Shown here: positions 1-64,000 of the stretch, piece after piece
Layout of the letters: the number at the start of each line of letters is the position of its first letter
How positions within the stretch are numbered: the stretch's first letter is position 1
Assembly: GCF_025665335.1 (NCBI RefSeq)
Contig: NZ_CP106869.1
Location: forward strand, 4,676,501 to 4,740,500
Direction of reading: 5' to 3'
From: Xanthomonas sp. AM6
GTDB taxonomy: Bacteria > Pseudomonadota > Gammaproteobacteria > Xanthomonadales > Xanthomonadaceae
Length of the DNA: 64,000 bases
Notes under the pieces: model-generated
The model's database searches: none
Seen by the model: the letters and a program-made list of their open reading frames with translations, nothing else
Told to the model about the DNA's origin: nothing
Made by a program: the position numbers and the translations under genes

Positions 1-1594
1 CAGCTCCCAGCGCACCGTGGCCGTGGGTTCCACCGCGCTGGCCAACCAGTACGCCGCCGTGGCGGTGGGCGCGCAGAGCCAGGCCATCGCCGAGTGGGCG
101 ACCGCCTTCGGCAACGGCGCGCACGCCTGGGGCACCCGCAGCGTGGCGATCGGCCCGCAGGCCCTTGCGCAGAACGACAACGGCACCGCGCTCGGGCAGG
201 GGGCGTTCGCCGGCGGCGTCGGCGCCACCGCGCTCGGCGACAGCTCCTGGGCCGGCGGCACCCGCAGCCTGGCGATCGGCGCGGCGATGGTGTGGAACGG
301 CGATTTCTTCCGCGATGTCCCGGTGCTGTTCTACGACAGCATCGCCATGGGCACCGGCGCGGACGTGTTCGGCGACCAGTCGATCGCGATCGGCCCCGGC
401 GCGCGTGTCGGCAACTCGCAGTTCGTGGACGACCGGCAGGTCATCACCAACCGCAGCGTGGCGCTTGGCGCCGGCTCGGTAGCCGAACGCGACAACACCG
501 TGTCCATCGGCGCGGCGGGCGCCGAGCGCCAGCTCACCAACCTGGCGGCCGGCACGATGGATACCGACGCGGTCAACCTGGCGCAGCTGCGCAATGTCGC
601 CGCCGCGTTCGGCGCCGGCAGCGTGGTCGACGCCAACGGCAACCTGATCGGCGGCAACTATCTGGTGCAGGGCACGCACTACACCGACCTGGGCTCGGCG
701 ATGGGGGCGATCGACACCGCGCTGACCGGATTCGACAGCCGCATCAACGCCATCGGCAGCTCTGGCAGCTCAGGAGGCATCAGTGTCGGCGGTGGCAGCG
801 GCGGCGAGGTGACCGCGCCCAGCACCGGCACCGGCACCAATGCGGTCGCGGTCGGCTCCGGCGCCACCGCCAACGGCGAAAACGGCCTGGCGATGGGCGC
901 CGAGGCACTGGCCTATGGCCCCAACGACACCGCAGTCGGTGCCAATGCCAAGGTCAACGCCGACGGCAGCACCGCGGTCGGCGCCAACGCCCGCGTCGCG
1001 GCGGTCGCGACCAACGCGGTGGCGGTGGGCGAGAGCGCCAGCGTCGGTTCCGCGTCCGGCACCGCACTCGGCCAGGGCGCATCGGTCACCGCGAACAATG
1101 CGGTCGCTCTGGGCCAGGGCTCGGTCGCCGATCGCGCCAACACCGTCTCGGTGGGCAGCAGCGGCAACGAACGCCAGATCGCCAACGTCGCCGCCGGCAG
1201 CGCCGGCACCGATGCGGCCAACGTGGCGCAGATGCGCGCCGGCGACAGCGCCACCCTGAGCAGCGCCAATGCCTACACCAATACCCGCATCACCGCGCTA
1301 GACGACAGCTTCGAGCAGCTGCGCACCGACACCGAACATCGCCTGGACGGCATGGACCGGCGCATGGACAAGCTGGGCGCGATGAGCGCGGCGATGCTCA
1401 ACATGGCAGTCAACGCCGCCGGCACGCAGAGCCCGCGCGGGCGCGTGTCGGTCGGCGCCGGCTTCCAGGGCGGCCAGCAGGCGCTGTCGATCGGCTACGC
1501 CAGGAAGATCGGCGCGCGCGCCTCCTTCAGCCTGGGCGGCGCCTTCAGCAGCGGCGAGTCCTCGGCCGGCATCGGCGTGGGCCTGGACCTGTGA
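1..1594 (+). CDS. YadA/Xad-type trimeric autotransporter adhesin, 5'-truncated by the window edge
   Basis: This is the C-terminal part of a trimeric autotransporter adhesin, exported by type V secretion and anchored in the outer membrane. The frame is open from base 2 through a GTG at 17, so the true start lies outside the window and about 530 residues are visible. The first part is a series of degenerate 14-residue head repeats with the 'AVG..A.A' / 'AIG..A' pattern of a YadA-like beta-roll. Two neck motifs are visible, around NTVSIG...ERQLTNLAAG and NTVSVG...ERQIANVAAG, each followed by D-A-VN/AN-xAQ. A Gly/Ser-rich linker separates two head blocks near residues 240-275. A short coiled-coil stalk precedes the roughly 70-residue C-terminal anchor, which ends in alternating hydrophobic strands and a terminal Leu. 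The family assignment is firm; the binding partner is unknown. Confidence 0.9.
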   Translation, partial: SSQRTVAVGSTALANQYAAVAVGAQSQAIAEWATAFGNGAHAWGTRSVAIGPQALAQNDNGTALGQGAFAGGVGATALGDSSWAGGTRSLAIGAAMVWNGDFFRDVPVLFYDSIAMGTGADVFGDQSIAIGPGARVGNSQFVDDRQVITNRSVALGAGSVAERDNTVSIGAAGAERQLTNLAAGTMDTDAVNLAQLRNVAAAFGAGSVVDANGNLIGGNYLVQGTHYTDLGSAMGAIDTALTGFDSRINAIGSSGSSGGISVGGGSGGEVTAPSTGTGTNAVAVGSGATANGENGLAMGAEALAYGPNDTAVGANAKVNADGSTAVGANARVAAVATNAVAVGESASVGSASGTALGQGASVTANNAVALGQGSVADRANTVSVGSSGNERQIANVAAGSAGTDAANVAQMRAGDSATLSSANAYTNTRITALDDSFEQLRTDTEHRLDGMDRRMDKLGAMSAAMLNMAVNAAGTQSPRGRVSVGAGFQGGQQALSIGYARKIGARASFSLGGAFSSGESSAGIGVGLDL

Positions 1595-1656
1595 CCCGCC
1601 GCGGCGCCGCGCGCCTCGGTTCTTTCCTTACACCTCTTCATTTCTAGGATCTGCAG

Positions 1657-3546
1657 ATGACGTCCTCCAACACGCTCGCCGCCGCGCTCGCCGCTGTCCT
1701 GTTTGCCGGTGCCGCGCAGGCGGCTTCTCCCACCATCCGCCTGGGCGGCGTGCGCGGCCCGACGCCGCAAGCGGCCACGGCCACCGACCTGGGCCAGCGC
1801 TTCATCGTCAAGACCCGCGAGGGCGGCACCCATGCGCGCAGCCTGCTGGCCACCACCCTCAGCAGCGCGGTCGCGCGCAGCGGCATGCAGCGCGCCAAGA
1901 GCGCCAGCGCCGGCGTGCCGGCGCGCAGCGCAGTCAGCGCCAAGGTGTTGCGCGACATGGCGGTGCCGGGCTGGCACGTGGTGCAGACCTCGCGCCACCT
2001 CAGCGACAGCGAGCGCACCGCCTTCATCAACGAGCTCAAGGCCGACCCGTCGGTGCTGACGGTGCAGGTCGACCGCCTGTACCGGCGCCTGGACGAAGCC
2101 AGCGTGCGCCTGCCGGCCGCCATCGCGGCCGCCGCCTCCACCACCCCCAACGATCCGGCCTACGCCCAGTTGCAGTGGAACTTCCACAACCCGGTCGGCG
2201 GGGTCAACGCCGAGCAGGGCTGGACCCGCTCCACCGGCCAGGGCGTGGTGGTGGCGGTGATCGATACCGGGGTGGTGCAGAACAATCCGGACCTGGCCGC
2301 CAACGTGCTGCCGGGCTACGACATGATCACCGACCATCGCGTCTCGCGCCGCGACAGCGACGGCCGCGCCCCCGGCGGCTACGACCTGGGCGACTGGGTC
2401 GAGGCCGACTACTGCACCGCGCTCGGCGCGTCCGGCAACGCCCCGGAGCCGAGCTCCTGGCACGGCAGCCATGTCTCCGGCACCATCGCCCAGGTCACCA
2501 ACAACAGCCTGGCCACCGCCGGCCTGGCCTACAACGCCAAGATCCTGCCGGTGCGCGTGCTCGGGTCCTGCGGCGGTTTCGGCAGCGACATCGCCGACGG
2601 CATGCTGTGGGCCGCGGGCCTGCCGATCGCCGGCCTGCCGACCAATCCGAATCCGGCCGAGGTGATCAACATGAGCCTGGGCAGCGGCGGCCCGGATACC
2701 TGCCCGCAGATCTACCAGGACGCGATCGACCAGATCAACGCCAAGGGCACGATCATCGTGGTCGCCGCCGGCAACTCCAACGCCAACGCAGCCACCTACA
2801 CCATGTCCTCCTGCAACGGTGTGATCAGCGTCGGCGCCTCGCGCGTCAACGGCGGCCGCGCCAGCTACTCCAACTACGGCACGCGCGTGGACATCGCCGC
2901 GCCGGGCGGCGGCGGCGACGTCGACGGCGATCCGAACGGCTACATCTTCCAGGTGCTCAACGGCGGCACGCAGGGCCCGACTGGCGACTGGCAGATCGGC
3001 GGCATGGCCGGCACCTCGATGGCCTCCCCGCACGTGGCCGCCGCGGTGGCGATGGTGCAGAGCGTGGCCGCGACCCCGCTCACCTGGACCGGCATGCGCG
3101 ACCTGCTGCGCGCCAGCGCGCGGCCGTTCCCGGTGGCGATCTCCACCACCACGCCGATCGGCGCCGGCATCCTGGACGTGGACATGCTGCTGCAGATGGC
3201 GACCACGCCGCCCTGCCAGCCGTCGGACAGCAGCTGCGTGCCGCCGACCAAGACCCTGACCAACAAGGTCGAGATGAGCGGTCTCGGCAGCCAGGGCGGC
3301 GACGCGCTGTACAGCTTCCAGGCCGAGGCGGGCAAGGCGGTGAGCTTCATGACCTTCGGCGGCACCGGCAGCGTCGCGCTGTACGCCGCGGCCGGCAGGG
3401 TGCCGACCAGCAGCAGCTACGATGCGCGCTCGGTGCGGGCCGGCAGCACCACCCAGACGATCCGCGTCACCCCGTCCAGCGCAGGCACGTATTACCTGCG
3501 CCTGTCCGGCAGCTACAGCGGCCTGACCCTGGTGGTGCGGCAGTAA
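1657..3546 (+). CDS. Secreted S8 (subtilisin-like) serine protease with C-terminal PPC domain
   Basis: This is a 629-residue extracellular peptidase of the subtilase family. A signal peptide covers about residues 1-22 (hydrophobic core, then AQAA). A propeptide runs to about residue 165. The catalytic triad is visible: Asp203 in VIDTGV, His269 in WHGSHVSG and Ser454 in GTSMASPH, with the oxyanion Asn373 in AAGNS. Residues from about 525 to the end look like a bacterial pre-peptidase C-terminal (PPC) beta-domain, which is usually removed after secretion. Similar proteases are type II secretion substrates in Xanthomonas and act as degradative exoenzymes; that role is inferred here. It lies 62 bases after the adhesin gene on the same strand and is followed by a terminator, so the two may be co-transcribed. 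The ATG sits just before the signal peptide; the ribosome site is weak. Confidence 0.93.
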   Translation: MTSSNTLAAALAAVLFAGAAQAASPTIRLGGVRGPTPQAATATDLGQRFIVKTREGGTHARSLLATTLSSAVARSGMQRAKSASAGVPARSAVSAKVLRDMAVPGWHVVQTSRHLSDSERTAFINELKADPSVLTVQVDRLYRRLDEASVRLPAAIAAAASTTPNDPAYAQLQWNFHNPVGGVNAEQGWTRSTGQGVVVAVIDTGVVQNNPDLAANVLPGYDMITDHRVSRRDSDGRAPGGYDLGDWVEADYCTALGASGNAPEPSSWHGSHVSGTIAQVTNNSLATAGLAYNAKILPVRVLGSCGGFGSDIADGMLWAAGLPIAGLPTNPNPAEVINMSLGSGGPDTCPQIYQDAIDQINAKGTIIVVAAGNSNANAATYTMSSCNGVISVGASRVNGGRASYSNYGTRVDIAAPGGGGDVDGDPNGYIFQVLNGGTQGPTGDWQIGGMAGTSMASPHVAAAVAMVQSVAATPLTWTGMRDLLRASARPFPVAISTTTPIGAGILDVDMLLQMATTPPCQPSDSSCVPPTKTLTNKVEMSGLGSQGGDALYSFQAEAGKAVSFMTFGGTGSVALYAAAGRVPTSSSYDARSVRAGSTTQTIRVTPSSAGTYYLRLSGSYSGLTLVVRQ

Positions 3547-3631
3547 GGCGGCAAGCGGCGGCGTGGGTCGCCGCCGCGCCGGCGTGCGCGGGAGGAACCA
3601 CCATCCCGCGTACGTATCGAAGGATCGATCG

Positions 3632-3656
3632 GCCCGCCGTCCGGCGGGCTTTTTTT
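3632..3656 (+). terminator. Rho-independent terminator after the S8 protease
   Basis: A 7-bp G+C stem (GCCCGCC 3632-3638 pairing with GGCGGGC 3643-3649) with a 4-base loop is followed at once by seven T residues (3650-3656). It lies 85 bases after the protease stop codon, in the plus orientation. Confidence 0.9.
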
Positions 3657-3756
3657 CGGGGCGCCGCAACGGAAGCGACGCCGCGCGACTGCCGCGCCGG
3701 CGGATTCGCGCATGCGCACGCGCCAGGCACGCGGCGCAGCGCGCCGACCGCCGCCG

Positions 3757-6700
3757 TCAGCGGCTTTCGCGCAGGAACCGGGCCATCGAGGACACCCCTG
3801 GCAGTGCCGGCTGGAACTGGCCGGCGACGTCGACGAAGCCGCGCATCACCGCGATCTCGCGCGGGGTCCGGTTCAAGGTGTCGCGCAGGTCCGGGTCGGC
3901 GCCGGCGCGCAGCAGGCGCTGCACCAGCAGCGGCAGGCCGTGCAGCGCGGCCAGGTGCAGCGGGCCGAAGCCGCGCGGGTCCTGCACGTCCAGGCTCACG
4001 TCTTCGTCGAGCAGGCGCTCCACCCCGGCCAGCACCACCGGCTCTTCGCAGGCGGTGCCCGGTTCGGCGCGCGCGCCGAGCAGCAGCAGCAGCGGGGTCA
4101 CGCCGCCGGCGGCGCTGCGGTCGGCCTCGGCGCCGGCCAGCAGCAAGGTGTCCAGCAGCGCCAGCAGGCGCGACTTGTCGCGCGCGGTGAAGCCGTACAG
4201 CGCGGCGCAATGCAGCGGCGCCAGCTGCTGCGCATCGCCGGCATGCACGTCGGCGCCGGCCGCCAGCAGGCGTGCGGCGATGTCCGGCAGGCCCAGCGCA
4301 CAGGCCAGCATCAGCACGGTGACGCCGCCGGGCAGGCGCTGCTCGATCTGCGCGCCGGCCGCCAGCAGCGCGGCGACGATGTCGGTCTGGCGCATGCTCA
4401 CCGCCGCCGACAACGGCGTGGCGCCGCTGCCCGCGGCGTGCTGCAGGTCGGCGCCGCGCGCCAGCAGCAGGTCCACCGCCGCGGCATGGCCGCCGCCGGC
4501 GGCGCGCAGCAGCGCGGTGCAGCCCTGCGCGTCGACCGCATCCACCGCCAGGCCCAGATCGATCAGGCGGCGGATCGCATCGGCGTCGCCGACCATCGCC
4601 GCGGCCGGCAGGTCGGCCTCGCGCAGCGGGCGCCGCGGCAACGGCCAGATCCGCCAGTCGAGCCAATCGGCCAGGTCGCGGCGGCCGCTGGCCAGGGCCA
4701 CGCCCAGCGGGGTCTGCCCGTCGGCGGCGCGCGCCTCCGGCGAGGCGCCCTGCTGGATCAGCAGCTTCAACGAGGCCTCGCGGCCCAGCGCGGCGGCCAG
4801 GTGCAGTGCGGTCATGCCGTGGCTGTCGCGCGCCTCGCGGTCGGCGCCGCGTTCGAGCAGCTGCAGCTGCAGGCGCAGCCAGCCCAGGCGCACCGCCAGC
4901 GACAGCGGCGGATCGCCGGCCGGCGACGGCGCGAACGGATCGGCGCCGCGCTCGAGCAGGTCCAGCGCGAACTGCTCCAGCGCGCGCGAGGCATGGTCGT
5001 GCTGGGCGCAGGCGGCGAGCAGCCGGGTCAGGCCGCCGCGGCCGGCCGGCGACACGCCGTGGCGCAGCATCGCCTGCAGGCTGGGCACCGCCTCCACGCC
5101 GCGCGAGAGCAGCGCGAACATCGGCGTGTCGCCACAGGCGTCGAGCACTTCCGGCGCGGCGCCGTGCGCCAGCAACCAGTCCACCGCCTGCGGGTTCAGC
5201 GCCAGGTGCGGATCGTGCAGCAGCGCACCCAGTTCCTCGGCCGCGCACAGCCGCGCCAGCGCCGCCAGGCCGTCGCGCTGGCCCAGTTGCAGGCCTTCGC
5301 GCAGCAGTTCCAGCGGCGGCCGGTCGGGCAGGCTGGCGTGGCCGACCTCGCCCTGGCCGTCGCTGACCGCGGCCGGCAGCGGATAGTCCGGATCCAGCGC
5401 GGACACGATCGCCCAGCGCCCGGCCTCGGCGGCCAGGTCGACCGCGCGGCGCCCGCCGTGGTCCGGCTGCGCGGCCGCGATGCCCAGCTCCAGCAGGCGC
5501 CGGATCAGCCCCGGCGAGACCTGGTCGGCGGTGCAGGCCAGCAACACCGCGTTGCGGCCGTCGCCGTCGACGGCGGTCAGGTCGGGCTTGTGCGGCAGCA
5601 GGTGTTCGAGCACCGCGACGCGGCCGTGGCGCGCGGCTTCCAGCCACGGCGTGCGGCCCAGCGCGTCGCGCGCTTCCAGGTTGGCGCCGGCGCCGAGCAG
5701 CGCATCGACGATCTCCACGTGCCCGGCCTGCGCCGCTTCGTGCAGCGCGCTGCGGCGCTGGCGGTCGCGCGCGTCGACCCGCGCCTTGTGCTTGAGCAGC
5801 AGCTGCACGCCGGCCGGATCGTCCTCCTCGGTGCCGGCCGCGGCCAGCAGCACCGGGCTGCCCTCGGCCGGTTCCGGCTTGGCGCCGCGCTCGAGCAGGA
5901 ACTTGGCCATGCGCCAGTTGCCGACGTGGCAGGCCACCGCCAGCGGGGTCAGGCCGTCGCGGTTGAGCGCGTCCAGCTCGGCGGCGGCATCGCGCAGCAG
6001 CGCGGCCACGCCCGGATCGGAACTGCGCGCGGCATGGTGCAGCGGGGTGTTGCCGTCGCCGTCGCTGGCGCGCGGGTCGGCGCCGTTGGCGAGCAGGGTC
6101 ATCACCGCCTCGGGGCGGCCGTGCCAGCTGTCGCGGGTCGCGGCCAGCAGCGGGGTCATGCCCAGGTGCGGCTGGTTGACGTCGACGCCGCGCACGATCA
6201 GCTCGCGCAGCAGGCGCAGGTCCGGCAGCACCGCGGCCAGCACCGGCAGGCTGCGCTGGTCGCGCCAGTCCGGCGCCGGCAGCGCGTGCGGGTCGGCGCC
6301 GGCCTGCAGCAGTTGCAGCGCACGATCGACGCGGCCGCCGCGCGCGGCGTCGTACAGCGCCGCGTGCAGTTCGTCCGGCGCCGGCGCCGCCTCGTCCTCG
6401 CGCGGCGCGGAGGCCGCGCTCAGTTCGGCGAACAGGTCCGCCGAGGAAGCCGGCACCGCCAGCGTCTGCGGCGCGGCCACGCGCTGCAGCAGGGCATGCA
6501 GCAGCGGCGACAGCAACGCATAGGCCAGCGCCAGCGGCCAGCGCGCGGCGGCGGCCAGTAGGCCCGGCCACGCCAGCAACACGCCGATCCCGGCCAGCAC
6601 CAGCACCAGCGCCGCCACCGCCAGGCCGCGCCAGGCCTGCACGTCCTGCTGCGCCAGCGCCTGCCAGCGCGCGCCCAGCGGGCCGCCGGCGCACTCGCTG

Positions 6701-7071
6701 CCGTGCCACAGCGGCCAGGTGCGCCACAACCCCAGCAGCGCCGCGCTGGCGGCCACGCTCAGCGCCAGCGCCGCGGCCAGGCTGCCGCTGTCGCGCAGCG
6801 CCGCCAGCGGCCAGGCCACCAGCAACGCGACCAGGCCCAGCCCGCCGGCCCACAGCGCCAGCAACGGCAGCAGTTCGCGGCCCAACGCCTGCGCGCTGGC
6901 CGGCCGCGGCCGGCTGCCGCGCTGCCAGGACAGCGCCAGCGCGAACGCCGGCTGCGCCAGCCAGGCGCCCAGCGCCGCGGCCAGCGGTCCGACCCCGGCG
7001 ACCAGCGCCAGCAGCGCGCCCAGCGCCGCGGCGATCCAGGGAGCGCGCGCGCGGAAGGGGGAGTCAGTCAT
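3757..7071 (-). CDS. Membrane-anchored ankyrin repeat protein (1104 aa)
   Basis: The N-terminal ~230 residues contain several hydrophobic segments rich in Leu/Ala/Trp, consistent with a membrane domain. From about residue 240 to about 1090 the protein is an almost uninterrupted series of ankyrin repeats, with recurring signatures such as G.TPL..A, GADP and LLLARGADL. Ankyrin arrays mediate protein-protein contacts; no catalytic domain is apparent. The start is the ATG at 7071, which overlaps the ycgL stop by 8 bases, so translation is probably coupled. The gene is in full register, with base use like its neighbours, and looks like an old resident. Function unknown; a role in binding membrane or envelope partners is only a guess. 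Confidence 0.88.
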
Positions 7072-7324
7072 CGTGTCGATCGGTCCGGCCGTCGGGGAGC
7101 GGCGGCAACTGCAGATGGAAGCCGCAGCCGGCCAGATTCGCGCGGACCGCGGCCGGGTCGGTGCGGGCCAGGGTGCGCTCGGCGGTCAACGCCACCTCGA
7201 GCACGAACCCCAGCGGCTGCAGCGACGCCAGCAGCGCCTGCGGCAGACAGCCGAAGTCGTCGCGCTTGGCGAGGTAGAGATAGGTGTCCGGCTTGCGTTG
7301 GCTTTTGTAGACGTAGGCTTGCAT
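7064..7324 (-). CDS. ycgL: YcgL domain protein
   Basis: This is a small protein of 86 residues starting [18 protein letters not shown], the typical start of the YcgL family, with the family's later DFGCLP.ALL pattern. YcgL proteins are small conserved gammaproteobacterial proteins of uncertain biochemical function. The ATG at 7324 was chosen because the family begins there; an upstream extension would add a non-conserved Arg/Ala-rich leader. Its last bases overlap the start of the downstream ankyrin gene (ATGACTGA), implying a two-gene operon. Confidence 0.88.
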
Positions 7325-7518
7325 GCCCGTGGCGTGCGCCTGGCGTGGAAAGGCAAGCGATTGTGGAGGAAATGCGCCAGCGGCGAAAGCGCGCGCCCTG
7401 CGTTGCATTTATAAATGCATGCGCCATGCCCGTTCACGTTCAGCGTGGGCGCGTGCGCTTCACGGCTTCGCGCACCGCGTCGATATACTCCTGCGATTCA
7501 TCCTCTACGGAATATCGC

Positions 7519-8745
7519 GTGACCGAAGCGTCCCCGTCGCCCCGCATGGCACCCGTCGCGATTCGTGCATACACCGCGACCACCGCGCTCGGCAGCGGGC
7601 TGCAGGCCCAGGCCACGGCGCTGCGCGACGGCCGCAGCGGCCTGCGCCGCAACGATTTCGGCGCGCAGCCGCTGCCCTGCTGGATCGGCCGCGTGGACGC
7701 GCTGGAAAGCCTGCCGCTGCCGTCGGCGCTGGCCGACTGGGAATGCCGCAACAACCGCCTGGCGTGGCTGGCGCTGCAGCAGGACGGCCTGCGCGAGGCG
7801 GTCGCCGCCGCCGCGCAGCGCCATGGCGCCGAGCGCGTGGCGGTGGTGATGGGCACCTCCACCTCCAGCATCGGCGCCAGCGAGGAGGCCTATACCCGGC
7901 TCGAGCACGATGCCGAGGGCGCGCGCTTTCCCGCCGACCTGGAGCGGCCGATCGTGCATACGCCGCACTCGCTGGGCGATTTCGTGCAGCACGCCACCGG
8001 CCTGCGCGGGCCGTGCATCACCGTCGCCACCGCCTGTTCGTCCAGCGCCAAGGTGTTCGCGCAGGCGGCGCGGCTGATCGCCGCCGGGGTGGTGGATGCG
8101 GCCCTGGTCGGCGGCGTGGACACCTTGTGCGGCAGCGTGCTGTTCGGTTTCAACGCGCTGCAGCTGGTGTCGCCGGAACCGTGCCGGCCGTTCGACGTGC
8201 GCCGGGTCGGGCTGTCGCTGGGCGAAGCCGGCGGCTATGCGCTGCTGGAGCGCACCGACGCGGCCGCGGCGCCGCCGGCGCTGGCGGTGCTGTGCGGCTA
8301 CGGCGAATCCAGCGACGCGCACCACATGTCCGCGCCGCACCCGCAGGGGCTGGGCGCGCGCCTGGCGATGGGCGCCGCGCTGCGGCGCGGCGGGGTGGAG
8401 GCGGCCGAGGTCGGCTACCTGAACCTGCACGGCACCGCCACCCCGGCCAACGACAGCATCGAGGCCGCCGCAGTGGCGGCGCTGTTCCCGGCCACCCTGC
8501 ACGCCAGTTCGACCAAGGCCTGGACCGGGCATACCCTGGGCGCGGCCGGCATCGTCGAGTCGGTGTTCGCGCTGCTCGCGCTGCGCGAGGGCCTGCTCCC
8601 CGGCACCCTCAACAGCGACCAGCCCGATCCGGAGTGCGGCCCGCAGATCCGCTTCGCCGCTGCCCACGCACAGGTCCGTTACGCGATGAACAATTCCTTC
8701 GGCTTCGGCGGCAACAACTGCTCGCTGCTGTTCGGCCGCGCATGA
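7519..8745 (+). CDS. Beta-ketoacyl-ACP synthase of the xanthomonadin cluster
   Basis: This is a FabF/FabB-type ketosynthase of 408 residues that extends the aryl polyene chain on the acyl carrier protein. The Cys-His-His triad is present: Cys173 in TACSSSAK, His304 in LNLHGTATP and His338 in WTGHTLGAAG, and the C-terminus carries the usual FGGNN motif. It is the first gene of a tightly overlapped run (KS, chain-length factor, glycosyltransferase, halogenase) and shares an ATGA with the next gene. The start is uncertain: GTG at 7519 has CGGA 7 bases upstream, whereas ATG at 7546 has no good ribosome site. Its place in xanthomonadin synthesis follows from context and from the known type II polyketide nature of the pathway. 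Confidence 0.9.
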   Translation: MTEASPSPRMAPVAIRAYTATTALGSGLQAQATALRDGRSGLRRNDFGAQPLPCWIGRVDALESLPLPSALADWECRNNRLAWLALQQDGLREAVAAAAQRHGAERVAVVMGTSTSSIGASEEAYTRLEHDAEGARFPADLERPIVHTPHSLGDFVQHATGLRGPCITVATACSSSAKVFAQAARLIAAGVVDAALVGGVDTLCGSVLFGFNALQLVSPEPCRPFDVRRVGLSLGEAGGYALLERTDAAAAPPALAVLCGYGESSDAHHMSAPHPQGLGARLAMGAALRRGGVEAAEVGYLNLHGTATPANDSIEAAAVAALFPATLHASSTKAWTGHTLGAAGIVESVFALLALREGLLPGTLNSDQPDPECGPQIRFAAAHAQVRYAMNNSFGFGGNNCSLLFGRA

Positions 8746-9530
8746 GCACGCCGATGTTGACCGCGACCATCGAAGGCATCGGCTTCTGGACCGGCGGCCT
8801 GCCCAACTGGGCGGCGGCGCGCGCCTTCGCCAGCGGCGCCGGCACCACGCTGGAGACCCCGGCGCGGCCGGCGTCGCAGCTGCTGGCGGCCAACGAGCGG
8901 CGCCGCGCGCCGGACACGGTGGCGGTGTCGCTGGAAGTGGCGCTGGCCGCATGCCAGGACGCCGGCCGCGATCCGGCCACGCTGCCGTCGGTGTTCACCT
9001 CCACCCACGGCGACCTGGCGATCACCGACTACATGTGCGCCACGCTGGCCGACGATCCGCTGGCGATCTCGCCGACCAAGTTCCACAACTCGGTGCACAA
9101 CGCCGCCGCCGGCTACTGGACCATCGGCGCCGGCGCCACCGCCGCGGCGACCGCGATCAGTGCGCACCGCGCCAGCTTCGCCCAGGGCCTGCTGGAGGCG
9201 CTGTCGCAGCTGGCCGCCGGCGAGGAGGCGATCCTGCTGGCCGGCTACGACAGCCGCTCGGCCGGCCCGCTGGGCCGCGTCTCGCACAGCGAGGGCCTGC
9301 TCGGCGGCGCGCTGGTGCTCGGCGCCGCGGCGCTGCCGGGCAAGCCGCGCCTGCGCGTGCGCCTGGGCGACGGCGCGGCAGACGCCGACGGCGGCGCGCT
9401 GGCCCGGCACGCCGCCGGCAATGCGATGGCGCCGATGCTGGCGCTGTTCGACGCGCTGGCCGCCGGCGCCGCCGGCTGCACGCTGGACGCAGGCGGCGGC
9501 CGCTGCCTGTACGTGGAGCTGGCGGCATGA
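8742..9530 (+). CDS. Beta-ketoacyl synthase-like chain-length factor
   Basis: This 262-residue protein is related to the N-terminal half of ketosynthases but lacks the active-site Cys and the second His motif. That is the pattern of the chain-length factor partners found in aryl polyene and xanthomonadin clusters. The segment KFHNSVHNAAAGYW, near residue 110, is the family's most recognisable stretch. It probably forms a heterodimer with the ketosynthase encoded immediately upstream and sets polyene length. Start and stop are both coupled by ATGA overlaps (8742-8745 and 9527-9530). Confidence 0.88.
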   Translation: MSTPMLTATIEGIGFWTGGLPNWAAARAFASGAGTTLETPARPASQLLAANERRRAPDTVAVSLEVALAACQDAGRDPATLPSVFTSTHGDLAITDYMCATLADDPLAISPTKFHNSVHNAAAGYWTIGAGATAAATAISAHRASFAQGLLEALSQLAAGEEAILLAGYDSRSAGPLGRVSHSEGLLGGALVLGAAALPGKPRLRVRLGDGAADADGGALARHAAGNAMAPMLALFDALAAGAAGCTLDAGGGRCLYVELAA

Positions 9531-10345
9531 GCCGCAGCCCGCTGAGCGCCGCCGATGCCGCGATCCTGATTCCGGCATTGAACGAATCGCTGCGCATCCG
9601 CGAGGTGGTCGGCGATGCGCTGGCGCACTGCCCGCGGGTGATCGTGGTCGACGACGGTTCCGACGACGGCACCAGCGACTGCATCGCCGACCTGCCGGTG
9701 ACGCTGATCCGCCACCCGCAGCGGCGCGGCAAGGGCGCCGCGCTGCGCAGCGGCTTCGCCGAGGCGCAGCGCCAGGGCGCGCGCGCGGTGATGACGATGG
9801 ACGGCGACGGCCAGCACAGCGCCGCCGACTTCCCGCGCCTGCTGGCCGCGGCCAACCGCCATCCCGGCTGCGTGATCGTCGGCGCGCGGCTGCGCAAGCG
9901 CGCCAGCCAGCCGACCATCCGCCGCATCGGCAACGACTTCGGCGACTGGGGCATCGCCTGGGCCTGCGGCTTCCAGCTGGTCGACAGCCAGAGCGGGCAG
10001 CGCCTGTACCCGCAGTCGGTGTTCACCCTGCCCGACGTGCCCGGCGAAGGCTTCGTGTTCGAGGCGCAGTTGCTGATCTCCGCCGCGCGCCAGGCCGGCG
10101 CGCGGGTGGTCGCGGTGCCGATCGAGACGCGCTACGCGCACCAGGCCGGCGAGTTCCGCAAGAGCCATTTCCGCCTGGTGCGCGACCTGTGGAAGATCAC
10201 CTCGCACGTGGTCGTGCAGGTCTGCAGGTACGGCCAGGTGCTGCGCGAATACCGTCGCGTCCGCGCCAATCCGGTGCTGATCGACGATGCCCCCGGCGGA
10301 TTTCCCGAGGTGCCCACACCTTTCGACAAGGAAGAAACGACATGA
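9527..10345 (+). CDS. Family 2 glycosyltransferase of the xanthomonadin cluster
   Basis: This is a 272-residue cytoplasmic GT-A fold glycosyltransferase. The nucleotide-sugar motifs are clear: LIPALNE near residues 14-20, VDDGSDDGT at 41-49 and the metal-binding MDGDGQH at 91-97. The sequence resembles DPM-like/GT2 enzymes found in aryl polyene loci, where they are thought to act on the head group or lipid carrier of the pigment; the actual sugar is unknown. It overlaps both neighbours by four bases. No transmembrane C-terminal extension is present. Confidence 0.9.
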   Translation: MSRSPLSAADAAILIPALNESLRIREVVGDALAHCPRVIVVDDGSDDGTSDCIADLPVTLIRHPQRRGKGAALRSGFAEAQRQGARAVMTMDGDGQHSAADFPRLLAAANRHPGCVIVGARLRKRASQPTIRRIGNDFGDWGIAWACGFQLVDSQSGQRLYPQSVFTLPDVPGEGFVFEAQLLISAARQAGARVVAVPIETRYAHQAGEFRKSHFRLVRDLWKITSHVVVQVCRYGQVLREYRRVRANPVLIDDAPGGFPEVPTPFDKEETT

Positions 10346-11967
10346 ACGAGCAGCACGCGGATGTGGTGATCACCGGCGGCGGCCTGGCCGGGCTGACCCT
10401 GGCCCTGCAACTGCGCCAGCGCGACCCGGCACTGCGCATCAGCGTGCTGGAACGGCGGGCGCATCCGGTACGCGAGGCCGCGTTCAAGGTCGGCGAATCC
10501 TCGGTGGAGATCGGCGCGCACTACTTCGCCAACGTGCTCGGCCTGCGCGAGCACCTGGAAACCGAGCAGATCCGCAAGTTCGGCTTCCGCTTCTTCTTCT
10601 CCGACGGGCGCGAGGACATCGACCGCTGCACCGAGCTGGGCGTGAGCCAGCTGCTGCCGACGCCGTCGTGGCAGATCGACCGCGGCCGCTTCGAGAACTT
10701 CCTCGGCGAGCGCGCCCGCGCGCTGGGCGTGGAGTTCATCGACGGCTGCACGGTGCGCGGCATCGACCTGGCCGACGACGACGCCGACCACCAGGTGCGC
10801 TACGAGCGCGACGGCGCCGCGGCGACGCTGCGCGCGCGCTGGGTGGTGGACGCCAGCGGCCGCGCCGGCCTGCTCAAGCGCAAGCTGGGTCTGGCCCAGG
10901 ACAACGCGCACAACGCCAACGCGGTGTGGTGGCGGGTGGACGGGCTGGTGGATCCCAACGCCTGGTCGCAGGACAGCGGCTGGCTGCAGCGCTGCACGCC
11001 GCCGGACCGCTGGCGCTCGACCAACCACATGTGCGGCCCGGGCTACTGGTTCTGGCTGATCCCGCTGTCCTCCGGCGCGCATTCGCTGGGCATCGTCTGC
11101 GATGCGCAGATGCATCCGCTGGAGACGATGAACACCCACGACAAGGCGATGGCCTGGCTGCGCACGCACCAGCCGCAGGTGGCGCGCACGCTCGAACAGA
11201 GCCAGCACGCGCTGCAGGACTTCCTGTTCCTGCGCAAGTTCTCCTACGGCTGCAAGCAGGTGTTCTCGGCGCAGCGCTGGGCGCTGACCGGCGAGGCCGG
11301 GGTCTTTCTCGACCCGTTCTATTCGCCGGGCAGCGACTTCATCGCCATCTCCAATACCTACATCTGCGAACTGATCGGGCGCGACCGTGCCGGAGGCAAC
11401 CTCGCGCCCTACGCCGAGCTGTACCAGCAGCTGTATTTCTCGTTCTACGAGAACACCCTGACCCTGTACCAGGACCAGTACCCGCTGTTCGGCGACGCGC
11501 AGGTGATGCCGGTCAAGGTGATCTGGGACTACACCTACTACTGGGCGCTGCTGGCGCCGCTGTTCTTCTCCAACCGCATCGCCGACCTGCCGACGCTGGG
11601 CCGGTTGCGCCCGGACTTCACCCACGCGCGCGAACTCAACCTGGGCATGCAGGCGCTGCTGCGCGACTGGGGCCGCCACAACGCGGCGCAAGGCCAGCCG
11701 GAAGCCGACGGGCGGCTGCTCGACCAGTACGTGATCGGCTGGTTCCACCAGCTCAACGCGGCGCTGAACGATGTGCTGGACGACGCGGCGTTCGTCGCGC
11801 GCGTACGCGAGAACGTGGCGCGGATGAGCTGGCTGGCGCGCGAAGTGCTGGGCCAGGCGCGGGCGCAGCATCCGCAGATCGATGGCCACGGCCTGGACGC
11901 GCTGCTCGCCGATACGCTGGACGGCGAGCGCTCGCTGGCCGCCACCTGGTACGCGCGCGCAGCGTAG
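10342..11967 (+). CDS. Flavin-dependent halogenase-like enzyme (xanthomonadin cluster, first copy)
   Basis: This 541-residue FAD protein belongs to the tryptophan-halogenase superfamily. It has an N-terminal dinucleotide-binding motif (GGGLAGLTLA, about residues 13-22), GESS near residue 53, a Lys at 79 that sits where the catalytic Lys of halogenases lies, and WFWLIP at 236-241 matching the halogenase WxWxIP signature. Xanthomonadins are brominated aryl polyenes, so a halogenation role is plausible. However, a second halogenase-like gene lies at 21103, so one of them may be an oxidoreductase of another type. It is the last gene of the coupled run beginning with the ketosynthase. The C-terminal ~180 residues are helical-looking and aromatic-rich, longer than in the second copy. 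Confidence 0.85.
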   Translation: MNEQHADVVITGGGLAGLTLALQLRQRDPALRISVLERRAHPVREAAFKVGESSVEIGAHYFANVLGLREHLETEQIRKFGFRFFFSDGREDIDRCTELGVSQLLPTPSWQIDRGRFENFLGERARALGVEFIDGCTVRGIDLADDDADHQVRYERDGAAATLRARWVVDASGRAGLLKRKLGLAQDNAHNANAVWWRVDGLVDPNAWSQDSGWLQRCTPPDRWRSTNHMCGPGYWFWLIPLSSGAHSLGIVCDAQMHPLETMNTHDKAMAWLRTHQPQVARTLEQSQHALQDFLFLRKFSYGCKQVFSAQRWALTGEAGVFLDPFYSPGSDFIAISNTYICELIGRDRAGGNLAPYAELYQQLYFSFYENTLTLYQDQYPLFGDAQVMPVKVIWDYTYYWALLAPLFFSNRIADLPTLGRLRPDFTHARELNLGMQALLRDWGRHNAAQGQPEADGRLLDQYVIGWFHQLNAALNDVLDDAAFVARVRENVARMSWLAREVLGQARAQHPQIDGHGLDALLADTLDGERSLAATWYARAA

Positions 11968-12093
11968 CGTCCGCACGGCCTGCCGGGACGGCACGGGACG
12001 CGGTGATCGGGATCGGCGACCGGCCGCGCCGAGCGCCATGGCGCTGGCGGTCGCTGCCGACGATCGCCGCGTCGCGCGCGGCGGCGTGAGCGC

Positions 12094-13032
12094 TCACTCC
12101 GCGTCGGCGGCCCGCGGGCGCGGCGCCTGCGCGGCGGCGTCCCGCTCCGCGTCGCCCTGCTCCGCCTCCGCCGGCTCGCTGCCGAAACGGTCGAACACGT
12201 CCGGATCGAACAGGCTGGCGTTGGCGATGTCGCCGGTGGAGATCACCTTCGCCGCCGGCAGCTCGGAGCCGGAGAAGATGTCCTCGGAGTAGTTCTCGGT
12301 CACCACCACCCGCAGGGTCTGCGCATCGCGGTAGCCGCTCCACACCGGGATCAGGCGCAGGTACGGCGAGGCGTCGGCGCGCAGCGGCGGGATCCATTCC
12401 AGCCAGCCCGCGTAGACCTTGCGGTCCTTCAGCGACAGCAGCACCGGCACCGGCGCGAGCAGGCCGTCGCTGGTCTCCAGCGCGTCCAAGCGATCGGCCG
12501 GGTGCGCCTGCGCATCCAGCCCGGCCTGGTCCGCCGCCGAGCGCGACGACAGCACCCGCGACAGCCAGCGGCGCAGGCGCAGCGGCGGATGCCACAGCAT
12601 GCGTATCGCCAGTTCGGCGACGAAGCCGCGGGTCCGCACCTGCTCCACGCGCAGCACGCTGAGGAAGAACAGCCGCTCCAGGCTGTTGTAGGTGCCGGTG
12701 CCGTACAGCCACAGCGCCGCCTCGTCGCGCGGCCAGAACCAGTTGATCCACACCCGCAGCGCCAGGCAGATCAGGAAGGCGAGCAAGGCGGTGCCGATGC
12801 CCGGATACGGCGCGACCAGATGCAGCAGGTGCCAGGCCTCGCGGCCCCAGGCGGTGGCCATCAACAGCACCGCCAGCACCCGGGCCATCGCCAGCGCGAG
12901 GATGCCGACCAGCGCCGAGGCCATCAGCAACTGTTCCTTGCCCTGGCGCGAGGCCCAGTAGGAGGTGATGAAGGTGAAGTTGACGAACAGATAGCCGCCG
13001 ATCAGCGGCAACAGCAACTGGTTGAAAGGCAT
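12094..13032 (-). CDS. Membrane protein of unknown function (possible DUF6338-like)
   Basis: This 312-residue protein has three or four hydrophobic segments in the first ~105 residues. A cytoplasmic-type domain follows, with the stretch DRKVYAGWLEWIPP near residue 205, reminiscent of DUF6338 proteins; that family assignment is from memory of the pattern only. The C-terminus is an acidic, Glu/Ala-rich tail. It lies on the minus strand between the halogenase and the ketoreductase of the pigment locus, with a small basic protein gene 15 bases beyond its start. Neither has an obvious role in pigment synthesis, so they may be an insertion into the locus. Confidence 0.75.
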   Translation of the reverse strand: MPFNQLLLPLIGGYLFVNFTFITSYWASRQGKEQLLMASALVGILALAMARVLAVLLMATAWGREAWHLLHLVAPYPGIGTALLAFLICLALRVWINWFWPRDEAALWLYGTGTYNSLERLFFLSVLRVEQVRTRGFVAELAIRMLWHPPLRLRRWLSRVLSSRSAADQAGLDAQAHPADRLDALETSDGLLAPVPVLLSLKDRKVYAGWLEWIPPLRADASPYLRLIPVWSGYRDAQTLRVVVTENYSEDIFSGSELPAAKVISTGDIANASLFDPDVFDRFGSEPAEAEQGDAERDAAAQAPRPRAADAE

Positions 13033-13047
13033 TCCTTGCCCCCGCGG

Positions 13048-13266
13048 CTATTTGGCGCGCTTGGCCTCGACGCGGCCGCGGACCGTGCGCGCCACCTTGC
13101 TCACCGCCTGGCGCCCGGACTCGCTGTTGAAGAACGCCTGCAGGTCCACGCGCACGCCCGACCCGGTGAACACGGCATAGGTGCGGTCCTTGAGCTCGGA
13201 CACGGTCGCGACCGTGCCGCCCGGGACCCGGCTGGGGCGCTTCTTGCTGGCAGGCACGACGGACAT
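13048..13266 (-). CDS. Small basic protein of unknown function (72 aa)
   Basis: This short, Lys/Arg-rich protein starts at ATG 13266. It has a basic N-terminus, a central segment ELKDRTYAVFTGSG and a basic C-terminal tail ending EAKRAK. No family was recognised. Codon use (strong third-position GC) supports it being real. It ends 15 bases before the membrane protein gene on the same strand, so the two probably form an operon. Function unknown. Confidence 0.6.
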   Translation of the reverse strand: MSVVPASKKRPSRVPGGTVATVSELKDRTYAVFTGSGVRVDLQAFFNSESGRQAVSKVARTVRGRVEAKRAK

Positions 13267-13553
13267 GTCCCGACTATAGGCCCGCCCCGCCCGCATTCCA
13301 AGTACCGCGCCGCGGGCGCCAGGGCGCGTCGCCATTCCCGAACGGGTCGCATTGGGCCGGTCAGGTCGCGCGCCGGTGCCGCGTGGCGCAGCGCCTGGCC
13401 GGTGGGCGGGTCGAGCCGCGCGGTACCGGCGGACGGCCTGACAGGCGCCAACCCGCAGGGCCACGCTTGCGCGTGCACGCCGCCGTATCGGCGCTGCCGC
13501 GAACCCGCATGCGCGGGCGTGGCGCGCGCCGTTCAGGGGACGGATGACACGTC

Positions 13554-14291
13554 CTAGCCCATGCCGCCGTTGACGCCGATCACCTGGCCGTTGACGTAGC
13601 CGGCCGCGTCCGAGCACAGGAAGCCGACCAGCGCGGCGACCTCGTCCGGCCTGCCGGCGCGGCCGGCCGGCACCAGTTGCTTGATCGCCTCCGGCGCGAA
13701 CGCCTCGCCGGCCATCGCGCCCTCGATGACCCCGGGCGCGACCACGTTGACGCTGATCCCGCGGCTGGCCATCTCCCGCGCCAGCGACTTGCTGGCGCCG
13801 TGCAGCGCGGCCTTGGCCGCGGCGTAGTTGGTCTGGCCGCGGTTGCCGAGCACCGCCGCCACCGACGACACGCTGACGATGCGGCCCCAGCGCGTGCGCG
13901 CCATCGGCAGCAGCAGCGGCTGGGTCACGTTGAAGAAGCCGTGCAGCGACACGTCGATGACCCGGTGCCATTGCGCCGCGTGCATCCCGGCCATCGGCGC
14001 GTCGTCGTGGATGCCGGCGTTGTTGACCACCACCTGGATCGGCCCGGCCTCCAGCAGCGCGGCCAGTGCCGCGGCGCTGGCATCGGCGTCGGCCACGTCG
14101 AACGCCACCGCCTCGGCGCTGCCGCCGGCAGCGGCGATGTCCTGCACCACCGCCGCCGCGCGTGCCAGATTGCCGTTGGCGTGCACGATCACGTGCAGCC
14201 CGTCGGCGGCCAGGCGCCGGCAGATCGCCCCGCCCAGGTCGCCGCTGCCACCGGTGACCAGGGCGCGGCGCGCGGAAGAAGGCTGTGACAT
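13554..14291 (-). CDS. 3-ketoacyl-ACP reductase (SDR family, FabG-like)
   Basis: This is a 245-residue classical short-chain dehydrogenase that reduces the beta-keto group during polyene chain extension with NADPH. Visible are the cofactor motif TGGSGDLG (13-20), NNAG (90-93), the catalytic Ser143, Tyr156 and Lys160 (YAAAK), and the C-terminal VNGGMG. The ATG at 14291 has AGGAA upstream at good spacing. It lies at the downstream end of the minus-strand xanthomonadin run, separated from the dehydratase by a palindromic repeat. The family is certain; that it serves xanthomonadin rather than general fatty acid synthesis is from context. Confidence 0.92.
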   Translation of the reverse strand: MSQPSSARRALVTGGSGDLGGAICRRLAADGLHVIVHANGNLARAAAVVQDIAAAGGSAEAVAFDVADADASAAALAALLEAGPIQVVVNNAGIHDDAPMAGMHAAQWHRVIDVSLHGFFNVTQPLLLPMARTRWGRIVSVSSVAAVLGNRGQTNYAAAKAALHGASKSLAREMASRGISVNVVAPGVIEGAMAGEAFAPEAIKQLVPAGRAGRPDEVAALVGFLCSDAAGYVNGQVIGVNGGMG

Positions 14292-14367
14292 CGTAGTTCC
14301 TCGGGCGGAAGGGGGCGGGGTCGCCATGCTAGCGATTCGCGGGCGTGGCGCCAGCGTATGCGGCGTT

Positions 14368-14433
14368 TGCAGGAGCGGCTTCAGCCGCGACGCGTTGCTG
14401 ACAGAGCCTGTCGCGGCTGAAGCCGCTCCTACA
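14368..14433. repeat. Palindromic intergenic repeat
   Basis: Two 24-base inverted arms (14368-14391 and 14410-14433) built around GGAGCGGCTTCAGCC pair with one mismatch around an 18-base loop. The same arm recurs at 30952, 31171, 34467/34514 and, diverged, in 46270-46693 and at 49220. It is a dispersed REP-like element lying between two pigment genes. Confidence 0.85.
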
Positions 14434-14449
14434 GACGCCAGTCGAAACG

Positions 14450-14893
14450 CTACGCCGCGCCGAGCATCACCGTGGCGCGGCCTTCGGCCAGCAGCTGGCC
14501 GCGATGGACGATGCGGAAGCCGTATTGCTGGCTGTCCTCGGCCTGCAGCAGCACTTCGGCCTCGCACTCGATCGCCTCCGGCAATGCCTCCAGATCGGCC
14601 ACGTGCAACTGCACGCCGCGCAGCGCGACCAGCATGCCCGGGCGCACCGGCTTGCCGCTGGCGCGGCCGAGCAGGCCGCCGTGCACCGCCATCGCCTGCG
14701 CGCCGTATTCGCACAGGTGCAGCGCGCGCAGGCGGCCGCCGCTGCGCAGCGGATGCTCGGCGGCGCGGTGCGCCAGGCTGCGCAGCACGATGCGCTGCGC
14801 GTCCCAGGCCAGCACCTCTTCCCACAGGCACATCAGGCCCTGGTGCGGCACCAGCGCCGCGATCGCGTCGCGTCCGCGCGGCAGTTCGCTCAT
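14450..14893 (-). CDS. Hotdog-fold 3-hydroxyacyl-ACP dehydratase-like protein (xanthomonadin cluster)
   Basis: This 147-residue protein resembles the dehydratases of aryl polyene clusters. His17 in LVPHQGLM and Glu62 in HLCEYGAQAMA are placed like the catalytic His/Glu pair of hotdog dehydratases. It would remove water from the 3-hydroxyacyl-ACP to create each double bond of the polyene. Its start overlaps the stop of the exporter gene by ATGA (14890-14893), so it is translated in series with it. The cluster has a second, shorter hotdog protein at 18896-19183; which carries the activity is not decided by sequence. Confidence 0.8.
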   Translation of the reverse strand: MSELPRGRDAIAALVPHQGLMCLWEEVLAWDAQRIVLRSLAHRAAEHPLRSGGRLRALHLCEYGAQAMAVHGGLLGRASGKPVRPGMLVALRGVQLHVADLEALPEAIECEAEVLLQAEDSQQYGFRIVHRGQLLAEGRATVMLGAA

Positions 14894-17256
14894 GCGCTTG
14901 CCTCCCCGTGCACCACGGCCGGCGCGGCGCTGGCGTCCTCGCGCGAGACCAGCAGCGCCAGCACGAAATTGAACAGCACGCCCAACGCCACGGTGCTGCC
15001 GATCGCGCGCAGCACCGGGATGCTGGAGGCGGCCAGCAGCGCGAACACCAGCAGCGTCATCAGGCTGCACACGATCAGGGCATGCAGCGTGCGCAGCTGG
15101 TCGGCGCGGTCGTCGCCGGCATGGTCGAAGAACAGCGCGTAGTCCAGGCCCAGGCCGGCGGCCAGGATCAGCGCGATCAGGTGGAACAGGTTCAGTTCGA
15201 CCCCGCAGCCGCGCAGGATCGCCAGGATCAGCAGCGTGGTCAGCGCCATCGGCAACAGCACGCGCACGATCCGGCGCGGCGTGCGCAGCGCCAGCGCCAC
15301 GGTCAGCGCCAGCAGCAGCGCGGCGATGCCCAGCGCGCCGAGCACGCGGCCGCGGTAGGCGGCGACCAGCGATTCGGAGGCGTCCTTCAGGTCCAGCAGC
15401 TGCGCGCCGCTGCCCTGCACCGCGCCGGCCAGCCGCGCCGGGTCGCGCAGGCCGGTCAGCGACACCAGCGCGGTGGCGTGGTCGGCGCGGTCCAGCAGCA
15501 GGCCGTCGACGGTGGTCGCCAGCGGCGTGCCGCGCAGGTCGCGCGCGGTCAGCGGCGGCGCGCTGCGGGCGCGTTCCAGGTCGGCCAGGAACGGGGCGAA
15601 GGCGTCGGCGCGGAACGGCGTGGCGGCCACCGCCGCGGCGGTCAGCGCACGCGCCTGCGCCGCGTCCGGCAACGCCGCCTGGCGCCGCCGCTGGGTCGCC
15701 GCGCTGGGCAGGTAGCGCGCGGCCATGTCGTAGCCGGCCAGCTCGCCACGCGCGACCAGCGCGTCCAGGCGCGGGCGCAGCCGCTCGGACGCGGCCAGCG
15801 CGGCATCGGCCGACGCCGCCGGCAGCGACAGCACGTAGCGCACGTCCGGCGCGCCCAGTTCCTGGCGCAGGTGCGCGTCGCGGGCCAGGCCGTCGGCCGG
15901 CACCGGGGTCAGCTTGGACAGGTCGTTCTGCCAGAACGGGCCCGGCGCGAACGCGATCACCGCCGCCGCGGCCAGGGCCAGCGCCAGCAGCGACCAGCGC
16001 GGCCGCGGCAGCCGCGCGATGCCGCGCCACAGCCGCGCCAATGCGGGCGAGTCGGCGTGGTCGCGCGGCGAAGGATCGATCAACGCCGGCAGCAGCAGGC
16101 GCGTGGTCAGCGCCGCCACCAGCAGCCCGGCGATGGTGAACACCGCCAGCTGGCGCAGGCCGTCCACGCCGGAGAACAGGAAGGTGACGTAGGCGATGCA
16201 GGTGGAGACCACGCCGGTGGCCAGCGTCGGCCACAGGTGGCGCGCGTTGGCGCGCGGGTCCAGGCCCGGGCGCTGATGGCTGAACAGGTGGATCGGATAG
16301 TCCTGGACCACGCCGATCAGGGTGAAGCCGAACGCCACGGTGATGCCGTGCACGCCGTCGAACAGCAGCGCCACCGCGCCCAGCCCGGCCAGCCCGGCGC
16401 TGGCCAGCGGCAGCACGCCCAGCACCGGGATCTTCCAGCTGCGGTAGGCGACCAGCAGCAGCACCACCAGGCCCAGCGTATCCAGCATGCCGATCCACTG
16501 CGCCTCGTTCTGGGTGCGCCCGCCGATCTCCACCGAGAACGCGCCCGGCCCGGTCAGGGTCAGGCGGCTGGCGCTGCCGGCGCTGGCCTTGGCGAAGGCG
16601 GCGTGGATCGCGTCCACCGCGCGCTGTTGCCCGGTCGGGTCGAACCCGGCGGCGCGGGTCTGCGCGACCAGCAGCGCGTCCTTGCCGGCGCGGTCGAACC
16701 AGACCCCGTCGCGCTGCTGCGGGCCGCCGGCCGGCTGCAGGCTCTCGGCCAGATGCAGCATTTCCAAGGTCGGATCGCGCGGCAGCAGCGGCTCGACCAT
16801 CGCCGCGGCCGGCGAGCCCAGGTCCTGCAGCCGTGCCTGCAGCGCGTCGGCCAGCGTCGGCGCATCCAGCGGATGCGCGTCGAAGCTGTCGCTGAGCAGG
16901 TAGCGGTAGGCCAGCAGGCGCTCGGGAATCGCGTCCAGCCCGGCATCGGCGCCGTTGGCGACCAGCTCGAAGGTGTCGCGCTGCGCGGCCAGCTGCGCGC
17001 GCAGCGCCTGCGATTGCCGCGCCAGCGTCGCCGCATCGGCGCCGGACAGCGACATCAGCAGCAGCCGCGAGCCCGGGCCTTCGCCGAGCTCGTCGAGCAG
17101 CAGGGTCTGCGCGGGGGTCTGGGCTTCGGGCATGAACTTGCGCAGGTCGCCGGACACCTGCAGCACGTTGCCCAGCCACCAGCCGCCACCGGCCAGCAGC
17201 GCCAGCCACAGCAGCGCCAGCGCGATGCGTGCCTTCGAACCCAATTGGCGTTTCAT
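14890..17256 (-). CDS. MMPL/RND-family exporter of the xanthomonadin cluster
   Basis: This is a 788-residue inner-membrane protein with the layout of MMPL-type RND transporters: one N-terminal helix, a large periplasmic loop, five or six helices, then the same pattern repeated. Aryl polyene clusters carry such an exporter next to a LolA-like protein, and together they are thought to move the lipid-linked pigment from the inner to the outer membrane. The ATG at 17256 (MKRQLGSK) was preferred over an upstream extension whose leader is Arg/Gly-rich and unlike a membrane-protein start. It is preceded by the LolA-like gene with a 97-base gap and overlaps the dehydratase downstream. Confidence 0.87.
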   Translation of the reverse strand: MKRQLGSKARIALALLWLALLAGGGWWLGNVLQVSGDLRKFMPEAQTPAQTLLLDELGEGPGSRLLLMSLSGADAATLARQSQALRAQLAAQRDTFELVANGADAGLDAIPERLLAYRYLLSDSFDAHPLDAPTLADALQARLQDLGSPAAAMVEPLLPRDPTLEMLHLAESLQPAGGPQQRDGVWFDRAGKDALLVAQTRAAGFDPTGQQRAVDAIHAAFAKASAGSASRLTLTGPGAFSVEIGGRTQNEAQWIGMLDTLGLVVLLLVAYRSWKIPVLGVLPLASAGLAGLGAVALLFDGVHGITVAFGFTLIGVVQDYPIHLFSHQRPGLDPRANARHLWPTLATGVVSTCIAYVTFLFSGVDGLRQLAVFTIAGLLVAALTTRLLLPALIDPSPRDHADSPALARLWRGIARLPRPRWSLLALALAAAAVIAFAPGPFWQNDLSKLTPVPADGLARDAHLRQELGAPDVRYVLSLPAASADAALAASERLRPRLDALVARGELAGYDMAARYLPSAATQRRRQAALPDAAQARALTAAAVAATPFRADAFAPFLADLERARSAPPLTARDLRGTPLATTVDGLLLDRADHATALVSLTGLRDPARLAGAVQGSGAQLLDLKDASESLVAAYRGRVLGALGIAALLLALTVALALRTPRRIVRVLLPMALTTLLILAILRGCGVELNLFHLIALILAAGLGLDYALFFDHAGDDRADQLRTLHALIVCSLMTLLVFALLAASSIPVLRAIGSTVALGVLFNFVLALLVSREDASAAPAVVHGEASA

Positions 17257-17353
17257 CGCTGCGACCCGGCAACGGCCCGCATATCCGGCACCGCGGCCGC
17301 GCAGGCGGCGGCGCACGGCGCGGGCCGCTGCGCGCTATCGCAGGCGGGGCGCA

Positions 17354-18001
17354 TCAATGCGCGTCGCCGTGGCACAGCGCGGTCAGCGCATCGGTCTCGA
17401 GGAGGCTGGCCGCGTCGCGCGCTGCGCCGGCCAGCAGGGTGCGCTGCACGTCGCCCTTGGCCGGGGTGGTCTCGATGCAGCGCAGCTCGGCACCGCGCCC
17501 GTACAGGCGCAGGCTGCGCACCTGCGCGGCCAGCGCCGGGTCCCTGGGCTGCAGCTGCAACTGCCAGCGTTCGCGGGTGCCGCTGCTGCTCAGCGCGTAG
17601 TGCTGCTGCAGCTGCGCGCGGTCGCCGGACAGCAGCGCGCCGAAGCCGTTCTGCAGGCCGGCCAGTTCCGGCACCCGCGCCAGCGAGAAACGCCGCGGCG
17701 CCTTGCCGGCGCGTTCCAGGGTGGCCTCGCCGCCGCGCAGGGTGGTGGTCTCGCGGTACGGCGCGGTGACTTCGCGCACCAGGGTGTCGGTGTCCGGGCG
17801 GCGGTACTGGCCCTGCACCCGCAGCGGCGCCTTCAGCAGCGCCGAGCCGCGCAGTTCGACGAAATCGGTACTGACCGGGACCGGCCGCGCCAGCTTCTGC
17901 AGGATCCAGCCGGGGTCCAGCGGCTCAGGCGGCGCGGCGCACAGCGGTGCGGCGCTGCACAGCAGTATCAGCATCCACGGCAAGGTGCGACGCATCGGCA
18001 T
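17354..18001 (-). CDS. LolA-like periplasmic carrier of the xanthomonadin cluster
   Basis: This 215-residue secreted protein has a typical signal peptide (MRRTLPWMLILLCSAAPLCA, cleaved about residue 22). The mature part has the alternating strand pattern of LolA-fold proteins, which hold lipid moieties in a hydrophobic barrel. It is probably the periplasmic carrier working with the adjacent MMPL exporter. Its start lies 77 bases inside the upstream acyltransferase gene, in another frame. This is an unusually long overlap, but the signal peptide falls entirely within it, so a later start is unlikely. Confidence 0.8.
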   Translation of the reverse strand: MPMRRTLPWMLILLCSAAPLCAAPPEPLDPGWILQKLARPVPVSTDFVELRGSALLKAPLRVQGQYRRPDTDTLVREVTAPYRETTTLRGGEATLERAGKAPRRFSLARVPELAGLQNGFGALLSGDRAQLQQHYALSSSGTRERWQLQLQPRDPALAAQVRSLRLYGRGAELRCIETTPAKGDVQRTLLAGAARDAASLLETDALTALCHGDAH

Positions 18002-18899
18002 GGCGGTTGTTCCAGAAATCGTAGAAGTTGAACCAGTTGTACGGCGCGGAGCGCGTGTAATGTTCCAGCCTGGCGGCGTAATCGCGGATGAGCGCCGCCA
18101 GCACCGGCGCGCGCTGCCGCCGCGGCAGGTCCAGGCCTTCGCTGAACGTCTCGAACACCAGCTGGTAGCGGTTGCCGCCGCGGTACAGGCCGAACGCCAG
18201 CACCACCGGCACCTTCAGCGCCGCGGCGATCAGCCACGGCGAGGTCGGGAACATCGCGCCCTGGCCGATGAACGCGGCCGGCAGCGCCGGGTCCTCCGGG
18301 CGCGGGCGGTCCACCAGCAACGCGACCAGCGCGCCTTCGTCGGCGGCCTGCTTGATCGCCATGACGATCGAGGTGCTGTCCATGCCGGCATCGATGATGT
18401 TGGCCGCCAGCTGCGGATTGAGCGCGCCCAGCAGTTCGGTCATCGCCGGGTTGTGCGCCTTGTCCAGCACCACCTTGACCTGCACGTCGGGGCGTTCGGT
18501 GGCCAGCACCCGCAGCGCGTCGAAGCTGCCCAGGTGAGAGCCGAAGATCAGCACGCCGCGGCCGCGGTCCATCTGCGCGTGCAGCTGCTCCAGGCCCTGG
18601 ATGTCGACCTGGAAGCGGTGCATCTGCCCGCACAGCATGAACACCCGGTCCAGGATGGTCGAGGCGAAGGTGTGGATGTGCCGGGCCACGTCCAGCAGCG
18701 TGGCCGGGCGGTCGAACACGCGGCTGAGGTAGTCGCGCGAATCGCGCCGCTCCGGGCCGCGCACCAGCAGGAAATACAGGGTGATCGGATACAGCAGCAG
18801 GCGCCCGACGGCGCGGCCGCCGTAGCGGGCGATGCTGCGGATCAGCCACAGCGCGAACCGGCCGCCGCCTTCCGGACGGTGCTTCCAGCTGGCGCTCAT
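17925..18899 (-). CDS. LpxL/LPLAT-family acyltransferase of the xanthomonadin cluster
   Basis: This 324-residue protein is related to the lipid A late acyltransferases. The HX4D catalytic motif is present in FGSHLGSFD, and there is a hydrophobic N-terminal segment near residues 25-45. It also has the family pattern VALLVDRP..ED. In aryl polyene loci such enzymes are thought to acylate the glycolipid head group that carries the pigment; the donor and acceptor here are unproven. Its start overlaps the downstream end of the short hotdog gene by ATGA, and its 3' end overlaps the LolA-like gene by 77 bases. Confidence 0.85.
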   Translation of the reverse strand: MSASWKHRPEGGGRFALWLIRSIARYGGRAVGRLLLYPITLYFLLVRGPERRDSRDYLSRVFDRPATLLDVARHIHTFASTILDRVFMLCGQMHRFQVDIQGLEQLHAQMDRGRGVLIFGSHLGSFDALRVLATERPDVQVKVVLDKAHNPAMTELLGALNPQLAANIIDAGMDSTSIVMAIKQAADEGALVALLVDRPRPEDPALPAAFIGQGAMFPTSPWLIAAALKVPVVLAFGLYRGGNRYQLVFETFSEGLDLPRRQRAPVLAALIRDYAARLEHYTRSAPYNWFNFYDFWNNRHADASHLAVDADTAVQRRTAVRRAA

Positions 18900-19183
18900 G
18901 GCGCCGCGTCCGCGACCAGGTCGCCGCTGACCAGCAGGTCCTCGCCGCGGCGCACGCGGAAGCGCCAGCGCGGCGCCGCCCCGTCCAGTTCCACCCGCGC
19001 CGGCTGGCCGGGCAGCAGCGGCTGCAGGAACTTCACCTGCGGCAGGCGCAATGGCCCGCGCGCGCCGTGCACGGCCTCGACGGCCTGCAGCACGTGGTCC
19101 AGCACCACCACGCCGGGCACCACCGGGTGGCCCGGGAAATGCCCTGGCAGGCTGGGATGATCATGCGGTACGACGAAATCCAT
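18896..19183 (-). CDS. Short FabA/FabZ-like hotdog protein
   Basis: This 95-residue protein has the characteristic HPSLPGHFPGHPVVPG segment (residues 9-24) of FabA/FabZ-type hotdog domains, followed by KFLQPLLPG. It lacks the helix with the catalytic acid that full-length enzymes carry, so it may need a partner (perhaps the 147-residue hotdog protein) or act as a dehydratase/thioesterase-like accessory. It lies between the PlsC-type and LpxL-type acyltransferase genes and is coupled to the latter. Confidence 0.8.
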   Translation of the reverse strand: MDFVVPHDHPSLPGHFPGHPVVPGVVVLDHVLQAVEAVHGARGPLRLPQVKFLQPLLPGQPARVELDGAAPRWRFRVRRGEDLLVSGDLVADAAP

Positions 19184-19195
19184 AAGGGCAGCGGC

Positions 19196-19945
19196 TCATA
19201 TCCTGGGTTCGAGCATGGCACGGACGGCGTGGTGCGCGCGTTGGGTCAGCTGTTGCCGGTCCAGCGGGCCATCGGCGCCGTTCACGTTGATCGGCGCGCC
19301 GATCCGCACCCGGATCACGCCGGGCCGGACCCGGAACAGGCTGGTCGACGGCAGCACCTTGCCCGCCCCGTCCAACGCCACCGGCACCACGTCCACGCCA
19401 GCATCGATAGCGGCCTGCAACAGCCCCGCCTTGAATTCGGCCAGTTCGCCGCTGCGGCTGCGGGTGCCTTCCGGGAACAGGCACAGGTCCTGGCCCTGGC
19501 GCAGCAGCGCCGCGGCCTGGCGCCGGACCATGGCCCCGGCGCGGCGGCTGTCGCGGTCCAGGAACAGCATGCCGGTGGCGCGCGCGTACCAGCTCACGAA
19601 CGGCACCTGCAGCATTTCGTCCTTGAGCAGGAAGCGCAGCGGCACCGGCAGCGCCGCGAACAGCGCGCAGATGTCGATGATCGACTGGTGGTTGCTGACG
19701 AACAGGTGGTTGCGCGACCAGTCCACCCGCTCCTGGCCTTCCACCACCAGCCGCGCCCCGGCGCCGAAGAACAGCACCGGCGCCCACACCCGCGCGCCCA
19801 TGCGCAGCGGCAGGCGCGGCCCGCACAGCAGCAGCAGGCCCAGCGCCGCGACGATGCCCACCGCGGTGAAGGCCAGGGTGAACAGCAATTGCACTGCGTT
19901 CCACACGGCCCAGGCCATGCGCGACGGCATCCCTGCCTGCGGCAT
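19196..19945 (-). CDS. PlsC-type 1-acylglycerol-3-phosphate acyltransferase (xanthomonadin cluster)
   Basis: This is a 249-residue membrane-associated acyltransferase with the motifs NHQSIID (HX4D) and FPEGTRS, preceded by a hydrophobic N-terminal segment. In the pigment locus it probably esterifies the polyene or a fatty acid to a glycerol/sugar-phosphate backbone; xanthomonadins are known to occur as lipid esters. The start at ATG 19945 has AAGGA about 10 bases upstream. A GTG at 19972 and a longer form to 20020 that would overlap the preceding gene are alternatives. Confidence 0.87.
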   Translation of the reverse strand: MPQAGMPSRMAWAVWNAVQLLFTLAFTAVGIVAALGLLLLCGPRLPLRMGARVWAPVLFFGAGARLVVEGQERVDWSRNHLFVSNHQSIIDICALFAALPVPLRFLLKDEMLQVPFVSWYARATGMLFLDRDSRRAGAMVRRQAAALLRQGQDLCLFPEGTRSRSGELAEFKAGLLQAAIDAGVDVVPVALDGAGKVLPSTSLFRVRPGVIRVRIGAPINVNGADGPLDRQQLTQRAHHAVRAMLEPRI

Positions 19946-19998
19946 CTTCAGTTTTTCCTTGGTGATCTGCACAACCCTCTGCCCCCGCGATGCGCGCG

Positions 19999-20730
19999 TC
20001 AGCGCAACAGATCGCGCCAAAAGACCGGCCCCAGCCGCGCCAACCGGTGCAGGAAGTCAGGCAGATTACGGTAGGGACGCTGCGGAAACCAGCGCCCGCG
20101 CAGGAAGTACTCGCCGACGAAGAAGCCGCCGATGACCCCGTAGCCCAGCAGGTTGGCGATCAGCGAGGCGCGCGCGTCGCCGATCGGCAGCGGCGAGGCC
20201 TGTCCCAGCTGCGCCAACACCCCGCTGGGCACGGCGCACAGCGCCAGGACCAGGTTCAGCACGGTCATGGCGGCCAGCAGCAGCGTCCAGGCCAGGGTCA
20301 GCCGGCGCGTGTAGCGCAGTTGCGCGGGGGTGAGCGGCAGGTTCGCCTGGCGGTACAACGCCTCGACGATGCGCGAGATCAGCGGGGTGCGCCCGCGCTG
20401 CAGGCTGCGCCCGAAGAACCAGGCCACCCACGCGGTGAACAGCACCGGCGGCGCGGCCAGCAGCAGCAGGGCGTGCGGCGAGCGCCACAGCGGCGCCAGC
20501 AACGCCAGCGCCAGCAACGCCAGCGCCCAGGCCCATGGCCGCCGCCGCGCCATCGGCTCCACCAGCAGCATCAGCACCAGCGCCGCGCCGGCCAGCACGG
20601 CCAGGTCGGAACGGTGCGCGGCATTGGCCCAATGCGCCAGCGGCGAATACGCCAGCGCCAGCAGCACGCTCAGCGCCAGCGCCCAGGGCGCGGCGTCGGC
20701 CGGATCAGCTGGTCTTGTTGGCTTCGACAT
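19999..20730 (-). CDS. Integral membrane protein of the xanthomonadin cluster (COG4648-like)
   Basis: This 243-residue protein is very hydrophobic, with about six membrane segments. It resembles the membrane protein regularly encoded beside the ACP in aryl polyene loci (COG4648-like). Its biochemical role is unknown; it may be part of the membrane-bound assembly or flipping step. Its first 26 bases overlap the 3' end of the ACP gene in a different frame, which suggests coupled translation. Confidence 0.78.
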   Translation of the reverse strand: MSKPTRPADPADAAPWALALSVLLALAYSPLAHWANAAHRSDLAVLAGAALVLMLLVEPMARRRPWAWALALLALALLAPLWRSPHALLLLAAPPVLFTAWVAWFFGRSLQRGRTPLISRIVEALYRQANLPLTPAQLRYTRRLTLAWTLLLAAMTVLNLVLALCAVPSGVLAQLGQASPLPIGDARASLIANLLGYGVIGGFFVGEYFLRGRWFPQRPYRNLPDFLHRLARLGPVFWRDLLR

Positions 20731-20974
20731 GCGCCGACAGTGCGCGCAGCGAGGCGAAGATGCGGCGGTTTTCGTCGTTGTCCGAGCGCAGCTGGAAGCC
20801 GTAGCGCTTGCTGATCGCCAGCGCCAGCTCCAGCGCGTCGATCGAATCCAGTCCCAGCCCGGTGTTGAACAGCGGCGCCTCCGGATCGATGTCGCCGGGC
20901 TGCACGTCCTCCAGGTTCAGGCTCTCGACCAGCAGCTCGGCCAGTTCACGTTCGGCGGCGGTTTGCGAAGACAT
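20705..20974 (-). CDS. xanC: Acyl carrier protein of xanthomonadin synthesis
   Basis: This is an 89-residue acyl carrier protein. The phosphopantetheine attachment site is Ser44 in GLGLDSIDALE, within a typical four-helix acidic sequence. In Xanthomonas campestris, XanC accepts 3-hydroxybenzoate from the ligase XanA2 and carries the growing polyene; the same genes are present here, so the symbol is applied by homology and context. It is the first gene of the minus-strand pigment run and is divergent from the FAD halogenase-like gene at 21103, so the 128-base gap probably holds both promoters. Confidence 0.88.
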   Translation of the reverse strand: MSSQTAAERELAELLVESLNLEDVQPGDIDPEAPLFNTGLGLDSIDALELALAISKRYGFQLRSDNDENRRIFASLRALSAHVEANKTS

Positions 20975-21102
20975 CCAGGGGCTTCCAGGCTAGAGGACGG
21001 GTGCGACAAGATGGTGCATCGGGCGCAGCGGCGCAACTGCCCGATCCTGGCCGGCAAGCTATCATGCCGTCCGTCTTACATGTCCGCCGCAGGTTTTTCA
21101 GG

Positions 21103-22464
21103 ATGAATCCCACCGCCGCCGTCTCCGCGCCCTCCCCCGCCACGCCGCAGGCCGCCGCGGCGGAAACGCCCGACGTGCTGGTGATCGGCGGCGGCCCGGC
21201 CGGCTGCGCCGCGGCCACCCTGCTGGCGCAGAAGGGCTGGCGGGTGACCCTGCTGGAGAAGGACCACCACCCGCGCTTCCACATCGGCGAATCGCTACTG
21301 CCGATGAACGTGCCGATCCTGCAGCGGCTGGGCGTGCTCGAGCAGGTGCGCGCGATCGGCGTGCTCAAGCTCGGCGCCGACTTCCCCAACGACGCCGGCG
21401 GCTACAACACCTTCCGCTTCGCCAACGCGCTGGGCGCGCAGTCCGACTACGCGTTCCAGGTGCCGCGCGCCGAGTTCGACCGGGTGCTGTTCGCCCACGC
21501 CCGCGCCGCCGGCGCCGACCTGCACGAGGGCGTCAAGGTCGAGGCGGTGCAGCTGGACGGCGAACGCCCGCTGGTGCAGGCCCGCGGCGCCGACGGCGTG
21601 CGCACGTTCCGCCCGCGCTACCTGATCGACGCCAGCGGCCGCGACACCTTCCTCGGCAACAAGCTCAAGCTCAAGCGCGCCAACGCGCAGCACCAGTCGG
21701 CGGCGTTGTTCAGCCATTTCCGTGGGGTGGCGCGGCGCCCCGGCGAGGACGCCGGCAACATCAGCATCTACCGCCACCCGCATGGCTGGATGTGGCTGAT
21801 CCCGCTGCCCGACGACGTGATGAGCGTCGGCGCGGTGTGCTACCCCGAATACATGAAGACCCGCCAGGGCGACAGCGAAGCGTTCCTGATGCGCACCCTG
21901 GCGCTGAACCCGGACGTGACCGCGCGCATGGCCGGCGCGCAGCGCGTGGCGCCGGTACACGCCACCGGCAACTACGCCTACGAATGCACGCGCATGGGCG
22001 GGCCGCGCTGGCTGATGCTCGGCGACGCCTACGCCTTCGTCGACCCGATGTTCTCCTCCGGCGTGTACCTGGCCATGCACAGCGCCGAGCGCGGCGCGGC
22101 GATGGTCGACGCGGCGCTGCGCGATCCGGCGCGCGAGGCGCGGCTGCAGCGCGGCCTGGAGAAACACCTGCGCCGCGGCCTGGCCGAGTTCAAGTGGTTC
22201 ATCTACCGCTTCACCTCACCCACCATGCGCGACCTGTTCGCGCAGCCGCGCAACGTGCTGCAGGTGGAACAGGCGGTGGTGGCGATGCTGGCCGGCGACG
22301 TGTTCGACAACCGCGCGGTGCTGCGCCGGCTGCGCGTATTCCGCGCCATCTACGCCATGTCCGCGGCCGCGATGCTGCCGCGCGCCTGGCGGTCCTGGCG
22401 CCAGCGCCGCCGCCAGGCGCGCGAACACTTCCAAGGCGACACCCTGCACGGAGACAAATCATGA
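21103..22464 (+). CDS. Flavin-dependent halogenase-like enzyme (xanthomonadin cluster, second copy)
   Basis: This is a 453-residue FAD protein with the dinucleotide motif GGGPAGCAAA, the halogenase stretch FHIGESLLPMN, a Lys at 89 (VLKLGAD) in the position of the catalytic Lys, and WMWLIP (229-234) matching WxWxIP. The sequence is closest in pattern to phenol/pyrrole-type flavin halogenases, making it the better candidate for bromination of the aryl polyene. The start was set at MNPTAAVS (21103), just before the FAD domain; an in-frame upstream ATG at 21064 adds an Arg-rich leader. It overlaps xanB2 by ATGA. Confidence 0.87.
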   Translation: MNPTAAVSAPSPATPQAAAAETPDVLVIGGGPAGCAAATLLAQKGWRVTLLEKDHHPRFHIGESLLPMNVPILQRLGVLEQVRAIGVLKLGADFPNDAGGYNTFRFANALGAQSDYAFQVPRAEFDRVLFAHARAAGADLHEGVKVEAVQLDGERPLVQARGADGVRTFRPRYLIDASGRDTFLGNKLKLKRANAQHQSAALFSHFRGVARRPGEDAGNISIYRHPHGWMWLIPLPDDVMSVGAVCYPEYMKTRQGDSEAFLMRTLALNPDVTARMAGAQRVAPVHATGNYAYECTRMGGPRWLMLGDAYAFVDPMFSSGVYLAMHSAERGAAMVDAALRDPAREARLQRGLEKHLRRGLAEFKWFIYRFTSPTMRDLFAQPRNVLQVEQAVVAMLAGDVFDNRAVLRRLRVFRAIYAMSAAAMLPRAWRSWRQRRRQAREHFQGDTLHGDKS

Positions 22465-23471
22465 GCCGGCCGTACCCGCAGTTCCCGCCCCACGACCAGC
22501 GGCATCCGCAGCTGCAGGTGGACTACGTCGCCGAGACCGATCCGGGCGAGCTGCTGCGCGACGAACGGGTGCTGGCGGTGTTCGGCTTCGGCAACGACGC
22601 CCCGCGCCACGATGATCCACGCTACCTGCGCGTGCCGCTGCAACCGCACGGCCCGCGCATGCTGGAGATCTGGCGCACCGACGCGCCGGTGCGCAGCGGC
22701 CGCGACGGCGACATCGCCTGGGCCAGCGACGGCCGCCTGCAGTTCGGCGTGATCGAGATCGACGAGCAGGCGCTGGAGATCGAAGAGGCCTCGGCGCTGG
22801 CCTATGCGCAGATCACCGCGTTCGTCGCCGGCAGCGCCACGCCGCGCCTGCTGCGCATCTGGAACTACCTCGACGCGATCACCCTGGGCAGCGGCGACCG
22901 CGAACGCTACCGCCAGTTCTGCGTCGGCCGCGCGCGCGGGCTCGGCGATTTCGACACCAGCCAGCTGCCGGCCGCCACCGCGGTCGGCCGCTGCGACGAC
23001 GCGCGGGTGATCCAGATCTACTGGCTGGCCGCCGCGCAGGCCGGCACGCCGCTGGAGAACCCGCGCCAGGTCAGCGCCTACCGCTACCCGCGCCAGTACG
23101 GCCCGCAATCGCCGAGCTTCGCCCGCGCGATGCTGCCGCCGGCCGGCAGCGACATGCCGCTGCTGCTGTCCGGCACCGCCAGCGTGGTCGGCCACGCCTC
23201 GATGCACAGCGGCCAGCTGCTGGCGCAGCTGGAGGAAACCTTCGCCAACTTCGACGCGCTGCTGGCCGCCGCGCGCACGCACGCCCCGGACCTGCCGACC
23301 CAGTTCGGCGACGGCACCCGGCTGAAGGTCTACGTGCGCGAAGCGGCCGACCTGCCGCTGGTCGCCGAAGCGCTCGACGCCCGCTTCGGCAACCGCGTCC
23401 CGCGCCTGCTGCTGCACGCGGTGATCTGCCGCAACGAACTGGCGGTGGAGATCGACGGCGTGCATGGCTGA
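22461..23471 (+). CDS. xanB2: XanB2, chorismatase producing 3- and 4-hydroxybenzoate
   Basis: This 336-residue enzyme belongs to the FkbO/Hyg5/XanB2 chorismatase family. XanB2 of X. campestris hydrolyses chorismate to 3-hydroxybenzoate (starter of xanthomonadin) and 4-hydroxybenzoate (for ubiquinone). The family features seen are the C-terminal TRLKVYVR and CRNELAVEID stretches with the conserved Arg and Glu, and the characteristic length. The ATG at 22461 has GGAGA upstream and overlaps the preceding stop, so it is translated together with the halogenase-like gene. The enzyme is cytoplasmic and links the pigment to the shikimate pathway. Confidence 0.93.
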   Translation: MSRPYPQFPPHDQRHPQLQVDYVAETDPGELLRDERVLAVFGFGNDAPRHDDPRYLRVPLQPHGPRMLEIWRTDAPVRSGRDGDIAWASDGRLQFGVIEIDEQALEIEEASALAYAQITAFVAGSATPRLLRIWNYLDAITLGSGDRERYRQFCVGRARGLGDFDTSQLPAATAVGRCDDARVIQIYWLAAAQAGTPLENPRQVSAYRYPRQYGPQSPSFARAMLPPAGSDMPLLLSGTASVVGHASMHSGQLLAQLEETFANFDALLAAARTHAPDLPTQFGDGTRLKVYVREAADLPLVAEALDARFGNRVPRLLLHAVICRNELAVEIDGVHG

Positions 23472-23670
23472 GCGTGCGCGCGGCCGGGCGCGCCAGCTCG
23501 CCATCGCCGCGATGGCGGGTGCGGTTTGCTCGACCAGGCGTCGAGCAATGCAGGACGTTCGGTCGCGACCGCCGCTGCGGTTCGCCACCTGCAGATGCAC
23601 GCACCCGAATCCCAAGTAACGTCGCCAGCTGCTCGGCGGCGTCCGCTCCAGATCCTCGCACTGGCATGCC

Positions 23671-24204
23671 ATGTCCGACAGTCGCCGCAAGATCGTGATC
23701 GTGTCCGGCGCACCTGGCGCAGGCAAAACCACCTTGGCGGTACCGCTCGCCACACGGCTCGGGTTTCCGCTGTTCTGCAAGGATTTCATCAAGGAAACGC
23801 TGACCGACACCCTCGGCGACAGCGGCGGCGATCTCGCCGCATCGCGCCGGATCGGCGGCGCGGCGATGGAACTCCTCTGGTCGCTGGCACGCCACGCGCC
23901 GCACGCGGTGCTGGAAGCCAACTTCCGGCCCCGCAGCGCGTACGAACGCGACAGACTGGCCAGCCTGGACGCGGTCATCGTCGAGGTTCACTGCGACTGC
24001 GGGCCAGACGAAACCGCCCGACGTTTTCGCAATCGGGCGACGGCAGGCACCCATCACGCTGCGCATCCATTGAAAGAATTGTCGCCGGACATGCTTGCTG
24101 AGTACGCCGGACCGGTGGGACTAGGGACTGTGGTCGCGGTGGATACGCGCGTGCCGGTGGACGTGGAGCGGCTCGCCGCGGAGGTGTCGAGCGCCTTGTC
24201 GTGA
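23671..24204 (+). CDS. P-loop kinase/ATPase of unknown substrate inserted in the pigment locus
   Basis: This 177-residue protein has a Walker A motif GAPGAGKT (residues 13-20) at the start of a small-molecule-kinase type AAA domain, like chloramphenicol-phosphotransferase or zeta-toxin-like proteins. The residues KDFIKETL and a later DARRFRNR-like stretch fit that family. The substrate is unknown. It sits alone between xanB2 and xanA2 with gaps on both sides, and its codons look less GC-rich than those of its neighbours, suggesting a later arrival. No partner antitoxin gene is apparent beside it. Confidence 0.8.
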   Translation: MSDSRRKIVIVSGAPGAGKTTLAVPLATRLGFPLFCKDFIKETLTDTLGDSGGDLAASRRIGGAAMELLWSLARHAPHAVLEANFRPRSAYERDRLASLDAVIVEVHCDCGPDETARRFRNRATAGTHHAAHPLKELSPDMLAEYAGPVGLGTVVAVDTRVPVDVERLAAEVSSALS

Positions 24205-24284
24205 AGAGCGGTGGGTGGTCAGCCGCGTACTCCGCAGATGCGCCGGACACCTGGGGCGCTGCGGCGTCCGGCGCTGACCAGTCT

Positions 24285-25646
24285 TCAGCCCTCGCGCTCG
24301 CCCATCAACAGCGCCAGCAACCGGTCGCGCGGCAGCTTGCCGGTCTCGTTGCGCGGCAGGGCGTCGAGCTTGCGCAGGCGGCGCGGCAGGAACACCGGGT
24401 CCAGTTCGCGGCGCAGGGCGGCCAGGATCGCGGCGTCGTCCAGGGTCGGCGCGACCACCACGGCGGCGATGCGGCCAACCGCCTGACCGGGTTCCGGTTC
24501 CAGTTGCAGCATCGCGCCGTCGACCACGCCCGGCAGCGCCAGCAGGCGCCGGGTCAGGTCGGCCAGCGAGGCGCGCTTGCCGGCGATCTCCAGCAGGTCG
24601 GCCTGGCGGCCGCGCACCTGGAAGCGGCCGTCGGCGGCCACGTCCATCAGGTCGGCCAGCAGCACTGGTTGCGGCAGGTGCGGCGCGTGCACCAGGGTGC
24701 CGTCGGGCTGCGGCAGCACGCGCACGCCGGGCAGCGGGGTCCACTGCGCCTCGCATGCGGTGCGCCGACTGGCGAACACGCAGGTCTCGGTGGAGCCGAA
24801 CATCTCGCGCACTTCGCCGCCGAAGCGGGCCTCGGCGGCCCTGGCCAGTTCCTGTGCCAGCGGCGCGGTGGCCGAGACGATGCCGGCCAGCGGCGGCAGC
24901 GCCACGCCGGATTCGACCAGCGCGCGCAGGTGCACCGGCGTGGTCACCAGCAACCGCGGTGCCGGCACCTGCGCCAGCGCGCGCGCCACGTCCTCGGGGA
25001 AGAACGGCCGCCCGGCATGCACTGCCAGCGGCGTCACCAGCGGCAGCAGCACCGACAGCTCCATGCCGTACATGTGCTGCGGCGGCACCGTCGCCACGAC
25101 CTGCGGGATTTCGTCGGCCTGCCAGAGCCCGGCCAGCGCCAGCAGGTCCTGGCGGGTGCTGGTCAGGAAACTGCCCCAGGTCTTGGGATTGGGCTTGGGC
25201 GCGCCGGTGCTGCCGGAGGTGAAGCCGATCGCGACCAGCGCATCGGCGGCCAGCTGCGGCATGTCGCCGTCCAGGCGCGGCAGCGGCTCGGGCAGCTGCC
25301 AGTAGTGCGGCGGCGGCTCGGCCAGCGCCAGGTCGCCCAGGCAGTAGCTGTCGGCATGGCTGCGCTGCACCTCGGCGACCACCGCCGGCGCGCGCGAGGA
25401 CGGCAGCAGCGAGGTCTGCCCGCGCAGCGCCACCGCGCAGAACGCGACCATGAAGCGGTAGCGGTCCTCGCACAGGTTCAGCGCGTAGCGGCCCGGCGGC
25501 AGCGCCGCGGCCAGGCCGCGCACATGGCCGAGGAAGGTGCCCAGGTCGATGTGCTGGCCGCCGGCATAGGCCAGCGCGCGGTGCGCGTCGCCAACCGCAA
25601 GCGGATACGACGGGAGCGTGGAAACAGGGGAAGGAACGGCAGGCAT
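24285..25646 (-). CDS. xanA2: XanA2, ATP-dependent 3-hydroxybenzoate:ACP ligase
   Basis: This is a 453-residue adenylate-forming enzyme that activates 3-hydroxybenzoate and loads it onto the ACP XanC to start the xanthomonadin chain. The AMP-binding motif is FTSGSTGAPKPNPKTW, followed by MFGSTETCVFA and the C-terminal hinge GRQADLLEIAGKR, with the catalytic Lys expected in NETGKLP. The ATG at 25646 (MPAVPSPVS) is the most likely start. A longer frame reaches towards the cydB end but its translation is not enzyme-like. It is convergent with the P-loop kinase gene and closes the locus. Confidence 0.92.
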   Translation of the reverse strand: MPAVPSPVSTLPSYPLAVGDAHRALAYAGGQHIDLGTFLGHVRGLAAALPPGRYALNLCEDRYRFMVAFCAVALRGQTSLLPSSRAPAVVAEVQRSHADSYCLGDLALAEPPPHYWQLPEPLPRLDGDMPQLAADALVAIGFTSGSTGAPKPNPKTWGSFLTSTRQDLLALAGLWQADEIPQVVATVPPQHMYGMELSVLLPLVTPLAVHAGRPFFPEDVARALAQVPAPRLLVTTPVHLRALVESGVALPPLAGIVSATAPLAQELARAAEARFGGEVREMFGSTETCVFASRRTACEAQWTPLPGVRVLPQPDGTLVHAPHLPQPVLLADLMDVAADGRFQVRGRQADLLEIAGKRASLADLTRRLLALPGVVDGAMLQLEPEPGQAVGRIAAVVVAPTLDDAAILAALRRELDPVFLPRRLRKLDALPRNETGKLPRDRLLALLMGEREG

Positions 25647-25778
25647 GCGTGGCGACGGCTCGGCGGGCGGCTGGACCGCAGCGGACCGCGGGTCCGGGTA
25701 GCTTGGCCGCCGCCACCGCCGCTGGCAAGCCGGACGCGCGCCTGGACCGGCGCGCTGCCACCACGCCACGCGCAACCG

Positions 25779-26795
25779 CTAGTGGTGGTAGCCGGTGTCG
25801 GCGGTGATCTTGCCGCGGAACACCCGGTACGACCACGCCGTATAGCCCAGGATCACCGGCAGCAGCACCGCCAGCCCAGCCAGCACGAAGCCCTGCGAGG
25901 ACGGCGGCGACGCCGCTTCCCAGATGCTCAACCCCGGCGGCACGATGTTCGGCCAGATGCCCAGCACCAGGCCGAAGAAGCCGAGCACGAAGAAGCACAG
26001 GGTCAGCACGAACGGGCGCGCATCGCGGCCCTGCGCCATCGCCGCGCGCCACAGCGCGAACGCGTTGAGCAGCACCAGCAGCGGGATCGGCGACAGCCAC
26101 CAGAAATTGCCGTCGTGGAACCAGCGCGCCATGATCCGCGAGTCCAGGAACGGCAGCCACGCGCTGACCAGGCCCATGAACACCACCACCACCAGCACCA
26201 GCGGCCGGGTCAGCGCACGCGCGATGCGCTGCATCGCCCCTTCGGTCTTCAGGATCAGCCAGCTGCCGCCGAGCAGCGCGTAGCCGAACACCACCGCTGC
26301 GCCGGTCAGCATCGAGAACGGGCTGAACCAGCCGAGCACCCCGCCCAGGTACTTGCCGCCCTGCAGCGGCATGCCTTCCACCAGCGCGCCGAGGATCACG
26401 CCCTGCCAGAACGCCGCGCACAGCGAGCCGGCGGCGAACGCCCAGCCCCACAGGTACTTGGAACTGTGCGCCTTGAAGCGGAACTCGAAGGCCACGCCGC
26501 GGAACACCAGCGCGATCAGCATCAGCAGCACCGGCAGGTACAGCGCCGACAGGATCAGCGCATAGGCCTTGGGGAACGCCGCCAGCAGGCCGGCGCCGCC
26601 GAGCACCAGCCAGGTCTCGTTGCCGTCCCAGATCGGCGCGGCGGTGTTCATCATCAGGTCGAGCTGGTCCTCGTCCTCGGCGAACGGGGCCAGGATGCCC
26701 AGGCCGAGCACGAAGCCGTCCAGCAGCACGTACATCAGCACGCCGAAGCCGATCACGCCGAACCAGATCACCGGCAGCACGGTCGCCATGTCCAT
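25779..26795 (-). CDS. cydB: Cytochrome bd-type quinol oxidase subunit II (CydB/CioB)
   Basis: This is a 338-residue inner-membrane protein with about eight or nine hydrophobic helices. Typical stretches are the N-terminal VIWFGVIGFGVLMYVLLDG and WDGNETWLVLGG near residue 60. It pairs with subunit I to reduce oxygen using quinol. The start ATG at 26795 overlaps the subunit I stop (TGATG) and has GAGGAGA at ideal spacing, so translation is coupled. No DUF2474/CydX-like small third subunit was found in the 132 bases after the stop. Confidence 0.95.
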   Translation of the reverse strand: MDMATVLPVIWFGVIGFGVLMYVLLDGFVLGLGILAPFAEDEDQLDLMMNTAAPIWDGNETWLVLGGAGLLAAFPKAYALILSALYLPVLLMLIALVFRGVAFEFRFKAHSSKYLWGWAFAAGSLCAAFWQGVILGALVEGMPLQGGKYLGGVLGWFSPFSMLTGAAVVFGYALLGGSWLILKTEGAMQRIARALTRPLVLVVVVFMGLVSAWLPFLDSRIMARWFHDGNFWWLSPIPLLVLLNAFALWRAAMAQGRDARPFVLTLCFFVLGFFGLVLGIWPNIVPPGLSIWEAASPPSSQGFVLAGLAVLLPVILGYTAWSYRVFRGKITADTGYHH

Positions 26796-28195
26796 CAGCG
26801 CGTCTCCTCGAGGTCGTCGTCGGCCGCCGAGATCGGCCGCGCCGGGGTCTTGTCGCCGTCCTGCAGCTGCGGTTCCGGTTCGTGCGGCAACGGCCCCTTG
26901 CGCAGCATCTTCAGGATGTACCAGCCGCCGAAGCCGAACACGAAGGCGTACGCGGCCACGTACACGCCCAGCGACACCCACACCATCGCCGGGCTGATCG
27001 CGCTGACCGCATCGCGGGTGCGCAGCAGGCCGTAGATCGCGTACGGCTGGCGCCCGATCTCGGTGACGAACCAGCCGGCCAGCAGAGCCACGAACCCGGC
27101 CGGCAGCATCGCGTTCCAGACCAGGTGCAGCCAGCGCTGCCGCAGCAGCGTGCCGCGCCACCAGAAGAACAGCGAGGCGAGCGCCAGCAGCAGCATCGCC
27201 ATGCCCAGCCCGACCATGATCCGGAACGCGTAGAACACCGGCTTTACCGGCGGCCGCTCGTCGGCGGGCACGGAGGTCAGCGGCGCGATCTCACCGTCCA
27301 GCGTGTGGGTCAGGATCAGGCTGCCCACGCGCGGGATCTTGACCTCGTAGTCGTTGCGCTCGGCCTTTTCGTTGGGCACCGCGAACAGCACCAGCGGCAC
27401 GCCGGCGCCGGGCGCCTCGCCGTGCCAATGGCCTTCCATCGCCGCCACCTTGATCGGCTGGTGCTCCAGCGTGTTCAGGCCGTGCGCGTCGCCGGCGGCG
27501 ATCTGCAGCGGCACCGCGATCGCGGCGAACGCCACCGCCAGTTTCAGCATGCGCCCGGCCGCGTCCAGGTGCTGGCCGCGGCGCAGGTACCAGCCGCTGA
27601 CCCCGCCGATCACGAAGCAGGTGGTGATGAACGCGGCCAGCACCATGTGCGCGAGCCGGTACGGGAACGAGGGATTGAAGATCACCTCGCGCCAGTGCGC
27701 CGGCTGGAACACGCCGTCGACGATCGCGTAGCCGGCCGGGGTGTGCAGCCAGCTGTTGGCCGACAGGATCCAGAACGTGGAGATCAGCGTGCCCAGCGCG
27801 ACCAGGCAGGTGGACAGGAAGTGCAGCTTCTCCGGCACCTTGCGCCAGCCGAACAGCATCACCCCCAGGAACGAGGCTTCCAGGAAGAACGCGGTCAGCA
27901 CCTCGTAGCTGAGCAGCGGGCCGAGGATGTTGCCGGCGCGCTCGCTGAGCACCGACCAGTTGGTGCCGAACTGGAAGCTCATCACGATGCCGCTGACCAC
28001 GCCCATGCCGAACGACACCGCGAAGATCTTCAGCCAGAAGAAATACAGGTCGCGCCACAGCGTGTCGCGGGTGCGCAGCCAGCGCCATTCCAGGAACGCC
28101 AGCCAGCTCGACAGGCCGATGGTGAAGGCCGGGAACAGCACGTGGAAGCTGATGACGAATCCGAACTGGATGCGCGAAAGCATCACTGCGTCCAT
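26795..28195 (-). CDS. cydA: Cytochrome bd-type quinol oxidase subunit I, cyanide-insensitive (CIO) type
   Basis: This is a 466-residue subunit with haem-ligand regions including the N-terminal FGFVISFHVLFPAFTIG and the later NSWLHTPAGY. The quinol-binding loop is short and the signature after it reads GRQPYAIYGLLRT, typical of CIO-type (CioA) enzymes rather than long-Q-loop E. coli CydA. The family Trp of GRQPW is Tyr here. These oxidases support respiration at low oxygen and resist cyanide. The start at 28195 has only a weak ribosome site. Confidence 0.93.
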   Translation of the reverse strand: MDAVMLSRIQFGFVISFHVLFPAFTIGLSSWLAFLEWRWLRTRDTLWRDLYFFWLKIFAVSFGMGVVSGIVMSFQFGTNWSVLSERAGNILGPLLSYEVLTAFFLEASFLGVMLFGWRKVPEKLHFLSTCLVALGTLISTFWILSANSWLHTPAGYAIVDGVFQPAHWREVIFNPSFPYRLAHMVLAAFITTCFVIGGVSGWYLRRGQHLDAAGRMLKLAVAFAAIAVPLQIAAGDAHGLNTLEHQPIKVAAMEGHWHGEAPGAGVPLVLFAVPNEKAERNDYEVKIPRVGSLILTHTLDGEIAPLTSVPADERPPVKPVFYAFRIMVGLGMAMLLLALASLFFWWRGTLLRQRWLHLVWNAMLPAGFVALLAGWFVTEIGRQPYAIYGLLRTRDAVSAISPAMVWVSLGVYVAAYAFVFGFGGWYILKMLRKGPLPHEPEPQLQDGDKTPARPISAADDDLEETR

Positions 28196-28275
28196 GGGGC
28201 TCGCTCGGGAAACCGTAACTGGCCGCCATTGTTGGCCCAGCCGGGTGAAATTGCGTGTGACGTCTTGTCGCAGGG

Positions 28276-28399
28276 GGCTGGGAGTGGGGAATGGGGAATG
28301 GAGAATGGCAAAGGCACTTCGTCTGCATCTGCATTGCACGCGCGGTCAACAGCCTCTCAGGAAACCGCTCTTGCCATTCCCGATTCCCGATTCCCAGCC
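28276..28399. repeat. Large imperfect inverted repeat of GGGAATG-type units
   Basis: The left arm (28276-28311) has iterated GGGAATG-like units starting GGCTGGGAG. The right arm (28370-28399) has the complementary units (ATTCCCG repeated) ending CCCAGCC. The outer (GGCTGGGA/TCCCAGCC) and inner (GAATGGCAA/TTGCCATTC) ends pair well. It lies between the divergent cydA and S9 peptidase genes and could form a long hairpin in either transcript. Confidence 0.75.
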
Positions 28400-28441
28400 C
28401 CCCTGCTACCCTCGCCGCTTGCCCGTTCGACCGGAATCCAG

Positions 28442-30823
28442 ATGCGTCGCGTATCCCTGTGCCTTGTGTTGCTGTCCCTGTCCTGCCTGGCGCCGCTGGC
28501 CGCCGCGCAGGAAACCGCCGCTCCGCTGACCATCGAGCAGGCGATGGCCGATCCGGACTGGATCGGGCCGCCGGTCGAGGCGGCATGGTGGGCCTGGGAC
28601 GGGCGCCAGGTGCAGTACCAGCTCAAGCGCGCCGGCAGCCCGGTGCGCGATACCTACCGGCAGGGCGTCGATGGCGCCGCCGCGCAGCGCGTGGAGGACA
28701 CCCAGCGCAGCACCCTGGATGCGGCCGATCCGGTCTACGACGCGACGCGCCAGCGCATGCTGTTCGTGCGCAACGGCGACGTGTTCCTGCGCGACCTGCG
28801 CAGCGGCGCGCTGACCCAGCTGACCCGCAGCAACGAGGCCGCCTCGCGCCCGCAGTTCACCACCGACGGTGGCGCGCTGTGGCGGGTCGGCAACGACTGG
28901 TACCGCTGGAGCGCCGGCGGCGGCACGCTGCAGGCCGCGGTGCTCAAGGCCGAGCGCGATCCCGACGCCGCGCCCAAGCCCGATGCGCTGCGCGAGCAGC
29001 AGCTGCGCACCCTGGAGACCCTGGCCCGCGACCGCGCGCAGCGCGACCTGGCGCGGCAGCAGGAGCAGGCCTGGCGCCGCGCCGACGGCAGCCGCGCGCC
29101 GGCGCCGGTGTACCTGGGCGAGGACGTGGCGATCGACGACAGCGCGCTGTCGCCGGACGGCCGCCACCTGCTGGTGGTGACCCACGCCAAGGGCGCCGAC
29201 GAAGGCCGCGACGGCAAGATGCCCAAATACGTCACCGAGTCGGGCTACGAGGAATTCCAGGAAACCCGCACCCGCGTCGGCCGCAACCCGCCGCTGGCGC
29301 AGACCCTGTGGCTGGTCGACGTGACGGCCGGCAGCGCGCGCAAGCTTGACGTCGCCGCCCTGCCCGGCATCGACGCCGACCCGCTGGCGGCGCTGCGCAA
29401 GGCGGCCAAGCAGGAACCGCTGAAGGGCCCGCGCGCGATCCGCGTGGAGACCGACGGCGATGGCGCCGGCCCGTCGATCCACTGGAGCGCCGACGGCCGC
29501 AACGCCGCGGTGATGCTGCGCGCGGTGGACAACAAGGACCGCTGGATCGCCAGCGTCGACCTGGACAAGGCCACGCTGCAGAACCGCCACCGCCTCACCG
29601 ATGCGGCCTGGATCGGCTGGAGCTTCAACGAGTTCGGCTGGCTGCCGGACAACCAGACGCTGTGGCTGCTGTCCGAGCAGTCCGGCTACGCGCACCTGTA
29701 CACCCAGCGCGGCACCGACAAGCCGCGGCCGCGCACCTCCGGCAAGTGGGAAGTCTCCGCGCCGGTCGTCACCGCCGACGGCCAGGGCTTCCTGTTCCTG
29801 TGCAACCGCACATGGCCGGGCGACTACGAGGTGTGCAGGCTCGACCTGCGCGACGACCGCGTCAGCGAACTGACCGCGCTCGACGGCGTGGAGGACTTCG
29901 CGCTGTCGCCGGACGGCCAGCAGCTGCTGGTGCGCTATTCGGGCAGCTACCTGCCGCCGCAGCTGGCCGTACTGCCGGTGGCCGGCGGCACCGCGCGCAC
30001 CCTCACCGACACGCGCAGCGCCGCGTTCAAGGCGCGCGACTGGATCCAGCCGCAGTACGTGCAGGTGCCGTCCAAGCACGGCGCCGGCGTGGTCTGGGGC
30101 AAGTACTACGGCCCGCAGCGCCCCGAGCCCGGCAAGCGCTACCCGATCGTGATGTTCGTGCACGGCGCCGGCTACCTGCAGAACGTGTCGGCGCGCTACA
30201 CCCCGTACTTCCGCGAGCAGATGTTCCACAACCTGCTGGTGCAGAAGGGCTACGTGGTGCTCGACCTGGACTACCGCGCCAGCGCCGGCTACGGCCGCGA
30301 CTGGCGCACCGCGATCTACCGCAACATGGGCCATCCGGAACTGGAGGACTACCTGGACGGCCTGGACTGGCTGGTCGCGCAGAAGCAGGGCGACCGCAAC
30401 CGCGCCGGCATCTACGGCGGCTCCTACGGCGGCTTCATGACCTACATGGCGCTGTTCCGCAGCCCCGGCACGTTCAAGGCCGGCGCCGCGCTGCGCCCGG
30501 TCGGCGACTGGAGCCAGTACAACCACGAGTACACCGCCAACATCCTCAACACCCCGGAGCTGGACCCGGAGGCCTACCGCACCTCCTCGCCGATCGAATA
30601 CGCCGCCGGCCTGCGCGACCACCTGCTGATCGCCCACGGCATGATCGACGACAACGTGTTCTTCCGCGACTCGGTCAGCATGAGCCAGAAGCTGATCGAA
30701 CTGCACAAGGACAACTGGGAGATCGCCCCGTACCCGCTGGAACGGCACGGCTTCACCCGCGCCGACTCGTGGCTGGACGAATACAAGCGGATTTTGAAGC
30801 TGTTCGAGCAGCAGCTGAAGTAG
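28442..30823 (+). CDS. Secreted S9 family (prolyl oligopeptidase-type) peptidase
   Basis: This is a 793-residue peptidase with a signal peptide (hydrophobic core LCLVLLSLSCLAPLA, then AQE), a beta-propeller N-terminal region and a C-terminal alpha/beta-hydrolase domain. The catalytic Ser661 is in GGSYGGF, the Asp is in HGMIDDNVFF, and His769 is in ERHGFTR. The domain pattern is that of DPP-IV-like or acylaminoacyl peptidases. It is probably periplasmic or secreted and degrades peptides. It is followed by two back-to-back hairpins. Confidence 0.92.
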   Translation: MRRVSLCLVLLSLSCLAPLAAAQETAAPLTIEQAMADPDWIGPPVEAAWWAWDGRQVQYQLKRAGSPVRDTYRQGVDGAAAQRVEDTQRSTLDAADPVYDATRQRMLFVRNGDVFLRDLRSGALTQLTRSNEAASRPQFTTDGGALWRVGNDWYRWSAGGGTLQAAVLKAERDPDAAPKPDALREQQLRTLETLARDRAQRDLARQQEQAWRRADGSRAPAPVYLGEDVAIDDSALSPDGRHLLVVTHAKGADEGRDGKMPKYVTESGYEEFQETRTRVGRNPPLAQTLWLVDVTAGSARKLDVAALPGIDADPLAALRKAAKQEPLKGPRAIRVETDGDGAGPSIHWSADGRNAAVMLRAVDNKDRWIASVDLDKATLQNRHRLTDAAWIGWSFNEFGWLPDNQTLWLLSEQSGYAHLYTQRGTDKPRPRTSGKWEVSAPVVTADGQGFLFLCNRTWPGDYEVCRLDLRDDRVSELTALDGVEDFALSPDGQQLLVRYSGSYLPPQLAVLPVAGGTARTLTDTRSAAFKARDWIQPQYVQVPSKHGAGVVWGKYYGPQRPEPGKRYPIVMFVHGAGYLQNVSARYTPYFREQMFHNLLVQKGYVVLDLDYRASAGYGRDWRTAIYRNMGHPELEDYLDGLDWLVAQKQGDRNRAGIYGGSYGGFMTYMALFRSPGTFKAGAALRPVGDWSQYNHEYTANILNTPELDPEAYRTSSPIEYAAGLRDHLLIAHGMIDDNVFFRDSVSMSQKLIELHKDNWEIAPYPLERHGFTRADSWLDEYKRILKLFEQQLK

Positions 30824-30838
30824 GTCGCCTCTTGCAAA

Positions 30839-30919
30839 CGCAGCCGCGCACTGCAGGAGCAGCGCGGCTGCGTAAAGTGGCGGCACGCCGATGGGCGCCC
30901 CCGTGGCGGGCCCATCGGC
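30839..30919 (+). terminator. Two consecutive strong hairpins after the S9 peptidase gene
   Basis: The first hairpin has an 11-bp stem (30839-30849 with 30862-30872, CGCAGCCGCGC pairing with GCGCGGCTGCG). The second has a 10-bp stem (30887-30896 with 30910-30919, GCCGATGGGC with GCCCATCGGC). Neither is followed by a T-run, so they may act as RNA stabilisers or weak terminators rather than classic intrinsic terminators. Confidence 0.55.
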
Positions 30920-31343
30920 GCTGAAGCTCCTCCCCCATGACGCCGAGCCCCTGTAGGAGCGGCTTCAGCCGCGACGAACGAAGCGATGAACTTGCCGATG
31001 CCGCGCGCCTTCGGGGCCGGAGCGCCACCGGGGCTGCGACCACACTCCGCAAGCCACCCTTAAGAGGCGATTCGGCTGCGACGGACGAAACGTCGGACGT
31101 CCGGCGGTGGACATCGGCGCGGCTGCAGCTCCCTACACACCAGGACCCAACCCGCTTTCCGCAAGCCGCATGTGGGAGCGGCTTCAGCGGCGACGCATGA
31201 GCGACACGGCGCCCGGGGCCCAACGGCCGACGACATGACGGCCCGGCAGCATCCGCAGCCGGCTTGCGTCACCGGCCACGCCCTCTATCCTTGACGGACG
31301 CTGCGCGGCGCCCTGCTGCCGCCATCCCACCGAAGGACCGCCG
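30920..31343. other. Gene-free stretch with repeat arms
   Basis: No convincing gene is seen. It contains two copies of the dispersed repeat arm (30952-30975 and, variant, 31171-31194), both in the same orientation, and otherwise unstructured GC-rich sequence. A ribosome site AAGGA just before 31344 belongs to the next gene. Confidence 0.7.
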
Positions 31344-31907
31344 ATGCCGCCCCCGCCCCTGCCCGTTGCGCGCAACCCGATGATCGATTCGATGGCCAAG
31401 ATCTCGCTGCTGCTCGGCGTGATCTGGCTGCTGTGCGCGCTGGCGCAGGCGCTGCTGATGACGGCGCTGCCGGCCGGCACGATCGCGCAGCTGCCGGCGC
31501 TGATCGCCTTGCGCCTGCCGGCGTGGCTGCAATGGTGCCTGGACCACCTGCTCGTCCTGTCGTGGCTGTCGCTGGCGCTGGCGCTGGCGTTCTGCGCCAC
31601 GTCCTGGGCGCTGCTGCGCCGGCGCGAGTGGGGGCGGCTGGCCTTCGTGGCGTTCCTGGTGCTCACCGCACTGGCCAACTTCGCCAGCCTGCCGCTGATC
31701 TGGCAACTGTTCGATGCGCTGCAAGCCTGGCTGCCGCACGCCGCGCAGTACGGCGTCGACGCCGTGCAGCTGCATTCGGACCTGCGCGTGGGGCGCATCA
31801 CCGGCATGGTCAGCGCAGCCTTGACCGCGCTGGTGTTCGCCGCGCTGCACGGCTGGATCGTCCATCACCTGTACCGTCCGGCGATCCGCGCCGAATTCCG
31901 CGCCTGA
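31344..31907 (+). CDS. Small integral membrane protein of unknown function (187 aa)
   Basis: The protein has about four hydrophobic segments (residues ~18-45, 62-88, 97-122, 150-175) and a short basic turn (LRRREWG). No family was recognised. An AAGGA ribosome site precedes the ATG, and codon use fits a real gene. It is followed 44 bases later by a secreted protein gene on the same strand, probably an operon. Function unknown. Confidence 0.75.
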   Translation: MPPPPLPVARNPMIDSMAKISLLLGVIWLLCALAQALLMTALPAGTIAQLPALIALRLPAWLQWCLDHLLVLSWLSLALALAFCATSWALLRRREWGRLAFVAFLVLTALANFASLPLIWQLFDALQAWLPHAAQYGVDAVQLHSDLRVGRITGMVSAALTALVFAALHGWIVHHLYRPAIRAEFRA

Positions 31908-31951
31908 CCCCCCAACCGCCGGCAGCGTGCCGGCACCGAAAAGGATGTCCG

Positions 31952-32950
31952 ATGCCCTCGTATTGCCCTGGCCGCCGCTTCCCGGCCATCGCCCTGTTCG
32001 CGCTGGCCTGGCTCGGCAGCGCCGCCTGCGCCGACGCCGCGCCCGCCGCCCCGGTCTGCGGCCTGTACGTGGACGACGCGCAGAACGCGCTGTACCTGGA
32101 AAGCGCCGACAGCGCGCGGCTGGAGCCCGAGCAGGACTCGCCGCGGCGTTTCCACCTGCTGCGCGAGGGCGACGCCCTGCAGCTGTTCGACCTGGACAGC
32201 GGCCGCAGCGAACGCTACGCGCTCTCGGCGGACAGCGCCCGGATCCGCGCACCGGACGGCACCGTCTATCGGCATGGCAGCACCGCGCCCTGCAAGGCGC
32301 CGGTGCCGGCAGCGACACCGGCGATCGCGCAGTGCCGCAAGGACCTGCCGGCCTGCGCGCAGCGGCTGGCGCAAGGCGCGCCTGCGCAGGCACAGGCGCT
32401 GTGCGGACCGCAGCTGCCGTTCGCCTGCCGTGGCTTGCTCGACGCGGCGACGGACGCGGCGCCCGCCCAGGCTGCGACGGCATTGCAAGCCGAAGCCGTA
32501 TGCCGGCGCAGCGCCTCCCCGCACATCTGCACCGCGGCGGCGGAGCGGCTGTGGGACGCGGGCCAGTTCCTGCGCGCGAAGGCGCTGCTGGAGCAGGCCT
32601 GCGCCCTGTCCGACCCGGTCGCCTGCGGCCGCACCACGGCGCTGGAAGAGGTGGACGCGGCGCTGCTGCAGTCGCCGCCGGCCACGCGCTTGCCGTGCGG
32701 CCGCTTCATCGCCCCCATCGGCAACGCGGTCAGCCTGCAGTTCGGCGCCGACGGCAGCGTGCGCAGCGGCGACGGCGAGGCGCTGCAGGCGCGCCTGGAC
32801 GACGGGCAGATCGCGCTGCGCCAGCAGGACGGCCAGCAATGGCGGCTGCGTCCGCTCGGCGCCAACCTGCTGCTCGGGCTGGATCGCGCGCACCGCTTCG
32901 TCGTGTTCTTCGGCGACGAGGCCAGCCGCTGCGGCGCCGCGGAGCGATAA
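31952..32950 (+). CDS. Secreted Cys-rich protein of unknown function (332 aa)
   Basis: A signal peptide covers about residues 1-30 (ALFALAWLGSAACADA). The mature part contains many Cys and a segment near residue 180-230 (CTAAAERLWDAGQFLRAK...) that resembles a short Sel1/TPR-like helical repeat. The C-terminal third has short beta-like repeats. No family assignment could be made. The ATG at 31952 has AAAAGGA upstream. It probably shares a transcript with the preceding membrane protein. Confidence 0.75.
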   Translation: MPSYCPGRRFPAIALFALAWLGSAACADAAPAAPVCGLYVDDAQNALYLESADSARLEPEQDSPRRFHLLREGDALQLFDLDSGRSERYALSADSARIRAPDGTVYRHGSTAPCKAPVPAATPAIAQCRKDLPACAQRLAQGAPAQAQALCGPQLPFACRGLLDAATDAAPAQAATALQAEAVCRRSASPHICTAAAERLWDAGQFLRAKALLEQACALSDPVACGRTTALEEVDAALLQSPPATRLPCGRFIAPIGNAVSLQFGADGSVRSGDGEALQARLDDGQIALRQQDGQQWRLRPLGANLLLGLDRAHRFVVFFGDEASRCGAAER

Positions 32951-33247
32951 CGGCCTGGGCAGCGGGCCAAGCCTGCCACGCGCCAGGAGGCTCGCTGCAT
33001 CGCCCGGCAACCGCTCGTTCTCCTCCCGGGACCATGGCCCCTTTTCGGGGAAGGTGTCTCGAAGCGACGGATGACGGTACGGCCGACGCTCCATGATGCT
33101 CTGAGCGCCGCGCCCTCGCGACCTGTCCATCGGCCGCGTCATTGACAGGCCCCCGGCGCGGCCACGCAATAATGTGGCGCGCCCGTGCCGCCTCGTGCCC
33201 AGCGAAGCTGGCTGGCCCCTCCCACTGCCCGACTGCCCATCCCCGCC

Positions 33248-34147
33248 ATGACCGAGTTCGACCGAGTACGCGACTACCTGACCGGCCTGCAGGACCGCAT
33301 CTGCGCCGCCATCGAGGCCGCCGACGGCCGCGCCCGCTTCGCCGAAGACCAGTGGCAGCGGGCCGAGGGCGGCGGCGGCCGCACCCGCATCCTGCGCGAC
33401 GGCGCGGTGTTCGAACAGGCCGGGATCGGCTTCTCCGACGTGTCCGGCACGCGCCTGCCGCCCTCGGCCAGCGCCAACCGCCCGGAGCTGGCCGGCGCCT
33501 CGTGGCGCGCCACCGGGGTGTCGCTGGTGTTCCACCCGCACAGCCCGTACCTGCCCACCACCCACGCCAACGTGCGCTTCTTCCGCGCCGAGCGCGACGG
33601 CCAGACCGTGGCCTGGTGGTTCGGCGGCGGCTTCGACCTGACCCCGTACTACCCGTTCGACGAGGACGTGGTCCACTGGCACCGCACCGCGCAGGCGCTG
33701 TGCGCGCCGTTCGGGCAGGACCGCTATGCCGCGCACAAGCGCTGGTGCGACGACTACTTCTTCCTCAAGCACCGCAACGAGACCCGCGGCGTGGGCGGGC
33801 TGTTCTTCGACGACCTGCATGGCGACTTCGAGCGTGATTTCGCCTACCAGCGCGCGGTCGGCGACGGCTTCCTGGACGCCTACCTGCCGATCGTCGAGCG
33901 CCGCCGCGCGCTGCCGTGGGGCGAGCGCGAGCGCGAGTTCCAGCTGTACCGGCGCGGGCGCTATGTCGAGTTCAACCTGGTCTACGACCGCGGCACCCTG
34001 TTCGGCCTGCAGAGCGGCGGCCGCAGCGAGAGCATCCTGATGAGCCTGCCGCCGCGGGTGCGCTGGGAATACGGCTTCCAGCCCGCGCCGGACAGCGCCG
34101 AGGCGCGCCTGGCCGAATACCTGGTGCCGCGCGACTGGCTGGCATGA
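33248..34147 (+). CDS. hemF: Oxygen-dependent coproporphyrinogen III oxidase
   Basis: This is a 299-residue enzyme that oxidatively decarboxylates two propionate groups of coproporphyrinogen III to give protoporphyrinogen IX in haem synthesis. Family hallmarks are [29 protein letters not shown] (near residue 121) and FDD-type motifs later. Its length matches E. coli HemF. The start was set at [11 protein letters not shown], with the upstream in-frame leader judged non-coding. It overlaps the next gene by ATGA. Confidence 0.95.
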
Positions 34148-34410
34148 GCGGGCCGTTGCCGGCCAGCGTGCTGGGGCGCGAGGACAAGGCGCGGATCGCC
34201 GAGCAACTGCAGCGCTACCTGCACGACGAGCTGCAGCAGGAGATCGGCGCCTTCGAGGCCGGGTTCCTGCTGGATTTCGTCGCCGAACGCATCGGCGCGC
34301 ACTTCTACAACCACGGCGTGCAGGACGCGCGCACGCTGCTGGCCGCCCAACTGGACGCGCTGGACGACGCGCTCTACCAGCTCGAACGGCCGACCGCGCC
34401 GCGCCGCTAG
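34144..34410 (+). CDS. DUF2164 domain protein (88 aa)
   Basis: This is a small cytosolic-type protein matching the DUF2164 pattern: [18 protein letters not shown] followed by [18 protein letters not shown] and a terminal YQLE. The biochemical role is unknown. It starts inside the hemF stop (ATGA), so it is translationally coupled to hemF. Confidence 0.85.
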
Positions 34411-34466
34411 CGCGGTGACGCCTCCGCGCATCACCTATCGGCCACCGTGCGGCGCGCCTGCGCTCT

Positions 34467-34537
34467 TGTAGGAGCGGCTTCAGCCGCGACCGGGGCGTTG
34501 CCGGGAACGCCTGGTCGCGGCTGAAGCCGCTCCTACA
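34467..34537. repeat. Perfect palindromic intergenic repeat after the hemF operon
   Basis: Arms of 24 bases at 34467-34490 and 34514-34537 are fully complementary (core GGAGCGGCTTCAGCC) with a 23-base spacer. It lies between the convergent DUF2164 and yetF-like genes and could terminate transcription from both directions. Confidence 0.88.
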
Positions 34538-34570
34538 GGGGGCGGCCAGCGGCTTGACGCGCCGGCCCGC

Positions 34571-35050
34571 TCAATCGCCCTTGCCGGCGACGATGGTGAT
34601 GTGGCCGTTGGTCTCCAGCAGCGCCAGCCGGACCTCGTCCAGCTGCAGGCAGCCCTGCTGGCGCATCGCCGCCTCGAAGTCGGCGTTGCTGACCAGTTCG
34701 CGGCGCAGCACCTGGCGGAACACGTGGCCGTCGCGCGCCAGCACCACCGGCTCGCCTTCGATCAGGCGCTCGGCGCGCGCGCTGCGCGAGGTGATCAGGC
34801 CGACCCCGAAGTTCAGCGCGATCAGCGTCGCCGCCAACAGCAGGCCGCCGCCGAGCGAGGTGTCCTGGCCGAGCAAGGCGTTCTGCACCGCGTTGCCGAG
34901 CAGCACGATCAGCAGCATGTCGAACGGTGTCAGCTGCCCCATCGCGCGCTTGCCCGACACCCGCACCATCGTCAGCACCGCCACGTACACCACCACCGCG
35001 CGCAAGATGAATTCCCACCACGGCATCGACAGATGGAAGAGATCGGGCAT
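34571..35050 (-). CDS. YetF/DUF421 family membrane protein
   Basis: This is a 159-residue protein with three N-terminal membrane helices and a cytoplasmic C-terminal domain. The pattern VRVSGKRAMGQLTPFDMLLIVLLGN is the DUF421/YetF hallmark, followed by GEPVVLARDGHV and LLETNGHI at the end. The exact function is unknown; related proteins occur with spore or stress functions in other bacteria. The start was set at MPDLFHLSM (35050), directly before the membrane domain. The sX13-like RNA lies just upstream on the same strand. Confidence 0.87.
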   Translation of the reverse strand: MPDLFHLSMPWWEFILRAVVVYVAVLTMVRVSGKRAMGQLTPFDMLLIVLLGNAVQNALLGQDTSLGGGLLLAATLIALNFGVGLITSRSARAERLIEGEPVVLARDGHVFRQVLRRELVSNADFEAAMRQQGCLQLDEVRLALLETNGHITIVAGKGD

Positions 35051-35139
35051 CGCGCGGCTCGCAAGGATGATGGGGCCGCGATCCGGTGCCGGCATGCGCC
35101 GGCGGCCGTGGCGGCGCACTGGATCTTTTCGCAGGCAAT

Positions 35140-35262
35140 AAAAAGCCCCGCGGACCAGGGGGAGGTCGGCGGGGCCAGGGAACGGAGACTTGGGGAGGAG
35201 TCGCCGTTCCTAGATCTGCTCCAGGGGATGGGAGGAGATCCGCGACAGGTATTGCGCCTGTC
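35140..35262 (-). ncRNA. sX13: sX13-like small RNA with three C-rich-loop hairpins
   Basis: On the minus strand, 35262-35244 forms a 5' hairpin (GACAGG/CCTGTC). Next comes a hairpin using 35241-35236 and 35217-35212 with loop region CTCCCATCCCCTGG. A second has 7-bp arms 35210-35204/35185-35179 plus an inner GACT/AGTC stem and loop CCTCCCCA. The last is a terminator stem 35175-35169/35151-35145 plus inner GACC/GGTC with a C-rich loop, ended by a U-run (35144-35140). The total of about 120 nt, the C-rich loops and the position next to polA match my recollection of sX13 of Xanthomonas, a virulence-related regulatory RNA that acts on targets by its CCCC loops without needing Hfq. A TATATC-like -10 box lies at about 35272-35267. 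Expression is not shown by sequence. Confidence 0.85.
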
Positions 35263-35765
35263 GAGGGATATAAAACCATTTTGCACCTTGCTAGTTCGTG
35301 AAGATTTTAGTTAAAAAATTGTCGGATTAAGGGCGGATTCATTCGCGAAATTCGGTGCAACGCAAGGTTCCAAAAACAACTGCTTTTTATAGCTGAATTC
35401 GTGCACAGGAACGATGCGGCTCGACGCCCGCGCTGCGGCATCGATCCCGAAATCGCGCGCTGTCGCCCATCTGGTGCATCCATGCTCCAGCATCGATGCC
35501 GATGCGGGCGAGGGCGGAAAGATTCAGGCGCAAATGCCGGCCGCAATGTTTCATCGTCCGAGAGAGCATCCTTCCGAGAATCACGCTATCGGATGAAGCC
35601 GTTCAGGCGTTTCGCGGCATCGCGAGCGCGTTCCGCCCACTGCCCGTTCGCCTGCGGCTCGGCGGCGACGGCGCCCCGCCTCCGCTCACCGCATCGGCCC
35701 TGGCCCGCCGAATCCCGCGGCCGCGAGTCCCGAGTCCCGAGTCCCGAGTCCCGAGTCCCGCAAAA
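35263..35765. other. AT-richer intergenic stretch upstream of sX13, plus GAGTCCC repeats near polA
   Basis: The part 35270-35400 is strikingly AT-rich (TTTTAGTTAAAAAATTG, CTTTTTATAG) against the GC-rich genome and probably holds the sX13 promoter region. The remainder contains no gene that could be supported. At 35725-35759 there are five perfect tandem GAGTCCC units just past the polA stop. Confidence 0.75.
35725..35759. repeat. Five tandem GAGTCCC units
   Basis: Five uninterrupted copies of the 7-base unit GAGTCCC lie 6 bases downstream of the polA stop codon (which is on the minus strand). Slippage could change the copy number; related GGGA(T/A)TC-type repeats occur at 28276, 39236 and 60216. 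Confidence 0.9.
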
Positions 35766-38534
35766 CTAATGCGCCTCGTCCCAGTTGTCGCCGACCCCGC
35801 TGTCCACCACCAGCGGCACCTTCAGTTCGGCGGCGCCGGCCATCAGCCGGGTCACCTCGGGCAGCAGCGTGTCGACGAAGTCGGCGTCGGCCTCGAACAC
35901 CAGTTCGTCGTGCACCTGCAGGATCATCAGCGCGCGTTCGCGGTGCGGCGCCAGCCACGCGTCCACGGTGACCATCGCGCGCTTGATGATGTCCGCGGCG
36001 GTGCCCTGCATCGGCGCGTTGATCGCCGCGCGCTCGGCGCCGGCGCGCAGGCCCTGCTGCTTGGCGTTGATGTCGTTCAGGTACAGGCGGCGGCCGAACA
36101 GGGTCTCCACGTAGCCCTGGGTGCGCGCCTGCTCGCGCATGCGCTCCATGAAGTCGCGCACCCCGGGGTAGCGGCTGAAGTACAGCGCCACGTAGTCCTG
36201 CGCCTCGCCGCGGCCGATGCCCAGGTTGCGGGCCAGGCCGAACGCGCTCATGCCGTACATCAGGCCGAAGTTGATCGCCTTGGCGGCGCGGCGCTCGTTC
36301 GGCGTGACCTCCTCCAGGCTGCGCCCGAACACCTCGGCGGCGGTGGCGCGGTGCACGTCCACGCCGGCGCCGAAGGCGCGCAGCAGGCCCGCGTCCTCGG
36401 ACAGGTGGGCCATGATCCGCAGCTCGATCTGCGAGTAGTCGCAGGCGATCAGCTTGCGCCCGGGCGGGGCGACGAAGGCGCGGCGGATGCGGCGGCCGTC
36501 CTCGGTGCGGATCGGGATGTTCTGCAGGTTCGGATCGGCCGAGGACAGCCGCCCGGTGGCGGCGCCGGCCTGGTGGTAGCTGGTGTGCACGCGGCCGGTG
36601 TCGAGGTTGATCATCTCCGGCAGCTTGTCGGTGTAGGTGCTGCGCAGCTTGGCCAGGCCGCGGTATTCCAGGATCACCCGCGGCAGCTCGTGCTCGGCGG
36701 CGATCGCCTCCAGCGCCTCTTCGTTGGTGCTGGGCTGGCCCTTGGGGGTCTTCAGCAGCGCCGGCAGCTTCAGTTCGTCGAACAGCACCGCCTGCAGCTG
36801 CTTGGGCGAGTCCAGGTTGAAGGTGCGCCCGGCCAGCGCGGTGGCCTTCTGCTGCGCGGCCAGCATGCGCTGGCTCAGGTCCTGGCTCTGCTTGCGCAGT
36901 TCGGCCATGTCCACGCTGACGCCGTTGGCCTCGATCCGCGCCAGCACCTGCACCAGCGGCATCTCGATCTCGCGGTAGACCTTTTCCAGCGCCGGCTCCG
37001 CCGCCAGCTGCGCGGACAGCGCACCGTGCAGGCGCAGGGTGATGTCGGCATCTTCGGCGGCGTAGCCGGTGGCGTCGTCGATGGCCACCTGCGAGAACGC
37101 GATTTGCTTGGCGCCCTTGCCGGCCACGTCCTCGTACTTGACCGTCTCGTAGCCCAGGTAGCGCCGCGCCAGCGAATCCATGTCGTGGCGGCTGGCGGTG
37201 GAATTGAGCACGAAGCTCTCCAGCATGGTGTCGTCGGCGTAGCCGCGCACGTCGATGCCGTGGCGGCGCAGCACGTGCAGGTCGTACTTGCCGTGCTGGC
37301 CGACCTTGGCCTTGGCCGGGTTTTCCAGCAACGGTTTCAGCGCGGCCAGCGCCAGCTGCCGGTCCAGCTGCACCGGCACGCCGGGGTAGTCGTGGCCCAG
37401 CGGCAGGTAGTCGGCGCGGCCCGGCTCGATCGCGAAGCTGAGCCCGACCAGGTTGGCGCGCATCGCGTCCAGCGCGTCGGTCTCGGTGTCGAAGGCGAAG
37501 CGCTCGGCCACGCGCAGGCGCTCGAGCAGGTGTTCGAACTGCTCCGGAGTCACGATCGCGGTGTAGTCGCCCTTGGCCGCCAGCGCCGGGTCCAGCGTCG
37601 TGTCGACGGGCGCGGCGGCGCGGGCGTAGCCGGCGGCGGTGCCGCGCAGGCTGGGCGTGGCCTCGGCCGCCCCGGCCGGGGCGGCGACGCCGCCGTCCAG
37701 GTCGCGCAGCGCCTGGGTGAAGCCGTAGCGCTGGTACAGGCCGCGCAACTGGTCCGGATCCTGCTCGCGCAGGCCCAGCGTGCGCGGGCCGCCGGGCAGG
37801 GCCACGTCGGTCTTGATGGTGACCAGCTCGCGGTTCAGCGGCAGCCGCGCCAGCGCCGCGCGCAGGTTCTCGCCGATCTTGCCCTTGATCGCGTCGGCGT
37901 TGGCCATCACTCCGTCCAGCGAGCCGTATTCGGCCAGCCACTTGGCCGCGGTCTTGGGCCCGCACTTGTCCACGCCCGGCACGTTGTCGATGGCATCGCC
38001 CATCAGCGCCAGCAGGTCGACGATCTGGCTCGGCCACACGCCGAACTTCTCCATCACCGCCGCGTCGGAGTCCATGCGGCTGCCGCTCATCGTGTTGACC
38101 AGCTGCACGCCGGGGCGCACCAGCTGGGCGAAATCCTTGTCGCCGGTGGAGATGGTCACCTCCAGGCCGTCGCCGGCGCCCTGCAGGGCCAGGGTGCCGA
38201 TCACGTCGTCGGCCTCCACGCCGCTCTCGCGCAGGATGGTGATGCCCAGCGCATGCACGATCTGACACATCGGCTCGACCTGCGCGCGCAGTTCCTCGGG
38301 CATCGGCGGGCGGTTGGCCTTGTACTGCGGGTACAGGTCGTCGCGGAAGGTCTTGCCCGGCGCATCGACCACGAAGGCCACGTACTCCGGGCGCTCCTTC
38401 AGCGTGGCGCGCAGCATGTTGACCACGCCGAACAGCGCGCCGGTGGGCTCGCCGGCGGGGTTGGTCAGCGGAGGGAGCGCGTGGAACGCGCGATACAGGT
38501 AACTGGACCCGTCGATCAGGACTAATCGGCTCAT
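35766..38534 (-). CDS. polA: DNA polymerase I
   Basis: This is a 922-residue DNA polymerase I that performs repair and Okazaki-fragment maturation. The N-terminal ~290 residues are the 5'-3' exonuclease (FLAP-type; LVLIDGSSYLYRAFHALPP at the start). Next comes the 3'-5' exonuclease domain with an intact acidic motif (FAFDTETDAL). The C-terminal polymerase domain carries motif A IACDYSQIELRIMAHLS, motif B KAINFGLMYGMSAFGLA and motif C LQVHDELVFEA. Length and order match the E. coli enzyme. Transcription towards sX13 mirrors the polA/Spot 42 arrangement of enterobacteria. Confidence 0.97.
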   Translation of the reverse strand: MSRLVLIDGSSYLYRAFHALPPLTNPAGEPTGALFGVVNMLRATLKERPEYVAFVVDAPGKTFRDDLYPQYKANRPPMPEELRAQVEPMCQIVHALGITILRESGVEADDVIGTLALQGAGDGLEVTISTGDKDFAQLVRPGVQLVNTMSGSRMDSDAAVMEKFGVWPSQIVDLLALMGDAIDNVPGVDKCGPKTAAKWLAEYGSLDGVMANADAIKGKIGENLRAALARLPLNRELVTIKTDVALPGGPRTLGLREQDPDQLRGLYQRYGFTQALRDLDGGVAAPAGAAEATPSLRGTAAGYARAAAPVDTTLDPALAAKGDYTAIVTPEQFEHLLERLRVAERFAFDTETDALDAMRANLVGLSFAIEPGRADYLPLGHDYPGVPVQLDRQLALAALKPLLENPAKAKVGQHGKYDLHVLRRHGIDVRGYADDTMLESFVLNSTASRHDMDSLARRYLGYETVKYEDVAGKGAKQIAFSQVAIDDATGYAAEDADITLRLHGALSAQLAAEPALEKVYREIEMPLVQVLARIEANGVSVDMAELRKQSQDLSQRMLAAQQKATALAGRTFNLDSPKQLQAVLFDELKLPALLKTPKGQPSTNEEALEAIAAEHELPRVILEYRGLAKLRSTYTDKLPEMINLDTGRVHTSYHQAGAATGRLSSADPNLQNIPIRTEDGRRIRRAFVAPPGRKLIACDYSQIELRIMAHLSEDAGLLRAFGAGVDVHRATAAEVFGRSLEEVTPNERRAAKAINFGLMYGMSAFGLARNLGIGRGEAQDYVALYFSRYPGVRDFMERMREQARTQGYVETLFGRRLYLNDINAKQQGLRAGAERAAINAPMQGTAADIIKRAMVTVDAWLAPHRERALMILQVHDELVFEADADFVDTLLPEVTRLMAGAAELKVPLVVDSGVGDNWDEAH

Positions 38535-38945
38535 CCGCAGATTCTACGCTGCCGGGGAATGGGGGCCAGGGAGCGGGACGCGTGGGGCTGGTGGCTTATT
38601 CATTGGAACAGTGCAGGCTGCGCCCGTACCCTTATCCGTCCCTCGGGGGGCACCTACCCCCCAAAAAGGGGGTCCACGGTCCCGATGGGAGAAGGGCAGC
38701 CGCGGCGCGCTTTAGCCCCTCCCCCGGGGAGGGAGTGGGGTGAGGGCCCGGCGCGAAGCGTCCCACTGTCTTTGAGGTGCGCGAGCCTGCGCCCGTCGCT
38801 CGATCCGGCCGTGCGGACACCTAACCTCGAAAGTGAACACTGCCCCGGGCGGAAGAAGCGCACGCGCGTCCGGCCGTTTGTGCGCCGGATGCGGCCGCTC
38901 GGCGCATAATCCAGGCCGACGACTTCGGCTGTGGAGAATGCTGCG
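38535..38945. other. Gene-free stretch between polA and the DUF2782 gene
   Basis: No gene is supported. It holds poly-C/poly-G segments able to fold (CCCCCC AAAAA GGGGG near 38658-38672; CCCCTCCCCCGGGGAGGG near 38717-38734), typical of Xanthomonas intergenic elements. The promoters of both divergent genes should lie here; a CATAAT at 38905-38910 is a possible -10 box, but no well-spaced -35 was found. Confidence 0.55.
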
Positions 38946-39233
38946 ATGAAAGCCCTGATGCTGGTTCCGCTGTTGCTGCTGGCGGGTTGCGCCTCGACCG
39001 GTCTTGGCCCGGACGGCGCGCCGGCGGACGTGCGCGGTGCGGACGTGACCCAACGCAAGATGGACAACGGCGACACCGTGGACGAGTACCGGGTCTCCGG
39101 CCAGCTGCGCATGGTCAAGGTGACCCCGGCCAACGGCCCGGCCTATTACCTGTACGACCAGAATGGCGACGGGCACATGGACGGCAGCAAGGACAACGTG
39201 TCGCCGGTGTATTGGAAGTTGTATAGCTGGTGA
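38946..39233 (+). CDS. DUF2782 family lipoprotein (95 aa)
   Basis: This is a small lipoprotein with signal sequence MKALMLVPLLLLAGCA; the lipobox LAGC puts the lipidated Cys at residue 15. The mature part has MDNGDTVDEYRVSGQLR and ends DGHMDG..DNVSPVYWKLYSW, the DUF2782 pattern. Genes of this family commonly sit next to polA in gammaproteobacteria. GGAGA precedes the ATG at good spacing. Function unknown. Confidence 0.85.
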   Translation: MKALMLVPLLLLAGCASTGLGPDGAPADVRGADVTQRKMDNGDTVDEYRVSGQLRMVKVTPANGPAYYLYDQNGDGHMDGSKDNVSPVYWKLYSW

Positions 39234-39739
39234 GCCGGGATTCGGGATTGGGGATCGGGGATTCGCGAGCCGGCTCCGGTCCCGACCACGCGTCCTTGGC
39301 AGGAAGGGTCTTGTTCCCCCTCTCGGGATGGGCCGCGCGGCGCATGTGGCGCTCGGCTGTCGTGCACGGGCCTGGCTGCCCGGGCCCGTTCTTCTCGGGC
39401 CATGCCAGCCGAACCCAAACCTTGTTTGATGAATGGCCCCGAACGGCCTCGCCATTCAACGCGAGCAGTGAAGCGCCAAGGTCTCGGACGCCCACGCTTT
39501 CGGGCTGATCCCCCAAAGCGGACAAGAGCCGCTCTACAGGGCACCAGCGGCTCCCCTGTGCGAGCGACGTCGGTCGCGACGAACAGAGCGACAGACACCC
39601 CGCCATGGGACGACACCAGGGTGGAAGCCATCCACGGCGTCAGTCACCGCTGCCGGCAGGGAGAGCGGATGCATGGCCGTGTCGTCCGCTCCGTGCCGCC
39701 ACACCGTCGGCCGCTCTCCATTTCCGGCGACCTGCGCCT
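39234..39739. other. Gene-free stretch with GGGATTC-type repeat
   Basis: No gene is supported. At 39236-39264 there are degenerate GGGATTC/GGGGAT units. Around 39520-39590 there is a diverged version of the dispersed hairpin repeat (GCGAGCGACGTCGGTCGCGAC). The rest is unstructured. Confidence 0.6.
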
Positions 39740-40186
39740 TCAGCGAATCACCAGCACCGGCACCTGGCTGTGCGCCAGCACCTCGGCGGTCTGGCTGCCG
39801 AGCAGCACCCGGCTCATGCCACGGCGGCCGTGCGAGGTCATCACGATCAGGTCGCTGCGGTGCGAGGTGGCGATGTCGATGATGCCCTCGGCCGCGTAGC
39901 GATCCAGCACATGGCAGCCATGCGCGACCACGCCGGCCGCCGCCGCGGCGGCGAGCGCCGGCGCCAGGATCTTCTGCGCGCCGTCCTCGCGGTCCTGCCG
40001 GTATTCGGGCGTGGCTTCGTAGCCCACGCTCCAGCCCATCGCGTCGTACATGCCCATCGCCCAGGGCTCGGAAACGGTGACGATGTCCACTTCCGCGCCG
40101 AGCCTGGCGGCCAGCGCCAGGCCCTGCTGCAGGCCCTTGGCGGACAACTCGGAACCATCGGTTGCGATCAGGATGCGTTGGTACAT
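39740..40186 (-). CDS. Universal stress protein (UspA family)
   Basis: This is a 148-residue single-domain Usp protein. It starts MYQRILIATDGSELSAKGL, the family's N-terminal signature with the conserved Asp, and ends with the ATP-binding pattern MTSHGRRGMSRVLLGSQTA (G-2x-G-9x-G-S). It probably binds ATP and helps survival under starvation or oxygen stress. The start at 40186 has GGAG at 7-base spacing; a longer upstream frame is poorly supported. Confidence 0.92.
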   Translation of the reverse strand: MYQRILIATDGSELSAKGLQQGLALAARLGAEVDIVTVSEPWAMGMYDAMGWSVGYEATPEYRQDREDGAQKILAPALAAAAAAGVVAHGCHVLDRYAAEGIIDIATSHRSDLIVMTSHGRRGMSRVLLGSQTAEVLAHSQVPVLVIR

Positions 40187-40264
40187 GTGCGTGCTCCGGC
40201 AACGCCGCCCGCGGCGGCACGGCACCATTGCACACCCGGCGCAACCGCCGCGCCTTGACCCGGA

Positions 40265-40831
40265 TCAAATTCCGGGCGGTTGCGCCGCCAACGGCCGCGC
40301 CGGGTTGCCGGCCACGCGCGCGCCGGCCGCCACGTCGCGGGTGACCACGCTGCCGGCGCCGATCACCGCATCGTCGCCGATCGTGACCCCGGGCAACACG
40401 ATCGCGCCGCCGCCGATCCAGACGTTGCGGCCGATCGTCACCGGCCGGCCCAGCTCCAGGCCGGCCGCGCGCTGCGCCGCATCGCGCGGATGATCGGCCG
40501 CATACAGCTGCACCGCCGGCCCGATCTGCGTGCCGGCGCCGATGCGCACCGGCGCCACGTCCAGGATCACGCAATTGAAGTTGAGGAACACGTCCTCGCC
40601 CAGGTGGATGTTGTAGCCGTAGTCGCAATGGAACGGCGGCCGCACCACCGCGCCGCGCCCGACCGCGCCCAACTGCTCGCCCAGCAACGCGTGGCGCCGC
40701 GCCGGCGACTCGGCCAGCGCCGCGTTGTAACGCACCATCCACGCCTTGGCCACGGCCTGGTCGGCCTGCAGCTGGGCATCGCCGGGGAGGTACGGCTCGC
40801 CGGCAAGCATCTTGTCCTTTTCGCTGCGCAT
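40265..40831 (-). CDS. maa: Maltose/galactoside O-acetyltransferase-type hexapeptide transferase
   Basis: This is a 188-residue acetyltransferase of the left-handed beta-helix hexapeptide family. The N-terminal [12 protein letters not shown] is the Maa/LacA signature, followed by [18 protein letters not shown] and hexapeptide repeats ([20 protein letters not shown]). It would acetylate a sugar from acetyl-CoA. A GGAG ribosome site precedes the ATG. It lies 78 bases upstream of the Usp gene on the same strand. Confidence 0.92.
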
Positions 40832-41208
40832 CGTGCGCTCCGTGCGGTGTCGATGCGGAATTATCGCACCGCGCGCCGCACGTCCGTTGCAGTGTCCCGC
40901 GGCATAGGCAATACCCGATACGCTGAACGGCGCACGACGATGACCAGCAGGATGGTTTATGCAAGGTCCTCTCGCGCGGCCCGTCGTCCTTCTCGCCGCA
41001 TCCTCAATTGAACCGACCGACGCGATAGGGACACACCCTGCTCAGGGGTGGCGGCTACCATCTTGAAACAGGCCGGTTCCGCGTATCCGGCAGGACATGG
41101 CGTTCACCCGTCCTCGACGACGTCGCCCCGCATCATGCGCTTGCCCCGCGGCACAGGCATACAGAACGCCGCACGCGCGGGAAATCTCTCACAACAAGGC
41201 GGTGCGCA
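40832..41208. other. Gene-free stretch upstream of the 98-aa gene
   Basis: Nothing was seen that supports a gene or a structured RNA. It separates the divergent maa and 41209 genes and so should include their promoters, but no reliable boxes were found. Confidence 0.5.
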
Positions 41209-41505
41209 ATGTCCGAGCGAGTGGAAGTTGGCCAGATGGTCTTCGTCACCGACGGCGAGCTCGGGGTCGGCGCGGTGCGCGAAGTGCGCCAGGCGTCCGC
41301 GGAGTTCGTCGTCAATATCCAGAACGGCGGCGACTTCGTGCTGCCGCTGAGCGCGGTGAAGGACGTGCATTCCGGCAAGGTGATCCTGGCCGTCGACAAG
41401 TTGCCCGAGCAGGTGCGCGATGCGCTGCGCCACCCGCACGACGCGGAGATCCAGACCCCGACCTATGCGGCGACGGATCCGAGCGACGGCGCCTTGAAGG
41501 AGTGA
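41209..41505 (+). CDS. Small conserved-type protein of unknown function (98 aa)
   Basis: This is a soluble protein with a beta-rich N-terminal half, VEVGQMVFVTDGELGVGAV, and a stretch VVNIQNGGDFVLPLSAVKDV. The pattern resembles small PRC-barrel-like/DUF2171 proteins but is not clear enough to assign. An AAGGCGG ribosome site precedes the ATG. It lies upstream of the ybhP-clsB-ybhN operon. Confidence 0.65.
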   Translation: MSERVEVGQMVFVTDGELGVGAVREVRQASAEFVVNIQNGGDFVLPLSAVKDVHSGKVILAVDKLPEQVRDALRHPHDAEIQTPTYAATDPSDGALKE

Positions 41506-41747
41506 GACAGCCGGCATCCGGCGGGCGCTCGGCGCGGTCGTAGCGCCGCTCACTGCGGAATGGCGGCGCGGTCGCCCGCGCCCTTCGAGCGGCACCACGC
41601 CGATGCCACGTCGTCGGCCCGAACTCACTGCAACGCGCTCGATGAGGGGCATGCGTGCCCCGAACGCAGATCCGGCGCGCCGGCATCCTCACGCCTTGCA
41701 CGCGGGCCACCGGCAAAATGCATGCAGGCCCTTCCTGTCCGCGCTGC

Positions 41748-42491
41748 ATGCCTTCGATCAACGTGCTGACCCTCAACGCGCACATGGGCTTCAGCCTGCT
41801 CAACCGGCGCTTCGTCCTGCCCGAGCTGCGCGAGGCGATCCGCACGGTGTCGGCCGGGATGGTATTCCTGCAGGAGGTGCTGGGCGAGCACGCGCTGCAT
41901 GCGGGCCGGCATGCCGACTGGCCCGCGCAGACCCAGTACGAGTTCCTGGCCGATACGCTGTGGCCGCAGTTCGCCTACGGGCGCAATGCGGTCTACCCGC
42001 ATGGGCACCACGGCAATGCGCTGCTGTCGACGTTCCCCATCGTCTCCTCGCACAACCGCGACGTGTCGGTGCAGGGCCACGAGCAGCGCGGCCTGCTGCA
42101 TGCCGTCGTGCAGGTGCCGGGCCACGACGTCGACGTGCATACCATCTGCGTGCACCTGGGCCTGCGCGAAGCGCACCGGCGGCAGCAGATCGGGCTGCTG
42201 TGCGGGATCGTCGCCGACGAGATCCCGGCGGAGGCGCCGCTGATCGTGGCCGGCGATTTCAACGACTGGCGCGTGCGCGGGCATCCGCTGCTGCGCCGTT
42301 GCGGGATGGTCGAGGCGTTCGAGCACGCGCACGGGCGCGTGGCGCGAACCTTCCCGTCGCGCTGGCCGCTGCTGCCGGTCGATCGCATCTACCTGCGCAA
42401 CCTGCGCATCGAACAGGCGCAGGTGCTGTCCGGGCGGCCGTGGTCGCACCTGTCCGACCACGCGCCATTGCTGGCGAGGATCGCGCTGTGA
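41748..42491 (+). CDS. ybhP: Endonuclease/exonuclease/phosphatase family protein (YbhP-like)
   Basis: This is a 247-residue metal-dependent EEP-fold protein. Motifs visible are LTLNAHMG at the start, FLQEVLG, GNALLST, the catalytic-type GDFNDW, and a terminal SDHAPLLA. In E. coli ybhP lies with clsB and ybhN, and the same order occurs here, so the three probably work together in membrane lipid metabolism, though YbhP's substrate is unknown. An alternative ATG at 41718 adds ten residues. It overlaps clsB by GTGA. Confidence 0.88.
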   Translation: MPSINVLTLNAHMGFSLLNRRFVLPELREAIRTVSAGMVFLQEVLGEHALHAGRHADWPAQTQYEFLADTLWPQFAYGRNAVYPHGHHGNALLSTFPIVSSHNRDVSVQGHEQRGLLHAVVQVPGHDVDVHTICVHLGLREAHRRQQIGLLCGIVADEIPAEAPLIVAGDFNDWRVRGHPLLRRCGMVEAFEHAHGRVARTFPSRWPLLPVDRIYLRNLRIEQAQVLSGRPWSHLSDHAPLLARIAL

Positions 42492-43708
42492 AGGGCGCGC
42501 GCGGCATCGAGACGTGCTGGCGCCGCGGCCACCGCCTGCGCCTGCTGGAGAATGGCGAGGTGTTCTTCGCCCGCGTGTACGAGGCCATCGACGCGGCGCA
42601 ACGCGAGGTGCTGCTGGAGACCTTCATCCTGTTCGAGGACAAGGTCGGCATCCCGCTCAAGGATCGCCTGGTGGCCGCGGCACGGCGCGGCGTGCGCGTG
42701 CACCTGCTGGTGGATGCGTTCGGCTCGCCCGACCTGTCGCCGGCGTTCGTCGGCGAGCTGCTCGACGCAGGGGTCGAACTGCGCATGTTCGACCGCACGC
42801 CGCGGCCGCTGGGCATGCGCCTGAACGTGTTCCGGCGCATGCACCGCAAGCTGGTGGCCGTGGACGGGACGATCGGCATGGTCGGCGGCATCAACTATTC
42901 GGCCGACCACCTCGCCGACTTCGGCCCGGAAGCCAAGCAGGACTACGCGGTGGAGGTCGAAGGGCCGGTGGTGGCCGACATCGTCTCCTTCATGCGCCAC
43001 GCGATGGCCAGCCACGGCACCGGCGAAGGCTGGGCGCCGCAGGGCGCGAGCGCGGCGCCCGATACCGGCGCCGACGCCGGCACCGCCGACGTGTGCTTCC
43101 TGCCGCGCGACAACGGACGCCGGTCGCGCAGCATCGAGCTCGCCTACCGGCAGGCGTTCGGCGAGGCGCAGCGCGAGATCGTCATCGCCAATGCGTACTT
43201 CTTTCCCGGCTACGGCTTCCTGCGCGACCTGTGCGCCGCGTCGCGGCGCGGGGTCAAGGTCTGCATGCTCTTCCAGGGACAACCGGACACGCCGCTGGCG
43301 CTGATCGCCGCGCGCGCCCTGTACCGGCACCTGATCGACGCGGGCGTGCACATCTACGAGTACTGCGAACGCCCGTTCCACGGCAAGGTCGCGGTGATCG
43401 ACGAGGAATGGAGCACGGTGGGATCGAGCAATCTGGATCCGCTGAGCCTGTCGCTCAACCTGGAGGCGAACCTGTTCGTCCGCGACGCGGCGTTCGCGCG
43501 CGAGCTGCGCGGGCGCCTGCGCCGGCTGATGGACACGCACTGCCGCGAGGTCGCGCCGGAGAGCGTGCCGCGGCGGCGCTTCTGGCAGGCGCTGACGCGG
43601 CCGTTGCTGTTCCATGTGCTGCGCAACTTTCCGCAATGGGCCAGCCACCTGCCCACGCGCACGCCGCGCACGGCGTTGATCCGCCAGGAAGGCGGTCCGG
43701 CGCCATGA
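42488..43708 (+). CDS. clsB: Cardiolipin synthase B (phospholipase D family)
   Basis: This is a 406-residue enzyme of the PLD superfamily that makes cardiolipin from phosphatidylglycerol. The two HKD-type motifs are MHRKLVAVDG with His119 and FHGKVAVIDEE with His298. It has no N-terminal membrane helices, as expected for ClsB (YbhO) rather than ClsA. The GTG at 42488 overlaps the upstream stop (GTGA), and an ATG-TGA overlap joins it to ybhN. A second cardiolipin synthase is encoded at 50886-52304. Confidence 0.92.
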   Translation: MKGARGIETCWRRGHRLRLLENGEVFFARVYEAIDAAQREVLLETFILFEDKVGIPLKDRLVAAARRGVRVHLLVDAFGSPDLSPAFVGELLDAGVELRMFDRTPRPLGMRLNVFRRMHRKLVAVDGTIGMVGGINYSADHLADFGPEAKQDYAVEVEGPVVADIVSFMRHAMASHGTGEGWAPQGASAAPDTGADAGTADVCFLPRDNGRRSRSIELAYRQAFGEAQREIVIANAYFFPGYGFLRDLCAASRRGVKVCMLFQGQPDTPLALIAARALYRHLIDAGVHIYEYCERPFHGKVAVIDEEWSTVGSSNLDPLSLSLNLEANLFVRDAAFARELRGRLRRLMDTHCREVAPESVPRRRFWQALTRPLLFHVLRNFPQWASHLPTRTPRTALIRQEGGPAP

Positions 43709-44694
43709 GCGCCTCGCGCCAGCGCTGGCGGCGCGTGCGCCGGGTTGCGTATTTCGCGTTCCTGGCGCTGGTGGCGGTGCTGCTGGTGCGCTATGGGCGC
43801 TCGGTGGACTGGCCGCAGGTCGGCGCAACGCTGGCCGGCTACGGCGCCGGCACCCTGGCGCTGGCGGTCGGCCTGGCGCTGGGCAGCTACGCGCTGTACG
43901 CATGCTACGACCTGGCCGCGCGCCGCTACGCGGGCCATGCGCTGGCGACGCCGCGGGTGATGGCGATCGCGACGATCGCCTACGCCTTCAGCCTCAACGT
44001 CGGCGCGCTGGTCGGCGGCGCTGGCTTCCGCTACCGGATGTATTCGCGCGCGGGGCTGGGGTTGGGCACCATCGGCCGCATCGTCGCCTTCGCCATCGGC
44101 ACCAACTGGATGGGCTACCTGCTGCTGGCCGGCGCGCTGTTCGCGTCCGGCCGCCTGCGCACGCCGCCGCAGTGGCCGGTGAGCGGTGCGCAGCTGCCGT
44201 GGCTGGGGACGGCGATGCTGCTCCTGGTCGTGGCGTACCTGCTTGCCTGCCGCCTGTCGCGCGGGCGCGAGTGGCAGGTGCGCGGGCACGCGCTGCGCCT
44301 GCCGCCGGTGACGCTGGCACTGCTGCAGCTGCTGCTCGGCAGCGCCAACTGGGCGCTGATGGGTGCGCTGCTGTTCGTGCTGATGCCGTCCGGCGTGGAC
44401 TACGCCACGGTGCTCGGCGCGCTGCTGGTGTCGGCGGTCGCCTCGGCCATCGCGCACATCCCGGCCGGCATCGGCGTGATGGAAGCGGTGTTCCTGCCCA
44501 TGCTCGGCCACCAGGCGCCGCAGGCGCAGCTGTTGGCCGCCCTGCTTGCCTATCGCGCCTGCTACTACCTGGGGCCGCTGCTACTGGCGGTGGCCGGCTA
44601 CGCCGCAACCGAAGCACGCAGGCGACGCGGCAATGCCGCGATGTCGGACAGCCAGGGAACCGGCCACCGCGACGACCGCGCGCCAACGCGGTGA
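43705..44694 (+). CDS. ybhN: YbhN/UPF0104 family membrane protein
   Basis: This is a 329-residue inner-membrane protein with about eight hydrophobic helices, related to the lysylphosphatidylglycerol-synthetase transmembrane family. Hallmarks seen are SLNVGALVGGAGFRYRMYSRAGL near residue 93 and IPAGIGVMEAVFLPML later. In E. coli it is encoded with clsB and ybhP. The function is thought to be lipid transport or flipping at the membrane but is not settled. The tail after residue 310 is hydrophilic. Confidence 0.88.
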   Translation: MSASRQRWRRVRRVAYFAFLALVAVLLVRYGRSVDWPQVGATLAGYGAGTLALAVGLALGSYALYACYDLAARRYAGHALATPRVMAIATIAYAFSLNVGALVGGAGFRYRMYSRAGLGLGTIGRIVAFAIGTNWMGYLLLAGALFASGRLRTPPQWPVSGAQLPWLGTAMLLLVVAYLLACRLSRGREWQVRGHALRLPPVTLALLQLLLGSANWALMGALLFVLMPSGVDYATVLGALLVSAVASAIAHIPAGIGVMEAVFLPMLGHQAPQAQLLAALLAYRACYYLGPLLLAVAGYAATEARRRRGNAAMSDSQGTGHRDDRAPTR

Positions 44695-45131
44695 CTCATG
44701 TGGCCGGCCCGCGGTCGATCCGGCAGGCGCCGCCGAGCAGCGACCAGGTGCGCATCCCGTTGCCGTCGCATGCGATCCCGGCCTACCCGAGCTGCACCCT
44801 CGTCGGCACGGCCGGCCTCAAGGAACTGGTTGGACATTTCGCCGGCGGATAGCTGGCACTGGTGCGCAAGTACCGCTTCGAGAACGAGCGCTCCCCTGAC
44901 CCGGCCGTGTTTGTGAGGAGATGGGCGGGAATGCTAGTGTCGCACCGCACACGTCCAAAGTAGGAGTTCCCTCACGCACGCACGGACGGCGCCTTTCCTT
45001 TGGACGCGCTGGCGCGATGACGCGGTTGCGCGTGGCGGGCGCGGCGCTGCCCGGCTCGTGTGCGCGCCCTACTGCCGATCGACCCGTTGGCTTCCTCGTC
45101 CACTGCAGCCGTAACATCCTTGGGAGGTCGC
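44695..45131. other. Possible gene remnant and leader before the 168-aa secreted protein
   Basis: One plus-strand frame reads like coding sequence up to a TAG at 44850-44852 (with stretches such as AIPAYPSCTLVGTAGLKEL) and resumes in the same frame with LVRKYRFENERSPDPAV. It has no start and no recognised family, so it is best called a possible decayed gene. No other structure is seen before the ribosome site GGGAGG at 45123. Confidence 0.35.
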
Positions 45132-45638
45132 ATGAAAATGCTGTTTTCCGTCGCATTGGCGGCGGTCTTGATCCCGTGCTCGCCTGCGCACGCCGATTCG
45201 CCGAAGCCCTCGCCCTTGCTCGGCAGTTGGGCCGTGGATGTTTCGCGGTTGCCGATGCCGCCGCAGGAGCGGCCGAAGAGCGTCACCCTGACATTCGGCG
45301 AGGCCGGCAAAGGCAAGTGGGTCGCAAAGGTCGACATCATCGATCAGGGCGGAGGAAAGATGCATGCCGAAGGCGTCGCCGCCCTCGACGGACGCGCCAC
45401 CCCGGTGAAGAACAATTTCGAAGCCGACACCTTCGCCTTGCGGACGCCTGCGTCCAATGTCCTGGTGATGATGCTGGCCAAGGACAGAAGCGCGGCATCG
45501 ACTCGCATCTACACCGTTGCCCCGGATGGCCGATCGATGACCGAGATCGTCGCGGCGTTCGCGCCGGACGGCAGCCCGACGATGCGCACCAATTATTTCA
45601 CCCGCCTCCCGACACCAGCGGCGCCGCCACGCCGCTGA
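45132..45638 (+). CDS. Small secreted protein of unknown function (168 aa)
   Basis: A signal peptide covers about residues 1-22 (MKMLFSVALAAVLIPCSPAHA). The mature part has beta-strand patterns such as SVTLTFGEAGKGKWVAKVDII and TRIYTVAPDGRSMTE. It resembles small lipocalin-like periplasmic proteins of Xanthomonas, but no family is certain. A strong GGGAGG site precedes the ATG. Probably periplasmic. Confidence 0.7.
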   Translation: MKMLFSVALAAVLIPCSPAHADSPKPSPLLGSWAVDVSRLPMPPQERPKSVTLTFGEAGKGKWVAKVDIIDQGGGKMHAEGVAALDGRATPVKNNFEADTFALRTPASNVLVMMLAKDRSAASTRIYTVAPDGRSMTEIVAAFAPDGSPTMRTNYFTRLPTPAAPPRR

Positions 45639-45762
45639 GGCAGGCGCTATTCAACCGACCCGGGCCGGGCGCCGCGCCGGGGGCGCGTGGCACGCGGCGC
45701 TCCGCTCTGCCCGAAAGCGCATCCCATGCGCCTTCGCCATCCATTCTTTTCCGGAGGTTGCA

Positions 45763-46149
45763 ATGAAGCGAGTCACCGGCATTGGCGGCATCTTCTTCAA
45801 GGCCCACGACGCTGCGGCGCTGCAGGCCTGGTACAAGCGGCATCTGGGCATCGATGTGCAGGAATGGGGCGGCACCGCGTTCGCCTGGACCGACGGCACA
45901 GGCCAGCCGGTGGCCGGCAGCACCATCTGGTCGATCGGCTCCGCGCAGGGCGAGCAGTTCGCGCCCAGCACGGCGCCTTTCATGATCAATTACCGGGTGG
46001 ACGATCTGCACGCCCTGGTGAAGGTGTTGCGCGAGGAAGGCTGCAACGTGCTCGACAGGGTGGACGATTCCGAATACGGGAAATTCGCCTGGGTGATCGA
46101 CCCGGAAGGCAACAAGGTGGAGCTTTGGCAGCCGCCTGCGGGGCAGTGA
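45763..46149 (+). CDS. VOC (glyoxalase/bleomycin resistance) family protein
   Basis: This is a 128-residue protein of the vicinal-oxygen-chelate fold: VTGIGGIFFKAHDAAALQAW at the N-terminus and AWVIDPEGNKVELWQPP at the C-terminus, the usual beta-alpha-beta-beta-beta ends with the metal-ligand Glu. The substrate is unknown. GGAGG precedes the ATG at good spacing. Confidence 0.9.
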   Translation: MKRVTGIGGIFFKAHDAAALQAWYKRHLGIDVQEWGGTAFAWTDGTGQPVAGSTIWSIGSAQGEQFAPSTAPFMINYRVDDLHALVKVLREEGCNVLDRVDDSEYGKFAWVIDPEGNKVELWQPPAGQ

Positions 46150-46269
46150 TTGCACATCCGTGTGGCCCGCAGAACGCCGGACATCCAACACCACTCCTGT
46201 TGCCCCTGCCGGGTCATCGGCAAGACTTGCGGCGAGCTTGCCGGATGCACGGGGGCTGCGGCGCCGCCC

Positions 46270-46693
46270 GACTCCGAAGCCGGGTGGCTGCATAGCATCG
46301 TTCGTCGCGGCTGAAGTCGCTTCCACAAGGGACATGCGACGCGTTGACTGGTGCACTGTAGGAGGGACTTCAGTCCCGACTGTTCCCGAAGCCGGATGCC
46401 GGTATGGCGTCGTTCGTCGCGACTGAAGTCGCTCCCACAAGGGACTTGCGGCGCGTTGGCTGGTGCACTGTAGGAGGGACTTCAGTCCCGACTGTTCCCG
46501 AAGCCGGATGGCTACATGGCGTCGTTCGTCGCGGCTGAAGCCGCTCCTACAAAGGACTTGTGGCGAACTGGCGGGGTGCACTGTGGGAGGGCCGCAGTCC
46601 CGACTGCTTCCGAAGCTGGATGGCTGAAGCCGCCTCTACAGACACTCGTAGCGATGTGACTGGGTGCACTGTGGGAGGGACTTCAGTCCCGAC
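46270..46693. repeat. Tandem array of ~112-bp repeat units
   Basis: Four head-to-tail units (46270-46380, 46381-46492, 46493-46604 and a shortened 46605-46693) each end CTTCAGTCCCGAC or a variant. The units carry both arms of the dispersed hairpin repeat in the diverged form GGAGGGACTTCAG...CTGAAGTCGC. A fifth start (CTTCCGAAGTC) follows. It occupies the gap between the VOC gene and uvrD (convergent). It is not CRISPR-like because units have no unique spacers. Confidence 0.85.
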
Positions 46694-46820
46694 TGCTTCC
46701 GAAGTCGGGGCTGACACGGCTGCGTGCGCCTTGCGGTGCCGCGCGCCATCGGTGCCATGGTCGGGGCGGCAATGCACTCGCCGCCCTTGCACTAACGAAA
46801 CGCGATACAGCGCCCAGCCG

Positions 46821-49022
46821 TCAGATCACCGTCAGATTCGCGTACGCCATCACCAACCACTTCGCGCCGACTTCGTCGAACTGCACCTGCACGCGGGCGT
46901 GGGCGCCGTTGCCTTCGTAGTCCACGACCACGCCGCCACCGAACTTGGGGTGCTGCACGTTGGCGCCGAGCTTGATCGCCGGCGCTTCGATGACGCTGTG
47001 GCCGAGGTTGCGCTGCGCGCCCAGCGAGGCGGTGCGCGACACCTGCACCTTCGGCCGCACTTCGTGCAGCAGCTCGCGCGGAATCTCGCGCAGGAAGCGC
47101 GAAGGCACGTTGTAGTTGTCCTGGCCGTGGATGCGCCGCGACTCGGCATAGCTGAGCACCAGCTTGTGGCGGGCGCGGGTGATGCCGACGTACGCCAGGC
47201 GCCGCTCCTCCTCCAGCCGCCCGCTCTCTTCCAGCGAACGCGCGCTCGGGAACAGGCCGTCCTCCATGCCGGCCAGGAACACCAGCGGGAATTCCAGGCC
47301 CTTGGCCGAGTGCAGGGTCATCAGCTGCACGCCGTCCTCGCCGGCCTGGGCCTGGCCTTCGCCGGCCTCCAGCGAGGCGTAGGCCAGGAACGCGACCAGT
47401 TCGGTCATCGCCTGGCGGCCTTCGTCGGCGTCGTCCTCGCCGTCGGCGCGGACGAAGCGCGACGCGACCGAGACCAGTTCGTCGAGGTTGTCGGTGCGCG
47501 ATTCCGAATCCAGCCCGCCGCGGCTTTCCTTGCTCCAGTGCTCGCGCAGCGTCGAGCGCGCCAGCACCTGGTCGATCTGCTCGGGCAGCGGCAGGCCGGC
47601 CACCTCGGCGGACAGCTGCTCGATCAGGCCCAGGAACTGCGCCAGGGCGTTGCGCGCGCGCGCCGCGAGGTCGCCACCCTGCTGCGTGGCCTGCTGCGCG
47701 GCGGCCCACAGCGACAGCGACTGCGCGCGCGCCAGGCGCCGCACTTCGTCCAGGGTGCGATCGCCGATGCCGCGGGTCGGCGTGTTCACCGCGCGCTCGA
47801 ACGCCGCGTCGTCGGCGCGGTTGGCGACCAGCCGCAGGTAGGCCAGGGTGTCCTTGATTTCGGCGCGCTCGAAGAAGCGCATGCCGCCATAGACCCGGTA
47901 CGGCACCTGCTCGGCGATCAGCGATTCTTCAAAGGCGCGCGACTGCGCATTGCTGCGGTAGAGCACCGCCGCCTCGCTGTAGCTGCCGCCGTCGCGCACC
48001 CACTGGCGCACGCGCTCGACCACGTAGCGCGCCTCGTCGATCTCGTTGTAGGCCGCGTACAGGTCGATCGGGTCGCCGTCGCCCGAATCGGTCCACAGCT
48101 GCTTGCCGATGCGGTCCGGGTTGTGCGCGATCACCGCGTTGGCGGCGTTGAGGATGTTGGCGCTGGAGCGGTAGTTCTGCTCCAGGCGGATGGTCTGCGC
48201 GTTCGGGAAATCCTTCAGGAAGCGCTGCACGTTCTCGACCTTGGCGCCGCGCCAGCCGTAGATCGCCTGGTCGTCGTCGCCGACCACGAACACGCGCCCG
48301 GTGTCGCCGGCGAGCACGCGTACGAACGCGTACTGGATCGCGTTGGTGTCCTGGAACTCGTCGACCAGGATCTCGCCGAAGCGGCTGCGGTAATGCGCCA
48401 GCAGCGCCGGGTTGTCGCGCAGCAGTTCGTGCGCGCGCAGCAGCAGCTCGGCGAAATCGACCAGGCCCGCCCGGTCGCAGCGCTCCTGGTACAGCGCGTA
48501 GGCGCTGCGCAGGGTGCTGGTCCACTCGTCGCGCGGCTCGGGCTGGATGTGCTGCGCGCGCCGGCCCTCGTCCTTCTGCTGGTTGATCCACCACACGATC
48601 TGCTTGGGCGGGAACTTGCCCTCGTCCAGCTCCAGCTGCTGCACGACGCGCTTGACCAGCCGCAGCTGGTCGTCCGAATCGAGCACCTGGAAGCTTTCCG
48701 GCAACTTCGCGTCCTGCCAGTGCAGGCGCAGCAGGCGGTGCGCCAGGCCGTGGAAGGTGCCGATCCACATGCCGCGGCTGCCGTTGCGCAGCTGCAGGTC
48801 GGTGCGGTGGCGCATCTCGCCGGCCGCCTTGTTGGTGAAGGTGACCGCGAAGATGCCGTGCACCGGCACGCCGTGGACTTCATTGAGCCAGGCGATGCGG
48901 TGGGTGAGCACGCGCGTCTTGCCGGACCCGGCGCCGGCCAGCACCAGGTAATGGCCGGACGGTGCGGAGACGGCCTCGCGCTGGGCGGGGTTCAGATCAT
49001 CGAGCAAATGGGAGACATCCAC
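46821..49022 (-). CDS. uvrD: DNA helicase II (UvrD)
   Basis: This is a 733-residue superfamily 1 helicase for excision and mismatch repair. Motifs in order are Q-motif region LNPAQREAV, Walker A VLAGAGSGKT, TFTNKAAGEM, Walker B VDEFQDTN, GDDDQAIYGWRGA and later TLHSAKGLEFP. The length and C-terminal end match UvrD rather than Rep. Its ATG at 49022 abuts sequence with no other gene. Confidence 0.93.
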   Translation of the reverse strand: MDVSHLLDDLNPAQREAVSAPSGHYLVLAGAGSGKTRVLTHRIAWLNEVHGVPVHGIFAVTFTNKAAGEMRHRTDLQLRNGSRGMWIGTFHGLAHRLLRLHWQDAKLPESFQVLDSDDQLRLVKRVVQQLELDEGKFPPKQIVWWINQQKDEGRRAQHIQPEPRDEWTSTLRSAYALYQERCDRAGLVDFAELLLRAHELLRDNPALLAHYRSRFGEILVDEFQDTNAIQYAFVRVLAGDTGRVFVVGDDDQAIYGWRGAKVENVQRFLKDFPNAQTIRLEQNYRSSANILNAANAVIAHNPDRIGKQLWTDSGDGDPIDLYAAYNEIDEARYVVERVRQWVRDGGSYSEAAVLYRSNAQSRAFEESLIAEQVPYRVYGGMRFFERAEIKDTLAYLRLVANRADDAAFERAVNTPTRGIGDRTLDEVRRLARAQSLSLWAAAQQATQQGGDLAARARNALAQFLGLIEQLSAEVAGLPLPEQIDQVLARSTLREHWSKESRGGLDSESRTDNLDELVSVASRFVRADGEDDADEGRQAMTELVAFLAYASLEAGEGQAQAGEDGVQLMTLHSAKGLEFPLVFLAGMEDGLFPSARSLEESGRLEEERRLAYVGITRARHKLVLSYAESRRIHGQDNYNVPSRFLREIPRELLHEVRPKVQVSRTASLGAQRNLGHSVIEAPAIKLGANVQHPKFGGGVVVDYEGNGAHARVQVQFDEVGAKWLVMAYANLTVI

Positions 49023-49337
49023 CCGGGTATTTTACCGGTTGCGGCGGCGCATCGGCTGCGACGGCAGGCGCCGCCGCAAAAAAAGTTCGGCAGCACGCAC
49101 GGTCGACCTGCCGGGAACCGGCGTTCGGCCCACGAAACCACGCTTTCGCGTGCGTCCGTACGGTGGCGAAGAACGCCCAACACGTTTCGGCAGATGTTCA
49201 CGCGCCACTAACCTGGGGGCGCGACTTCAGTCGCGACGGGCTCCACCGGTAAAGCCCGTCGCGACCGAAGCCGCTCCCACAGCGGCCGGCGGTACGCTGG
49301 CGCGCTGCGCAAGCGCCCTGCCGCCGCCAAGCCACCG
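49023..49337. other. Intergenic stretch with palindromic repeat
   Basis: No gene is seen between uvrD and the FAD oxidoreductase. A diverged member of the dispersed hairpin family lies at 49220-49275, with arms 49220-49242 and 49253-49275 (GCGACTTCAGTCGCGACGGG-type). Confidence 0.65.
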
Positions 49338-50771
49338 TCACTTCGTGCCGGCGCTCGCCGGCAGCAGCTCGCGCAGCAACGCCTGTGCCTGCTGTTGCGC
49401 CTGCACGCGCAGTTCCGGGATCGCCAGGCTTTCCCACAGGCTGCCGATACGCAGGCTGCCGAGCACGCGGATGCGCGGATCGGCGCGGCCGTCGGCGTCG
49501 CGCAGCGCGCCGTCGGGCGCGGTGGCCACGCCGATGCCGTGCGGGCCGGGCATGGCGTGACCGCAACCCAGCAGCTGGTGCAGCAGCGGGCTGCGCATGG
49601 TCTGCGCACGCAGTTCCACGCCGGTGGCGTTGACCAGGTAATGGGCGTCCAGTTGCAGCGCCAGGCCGTCGGGGCCGACCGCGTTGACCTGCACGCAGGC
49701 GCCGACCGGGAACACCGTGTCCAGCCGCGCGCGGTGCACGCGCAGCTGGCCGGCTTGGCGCATCGCCTGCAACTGATCGAATACCGGCGCGGCGATGCGG
49801 TGCCGGTGCACGTCCCAGTAGCGCACCGCATGGCGCAGGAAACGGCGTTGCTCGGTGGCCGACAGCGATTGCCACAGCGCCTGGCCCAGCGGCCGCAGCC
49901 GATCCATCACGCTCTGCCACGGCAGGCCGCGCGCCTGCGCGGCGGCCGCATGCCGGCGCAGCGCGCGCAGGCGGTGGCGCAACGGCAGCGCCAGCAACGG
50001 CTGCGGGTCGAAATCGGCCGCCGCGTGGTCGGCGTGCACGACATGCGGCAGCGGCAGCAAGGCATGCCGCGAGATCACGTGCACCGGGCCGCGATGCGCA
50101 TTGGCCAGCAGGGTCAGCACGCTGTCGGCCATGCTCAGGCCGGCGCCGACGATGCACACGGTGGCCTCGCGCGGGATGGCGCGCAGCTGGGCGTGGTTCC
50201 AGGCGTCCACGCGCGCCTGCGCGGGCAGGCTGGAGGCGCCGCGCGCCGGCAGCGGACGCAGGCTGTTGCCCAGCGCCAGCACCGTCGCCTGCGCGCGCAG
50301 CGTAGCGCCGCCGTGCAGCCGCAATGCCTGGCCCCGGTCGTCGCGGTCCAGCGCCAGCGCCCGCTCCTGCCGCCATTGCAGCTGCGCCGGGCTTGCGGCC
50401 TGCGCCTGCGCCAGGCGCGCGCGCAGGTAATCGGCGTAGTGGCGGCGTTGCACGTAGGCCTGCGCCAGCGCGGCGCGGTCCAGCGCCGGATACAGGGCCT
50501 GCTGCTGCAGCCAGTCGAGGAAATCGTCGGGCAGCTCGGCGAAGGCGCTCATGCGCCCGGCCGGCACGTTCAGCAGGTGCTCCGCGCAGGGCGTCGCATA
50601 GGCCACGCCCTGCGCCAGCGCGGCCTGCGGTTCGACCAGCTGCAGCCGCAGCGCGCGCGTGGCCTGACGCAGCACCTGCAACGCGACCAGGGTGCCGGCC
50701 GCACCGCCGCCGACGATGGCGATATCGCAGTCGCAGTCGCCATCGGATGCAGTGGGCAGCAGGTCGCTCAT
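49338..50771 (-). CDS. FAD/NAD(P)-binding oxidoreductase (FAD_NAD_binding_9 type)
   Basis: This is a 477-residue flavoprotein with the N-terminal dinucleotide motif IVGGGAAGTLVA and the family pattern AEHLLNVPAGRMSAF near residue 65. A second dinucleotide-like motif is VCIVGAGLSMADS and the later VNATG appears near residue 385. Related proteins are of uncertain function. The start MSDLLPTAS (50771) was chosen because the FAD motif follows; the preceding in-frame sequence is non-coding in character. It lies downstream of the cardiolipin synthase gene on the same strand. Confidence 0.82.
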   Translation of the reverse strand: MSDLLPTASDGDCDCDIAIVGGGAAGTLVALQVLRQATRALRLQLVEPQAALAQGVAYATPCAEHLLNVPAGRMSAFAELPDDFLDWLQQQALYPALDRAALAQAYVQRRHYADYLRARLAQAQAASPAQLQWRQERALALDRDDRGQALRLHGGATLRAQATVLALGNSLRPLPARGASSLPAQARVDAWNHAQLRAIPREATVCIVGAGLSMADSVLTLLANAHRGPVHVISRHALLPLPHVVHADHAAADFDPQPLLALPLRHRLRALRRHAAAAQARGLPWQSVMDRLRPLGQALWQSLSATEQRRFLRHAVRYWDVHRHRIAAPVFDQLQAMRQAGQLRVHRARLDTVFPVGACVQVNAVGPDGLALQLDAHYLVNATGVELRAQTMRSPLLHQLLGCGHAMPGPHGIGVATAPDGALRDADGRADPRIRVLGSLRIGSLWESLAIPELRVQAQQQAQALLRELLPASAGTK

Positions 50772-50885
50772 GCCGGCGATTGTAAGGGATGCCCGCGCCG
50801 GCTCCGTTCGCGACTGAGAACCATCGCGCATGTGGCGACAAGGATCGCGCATGGCGGCGACATCATGCTGTCACCTGCGCGCATT

Positions 50886-52304
50886 TCACATCAGCGCGTC
50901 GGCCAGCCGCGCGATGCCTTCGCGGCTGCGCCGCCATGCCGGGCGCTTGCGCCACGCCGCCAGCGACAGGACGCGCGCATCGGCCAGGTAATCGGCCTCC
51001 ACCGCGCGCAGCCGCTTCACCACCTCGCTGCAATAGCACAGCACGCCGATCTCCGCGTTCAGCGCGAAGGAGCGGATGTCCAGATTGATCGAGCCGACCA
51101 GGGCGATGCCTTCGTCCACGCTCAGGTGCTTGGCGTGCAGGAAGCACGGCCGGTACAGCGCGATCTTGACCCCGCTGCGCAGCAACTCGTCGTAGTAGGC
51201 CTCCTGCGCCCAGGCGGTGAGCCGCTGGTTGCTGCTCTCCGACAGGATCAGCTGCACGTCCACCCCGGACAGCGCGGCGATGCGCAGGGCGCTGAGCGTG
51301 GCCTCGTCCGGCACGAAGTACGGCGTCACCATCACGATCCGCCGCCGCGCCAGGTGGATCAGCGCATTGACCGCATCGCGCGCGTTCTCGAACGGATACG
51401 CCGGGCCGCTGGGCAGCAACTGGGTGGCGGTGTCGGCCCCGTGCACCGCGGTGACCTCGGTCACGCGCAGGCGCTGCCCGGTCTCGATGAACCAGTCGCT
51501 GGCGAACACCGCCTCCAGGTGCGCGACCACCGGCCCCTGCACCCGCGCCACCAGCTCGCGGTTGGGGTGGCCGCGCACGAACTCGGCGGCGGCCAGGTTC
51601 TGCGAGCCGATGTAGCCGACGCGGTTGTCGATCACCGCGATCTTGCGGTGGTTGCGCAGGTCCATGCGCCCGCTGCGGCGCCAGCGCAGCCCGCCCGGCA
51701 GCAGCGCCTGCACCTCGACCCCCGCCGCACGCAGGCGCTTGCGATAGCGGCGCAGGCCGCGGCGGCCGCCGCGCGCGTCGAGCAGCAGGCGGCAGCGCAC
51801 GCCACGCGCGGCGGCGCGCAGCAACGCGGCCACCACCGCGTCGCCGACCGCATCGTCGAACATCAGGTAGTACAGCAGGTGCACGCGCTCCACCGCCGCA
51901 TCGATGTCGTCGATCAGCGCCTGCAACGAGGCCGCGTAGCGGTCCAGCAGTTCCACCGTGTTGCCGTGGGTCGGCATGAAGTCGCCCTGGCGCTCGATCA
52001 GCGGCACCACCTCGGCGATCGCGGTGTCGGCCGGCGGGGTCCAGCGCAACGCGGTCAGCGGCACCTGCTGCTCGCGGATCACCTGCGAGGCCTGCGCCTG
52101 GCGCTGGATGCGCTCGCGCGACAGCCACGGATGGCCGAGCAGCAGATACAGCGGCAGCCCCAGCACCGGCACGAAGCCCACCAGCAGCAGCCAGCTGCGC
52201 GCCGCGCCGGGCGTGGTCCGCGCAGGGATCCACAACAGCGCCACCAGCCGGATCAGCCAGTCCAGCGCCAGCAGCCAGGTGCCTTCCAACCAGAACGGCA
52301 GCAT
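50886..52304 (-). CDS. clsA: Cardiolipin synthase A-type (PLD family, with N-terminal membrane helices)
   Basis: This is a 472-residue PLD-superfamily enzyme. Two N-terminal membrane helices lie within residues 1-60 (LLALDWLIRLVALLW and SWLLLVGFVPVLGLPLYLLL). HKD motif 1 is NHRKIAVID with His219, and motif 2 is LHAKHLSVDE with His390. It joins two phosphatidylglycerols to make cardiolipin. The ATG at 52304 precedes the first membrane helix. With clsB (42488) the genome has at least two such enzymes here. Confidence 0.92.
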   Translation of the reverse strand: MLPFWLEGTWLLALDWLIRLVALLWIPARTTPGAARSWLLLVGFVPVLGLPLYLLLGHPWLSRERIQRQAQASQVIREQQVPLTALRWTPPADTAIAEVVPLIERQGDFMPTHGNTVELLDRYAASLQALIDDIDAAVERVHLLYYLMFDDAVGDAVVAALLRAAARGVRCRLLLDARGGRRGLRRYRKRLRAAGVEVQALLPGGLRWRRSGRMDLRNHRKIAVIDNRVGYIGSQNLAAAEFVRGHPNRELVARVQGPVVAHLEAVFASDWFIETGQRLRVTEVTAVHGADTATQLLPSGPAYPFENARDAVNALIHLARRRIVMVTPYFVPDEATLSALRIAALSGVDVQLILSESSNQRLTAWAQEAYYDELLRSGVKIALYRPCFLHAKHLSVDEGIALVGSINLDIRSFALNAEIGVLCYCSEVVKRLRAVEADYLADARVLSLAAWRKRPAWRRSREGIARLADALM

Positions 52305-52366
52305 CGCGACCCTTCGCAAGCCAAGTCGCCCGATTCTGCGGGCTGCGGCGGCAAACGCAAGCCTTC

Positions 52367-53626
52367 TCAGCGGTCCGGCGCCGGATGCCGGAACGGCCAC
52401 GGGGCCAGCGCCGGCGATGCCTCGCGTTCGGCGCATACCCTGCGGAAGGTGGCCACGAACGCCGACTGCAGCCGCGTGGGATGCCAGTCGGCGCGCGTGG
52501 TCATGCCGATCCTGCGGCGCACGCTCGGGCCCGCCGTGCCGATTTCGCACAGCAGGCCGGCGCGGCGCTCGAACAGGAACTGGTCGCGCGACATCAGCGT
52601 CAGCCAGTCGTCCTCCAGCAACAGGCCGCGGATGATCAGCACTGAGCCGCACTCGATGCGCAAGCGCGGCGGCTCCAGCGCCTGCTCGCGGAACATGCGC
52701 TCCCAGCGCGCGCGCACCGGCGCGCCGGTGGCGGCCACCACCCACGGAAACTCCAGCAGCCGCGCGAAGCCGAAATCGCGCCCGGCCAGCGGATGCCCGG
52801 CGCGGCCGACGATGACCGGGTCGTCGTCGAACAGGCCTTCCTGCACCACGTCGCGCACCGGCAAGCGGTCGCGCAGCGCACCGATCAGCAGATCCAACCC
52901 GCCTTCGCGCAGATGCCCGAGCAATTCCGCGTACGGGCCTTCCACCACGTTCACGGTGGCGCCGGGGTGCGCGCGCGCGAAGCGCGCCAGCACCTGCGGC
53001 AGCAGGATCGCGCGCGCCAGCGGCATCACCCCCAGGGTGACGCGGCCGGCGTCCTTGGAGCGCAGCCCGGCCACTTCCTCCATGCCGGCGCCCAGTTCGG
53101 ACAGCGCCAGCCGCACCAGCCTGAGCATGCGCATGGCCGCCGGCGTGGGCTGCACGGTCCTGCCGCGACGCACTGTCAGCGGCACTTCGATCGCCTCGGC
53201 CAGCTCGTGCACCGCGCGGTAGATCGCCGGCTGCGACACGCCCGAGCGTTCCGCCGCCAGCGAATAGCTGCCGGCGGTGTCGACCGCGGCCAGCGCGCGC
53301 AGCTGGCCCAGCGTCACCCGCCGCTCCACCGCCGCGATCGCCGGCAGGCGCTGCGAACGCCGCGCCAGCTGCACGCCGCGGGCGATGTAGCCCAGTGCGC
53401 GCTCGATCCGCGGCACCAGCAGCTGCGCCGCCTCGGTGGCGGCCATGCCGCCGGGCTGGCGGTCGAACAGGGCCAGGCCGAACTGGCTTTCCAGGCGTGC
53501 GACCGCCTGCGTCAATGCCGGTTGCGAGAGATTGACCAGCGGCGCGGCCGCGCTGATGCCGCCGACGTGGCGCACCACGGCCAGCGCGTGCAGGTGCCGC
53601 AGGTTGAGTTCGGTTTTCGCTTGCAC
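52367..53626 (-). CDS. LysR-type regulator with two helix-turn-helix domains
   Basis: This 419-residue regulator is longer than usual LysR proteins because it carries two HTH modules. The first (residues ~8-65) has AAPLVNLSQPALTQAVARLE, and a second lies at about residues 95-155 (SLAAERSGVSQPAIYRAVHEL). A LysR substrate-binding domain follows. It is divergent from the ligK operon, so it is the likely regulator responding to a pathway acid. The GTG at 53626 is the best start; a frame extending upstream overlaps ligK. LysR proteins normally have one HTH; the double form is seen in some aromatic-catabolism regulators. Confidence 0.88.
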   Translation of the reverse strand: MQAKTELNLRHLHALAVVRHVGGISAAAPLVNLSQPALTQAVARLESQFGLALFDRQPGGMAATEAAQLLVPRIERALGYIARGVQLARRSQRLPAIAAVERRVTLGQLRALAAVDTAGSYSLAAERSGVSQPAIYRAVHELAEAIEVPLTVRRGRTVQPTPAAMRMLRLVRLALSELGAGMEEVAGLRSKDAGRVTLGVMPLARAILLPQVLARFARAHPGATVNVVEGPYAELLGHLREGGLDLLIGALRDRLPVRDVVQEGLFDDDPVIVGRAGHPLAGRDFGFARLLEFPWVVAATGAPVRARWERMFREQALEPPRLRIECGSVLIIRGLLLEDDWLTLMSRDQFLFERRAGLLCEIGTAGPSVRRRIGMTTRADWHPTRLQSAFVATFRRVCAEREASPALAPWPFRHPAPDR

Positions 53627-53726
53627 GTCCGAACTATAACCAAAGCCAATGGGCGTGTCGCAAAACGATCTTGAGCTGTACGAGGTTCCACACACAGACT
53701 TCGCCACCCCTAACGAGGATGGATGG

Positions 53727-54401
53727 ATGTCCAAGGTCGTCACCCGGATCGAGCGCGCCGCGCCGGCACTGCTCCACGGCCTGGCCCAGGTCGGCGTCGC
53801 CACCGCGCACGAGGCGCAGGGGCGCAACGGCCTGCTGCACCACCGGCTGCGGCCCGTCTATGCCGGCGCACGCATCGCCGGCAGTGCGGTCACCGTGTCG
53901 GTGCCGCCGGGCGACAACTGGATGATGCACGTGGCGATCGAGCAGCTGCGCGACGGCGACGTGCTGGTGGTGGCGCCGACCAGCGACTGCTGCGATGGTT
54001 ATTTCGGCGACCTGCTCGCCACCTCGGCGCAGGCGCGCGGCTGCCGCGGCCTGATCATCGATGCCGGGGTGCGCGACGTGCGCGACCTCACCGCGATGCG
54101 CTTCCCGGTCTGGAGCCGCGCGATCTGCGCGCAGGGCACGGTCAAGGAGACGCTGGGCTCGGTCAACCTGCCGCTGGTCTGCGCCGGCGCGCTGGTGCAG
54201 CCCGGCGACGTGGTCGTGGCCGACGACGACGGGGTCTGCGTGGTGCCGCGCGCCGATGCCGCGCGCGTGCTGGCCGAGGCGCAGGCGCGCGAGGCGCGCG
54301 AACAGGCCAAACGCGCGCGCCTGGCCAACGGCGAGCTCGGCCTGGACATCTACGCCATGCGCGAGCGCCTGGCGGCCAAGGGGCTGACCTATGTCGACTG
54401 A
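53727..54401 (+). CDS. ligK: 4-carboxy-4-hydroxy-2-oxoadipate aldolase (LigK/GalC type)
   Basis: This is a 224-residue enzyme of the RraA-like fold that cleaves 4-carboxy-4-hydroxy-2-oxoadipate to pyruvate and oxaloacetate and can decarboxylate oxaloacetate. The metal-site pattern RDVRD is present in [14 protein letters not shown], and [11 protein letters not shown] near residue 67 fits. It is the last step of protocatechuate/gallate 4,5-cleavage. The ATG at 53727 follows GAGG; an upstream ATG at 53649 adds a leader not typical of the family. First gene of the island operon, overlapping ligU by 11 bases. Confidence 0.9.
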
Positions 54402-55509
54402 CCCGGTGCGCGCAACCACGCCGGCGCCAGCCGCGACGGCGGCGCGCGATCCGCACGGACACGGCGTGCGTGCGATGTGGATGCGCGGCGGCACCTCCAA
54501 GGGCGGCTTCTTCCTGGCCGACGACCTGCCGGCCGACGTCGCCGCGCGCGATGCGTTCCTGCTGCGCGCCTACGGCTCGCCGGATGCGCGCCAGATCGAC
54601 GGCATGGGCGGCGCCGATCCGCTGACCTCCAAGGTCGCGGTGGTATCGCGCTCCAGCCGCGACGACGCAGATGTCGACTACCTGTTCCTGCAGGTCTCCG
54701 TCGAGCAGGCGCTGGTCAGCGATGCGCAGAACTGCGGCAACATGCTCGCCGCGGTCGGCCCGTTCGCGCTCGAGCGCGGCCTGGTCGCCGCCAGCGGCGA
54801 GCGCACCGACGTGCGCATCTTCATGCGCAACACCGGCAAGCTCGCCACCGCCACGGTGGAGACGCCCGGCGGCCGCGTGCGCTACGACGGCGACGCGCGC
54901 ATCGATGGCGTGCCCGGCAGCGCCGCGCCGGTCCCGCTGGCGTTCGCCGATATCGCCGGTTCGTCCTGCGGCGCGTTGCTGCCCAGCGGCAACGCGGTGG
55001 ACACGATCGACGGCATCGCGGTGACGCTGATCGACAACGGCATGCCGTGCGTGGTGCTGCGCGCCAGCGACGTCGGCATCAGCGGCTACGAAGACCGCGC
55101 CACGCTCGACGCCGACGCGGCGCTGAAGGCGCGGCTGGAGGCGATCCGCCTGCAGGCCGGCCCGCGCATGCGCCTGGGCGAGGTCGCCGACAAGACCGTG
55201 CCGAAGATGATGCTGGTCGCCGCGCCGCGCGACGGCGGCACGATCTGCGTGCGCTCGTTCATCCCGCACCGCTGCCATGCCTCGATCGGCGTGCTCGGCG
55301 CGGTCAGCGTCGCCAGCGCCTGCCTGTTGCCGGCGTCGCCGGCGCATGCGCTGGCGACGCTGCCCGGCGGGCGCCGCCAACAGCTCCAAGTCGAGCACCC
55401 CAGCGGCAGTACCGCCTGCGTGATCGATCTCGACGAACACGGCGCGGTGGTCCGCGCCGCGGTCCTGCGCACCGCACGCAAGCTCTTCGACGGCCGCCTG
55501 TTCGACTGA
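54391..55509 (+). CDS. ligU: 4-oxalomesaconate tautomerase (LigU/GalD, PrpF family)
   Basis: This is a 372-residue PrpF-family isomerase. The N-terminal [13 protein letters not shown] and [13 protein letters not shown] near residue 113 are the family signature. In the gallate and protocatechuate 4,5-pathways, GalD/LigU interconverts keto and enol 4-oxalomesaconate. Its neighbours ligK, ligJ and ligI make this assignment likely, although PrpF relatives also isomerise aconitate. It overlaps ligK by 11 bases. Confidence 0.85.
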
Positions 55510-55544
55510 ACCGGCGTACACCATCATTGCCTGGGAGGGTAGTC

Positions 55545-56858
55545 ATGACAATCGTGGAGAAGCGGCCGCGCCGCTTCGGAATCTTCGGGCAACTCTGGTT
55601 CCAGGTGCTGATCGGCACGCTGATCGGCGTGTTGCTGGGCTGGCTTGCGCCGGGCACCGGCACTGCGATGAAACCGTTCGGCGATGCCTTCATCAAGCTG
55701 ATCCGGATGATGATCGGACCGATCATCTTCGTCACCGTGGTGCACGGCATCGCCGGCATGCGCGACATGCGCAGCGTGGGCCGGCTGGCACTGAAGTCGC
55801 TGATCTACTTCGAGGCGATCACCATCCTGGCGCTGATCGTCGGCCTGGTCGCGGTCGACCTGTGGCAACCCGGCGCCGGCATGAACATCGACCCGGCCAG
55901 CCTGGACGGCAGCAGCATCAAGAACTACGTCAACACCGCGCACGATCAGTCGGTCACCGCGTACCTGATGAACATCATCCCCACCACGCTGGTCAGCGCG
56001 TTCACCGAGGCGCACGTGCTGCAGGTGCTGTTCGTGTCGGTGCTGTTCGGAGTGGGCCTGGCGGCGATCGGCGAGCGCGGCGAGCCGGTGATGCGGGTGA
56101 TCGAAGGCACGTCGCAGACGCTGTTCCGGGTCATCGGCTACGTCATGTACTTCGCTCCGGTCGGCGCGTTCGGCGCGATCGCCTTCACCGTCGGACAGTT
56201 CGGCGCCGACTCGCTGATGGCGCTGGGCGAACTGATCATCGAGTTCTTCTTGGTCTGCGCGCTGTTCACCGCGGTCGTGCTCGGCGCGGTGTGCTGGTGG
56301 TGCGGGGTCAGCCTGTGGCGGCTGCTGGTGTACATCCGCGACGAGATCGTCATCGTCGCCGCCACCACCTCCACCGAGACGGTGCTGCCGCGGCTGATCG
56401 AGAAGATGAAGGCGCTCGGCTGCGAGGAGGGCGTGGTCGGCTTCGTGATCCCCGCCGGCTATTCGTTCAACCTCGACGGCACCTGCCTGTACCTGACCAC
56501 GGTGGCGGTGTTCCTGGCCCAGGCGACCAACACGCCGCTGACCGTCTGGCACGAACTGGGCCTGATCGCGGTACTGCTGCTCACCTCCAAGGGCGCGGCC
56601 GGGGTGGCCGGCGCGGCATTCGTGGTGCTGGCGGCGACGCTGTCCACCACCGGCACCATCCCGGTGGCGAGCATCGCGCTGATCCTGGGCATCCACCGCA
56701 TCCTGGCCGAAGGCCTGACCTTCGTGAACCTGGTCGGCAACTCGGTGGCCACCATCGTGATCGCCAAGTGGGAGGGCAAGCTCGACCACGCCGTGCTCGC
56801 CGAACGCGTCGGCAACCGCGCGCTGCGCCGCCGCTACCTGGCCGCCACCACGCCCTGA
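55545..56858 (+). CDS. dctA: Dicarboxylate:cation symporter (DctA/DAACS family)
   Basis: This is a 437-residue inner-membrane symporter of the DAACS family, with eight helices plus re-entrant loops. The hallmark stretches are MMIGPIIFVTVVHGIA, TTSTETVLPRLIEK and GYSFNLDGTCLYL, and SKGAAGVAGAAFVVLA near residue 352. In this operon it probably imports a pathway acid such as 2-pyrone-4,6-dicarboxylate, 4-oxalomesaconate or a C4 dicarboxylate. A GGGAGG site precedes the ATG. Substrate is inferred from context only. Confidence 0.88.
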   Translation: MTIVEKRPRRFGIFGQLWFQVLIGTLIGVLLGWLAPGTGTAMKPFGDAFIKLIRMMIGPIIFVTVVHGIAGMRDMRSVGRLALKSLIYFEAITILALIVGLVAVDLWQPGAGMNIDPASLDGSSIKNYVNTAHDQSVTAYLMNIIPTTLVSAFTEAHVLQVLFVSVLFGVGLAAIGERGEPVMRVIEGTSQTLFRVIGYVMYFAPVGAFGAIAFTVGQFGADSLMALGELIIEFFLVCALFTAVVLGAVCWWCGVSLWRLLVYIRDEIVIVAATTSTETVLPRLIEKMKALGCEEGVVGFVIPAGYSFNLDGTCLYLTTVAVFLAQATNTPLTVWHELGLIAVLLLTSKGAAGVAGAAFVVLAATLSTTGTIPVASIALILGIHRILAEGLTFVNLVGNSVATIVIAKWEGKLDHAVLAERVGNRALRRRYLAATTP

Positions 56859-56929
56859 TCGCATGCCCCGGTCGCACCGGGGCGCCGCCCGAACCGTCGT
56901 TCCGGCCGCCAGGCCGGACAGGAGGCTCC

Positions 56930-58264
56930 GTGTCTCGCATCACCCCTTCCTCGCTGACCCTGCTGCTGGGCGGACTCGCCGGCGGCGGCATCGCACCGGC
57001 GCTGGCGCAGGTCCAGACCGCCCCGCCGTCCACGCCGGCCGCCAAGGTCAAGGCCGGCAAGGCGCCGGACGGCATCGATCTGACCTTCGACTTCGTCGGC
57101 AACCTGGCCGGCAATCCGGTCGGCGGCGTCGATCAGGGCACCGCCGCCTCGTACTGGTTCATGGCCCAGTCCAGGCTCGACCTGGACACGCTGTTCGGCG
57201 TGCGCAAAACCGAGGTCGACGTGCAGGCCGCGTGGTTCGCCGGCGACAACCTGGCGCGCGAGGAGATCGGCAGCTCGATCAGCGTGCAGCAGACCTGGCG
57301 CCCGGTCGCCGGCGGGCGCCTGACCCGGCTCACCGTCAAGCACCGCTTCGACAACGGGCTGAGCGTCACCCTCGGCCGCGCGCCGTTGAACAGCTACTTC
57401 AACAATTCGCCGCTCAACTGCGCGTTCATGAGCAACGCGATCTGCCTGACGCCGTTCGGCCCGATCACCGACATCGGCATCACCGCCTACCCCAACTCCT
57501 CGTGGGCGGCGATGCTGCGCTACGACGTCGATGCGCGCTGGTACGCACAGGCCGGCGTGTTCGACTACGACAACGCGCTCAACGCCGCCGGCAAGAACGG
57601 CGTGGACTTCTCGCTCGGCAAAGGCACCGGCACCCTCAGCGCCGGCGAGATCGGCTACCAGACCAGCTTCGCCAACGCGCGCCTGCCGCGTACCGTCCGC
57701 ATCGGCGCCTATCGCAACAGCGACGGCGGCAAGAGCCCGTACTTCGACGTCAACGGCAACTCGGCCGGGCGCACCGGCAAGGCCTTCGCCAGCCTGGACG
57801 GCGCCCGCACCGGCGCCTACGCGATGCTCGACCAGACCGTGTGGCGCGGCGCGGGCAAGCGCAACCTGGCGCTGTTCGGGCGCTACTTCGTCAACACCGG
57901 CAACGTCGCTCCAGTGCAGTACTTCGCCGCCGCGGGGCTGGTGAAGACCGGCACCTTCGCCGGCCGCGACCAGGACACGTTCGCGATGTTCGTCTCCGAT
58001 ACCCACTTCGACCCCGAGCAGATGGCCTACCTGCGCGACCGCCGCATCCGCCACGGCGGCAGCGGCACGCCGCACAACGACGAGATCCTGGGCGAGATCA
58101 GCTACGGCTACGCGCTGCGTCCCGGCATCGTGCTGATGCCCAACATTCAGTACGTGATCAATCCCGATCCGATCTACGCCCCCACCCGCACCACCGACAT
58201 CCCCGATGCGCTGATCCTGGGATTGCGCGTGGACGTGCATTTCGCCCAGCTGTTCGGCTGGTGA
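56930..58264 (+). CDS. OprB-like outer-membrane porin of the lig island
   Basis: This is a 444-residue outer-membrane protein with signal peptide LLLGGLAGGGIAPALA. Its pattern is that of the OprB/carbohydrate-selective porin family: alternating short strands throughout, ending with aromatic Trp. It starts at GTG 56930, preceded by GGAGG. Such porins let aromatic or dicarboxylic acids cross the outer membrane; the operon position next to a symporter suggests that role here. Confidence 0.82.
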   Translation: MSRITPSSLTLLLGGLAGGGIAPALAQVQTAPPSTPAAKVKAGKAPDGIDLTFDFVGNLAGNPVGGVDQGTAASYWFMAQSRLDLDTLFGVRKTEVDVQAAWFAGDNLAREEIGSSISVQQTWRPVAGGRLTRLTVKHRFDNGLSVTLGRAPLNSYFNNSPLNCAFMSNAICLTPFGPITDIGITAYPNSSWAAMLRYDVDARWYAQAGVFDYDNALNAAGKNGVDFSLGKGTGTLSAGEIGYQTSFANARLPRTVRIGAYRNSDGGKSPYFDVNGNSAGRTGKAFASLDGARTGAYAMLDQTVWRGAGKRNLALFGRYFVNTGNVAPVQYFAAAGLVKTGTFAGRDQDTFAMFVSDTHFDPEQMAYLRDRRIRHGGSGTPHNDEILGEISYGYALRPGIVLMPNIQYVINPDPIYAPTRTTDIPDALILGLRVDVHFAQLFGW

Positions 58265-58292
58265 CTCCTCCCCTCCCCCACCGAGGCTTCCC

Positions 58293-59315
58293 ATGATCAT
58301 CGACTGCCACGGCCACTACACCACCGCCCCGGCCGCACACGACGCCTTCCGCAAGGCGCAGGTCGCGCATTTCGACGACCCCGCACAGCCGGCACCGGAC
58401 TATCCGCGCATCTCCGACGATGCGATCCGCGACAGCGTCGAGCAACACCAGCTGCGGCTGCTGCGCGAACGCGGCGCCGACATGACCATCTTCTCGCCGC
58501 GCGCCAGCGCCATGGCCCACCACATCGGCGACGAGGCGGTGAGCCAGGCCTGGACGCGGCGCTGCAACGACCTGATCGCGCGCGTGGTGCAGCTGTACCC
58601 GGAGAGCTTCATCGGCGTGTGCCAGTTGCCGCAATCGCCGAACGTGCCGATCGCGCGCTCGATCGCCGAACTGGAGCGTTGCGTGAACGAGCTCGGCTTC
58701 GTCGGCTGCAACCTCAACCCGGACCCGTCCGGCGGGCACTGGACCGGCCTGCCGCTGACCGACAGGGCCTGGTATCCGTTCTTCGAGAAGATGGTCGAAC
58801 TGGACGTGCCGGCGATGGTGCACGTGTCCGGCAGCTGCAACGGCAACTTCCACGCCACCGGCGCGCACTACCTCAACGCCGACACCACCGCGTTCATGCA
58901 GTTCCTGCAGGGCGACCTGTTCCGCGATTTTCCGGACCTGCGCTTCGTCATTCCGCACGGCGGCGGCGCGGTGCCCTACCACTGGGGCCGTTTCCGCGGC
59001 CTGGCCGACATGCTGGGCAAACCGCCGCTGTCCGAGCACGTGATGCGCAACGTGTTCTTCGACACCTGCGTCTATCATCAACCCGGCATCGACCTGCTGT
59101 TCGAGGTGATCGACATCGACAACATCCTGTTCGGCTCGGAGATGGTCGGCGCGGTGCGCGGCATCGATCCGCAGACCGGCCACCATTTCGACGACACCAA
59201 GCGCTACATCGACGCGCTGGCGATATCCGACGCCGACAAGCGCAAGGTGTTCGAGGCCAACGCGCGGCGCGTGTATCCGCGCCTGGATGCGCAGCTGAAG
59301 GCGAGGGGTCTGTGA
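58293..59315 (+). CDS. ligJ: 4-oxalomesaconate hydratase (LigJ)
   Basis: This is a 340-residue amidohydrolase-superfamily enzyme that hydrates 4-oxalomesaconate to 4-carboxy-4-hydroxy-2-oxoadipate. It begins MIIDCHGHYTTAP with the HxH metal ligands, contains ADMTIFSPRASAMAHH, IPHGGGAVPYHWGRF and LFGSEMVGAVRG, all features of Sphingobium LigJ and clearly unlike general hydrolases. It is coupled to ligI by TGATG. Confidence 0.95.
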   Translation: MIIDCHGHYTTAPAAHDAFRKAQVAHFDDPAQPAPDYPRISDDAIRDSVEQHQLRLLRERGADMTIFSPRASAMAHHIGDEAVSQAWTRRCNDLIARVVQLYPESFIGVCQLPQSPNVPIARSIAELERCVNELGFVGCNLNPDPSGGHWTGLPLTDRAWYPFFEKMVELDVPAMVHVSGSCNGNFHATGAHYLNADTTAFMQFLQGDLFRDFPDLRFVIPHGGGAVPYHWGRFRGLADMLGKPPLSEHVMRNVFFDTCVYHQPGIDLLFEVIDIDNILFGSEMVGAVRGIDPQTGHHFDDTKRYIDALAISDADKRKVFEANARRVYPRLDAQLKARGL

Positions 59316-60214
59316 TGGGTACGCTGGCGACGGGCACGTTCCAGAAGGATGCCGACTGGCTGGATTTCGATCCGGCCCCGAGCAAACCGCGGTTCGTGCC
59401 GCCGCCGGGCGCGGTGGACGCGCACTGCCACGTGTTCGGTCCGGGCGAGGTGTTCGCGTATGCGCCCGAGCGCAAGTACACGCCGTGCGACGCCGGCAAG
59501 GAACGGCTGTTCGCGCTGCGCGATTTCCTCGGCTTCGAGCGCAACGTGATCGTGCAGGCCACCTGCCACGGCGCCGACAACCGCGCTATGGTCGATGCGC
59601 TGCGCGCCGCCGGCGCGCGTGCGCGCGGCATCGCCACGGTGCGCGACAGCGTCGGCGACGCGGAGCTGCAGGCACTGCACGACGCCGGCGTGCGCGGCGT
59701 GCGCTTCAACTTCGTGCGCCGGCTGGTCGATCCCAAGCCCGATGCCTACTACCGCCGCATCATCGACCGCATCGCCGCGCTCGGCTGGCAGGTGGTGGTG
59801 TATTTCGAGGCCGCCGACCTGGCCGAGCGCTGGGATTTCTTCACCTCGCTGCCGACCACGGTGGTGGTCGACCACATGGGCCGGCCGGATGTGACCCAGC
59901 CGGTGGACGGACCGGAATTCCAGCGCTTCGTGCGCCTGCTGGCCGAGCACGGCAACATCTGGAGCAAGGTCAGCTGTCCGGAGCGGTTGTCGCGCTCCGG
60001 TCCGCCCGGCTACGACGACGTGGTGCCGTTCGCCAGGTACCTGGTCGAGCGCTTCCCGGATCGCGTGCTGTGGGGCACCGACTGGCCGCATCCGAACATG
60101 AAACAGCACATGCCCGACGACGGCGCGCTGGTCGACGTCATCCCGCGCATCGCGCCGACCGCCGAGCTGCAGCGCAAGCTGCTGGTCGACAATCCGATGC
60201 GGTTGTATTGGTGA
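59315..60214 (+). CDS. ligI: 2-pyrone-4,6-dicarboxylate hydrolase (LigI)
   Basis: This is a 299-residue amidohydrolase that opens the lactone 2-pyrone-4,6-dicarboxylate to 4-oxalomesaconate. The motifs closely follow Sphingobium LigI: PPPGAVDAHCHVFGPGEVF with its HxH, NVIVQATCHGADN, VVDHMGRPDV and WGTDWPHPNM with the catalytic Asp. The ATG at 59315 overlaps the ligJ stop; a GTG at 59312 is possible. Last gene of the island, followed by a GGGAGTC-type repeat. Confidence 0.95.
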   Translation: MGTLATGTFQKDADWLDFDPAPSKPRFVPPPGAVDAHCHVFGPGEVFAYAPERKYTPCDAGKERLFALRDFLGFERNVIVQATCHGADNRAMVDALRAAGARARGIATVRDSVGDAELQALHDAGVRGVRFNFVRRLVDPKPDAYYRRIIDRIAALGWQVVVYFEAADLAERWDFFTSLPTTVVVDHMGRPDVTQPVDGPEFQRFVRLLAEHGNIWSKVSCPERLSRSGPPGYDDVVPFARYLVERFPDRVLWGTDWPHPNMKQHMPDDGALVDVIPRIAPTAELQRKLLVDNPMRLYW

Positions 60215-60215
60215 G

Positions 60216-60247
60216 GCCGGGAGTCGGGAGGGGGGAGTCGGGATCGG
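60216..60247. repeat. GGGAGTC-type degenerate repeat
   Basis: Degenerate units (GGGAGTCGGGAGGGGGGAGT) directly follow the ligI stop, belonging to the same family as 28276, 35725 and 39236. Confidence 0.6.
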
Positions 60248-60410
60248 CAGAAGCGGGGCGTGCGCGCCGAAGCCGACGGCACGGATGATGCGCGGGGCTT
60301 GCGCGCCGGCAGCGCGTCGCTGATTCCGATCCGGCGCCGCCGGCCTCTGTCGCGCGGCGCACACACCGCTTGGGCCGATGCTCACAAGTGACACCGCACG
60401 CCACAAAGAC

Positions 60411-60434
60411 GAAACCCGCCTTGCGGCGGGTTTC
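60411..60434 (-). terminator. Stem-loop terminator of the L28-L33 operon
   Basis: A 10-bp perfect stem (GAAACCCGCC 60411-60420 with GGCGGGTTTC 60425-60434) with a 4-base loop lies 36 bases past the rpmG stop. The U-tract on the minus side is short (GTCTTTG), so termination in that direction is moderate; the structure could also stop plus-strand transcription. Confidence 0.7.
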
Positions 60435-60470
60435 GTGTCGACCTCGAAAAGCGATCCAGCGATCAGGCGA

Positions 60471-60635
60471 TCACTTGATCTTGCCTTCCTTGTACATCAC
60501 GTGCTTACGCACGACCGGGTCGTACTTCATCATTTCCATCTTCCCCGGAGTGTTCTTCTTGTTCTTGTCCGTGGTGTAGAAGTGGCCGGTGGCGGCCGAG
60601 GAAATCATACGGATCTTGTCACGCTTGCCTGCCAT
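60471..60635 (-). CDS. rpmG: 50S ribosomal protein L33
   Basis: This is a 54-residue ribosomal protein: [19 protein letters not shown] and a C-terminal [15 protein letters not shown] typical of the Cys-free (zinc-independent) L33 form. It lies 13 bases after rpmB with the spacing of an operon. Confidence 0.96.
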
Positions 60636-60648
60636 GATTGCTTGCTCC

Positions 60649-60885
60649 TCAGACCTTTTCGCCGCGCGCGCGCAGCTCAGCCAGAACGGCGTCGATGCCG
60701 TTCTTGTCGATGGTGCGCAACGCGTGCGCGGAAACCTTCAGCTTGACCCAGCGGTTCTCGCTGGCGACCCAGAAGCGGCGCTCGTGCAGGTTGGGCAGGA
60801 AGCGGCGACGGGTTCTGTTGTTGGCGTGGGAGACGTTGTTACCCGTCTGCACACGCTTGCCGGACACTTGGCATACGCGGGACAT
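60649..60885 (-). CDS. rpmB: 50S ribosomal protein L28
   Basis: This is a 78-residue ribosomal protein beginning [11 protein letters not shown] and with the usual [11 protein letters not shown] segment and [14 protein letters not shown]. The ATG at 60885 has GAGGTG upstream. First gene of rpmB-rpmG. Confidence 0.96.
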
Positions 60886-61058
60886 TACGCACCTCGATAG
60901 ATAGTTTGAGTCGCCCATAGCCTGGGAGACGGCGGCCCCGGCAGCCTTGCGGGCCGCCACGCGACGTGGGAAATCAAGCAGTTACGCTGGGGAAGGCCGG
61001 CCGGAGATCGCGTGTCCGGCCGCCGTTCCGACCGAAGCCGGGCACAGCGAGCCGCGCA

Positions 61059-61724
61059 TTATGCATGGCTTTCCTTTGTGCCGCAAGCACTTACCGGCAG
61101 CGCGCGGGCCTGGCGCAGCTCCGCCCAGGCGCGCCGCGCCACCCGCCAGGCCGAGCGCAGGAACAGCAGCAGCAGCGCCGCGGCGATCAGCAGGTCCGGC
61201 CAGCCGGCGCCGAACGCCCACACCGCCACGCTGGCGGCGATCACCGCGCCGCCCTCGTAGACGTCGTTGAGCGAGCACGCCCAGGCCGAGGCCAGGTTGA
61301 TGTCGCCGCGGCGGTACGGCCACAGCAGGCGCAGGCACAGCAGGTTCGCCGCCAGGTTCAGCGCCGCGGCCACGCCCATGCTCTCGAACAGCGGCAGCTG
61401 CGGATGCAGCAGCTTCCAGCCGATGCCGGCGGCCACCGCCAGCGCCGCGGCCAGGATCAGCGCGGCCTTGAGCAGGGCCACCCGCGCCTTGGCCGCCAGG
61501 CTGGCGCCGACCACCGCCAGGCTCAGCGCATAGGTCAGCGCGTCGCCGAGGTTGTCCAGGCTGCCGGACAGCAGCGAGGCCGAGCCGCTGTGCCAGGCGC
61601 TGCCCAGCAGCATCGCGAAGGTGCCGGCGTTGATCGCCAGCACCCACCACAGCACCCGCCGCTGGCGGGCGTGCAGCGCCGCCACGTCCACGGTTTTGCC
61701 GCACCCGCAGCAGCTGTCGGCCAT
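61059..61724 (-). CDS. Cation diffusion facilitator-like metal transporter (221 aa)
   Basis: This is a short CDF-type membrane protein with a Cys-rich start (MADSCCGCGKTVD) and about six membrane segments. It has the helix-2 pattern SLLSGSLDNLGDALTY and the helix-5-like SLNDVYEGGAV, with the Asp residues at metal-site positions. It lacks the long C-terminal domain of CzcD-like proteins. It starts three bases after the RND gene stop, so it is co-transcribed with that pump, suggesting heavy-metal efflux. Confidence 0.85.
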   Translation of the reverse strand: MADSCCGCGKTVDVAALHARQRRVLWWVLAINAGTFAMLLGSAWHSGSASLLSGSLDNLGDALTYALSLAVVGASLAAKARVALLKAALILAAALAVAAGIGWKLLHPQLPLFESMGVAAALNLAANLLCLRLLWPYRRGDINLASAWACSLNDVYEGGAVIAASVAVWAFGAGWPDLLIAAALLLLFLRSAWRVARRAWAELRQARALPVSACGTKESHA

Positions 61725-61727
61725 CGC

Positions 61728-64000
<2,273 letters not shown>

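Follow-up and report, generated by a model that had tools for sequence, protein, structure and literature searches.

The sX13 small RNA downstream of polA in a Xanthomonas genome: a covarying 5' hairpin and probable relatives across the Gammaproteobacteria

The 64-kb stretch of DNA analysed here, hereafter the window, carries the gene for the small RNA sX13. The Rfam sX13 family (RF02232) matches the minus strand at positions 35253 to 35139, scoring 115.7 bits where the cut-off is 50, over the whole of the model (positions 1 to 115 of 115), and is the sole Rfam family to reach its cut-off across the window. A search of the whole genome with RF02232 likewise returned this locus alone over the cut-off; two weaker matches (20.5 and 16.2 bits) were taken to be at chance level and discarded. 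The RNA begins about 500 bases past the stop codon of polA and is followed by a gene of the YetF/DUF421 type, all on one strand (Table 1). The downstream gene passes the cut-off for DUF421 and falls short of that for the YetF N-terminal domain (25.0, with 26.5 required). An earlier note on this DNA had proposed sX13 between these two genes, to be checked against Rfam, the polA flanks of other Xanthomonas and compensatory changes in the stems; the end-to-end Rfam match, the two neighbours, homologues at the same position in other Xanthomonas, the three C-rich loops and the covarying stems settle that identity. The finding of sX13 itself is thus mostly known, and what is new is the 5' hairpin, the wider family to which the RNA may belong and the promoter of that family.

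Table 1. Features of the sX13 locus in the window
Feature	Positions	Strand	Basis and remarks
sX13 RNA, predicted primary transcript, ~124 nt	35139..35262	-	Rfam match, fold, covarying 5' hairpin, promoter spacing; start predicted
sX13, 115-nt Rfam outline, equal to the length in the 2013 paper	35139..35253	-	RF02232
5' hairpin GACAGG-CGCAATA-CCTGTC	35244..35262	-	Fold, covariation; annotated 5' end 35253 lies inside its loop
Stem-loop 1, loop CAUCCCCU at 35230-35223	35212..35241	-	Fold; stems covary
Stem-loop 2, loop CCUCCCCA at 35198-35191	35179..35210	-	Fold; stems covary
Terminator hairpin and following U run; loop UCCCCCU at 35163-35157	35140..35176	-	Fold
Putative promoter region, GAACTA (35297-35292) and TTTTATAT (35275-35268)	35268..35297	-	Positions correspond to GAAC and TC boxes conserved in relatives
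polA, DNA polymerase I, upstream neighbour	35766..38534	-	
YetF/DUF421-family membrane protein gene, downstream neighbour	34571..35119	-	

The window strain is a Xanthomonas of a genus-level group that it has in common with Xanthomonas sp. AmX2; its nearest relative among the loci listed, at 88.6% over 6111 aligned bases, is Xanthomonas sp. NCPPB 1128, and Xanthomonas sp. AmX2 and X. bonasiae come next. Right after the polA stop, positions 35708-35760 hold 7.4 tandem copies of the 7-base unit CCGAGTC, and the post-polA stretch that contains this repeat is longer in the genus of the window than in sister genera. Three open frames of at least 100 aa cross the RNA (34533-35279 and 34972-35286 on the minus strand, 34601-35314 on the plus strand), which makes the description of sX13 in the earlier note as not visible as an ORF a loose one; a coding function for the region is nonetheless rejected in view of the covarying stems and fixed loops.

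Folding of the 123-nt minus-strand sequence yields -62.8 kcal/mol, compared with -38.1 (SD 3.6) for shuffled sequences (z -6.95), none of 200 shuffles being as stable. The predicted structure opens with a 5' hairpin of 6 bp and continues through two stem-loops to a terminator hairpin and its U run, the same four elements that had been read from the letters, and two terminator-like sites are found on the minus strand at 35160-35146 and 35156-35144. Two stem-loops and the terminator hairpin carry the 4C/5C loop motifs expected of sX13. The second loop had been given correctly beforehand; the string given for the first, CTCCCATCCCC, lies partly inside the stem.

Of 299 genomes of the order, RF02232 has matches in 150 at E<=0.01 and, over its cut-off, in 84, and a version of the model extended with the 5' hairpin (R2) finds 187 of 299 at E<=0.001, the E-values of R2 and of the class-wide model R3 used below being rough owing to a shortened calibration. 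At 60 order loci polA lies upstream on the same strand in 49, at distances of 91 to 2160 bases, and two of the 11 others are at contig ends. Scanning named genomes with a terminator pattern gave at least 80 loci; among the matches listed polA was upstream on the same strand in 76 of 80, the remaining four including contig ends, and the genomes represented were Xanthomonas, Stenotrophomonas, Pseudoxanthomonas, [Pseudomonas] boreopolis, Dyella and Frateuria (both Rhodanobacteraceae), Rudaea and metagenome-assembled genomes. A literature search lying mostly outside the subscription journals found nothing that names sX13 together with Rhodanobacteraceae.

Several variants were seen in the order. 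Five Rhodanobacteraceae loci (L079, L091, L109, L118, L139) carry one more C-loop hairpin, placed after the 5' hairpin and before the terminator, and one genus of that family (g65; L075, L078, L082) has, away from polA, another C-loop RNA whose 5' part differs and which is preceded by a GAAC-like box. One Xanthomonadaceae genome (g13; L046, L047) has sX13 twice in full, with no polA within about 4.4 kb of either copy, and in two others (L347, L348) two C-loop hairpins and a terminator come right after an open frame, possibly as an RNA derived from a 3' UTR.

The Rfam model lacks the left arm of the 5' hairpin, and its 5' end falls inside the hairpin loop, so the 115-nt form looks unstructured at that end; when folded without the left arm, its first 12 nt are unpaired. 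The length of 115 nt is said to come from a 2012 transcriptome paper. The 2013 paper on sX13 also describes an RNA of 115 nt with an unstructured 5' region (PMC3771888). Comparative evidence argues for the hairpin. In 40 distinct Xanthomonadaceae sequences 96.1% of the pair cells are paired and 7 of 9 pairs have changed on both sides, with a covariation score equalled by none of 500 shuffles. The 28 Rhodanobacteraceae sequences give 99.6% of cells paired and 5 of 8 pairs double-changed, with further pair types (9 against 9.1), alone among five measures, no better than shuffles, of which 432 of 500 were as high or higher. Shifting the partners by one to three columns lowers the pairing to 25-52% and 29-50% in the two families, respectively. 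Over 91 distinct rows from Xanthomonadaceae, Rhodanobacteraceae and others, in an alignment fitted to the structure, helix 1 is 96.9% paired with 8 of 9 pairs double-changed. Second matches away from polA (L075, L078, L080, L082) were excluded from alignments A1 and A2, as was L072 from A2; alignment A4 has 93 matches, some of its rows weak. A hairpin search in the named loci accepts tight CAA loops only and misses the Rhodanobacteraceae hairpins, for which it was not used.

Judged by fold and covariation, the 5' hairpin of the earlier note (35262-35244) is real. A conserved -10-like box stands about 7 bases upstream of the hairpin, against about 16 bases upstream of the annotated 5' end, and this promoter layout makes 35262/35261 the probable start of the primary transcript, in agreement with the 35262 suggested earlier; the 115-nt form would then be a processed product of a longer transcript. 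If the 5' end of the 115-nt form is a primary start, the start proposed here is wrong. The published 5' end could instead be the true transcription start, surrounded by a DNA operator and not an RNA hairpin, as the published length and unstructured 5' region would allow; inverted repeats at start sites often serve as repressor sites. We regard this as unlikely: the arms vary freely with compensation and the loop letters GCAAC are kept in nearly all rows, where a protein site would be expected to keep its arms; the -10-like box would sit some 16 bases from the start; the hairpin recurs in the same place, with 9 of 9 pairs double-changed, in 64 class-wide matches that were not used to train the model (see below); and a 5' hairpin also precedes an ErsA gene. 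Plasmid-borne complementation in X. campestris pv. vesicatoria (Xcv) does not need the first 14 nt of sX13 (PMC3771888), and the 5' hairpin is therefore not essential for that read-out. The hairpin, if right, would correct the 5' end of the Rfam sX13 model.

The promoter can be considered in the same way. A sigma-70 consensus has no match within 35100-35800, and such a promoter for sX13 was rejected. The AlgU consensus is GAACTT-N16/17-TCTNN (PMC7641640), and GAACTT-16-TCTTA has been called an RpoE site (PMC9577009). Compared with GAACTT-N16/17-TC, the window has a rightly placed GAACTA and a -10 sequence, TTTTAT, without the TC; two congeners (L027, L029) have TCTTAT there, and the sister genus g6, also Xanthomonas, has GATC and TTATAT at the places of the boxes. 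Xanthomonadaceae loci have GAAC in place in 37 of 52 cases, TC..A in 20 of 52 and both in 19 of 52; at the 28 Rhodanobacteraceae loci AAC is found in all 28 and TC..A in 24. From these counts and box sequences, an RpoE-type promoter looks to have been eroded in those lineages whose sX13 has been studied and described as constitutive. The window genome does encode a protein of the RpoE family (344 bits). The same boxes bear on the suggestion that sX13 is merely the terminator of polA, which would fit its position downstream on the polA strand and its terminator-like 3' hairpin; with a start some 500 bases beyond the polA stop, conserved promoter boxes of its own, three further covarying hairpins and Northern signals published for Xcv (PMC3771888), the RNA is so poorly described by that suggestion that we rule it out.

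How sX13 acts is best known from Xcv, where repression depends on the C-rich loops of the RNA as well as on GGGG motifs close to the start codons, and where its action is independent of Hfq (PMC3771888). The window RNA shares with the Xcv RNA its sequence and structure over the whole model, its place after polA, its three C-rich loops and the GGGG of hfq, and differs in lying about 500 bases from polA, as against 175, and in a strain without the HrpB1 marker described below. The hfq gene of the window genome starts ATGTCCAAGGGG, with GGGG at +9..+12, the same position as the published sX13-dependent site in Xcv (PMC3771888); hfq is probably a target here too. The earlier expectation that the loops bind G-rich sites such as GGAGG agrees with the published motif in being G-rich and departs from it in the letters, since that motif is GGGG near a start codon and not GGAGG alone (PMC3771888).

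In the best reading, sX13 acts in trans, its C-rich loops masking G-rich sites close to start codons. Transcribed downstream of polA by a promoter of its own, from near 35262 to the intrinsic terminator at 35140, it would form a rigid string of four hairpins, of which the 5'-most would most likely protect the transcript or serve as the 5' processing site that yields the 115-nt form, and the other three (stem-loops 1 and 2 and the terminator) would expose single-stranded C-rich loops. These loops would pair with GGGG or GGGGAGG near start codons and lower translation, as in Xcv. We put the probability of this whole account (sX13 with its own promoter, 5' hairpin and C-loop pairing to G-rich sites) at about 85%, its observed parts being family membership, compensated structure, loop conservation and the hfq site.

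The earlier description of a virulence-related RNA needs qualification. In Xcv deletion of sX13 lowers hrp gene expression and delays symptoms, and a virulence role through hrpX and the type III secretion system has been demonstrated there (PMC3771888), so sX13 might be thought mainly a regulator of type III secretion and virulence in the window strain as well. With the HrpB1_HrpK family as a single marker, however, none of 7 genomes of the window's genus, the window genome included, gave a match, against 3 of 7 genomes of the sister genus g6 over the cut-off (the other four being without it over the cut-off), and the search returned nothing in 14 control genomes; the virulence role may therefore not apply in this strain. 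The 2013 paper itself notes sX13 in species without a type III system (PMC3771888). On this one marker a type III role here is doubtful, and to see in virulence the main business of the RNA in this strain seems to us distinctly improbable.

The 2013 paper raised the question of similar RNAs at the polA locus in other bacteria (PMC3771888). R2 finds matches in 39 of 369 sampled genomes of Gammaproteobacteria, 34 of them outside the order; polA is upstream on the same strand in 25 of these 34 (33 to 2242 bases away), not so placed in 8 and cut off by a contig end in one. A class-wide model, R3, built from 76 matches, finds 152 of the 369 at E<=1e-4, of which 5 belong to the order itself and 30 more had been used in R3. 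From these 152 genomes we picked 60 by hand down the E-value list, omitting the R3 training genomes and some contig-end matches; this untrained set spans 41 families, and several of its matches come from families that also supplied training genomes. polA is upstream on the same strand in 34 of the 60, on the opposite strand in 5, not in the stretch in 20 and beyond a contig end in one. With the end of E. coli YihA as a probe for yihA, polA and/or yihA adjoin the RNA in 52 of 60: polA with convergent yihA in 31, yihA alone in 13, polA alone in 3 and, in 5 (L284, L288, L293, L307, L311), both genes with the RNA flipped between them so that it runs in the direction of yihA; the remaining 8 have neither.

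The models cover just 4 bases upstream of the 5' hairpin, yet an exact GAACTT precedes 41 of the 60 untrained matches (1.0% of shuffles) and at least five of its six letters precede 56 (18.3% of shuffles). In all 41 it is followed by TC, at 16 bases in 36 and 17 in 5, as in the AlgU consensus, and it is present in 14 of the 20 matches without polA and in 26 of the 39 with polA near. In an alignment fitted to the model, the 64 matches in the 60 loci have 87.8% of cells paired, compared with 58.7% in shuffles, and 42 of 42 pairs double-changed. Three or more C are found in loop 1 of 63 of the 64, mostly as CCUCCCU, and four or more in loop 2 of 57 and in loop 3 of 43. In a phylum-wide draw R3 found 9 of 259 genomes, 6 of them from the order, so most isolate genomes of well-known groups are missed; no polA was found at the two matches from another class (L345, L346).

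These RNAs invite comparison with others already named. ErsA (Pseudomon-1, RF01719) is over its cut-off in one genome, G459 (121.3 bits), where it lies about 78 bases after polA with a GAACTT-N17-TCATA promoter, a 9-bp 5' hairpin and C-rich loops near the 3' end; it differs from the window RNA in its longer unpaired middle, and from the window promoter in that the -10 box of the latter lacks TC. ErsA is described as strictly sigma-22 dependent (PMC7565897). RF01719 has no match in the window genome at E<=1e-4 and none at its cut-off in the window, and no yihA was found in the 1.5 kb downstream of ErsA in G459. We found no literature naming both ErsA and sX13, again in a search mostly outside the subscription journals. 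Anti-hemB of Burkholderia (RF02837), a model of 81 positions with no match in the window, reaches its cut-off at two (L234, L303) of 30 class loci checked, on the strand and at the place of the match to our own model. The ar14/cuckoo RNAs of Alphaproteobacteria (RF02344) fold into three hairpins whose loops resemble CCUCCUCCC and whose stems vary (PMC10746234); RF02344 has no match at its cut-off in the window. At the class loci anti-hemB is seen below its cut-off at many, and sX13, ar14 and Pseudomon-1/ErsA also appear below theirs; none of these families is shown in a clan. The sequences gathered here link sX13 with RNAs that are classed separately in Rfam.

Spot 42 (spf) of E. coli occupies the same arrangement, polA > spf > < yihA, as 31 of the 60 untrained matches, and is the best unfiltered R3 match in 4 kb of E. 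coli, in register (18.1 bits, E 0.0013; the next scores 7.0). It lacks C-rich loops, and the window, for its part, has polA and no match to yihA in its 64 kb. Kinship of Spot 42 with sX13 is suggestive only, not enough for a claim.

It is conceivable that the class-wide look-alikes are convergent, sX13 being specific to its order and unrelated to ErsA or to the polA-yihA RNAs. Terminators and C-rich anti-Shine-Dalgarno hairpins arise often, and ar14/cuckoo combine three hairpins and such loops with differing stems (PMC10746234); R3 at genome scale (E<=1e-4) does not list the ErsA-bearing G459, reaching 31.7 bits when aimed at a 3-kb stretch around ErsA; 8 of the 60 matches are near neither polA nor yihA; and yihA was not found beside the RNA at the order loci. 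Convergence nevertheless leaves unexplained why 52 of the 60 adjoin polA and/or yihA, neither of which is in the model, and why GAACTT, followed by TC at a fixed spacing, is so much more frequent than in shuffles, and we think it the less probable course. Common descent of sX13 with ErsA is likely, if unproved. We lean towards the view that sX13, ErsA and the polA-yihA RNAs of Gammaproteobacteria come from one ancestral RNA, which would have had an RpoE/AlgU-type promoter, a 5' hairpin and loops of the type CCUCCCU/CCCC/CCCC masking ribosome-binding sites in envelope stress; the RNA would have been duplicated in tandem several times and flipped in some lineages, its promoter would have drifted from the RpoE type in Xanthomonas and Stenotrophomonas, and Spot 42 may be its much altered counterpart at that locus. 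The common logic thus suggested, in which an envelope-stress promoter drives a non-coding RNA with loops that mask ribosome sites, is a hypothesis testable across the family, and would turn sX13 from a virulence RNA into a general stress RNA put to use by some pathogens.

Multiple copies were seen at several class-wide loci. Four sX13-like RNAs follow polA directly in tandem in two genomes of one family (L242, 4151-4906, and L243, 4060-4997, both on the minus strand), and tandem pairs were found at L244, L253, L048, L279, L281 and L293.
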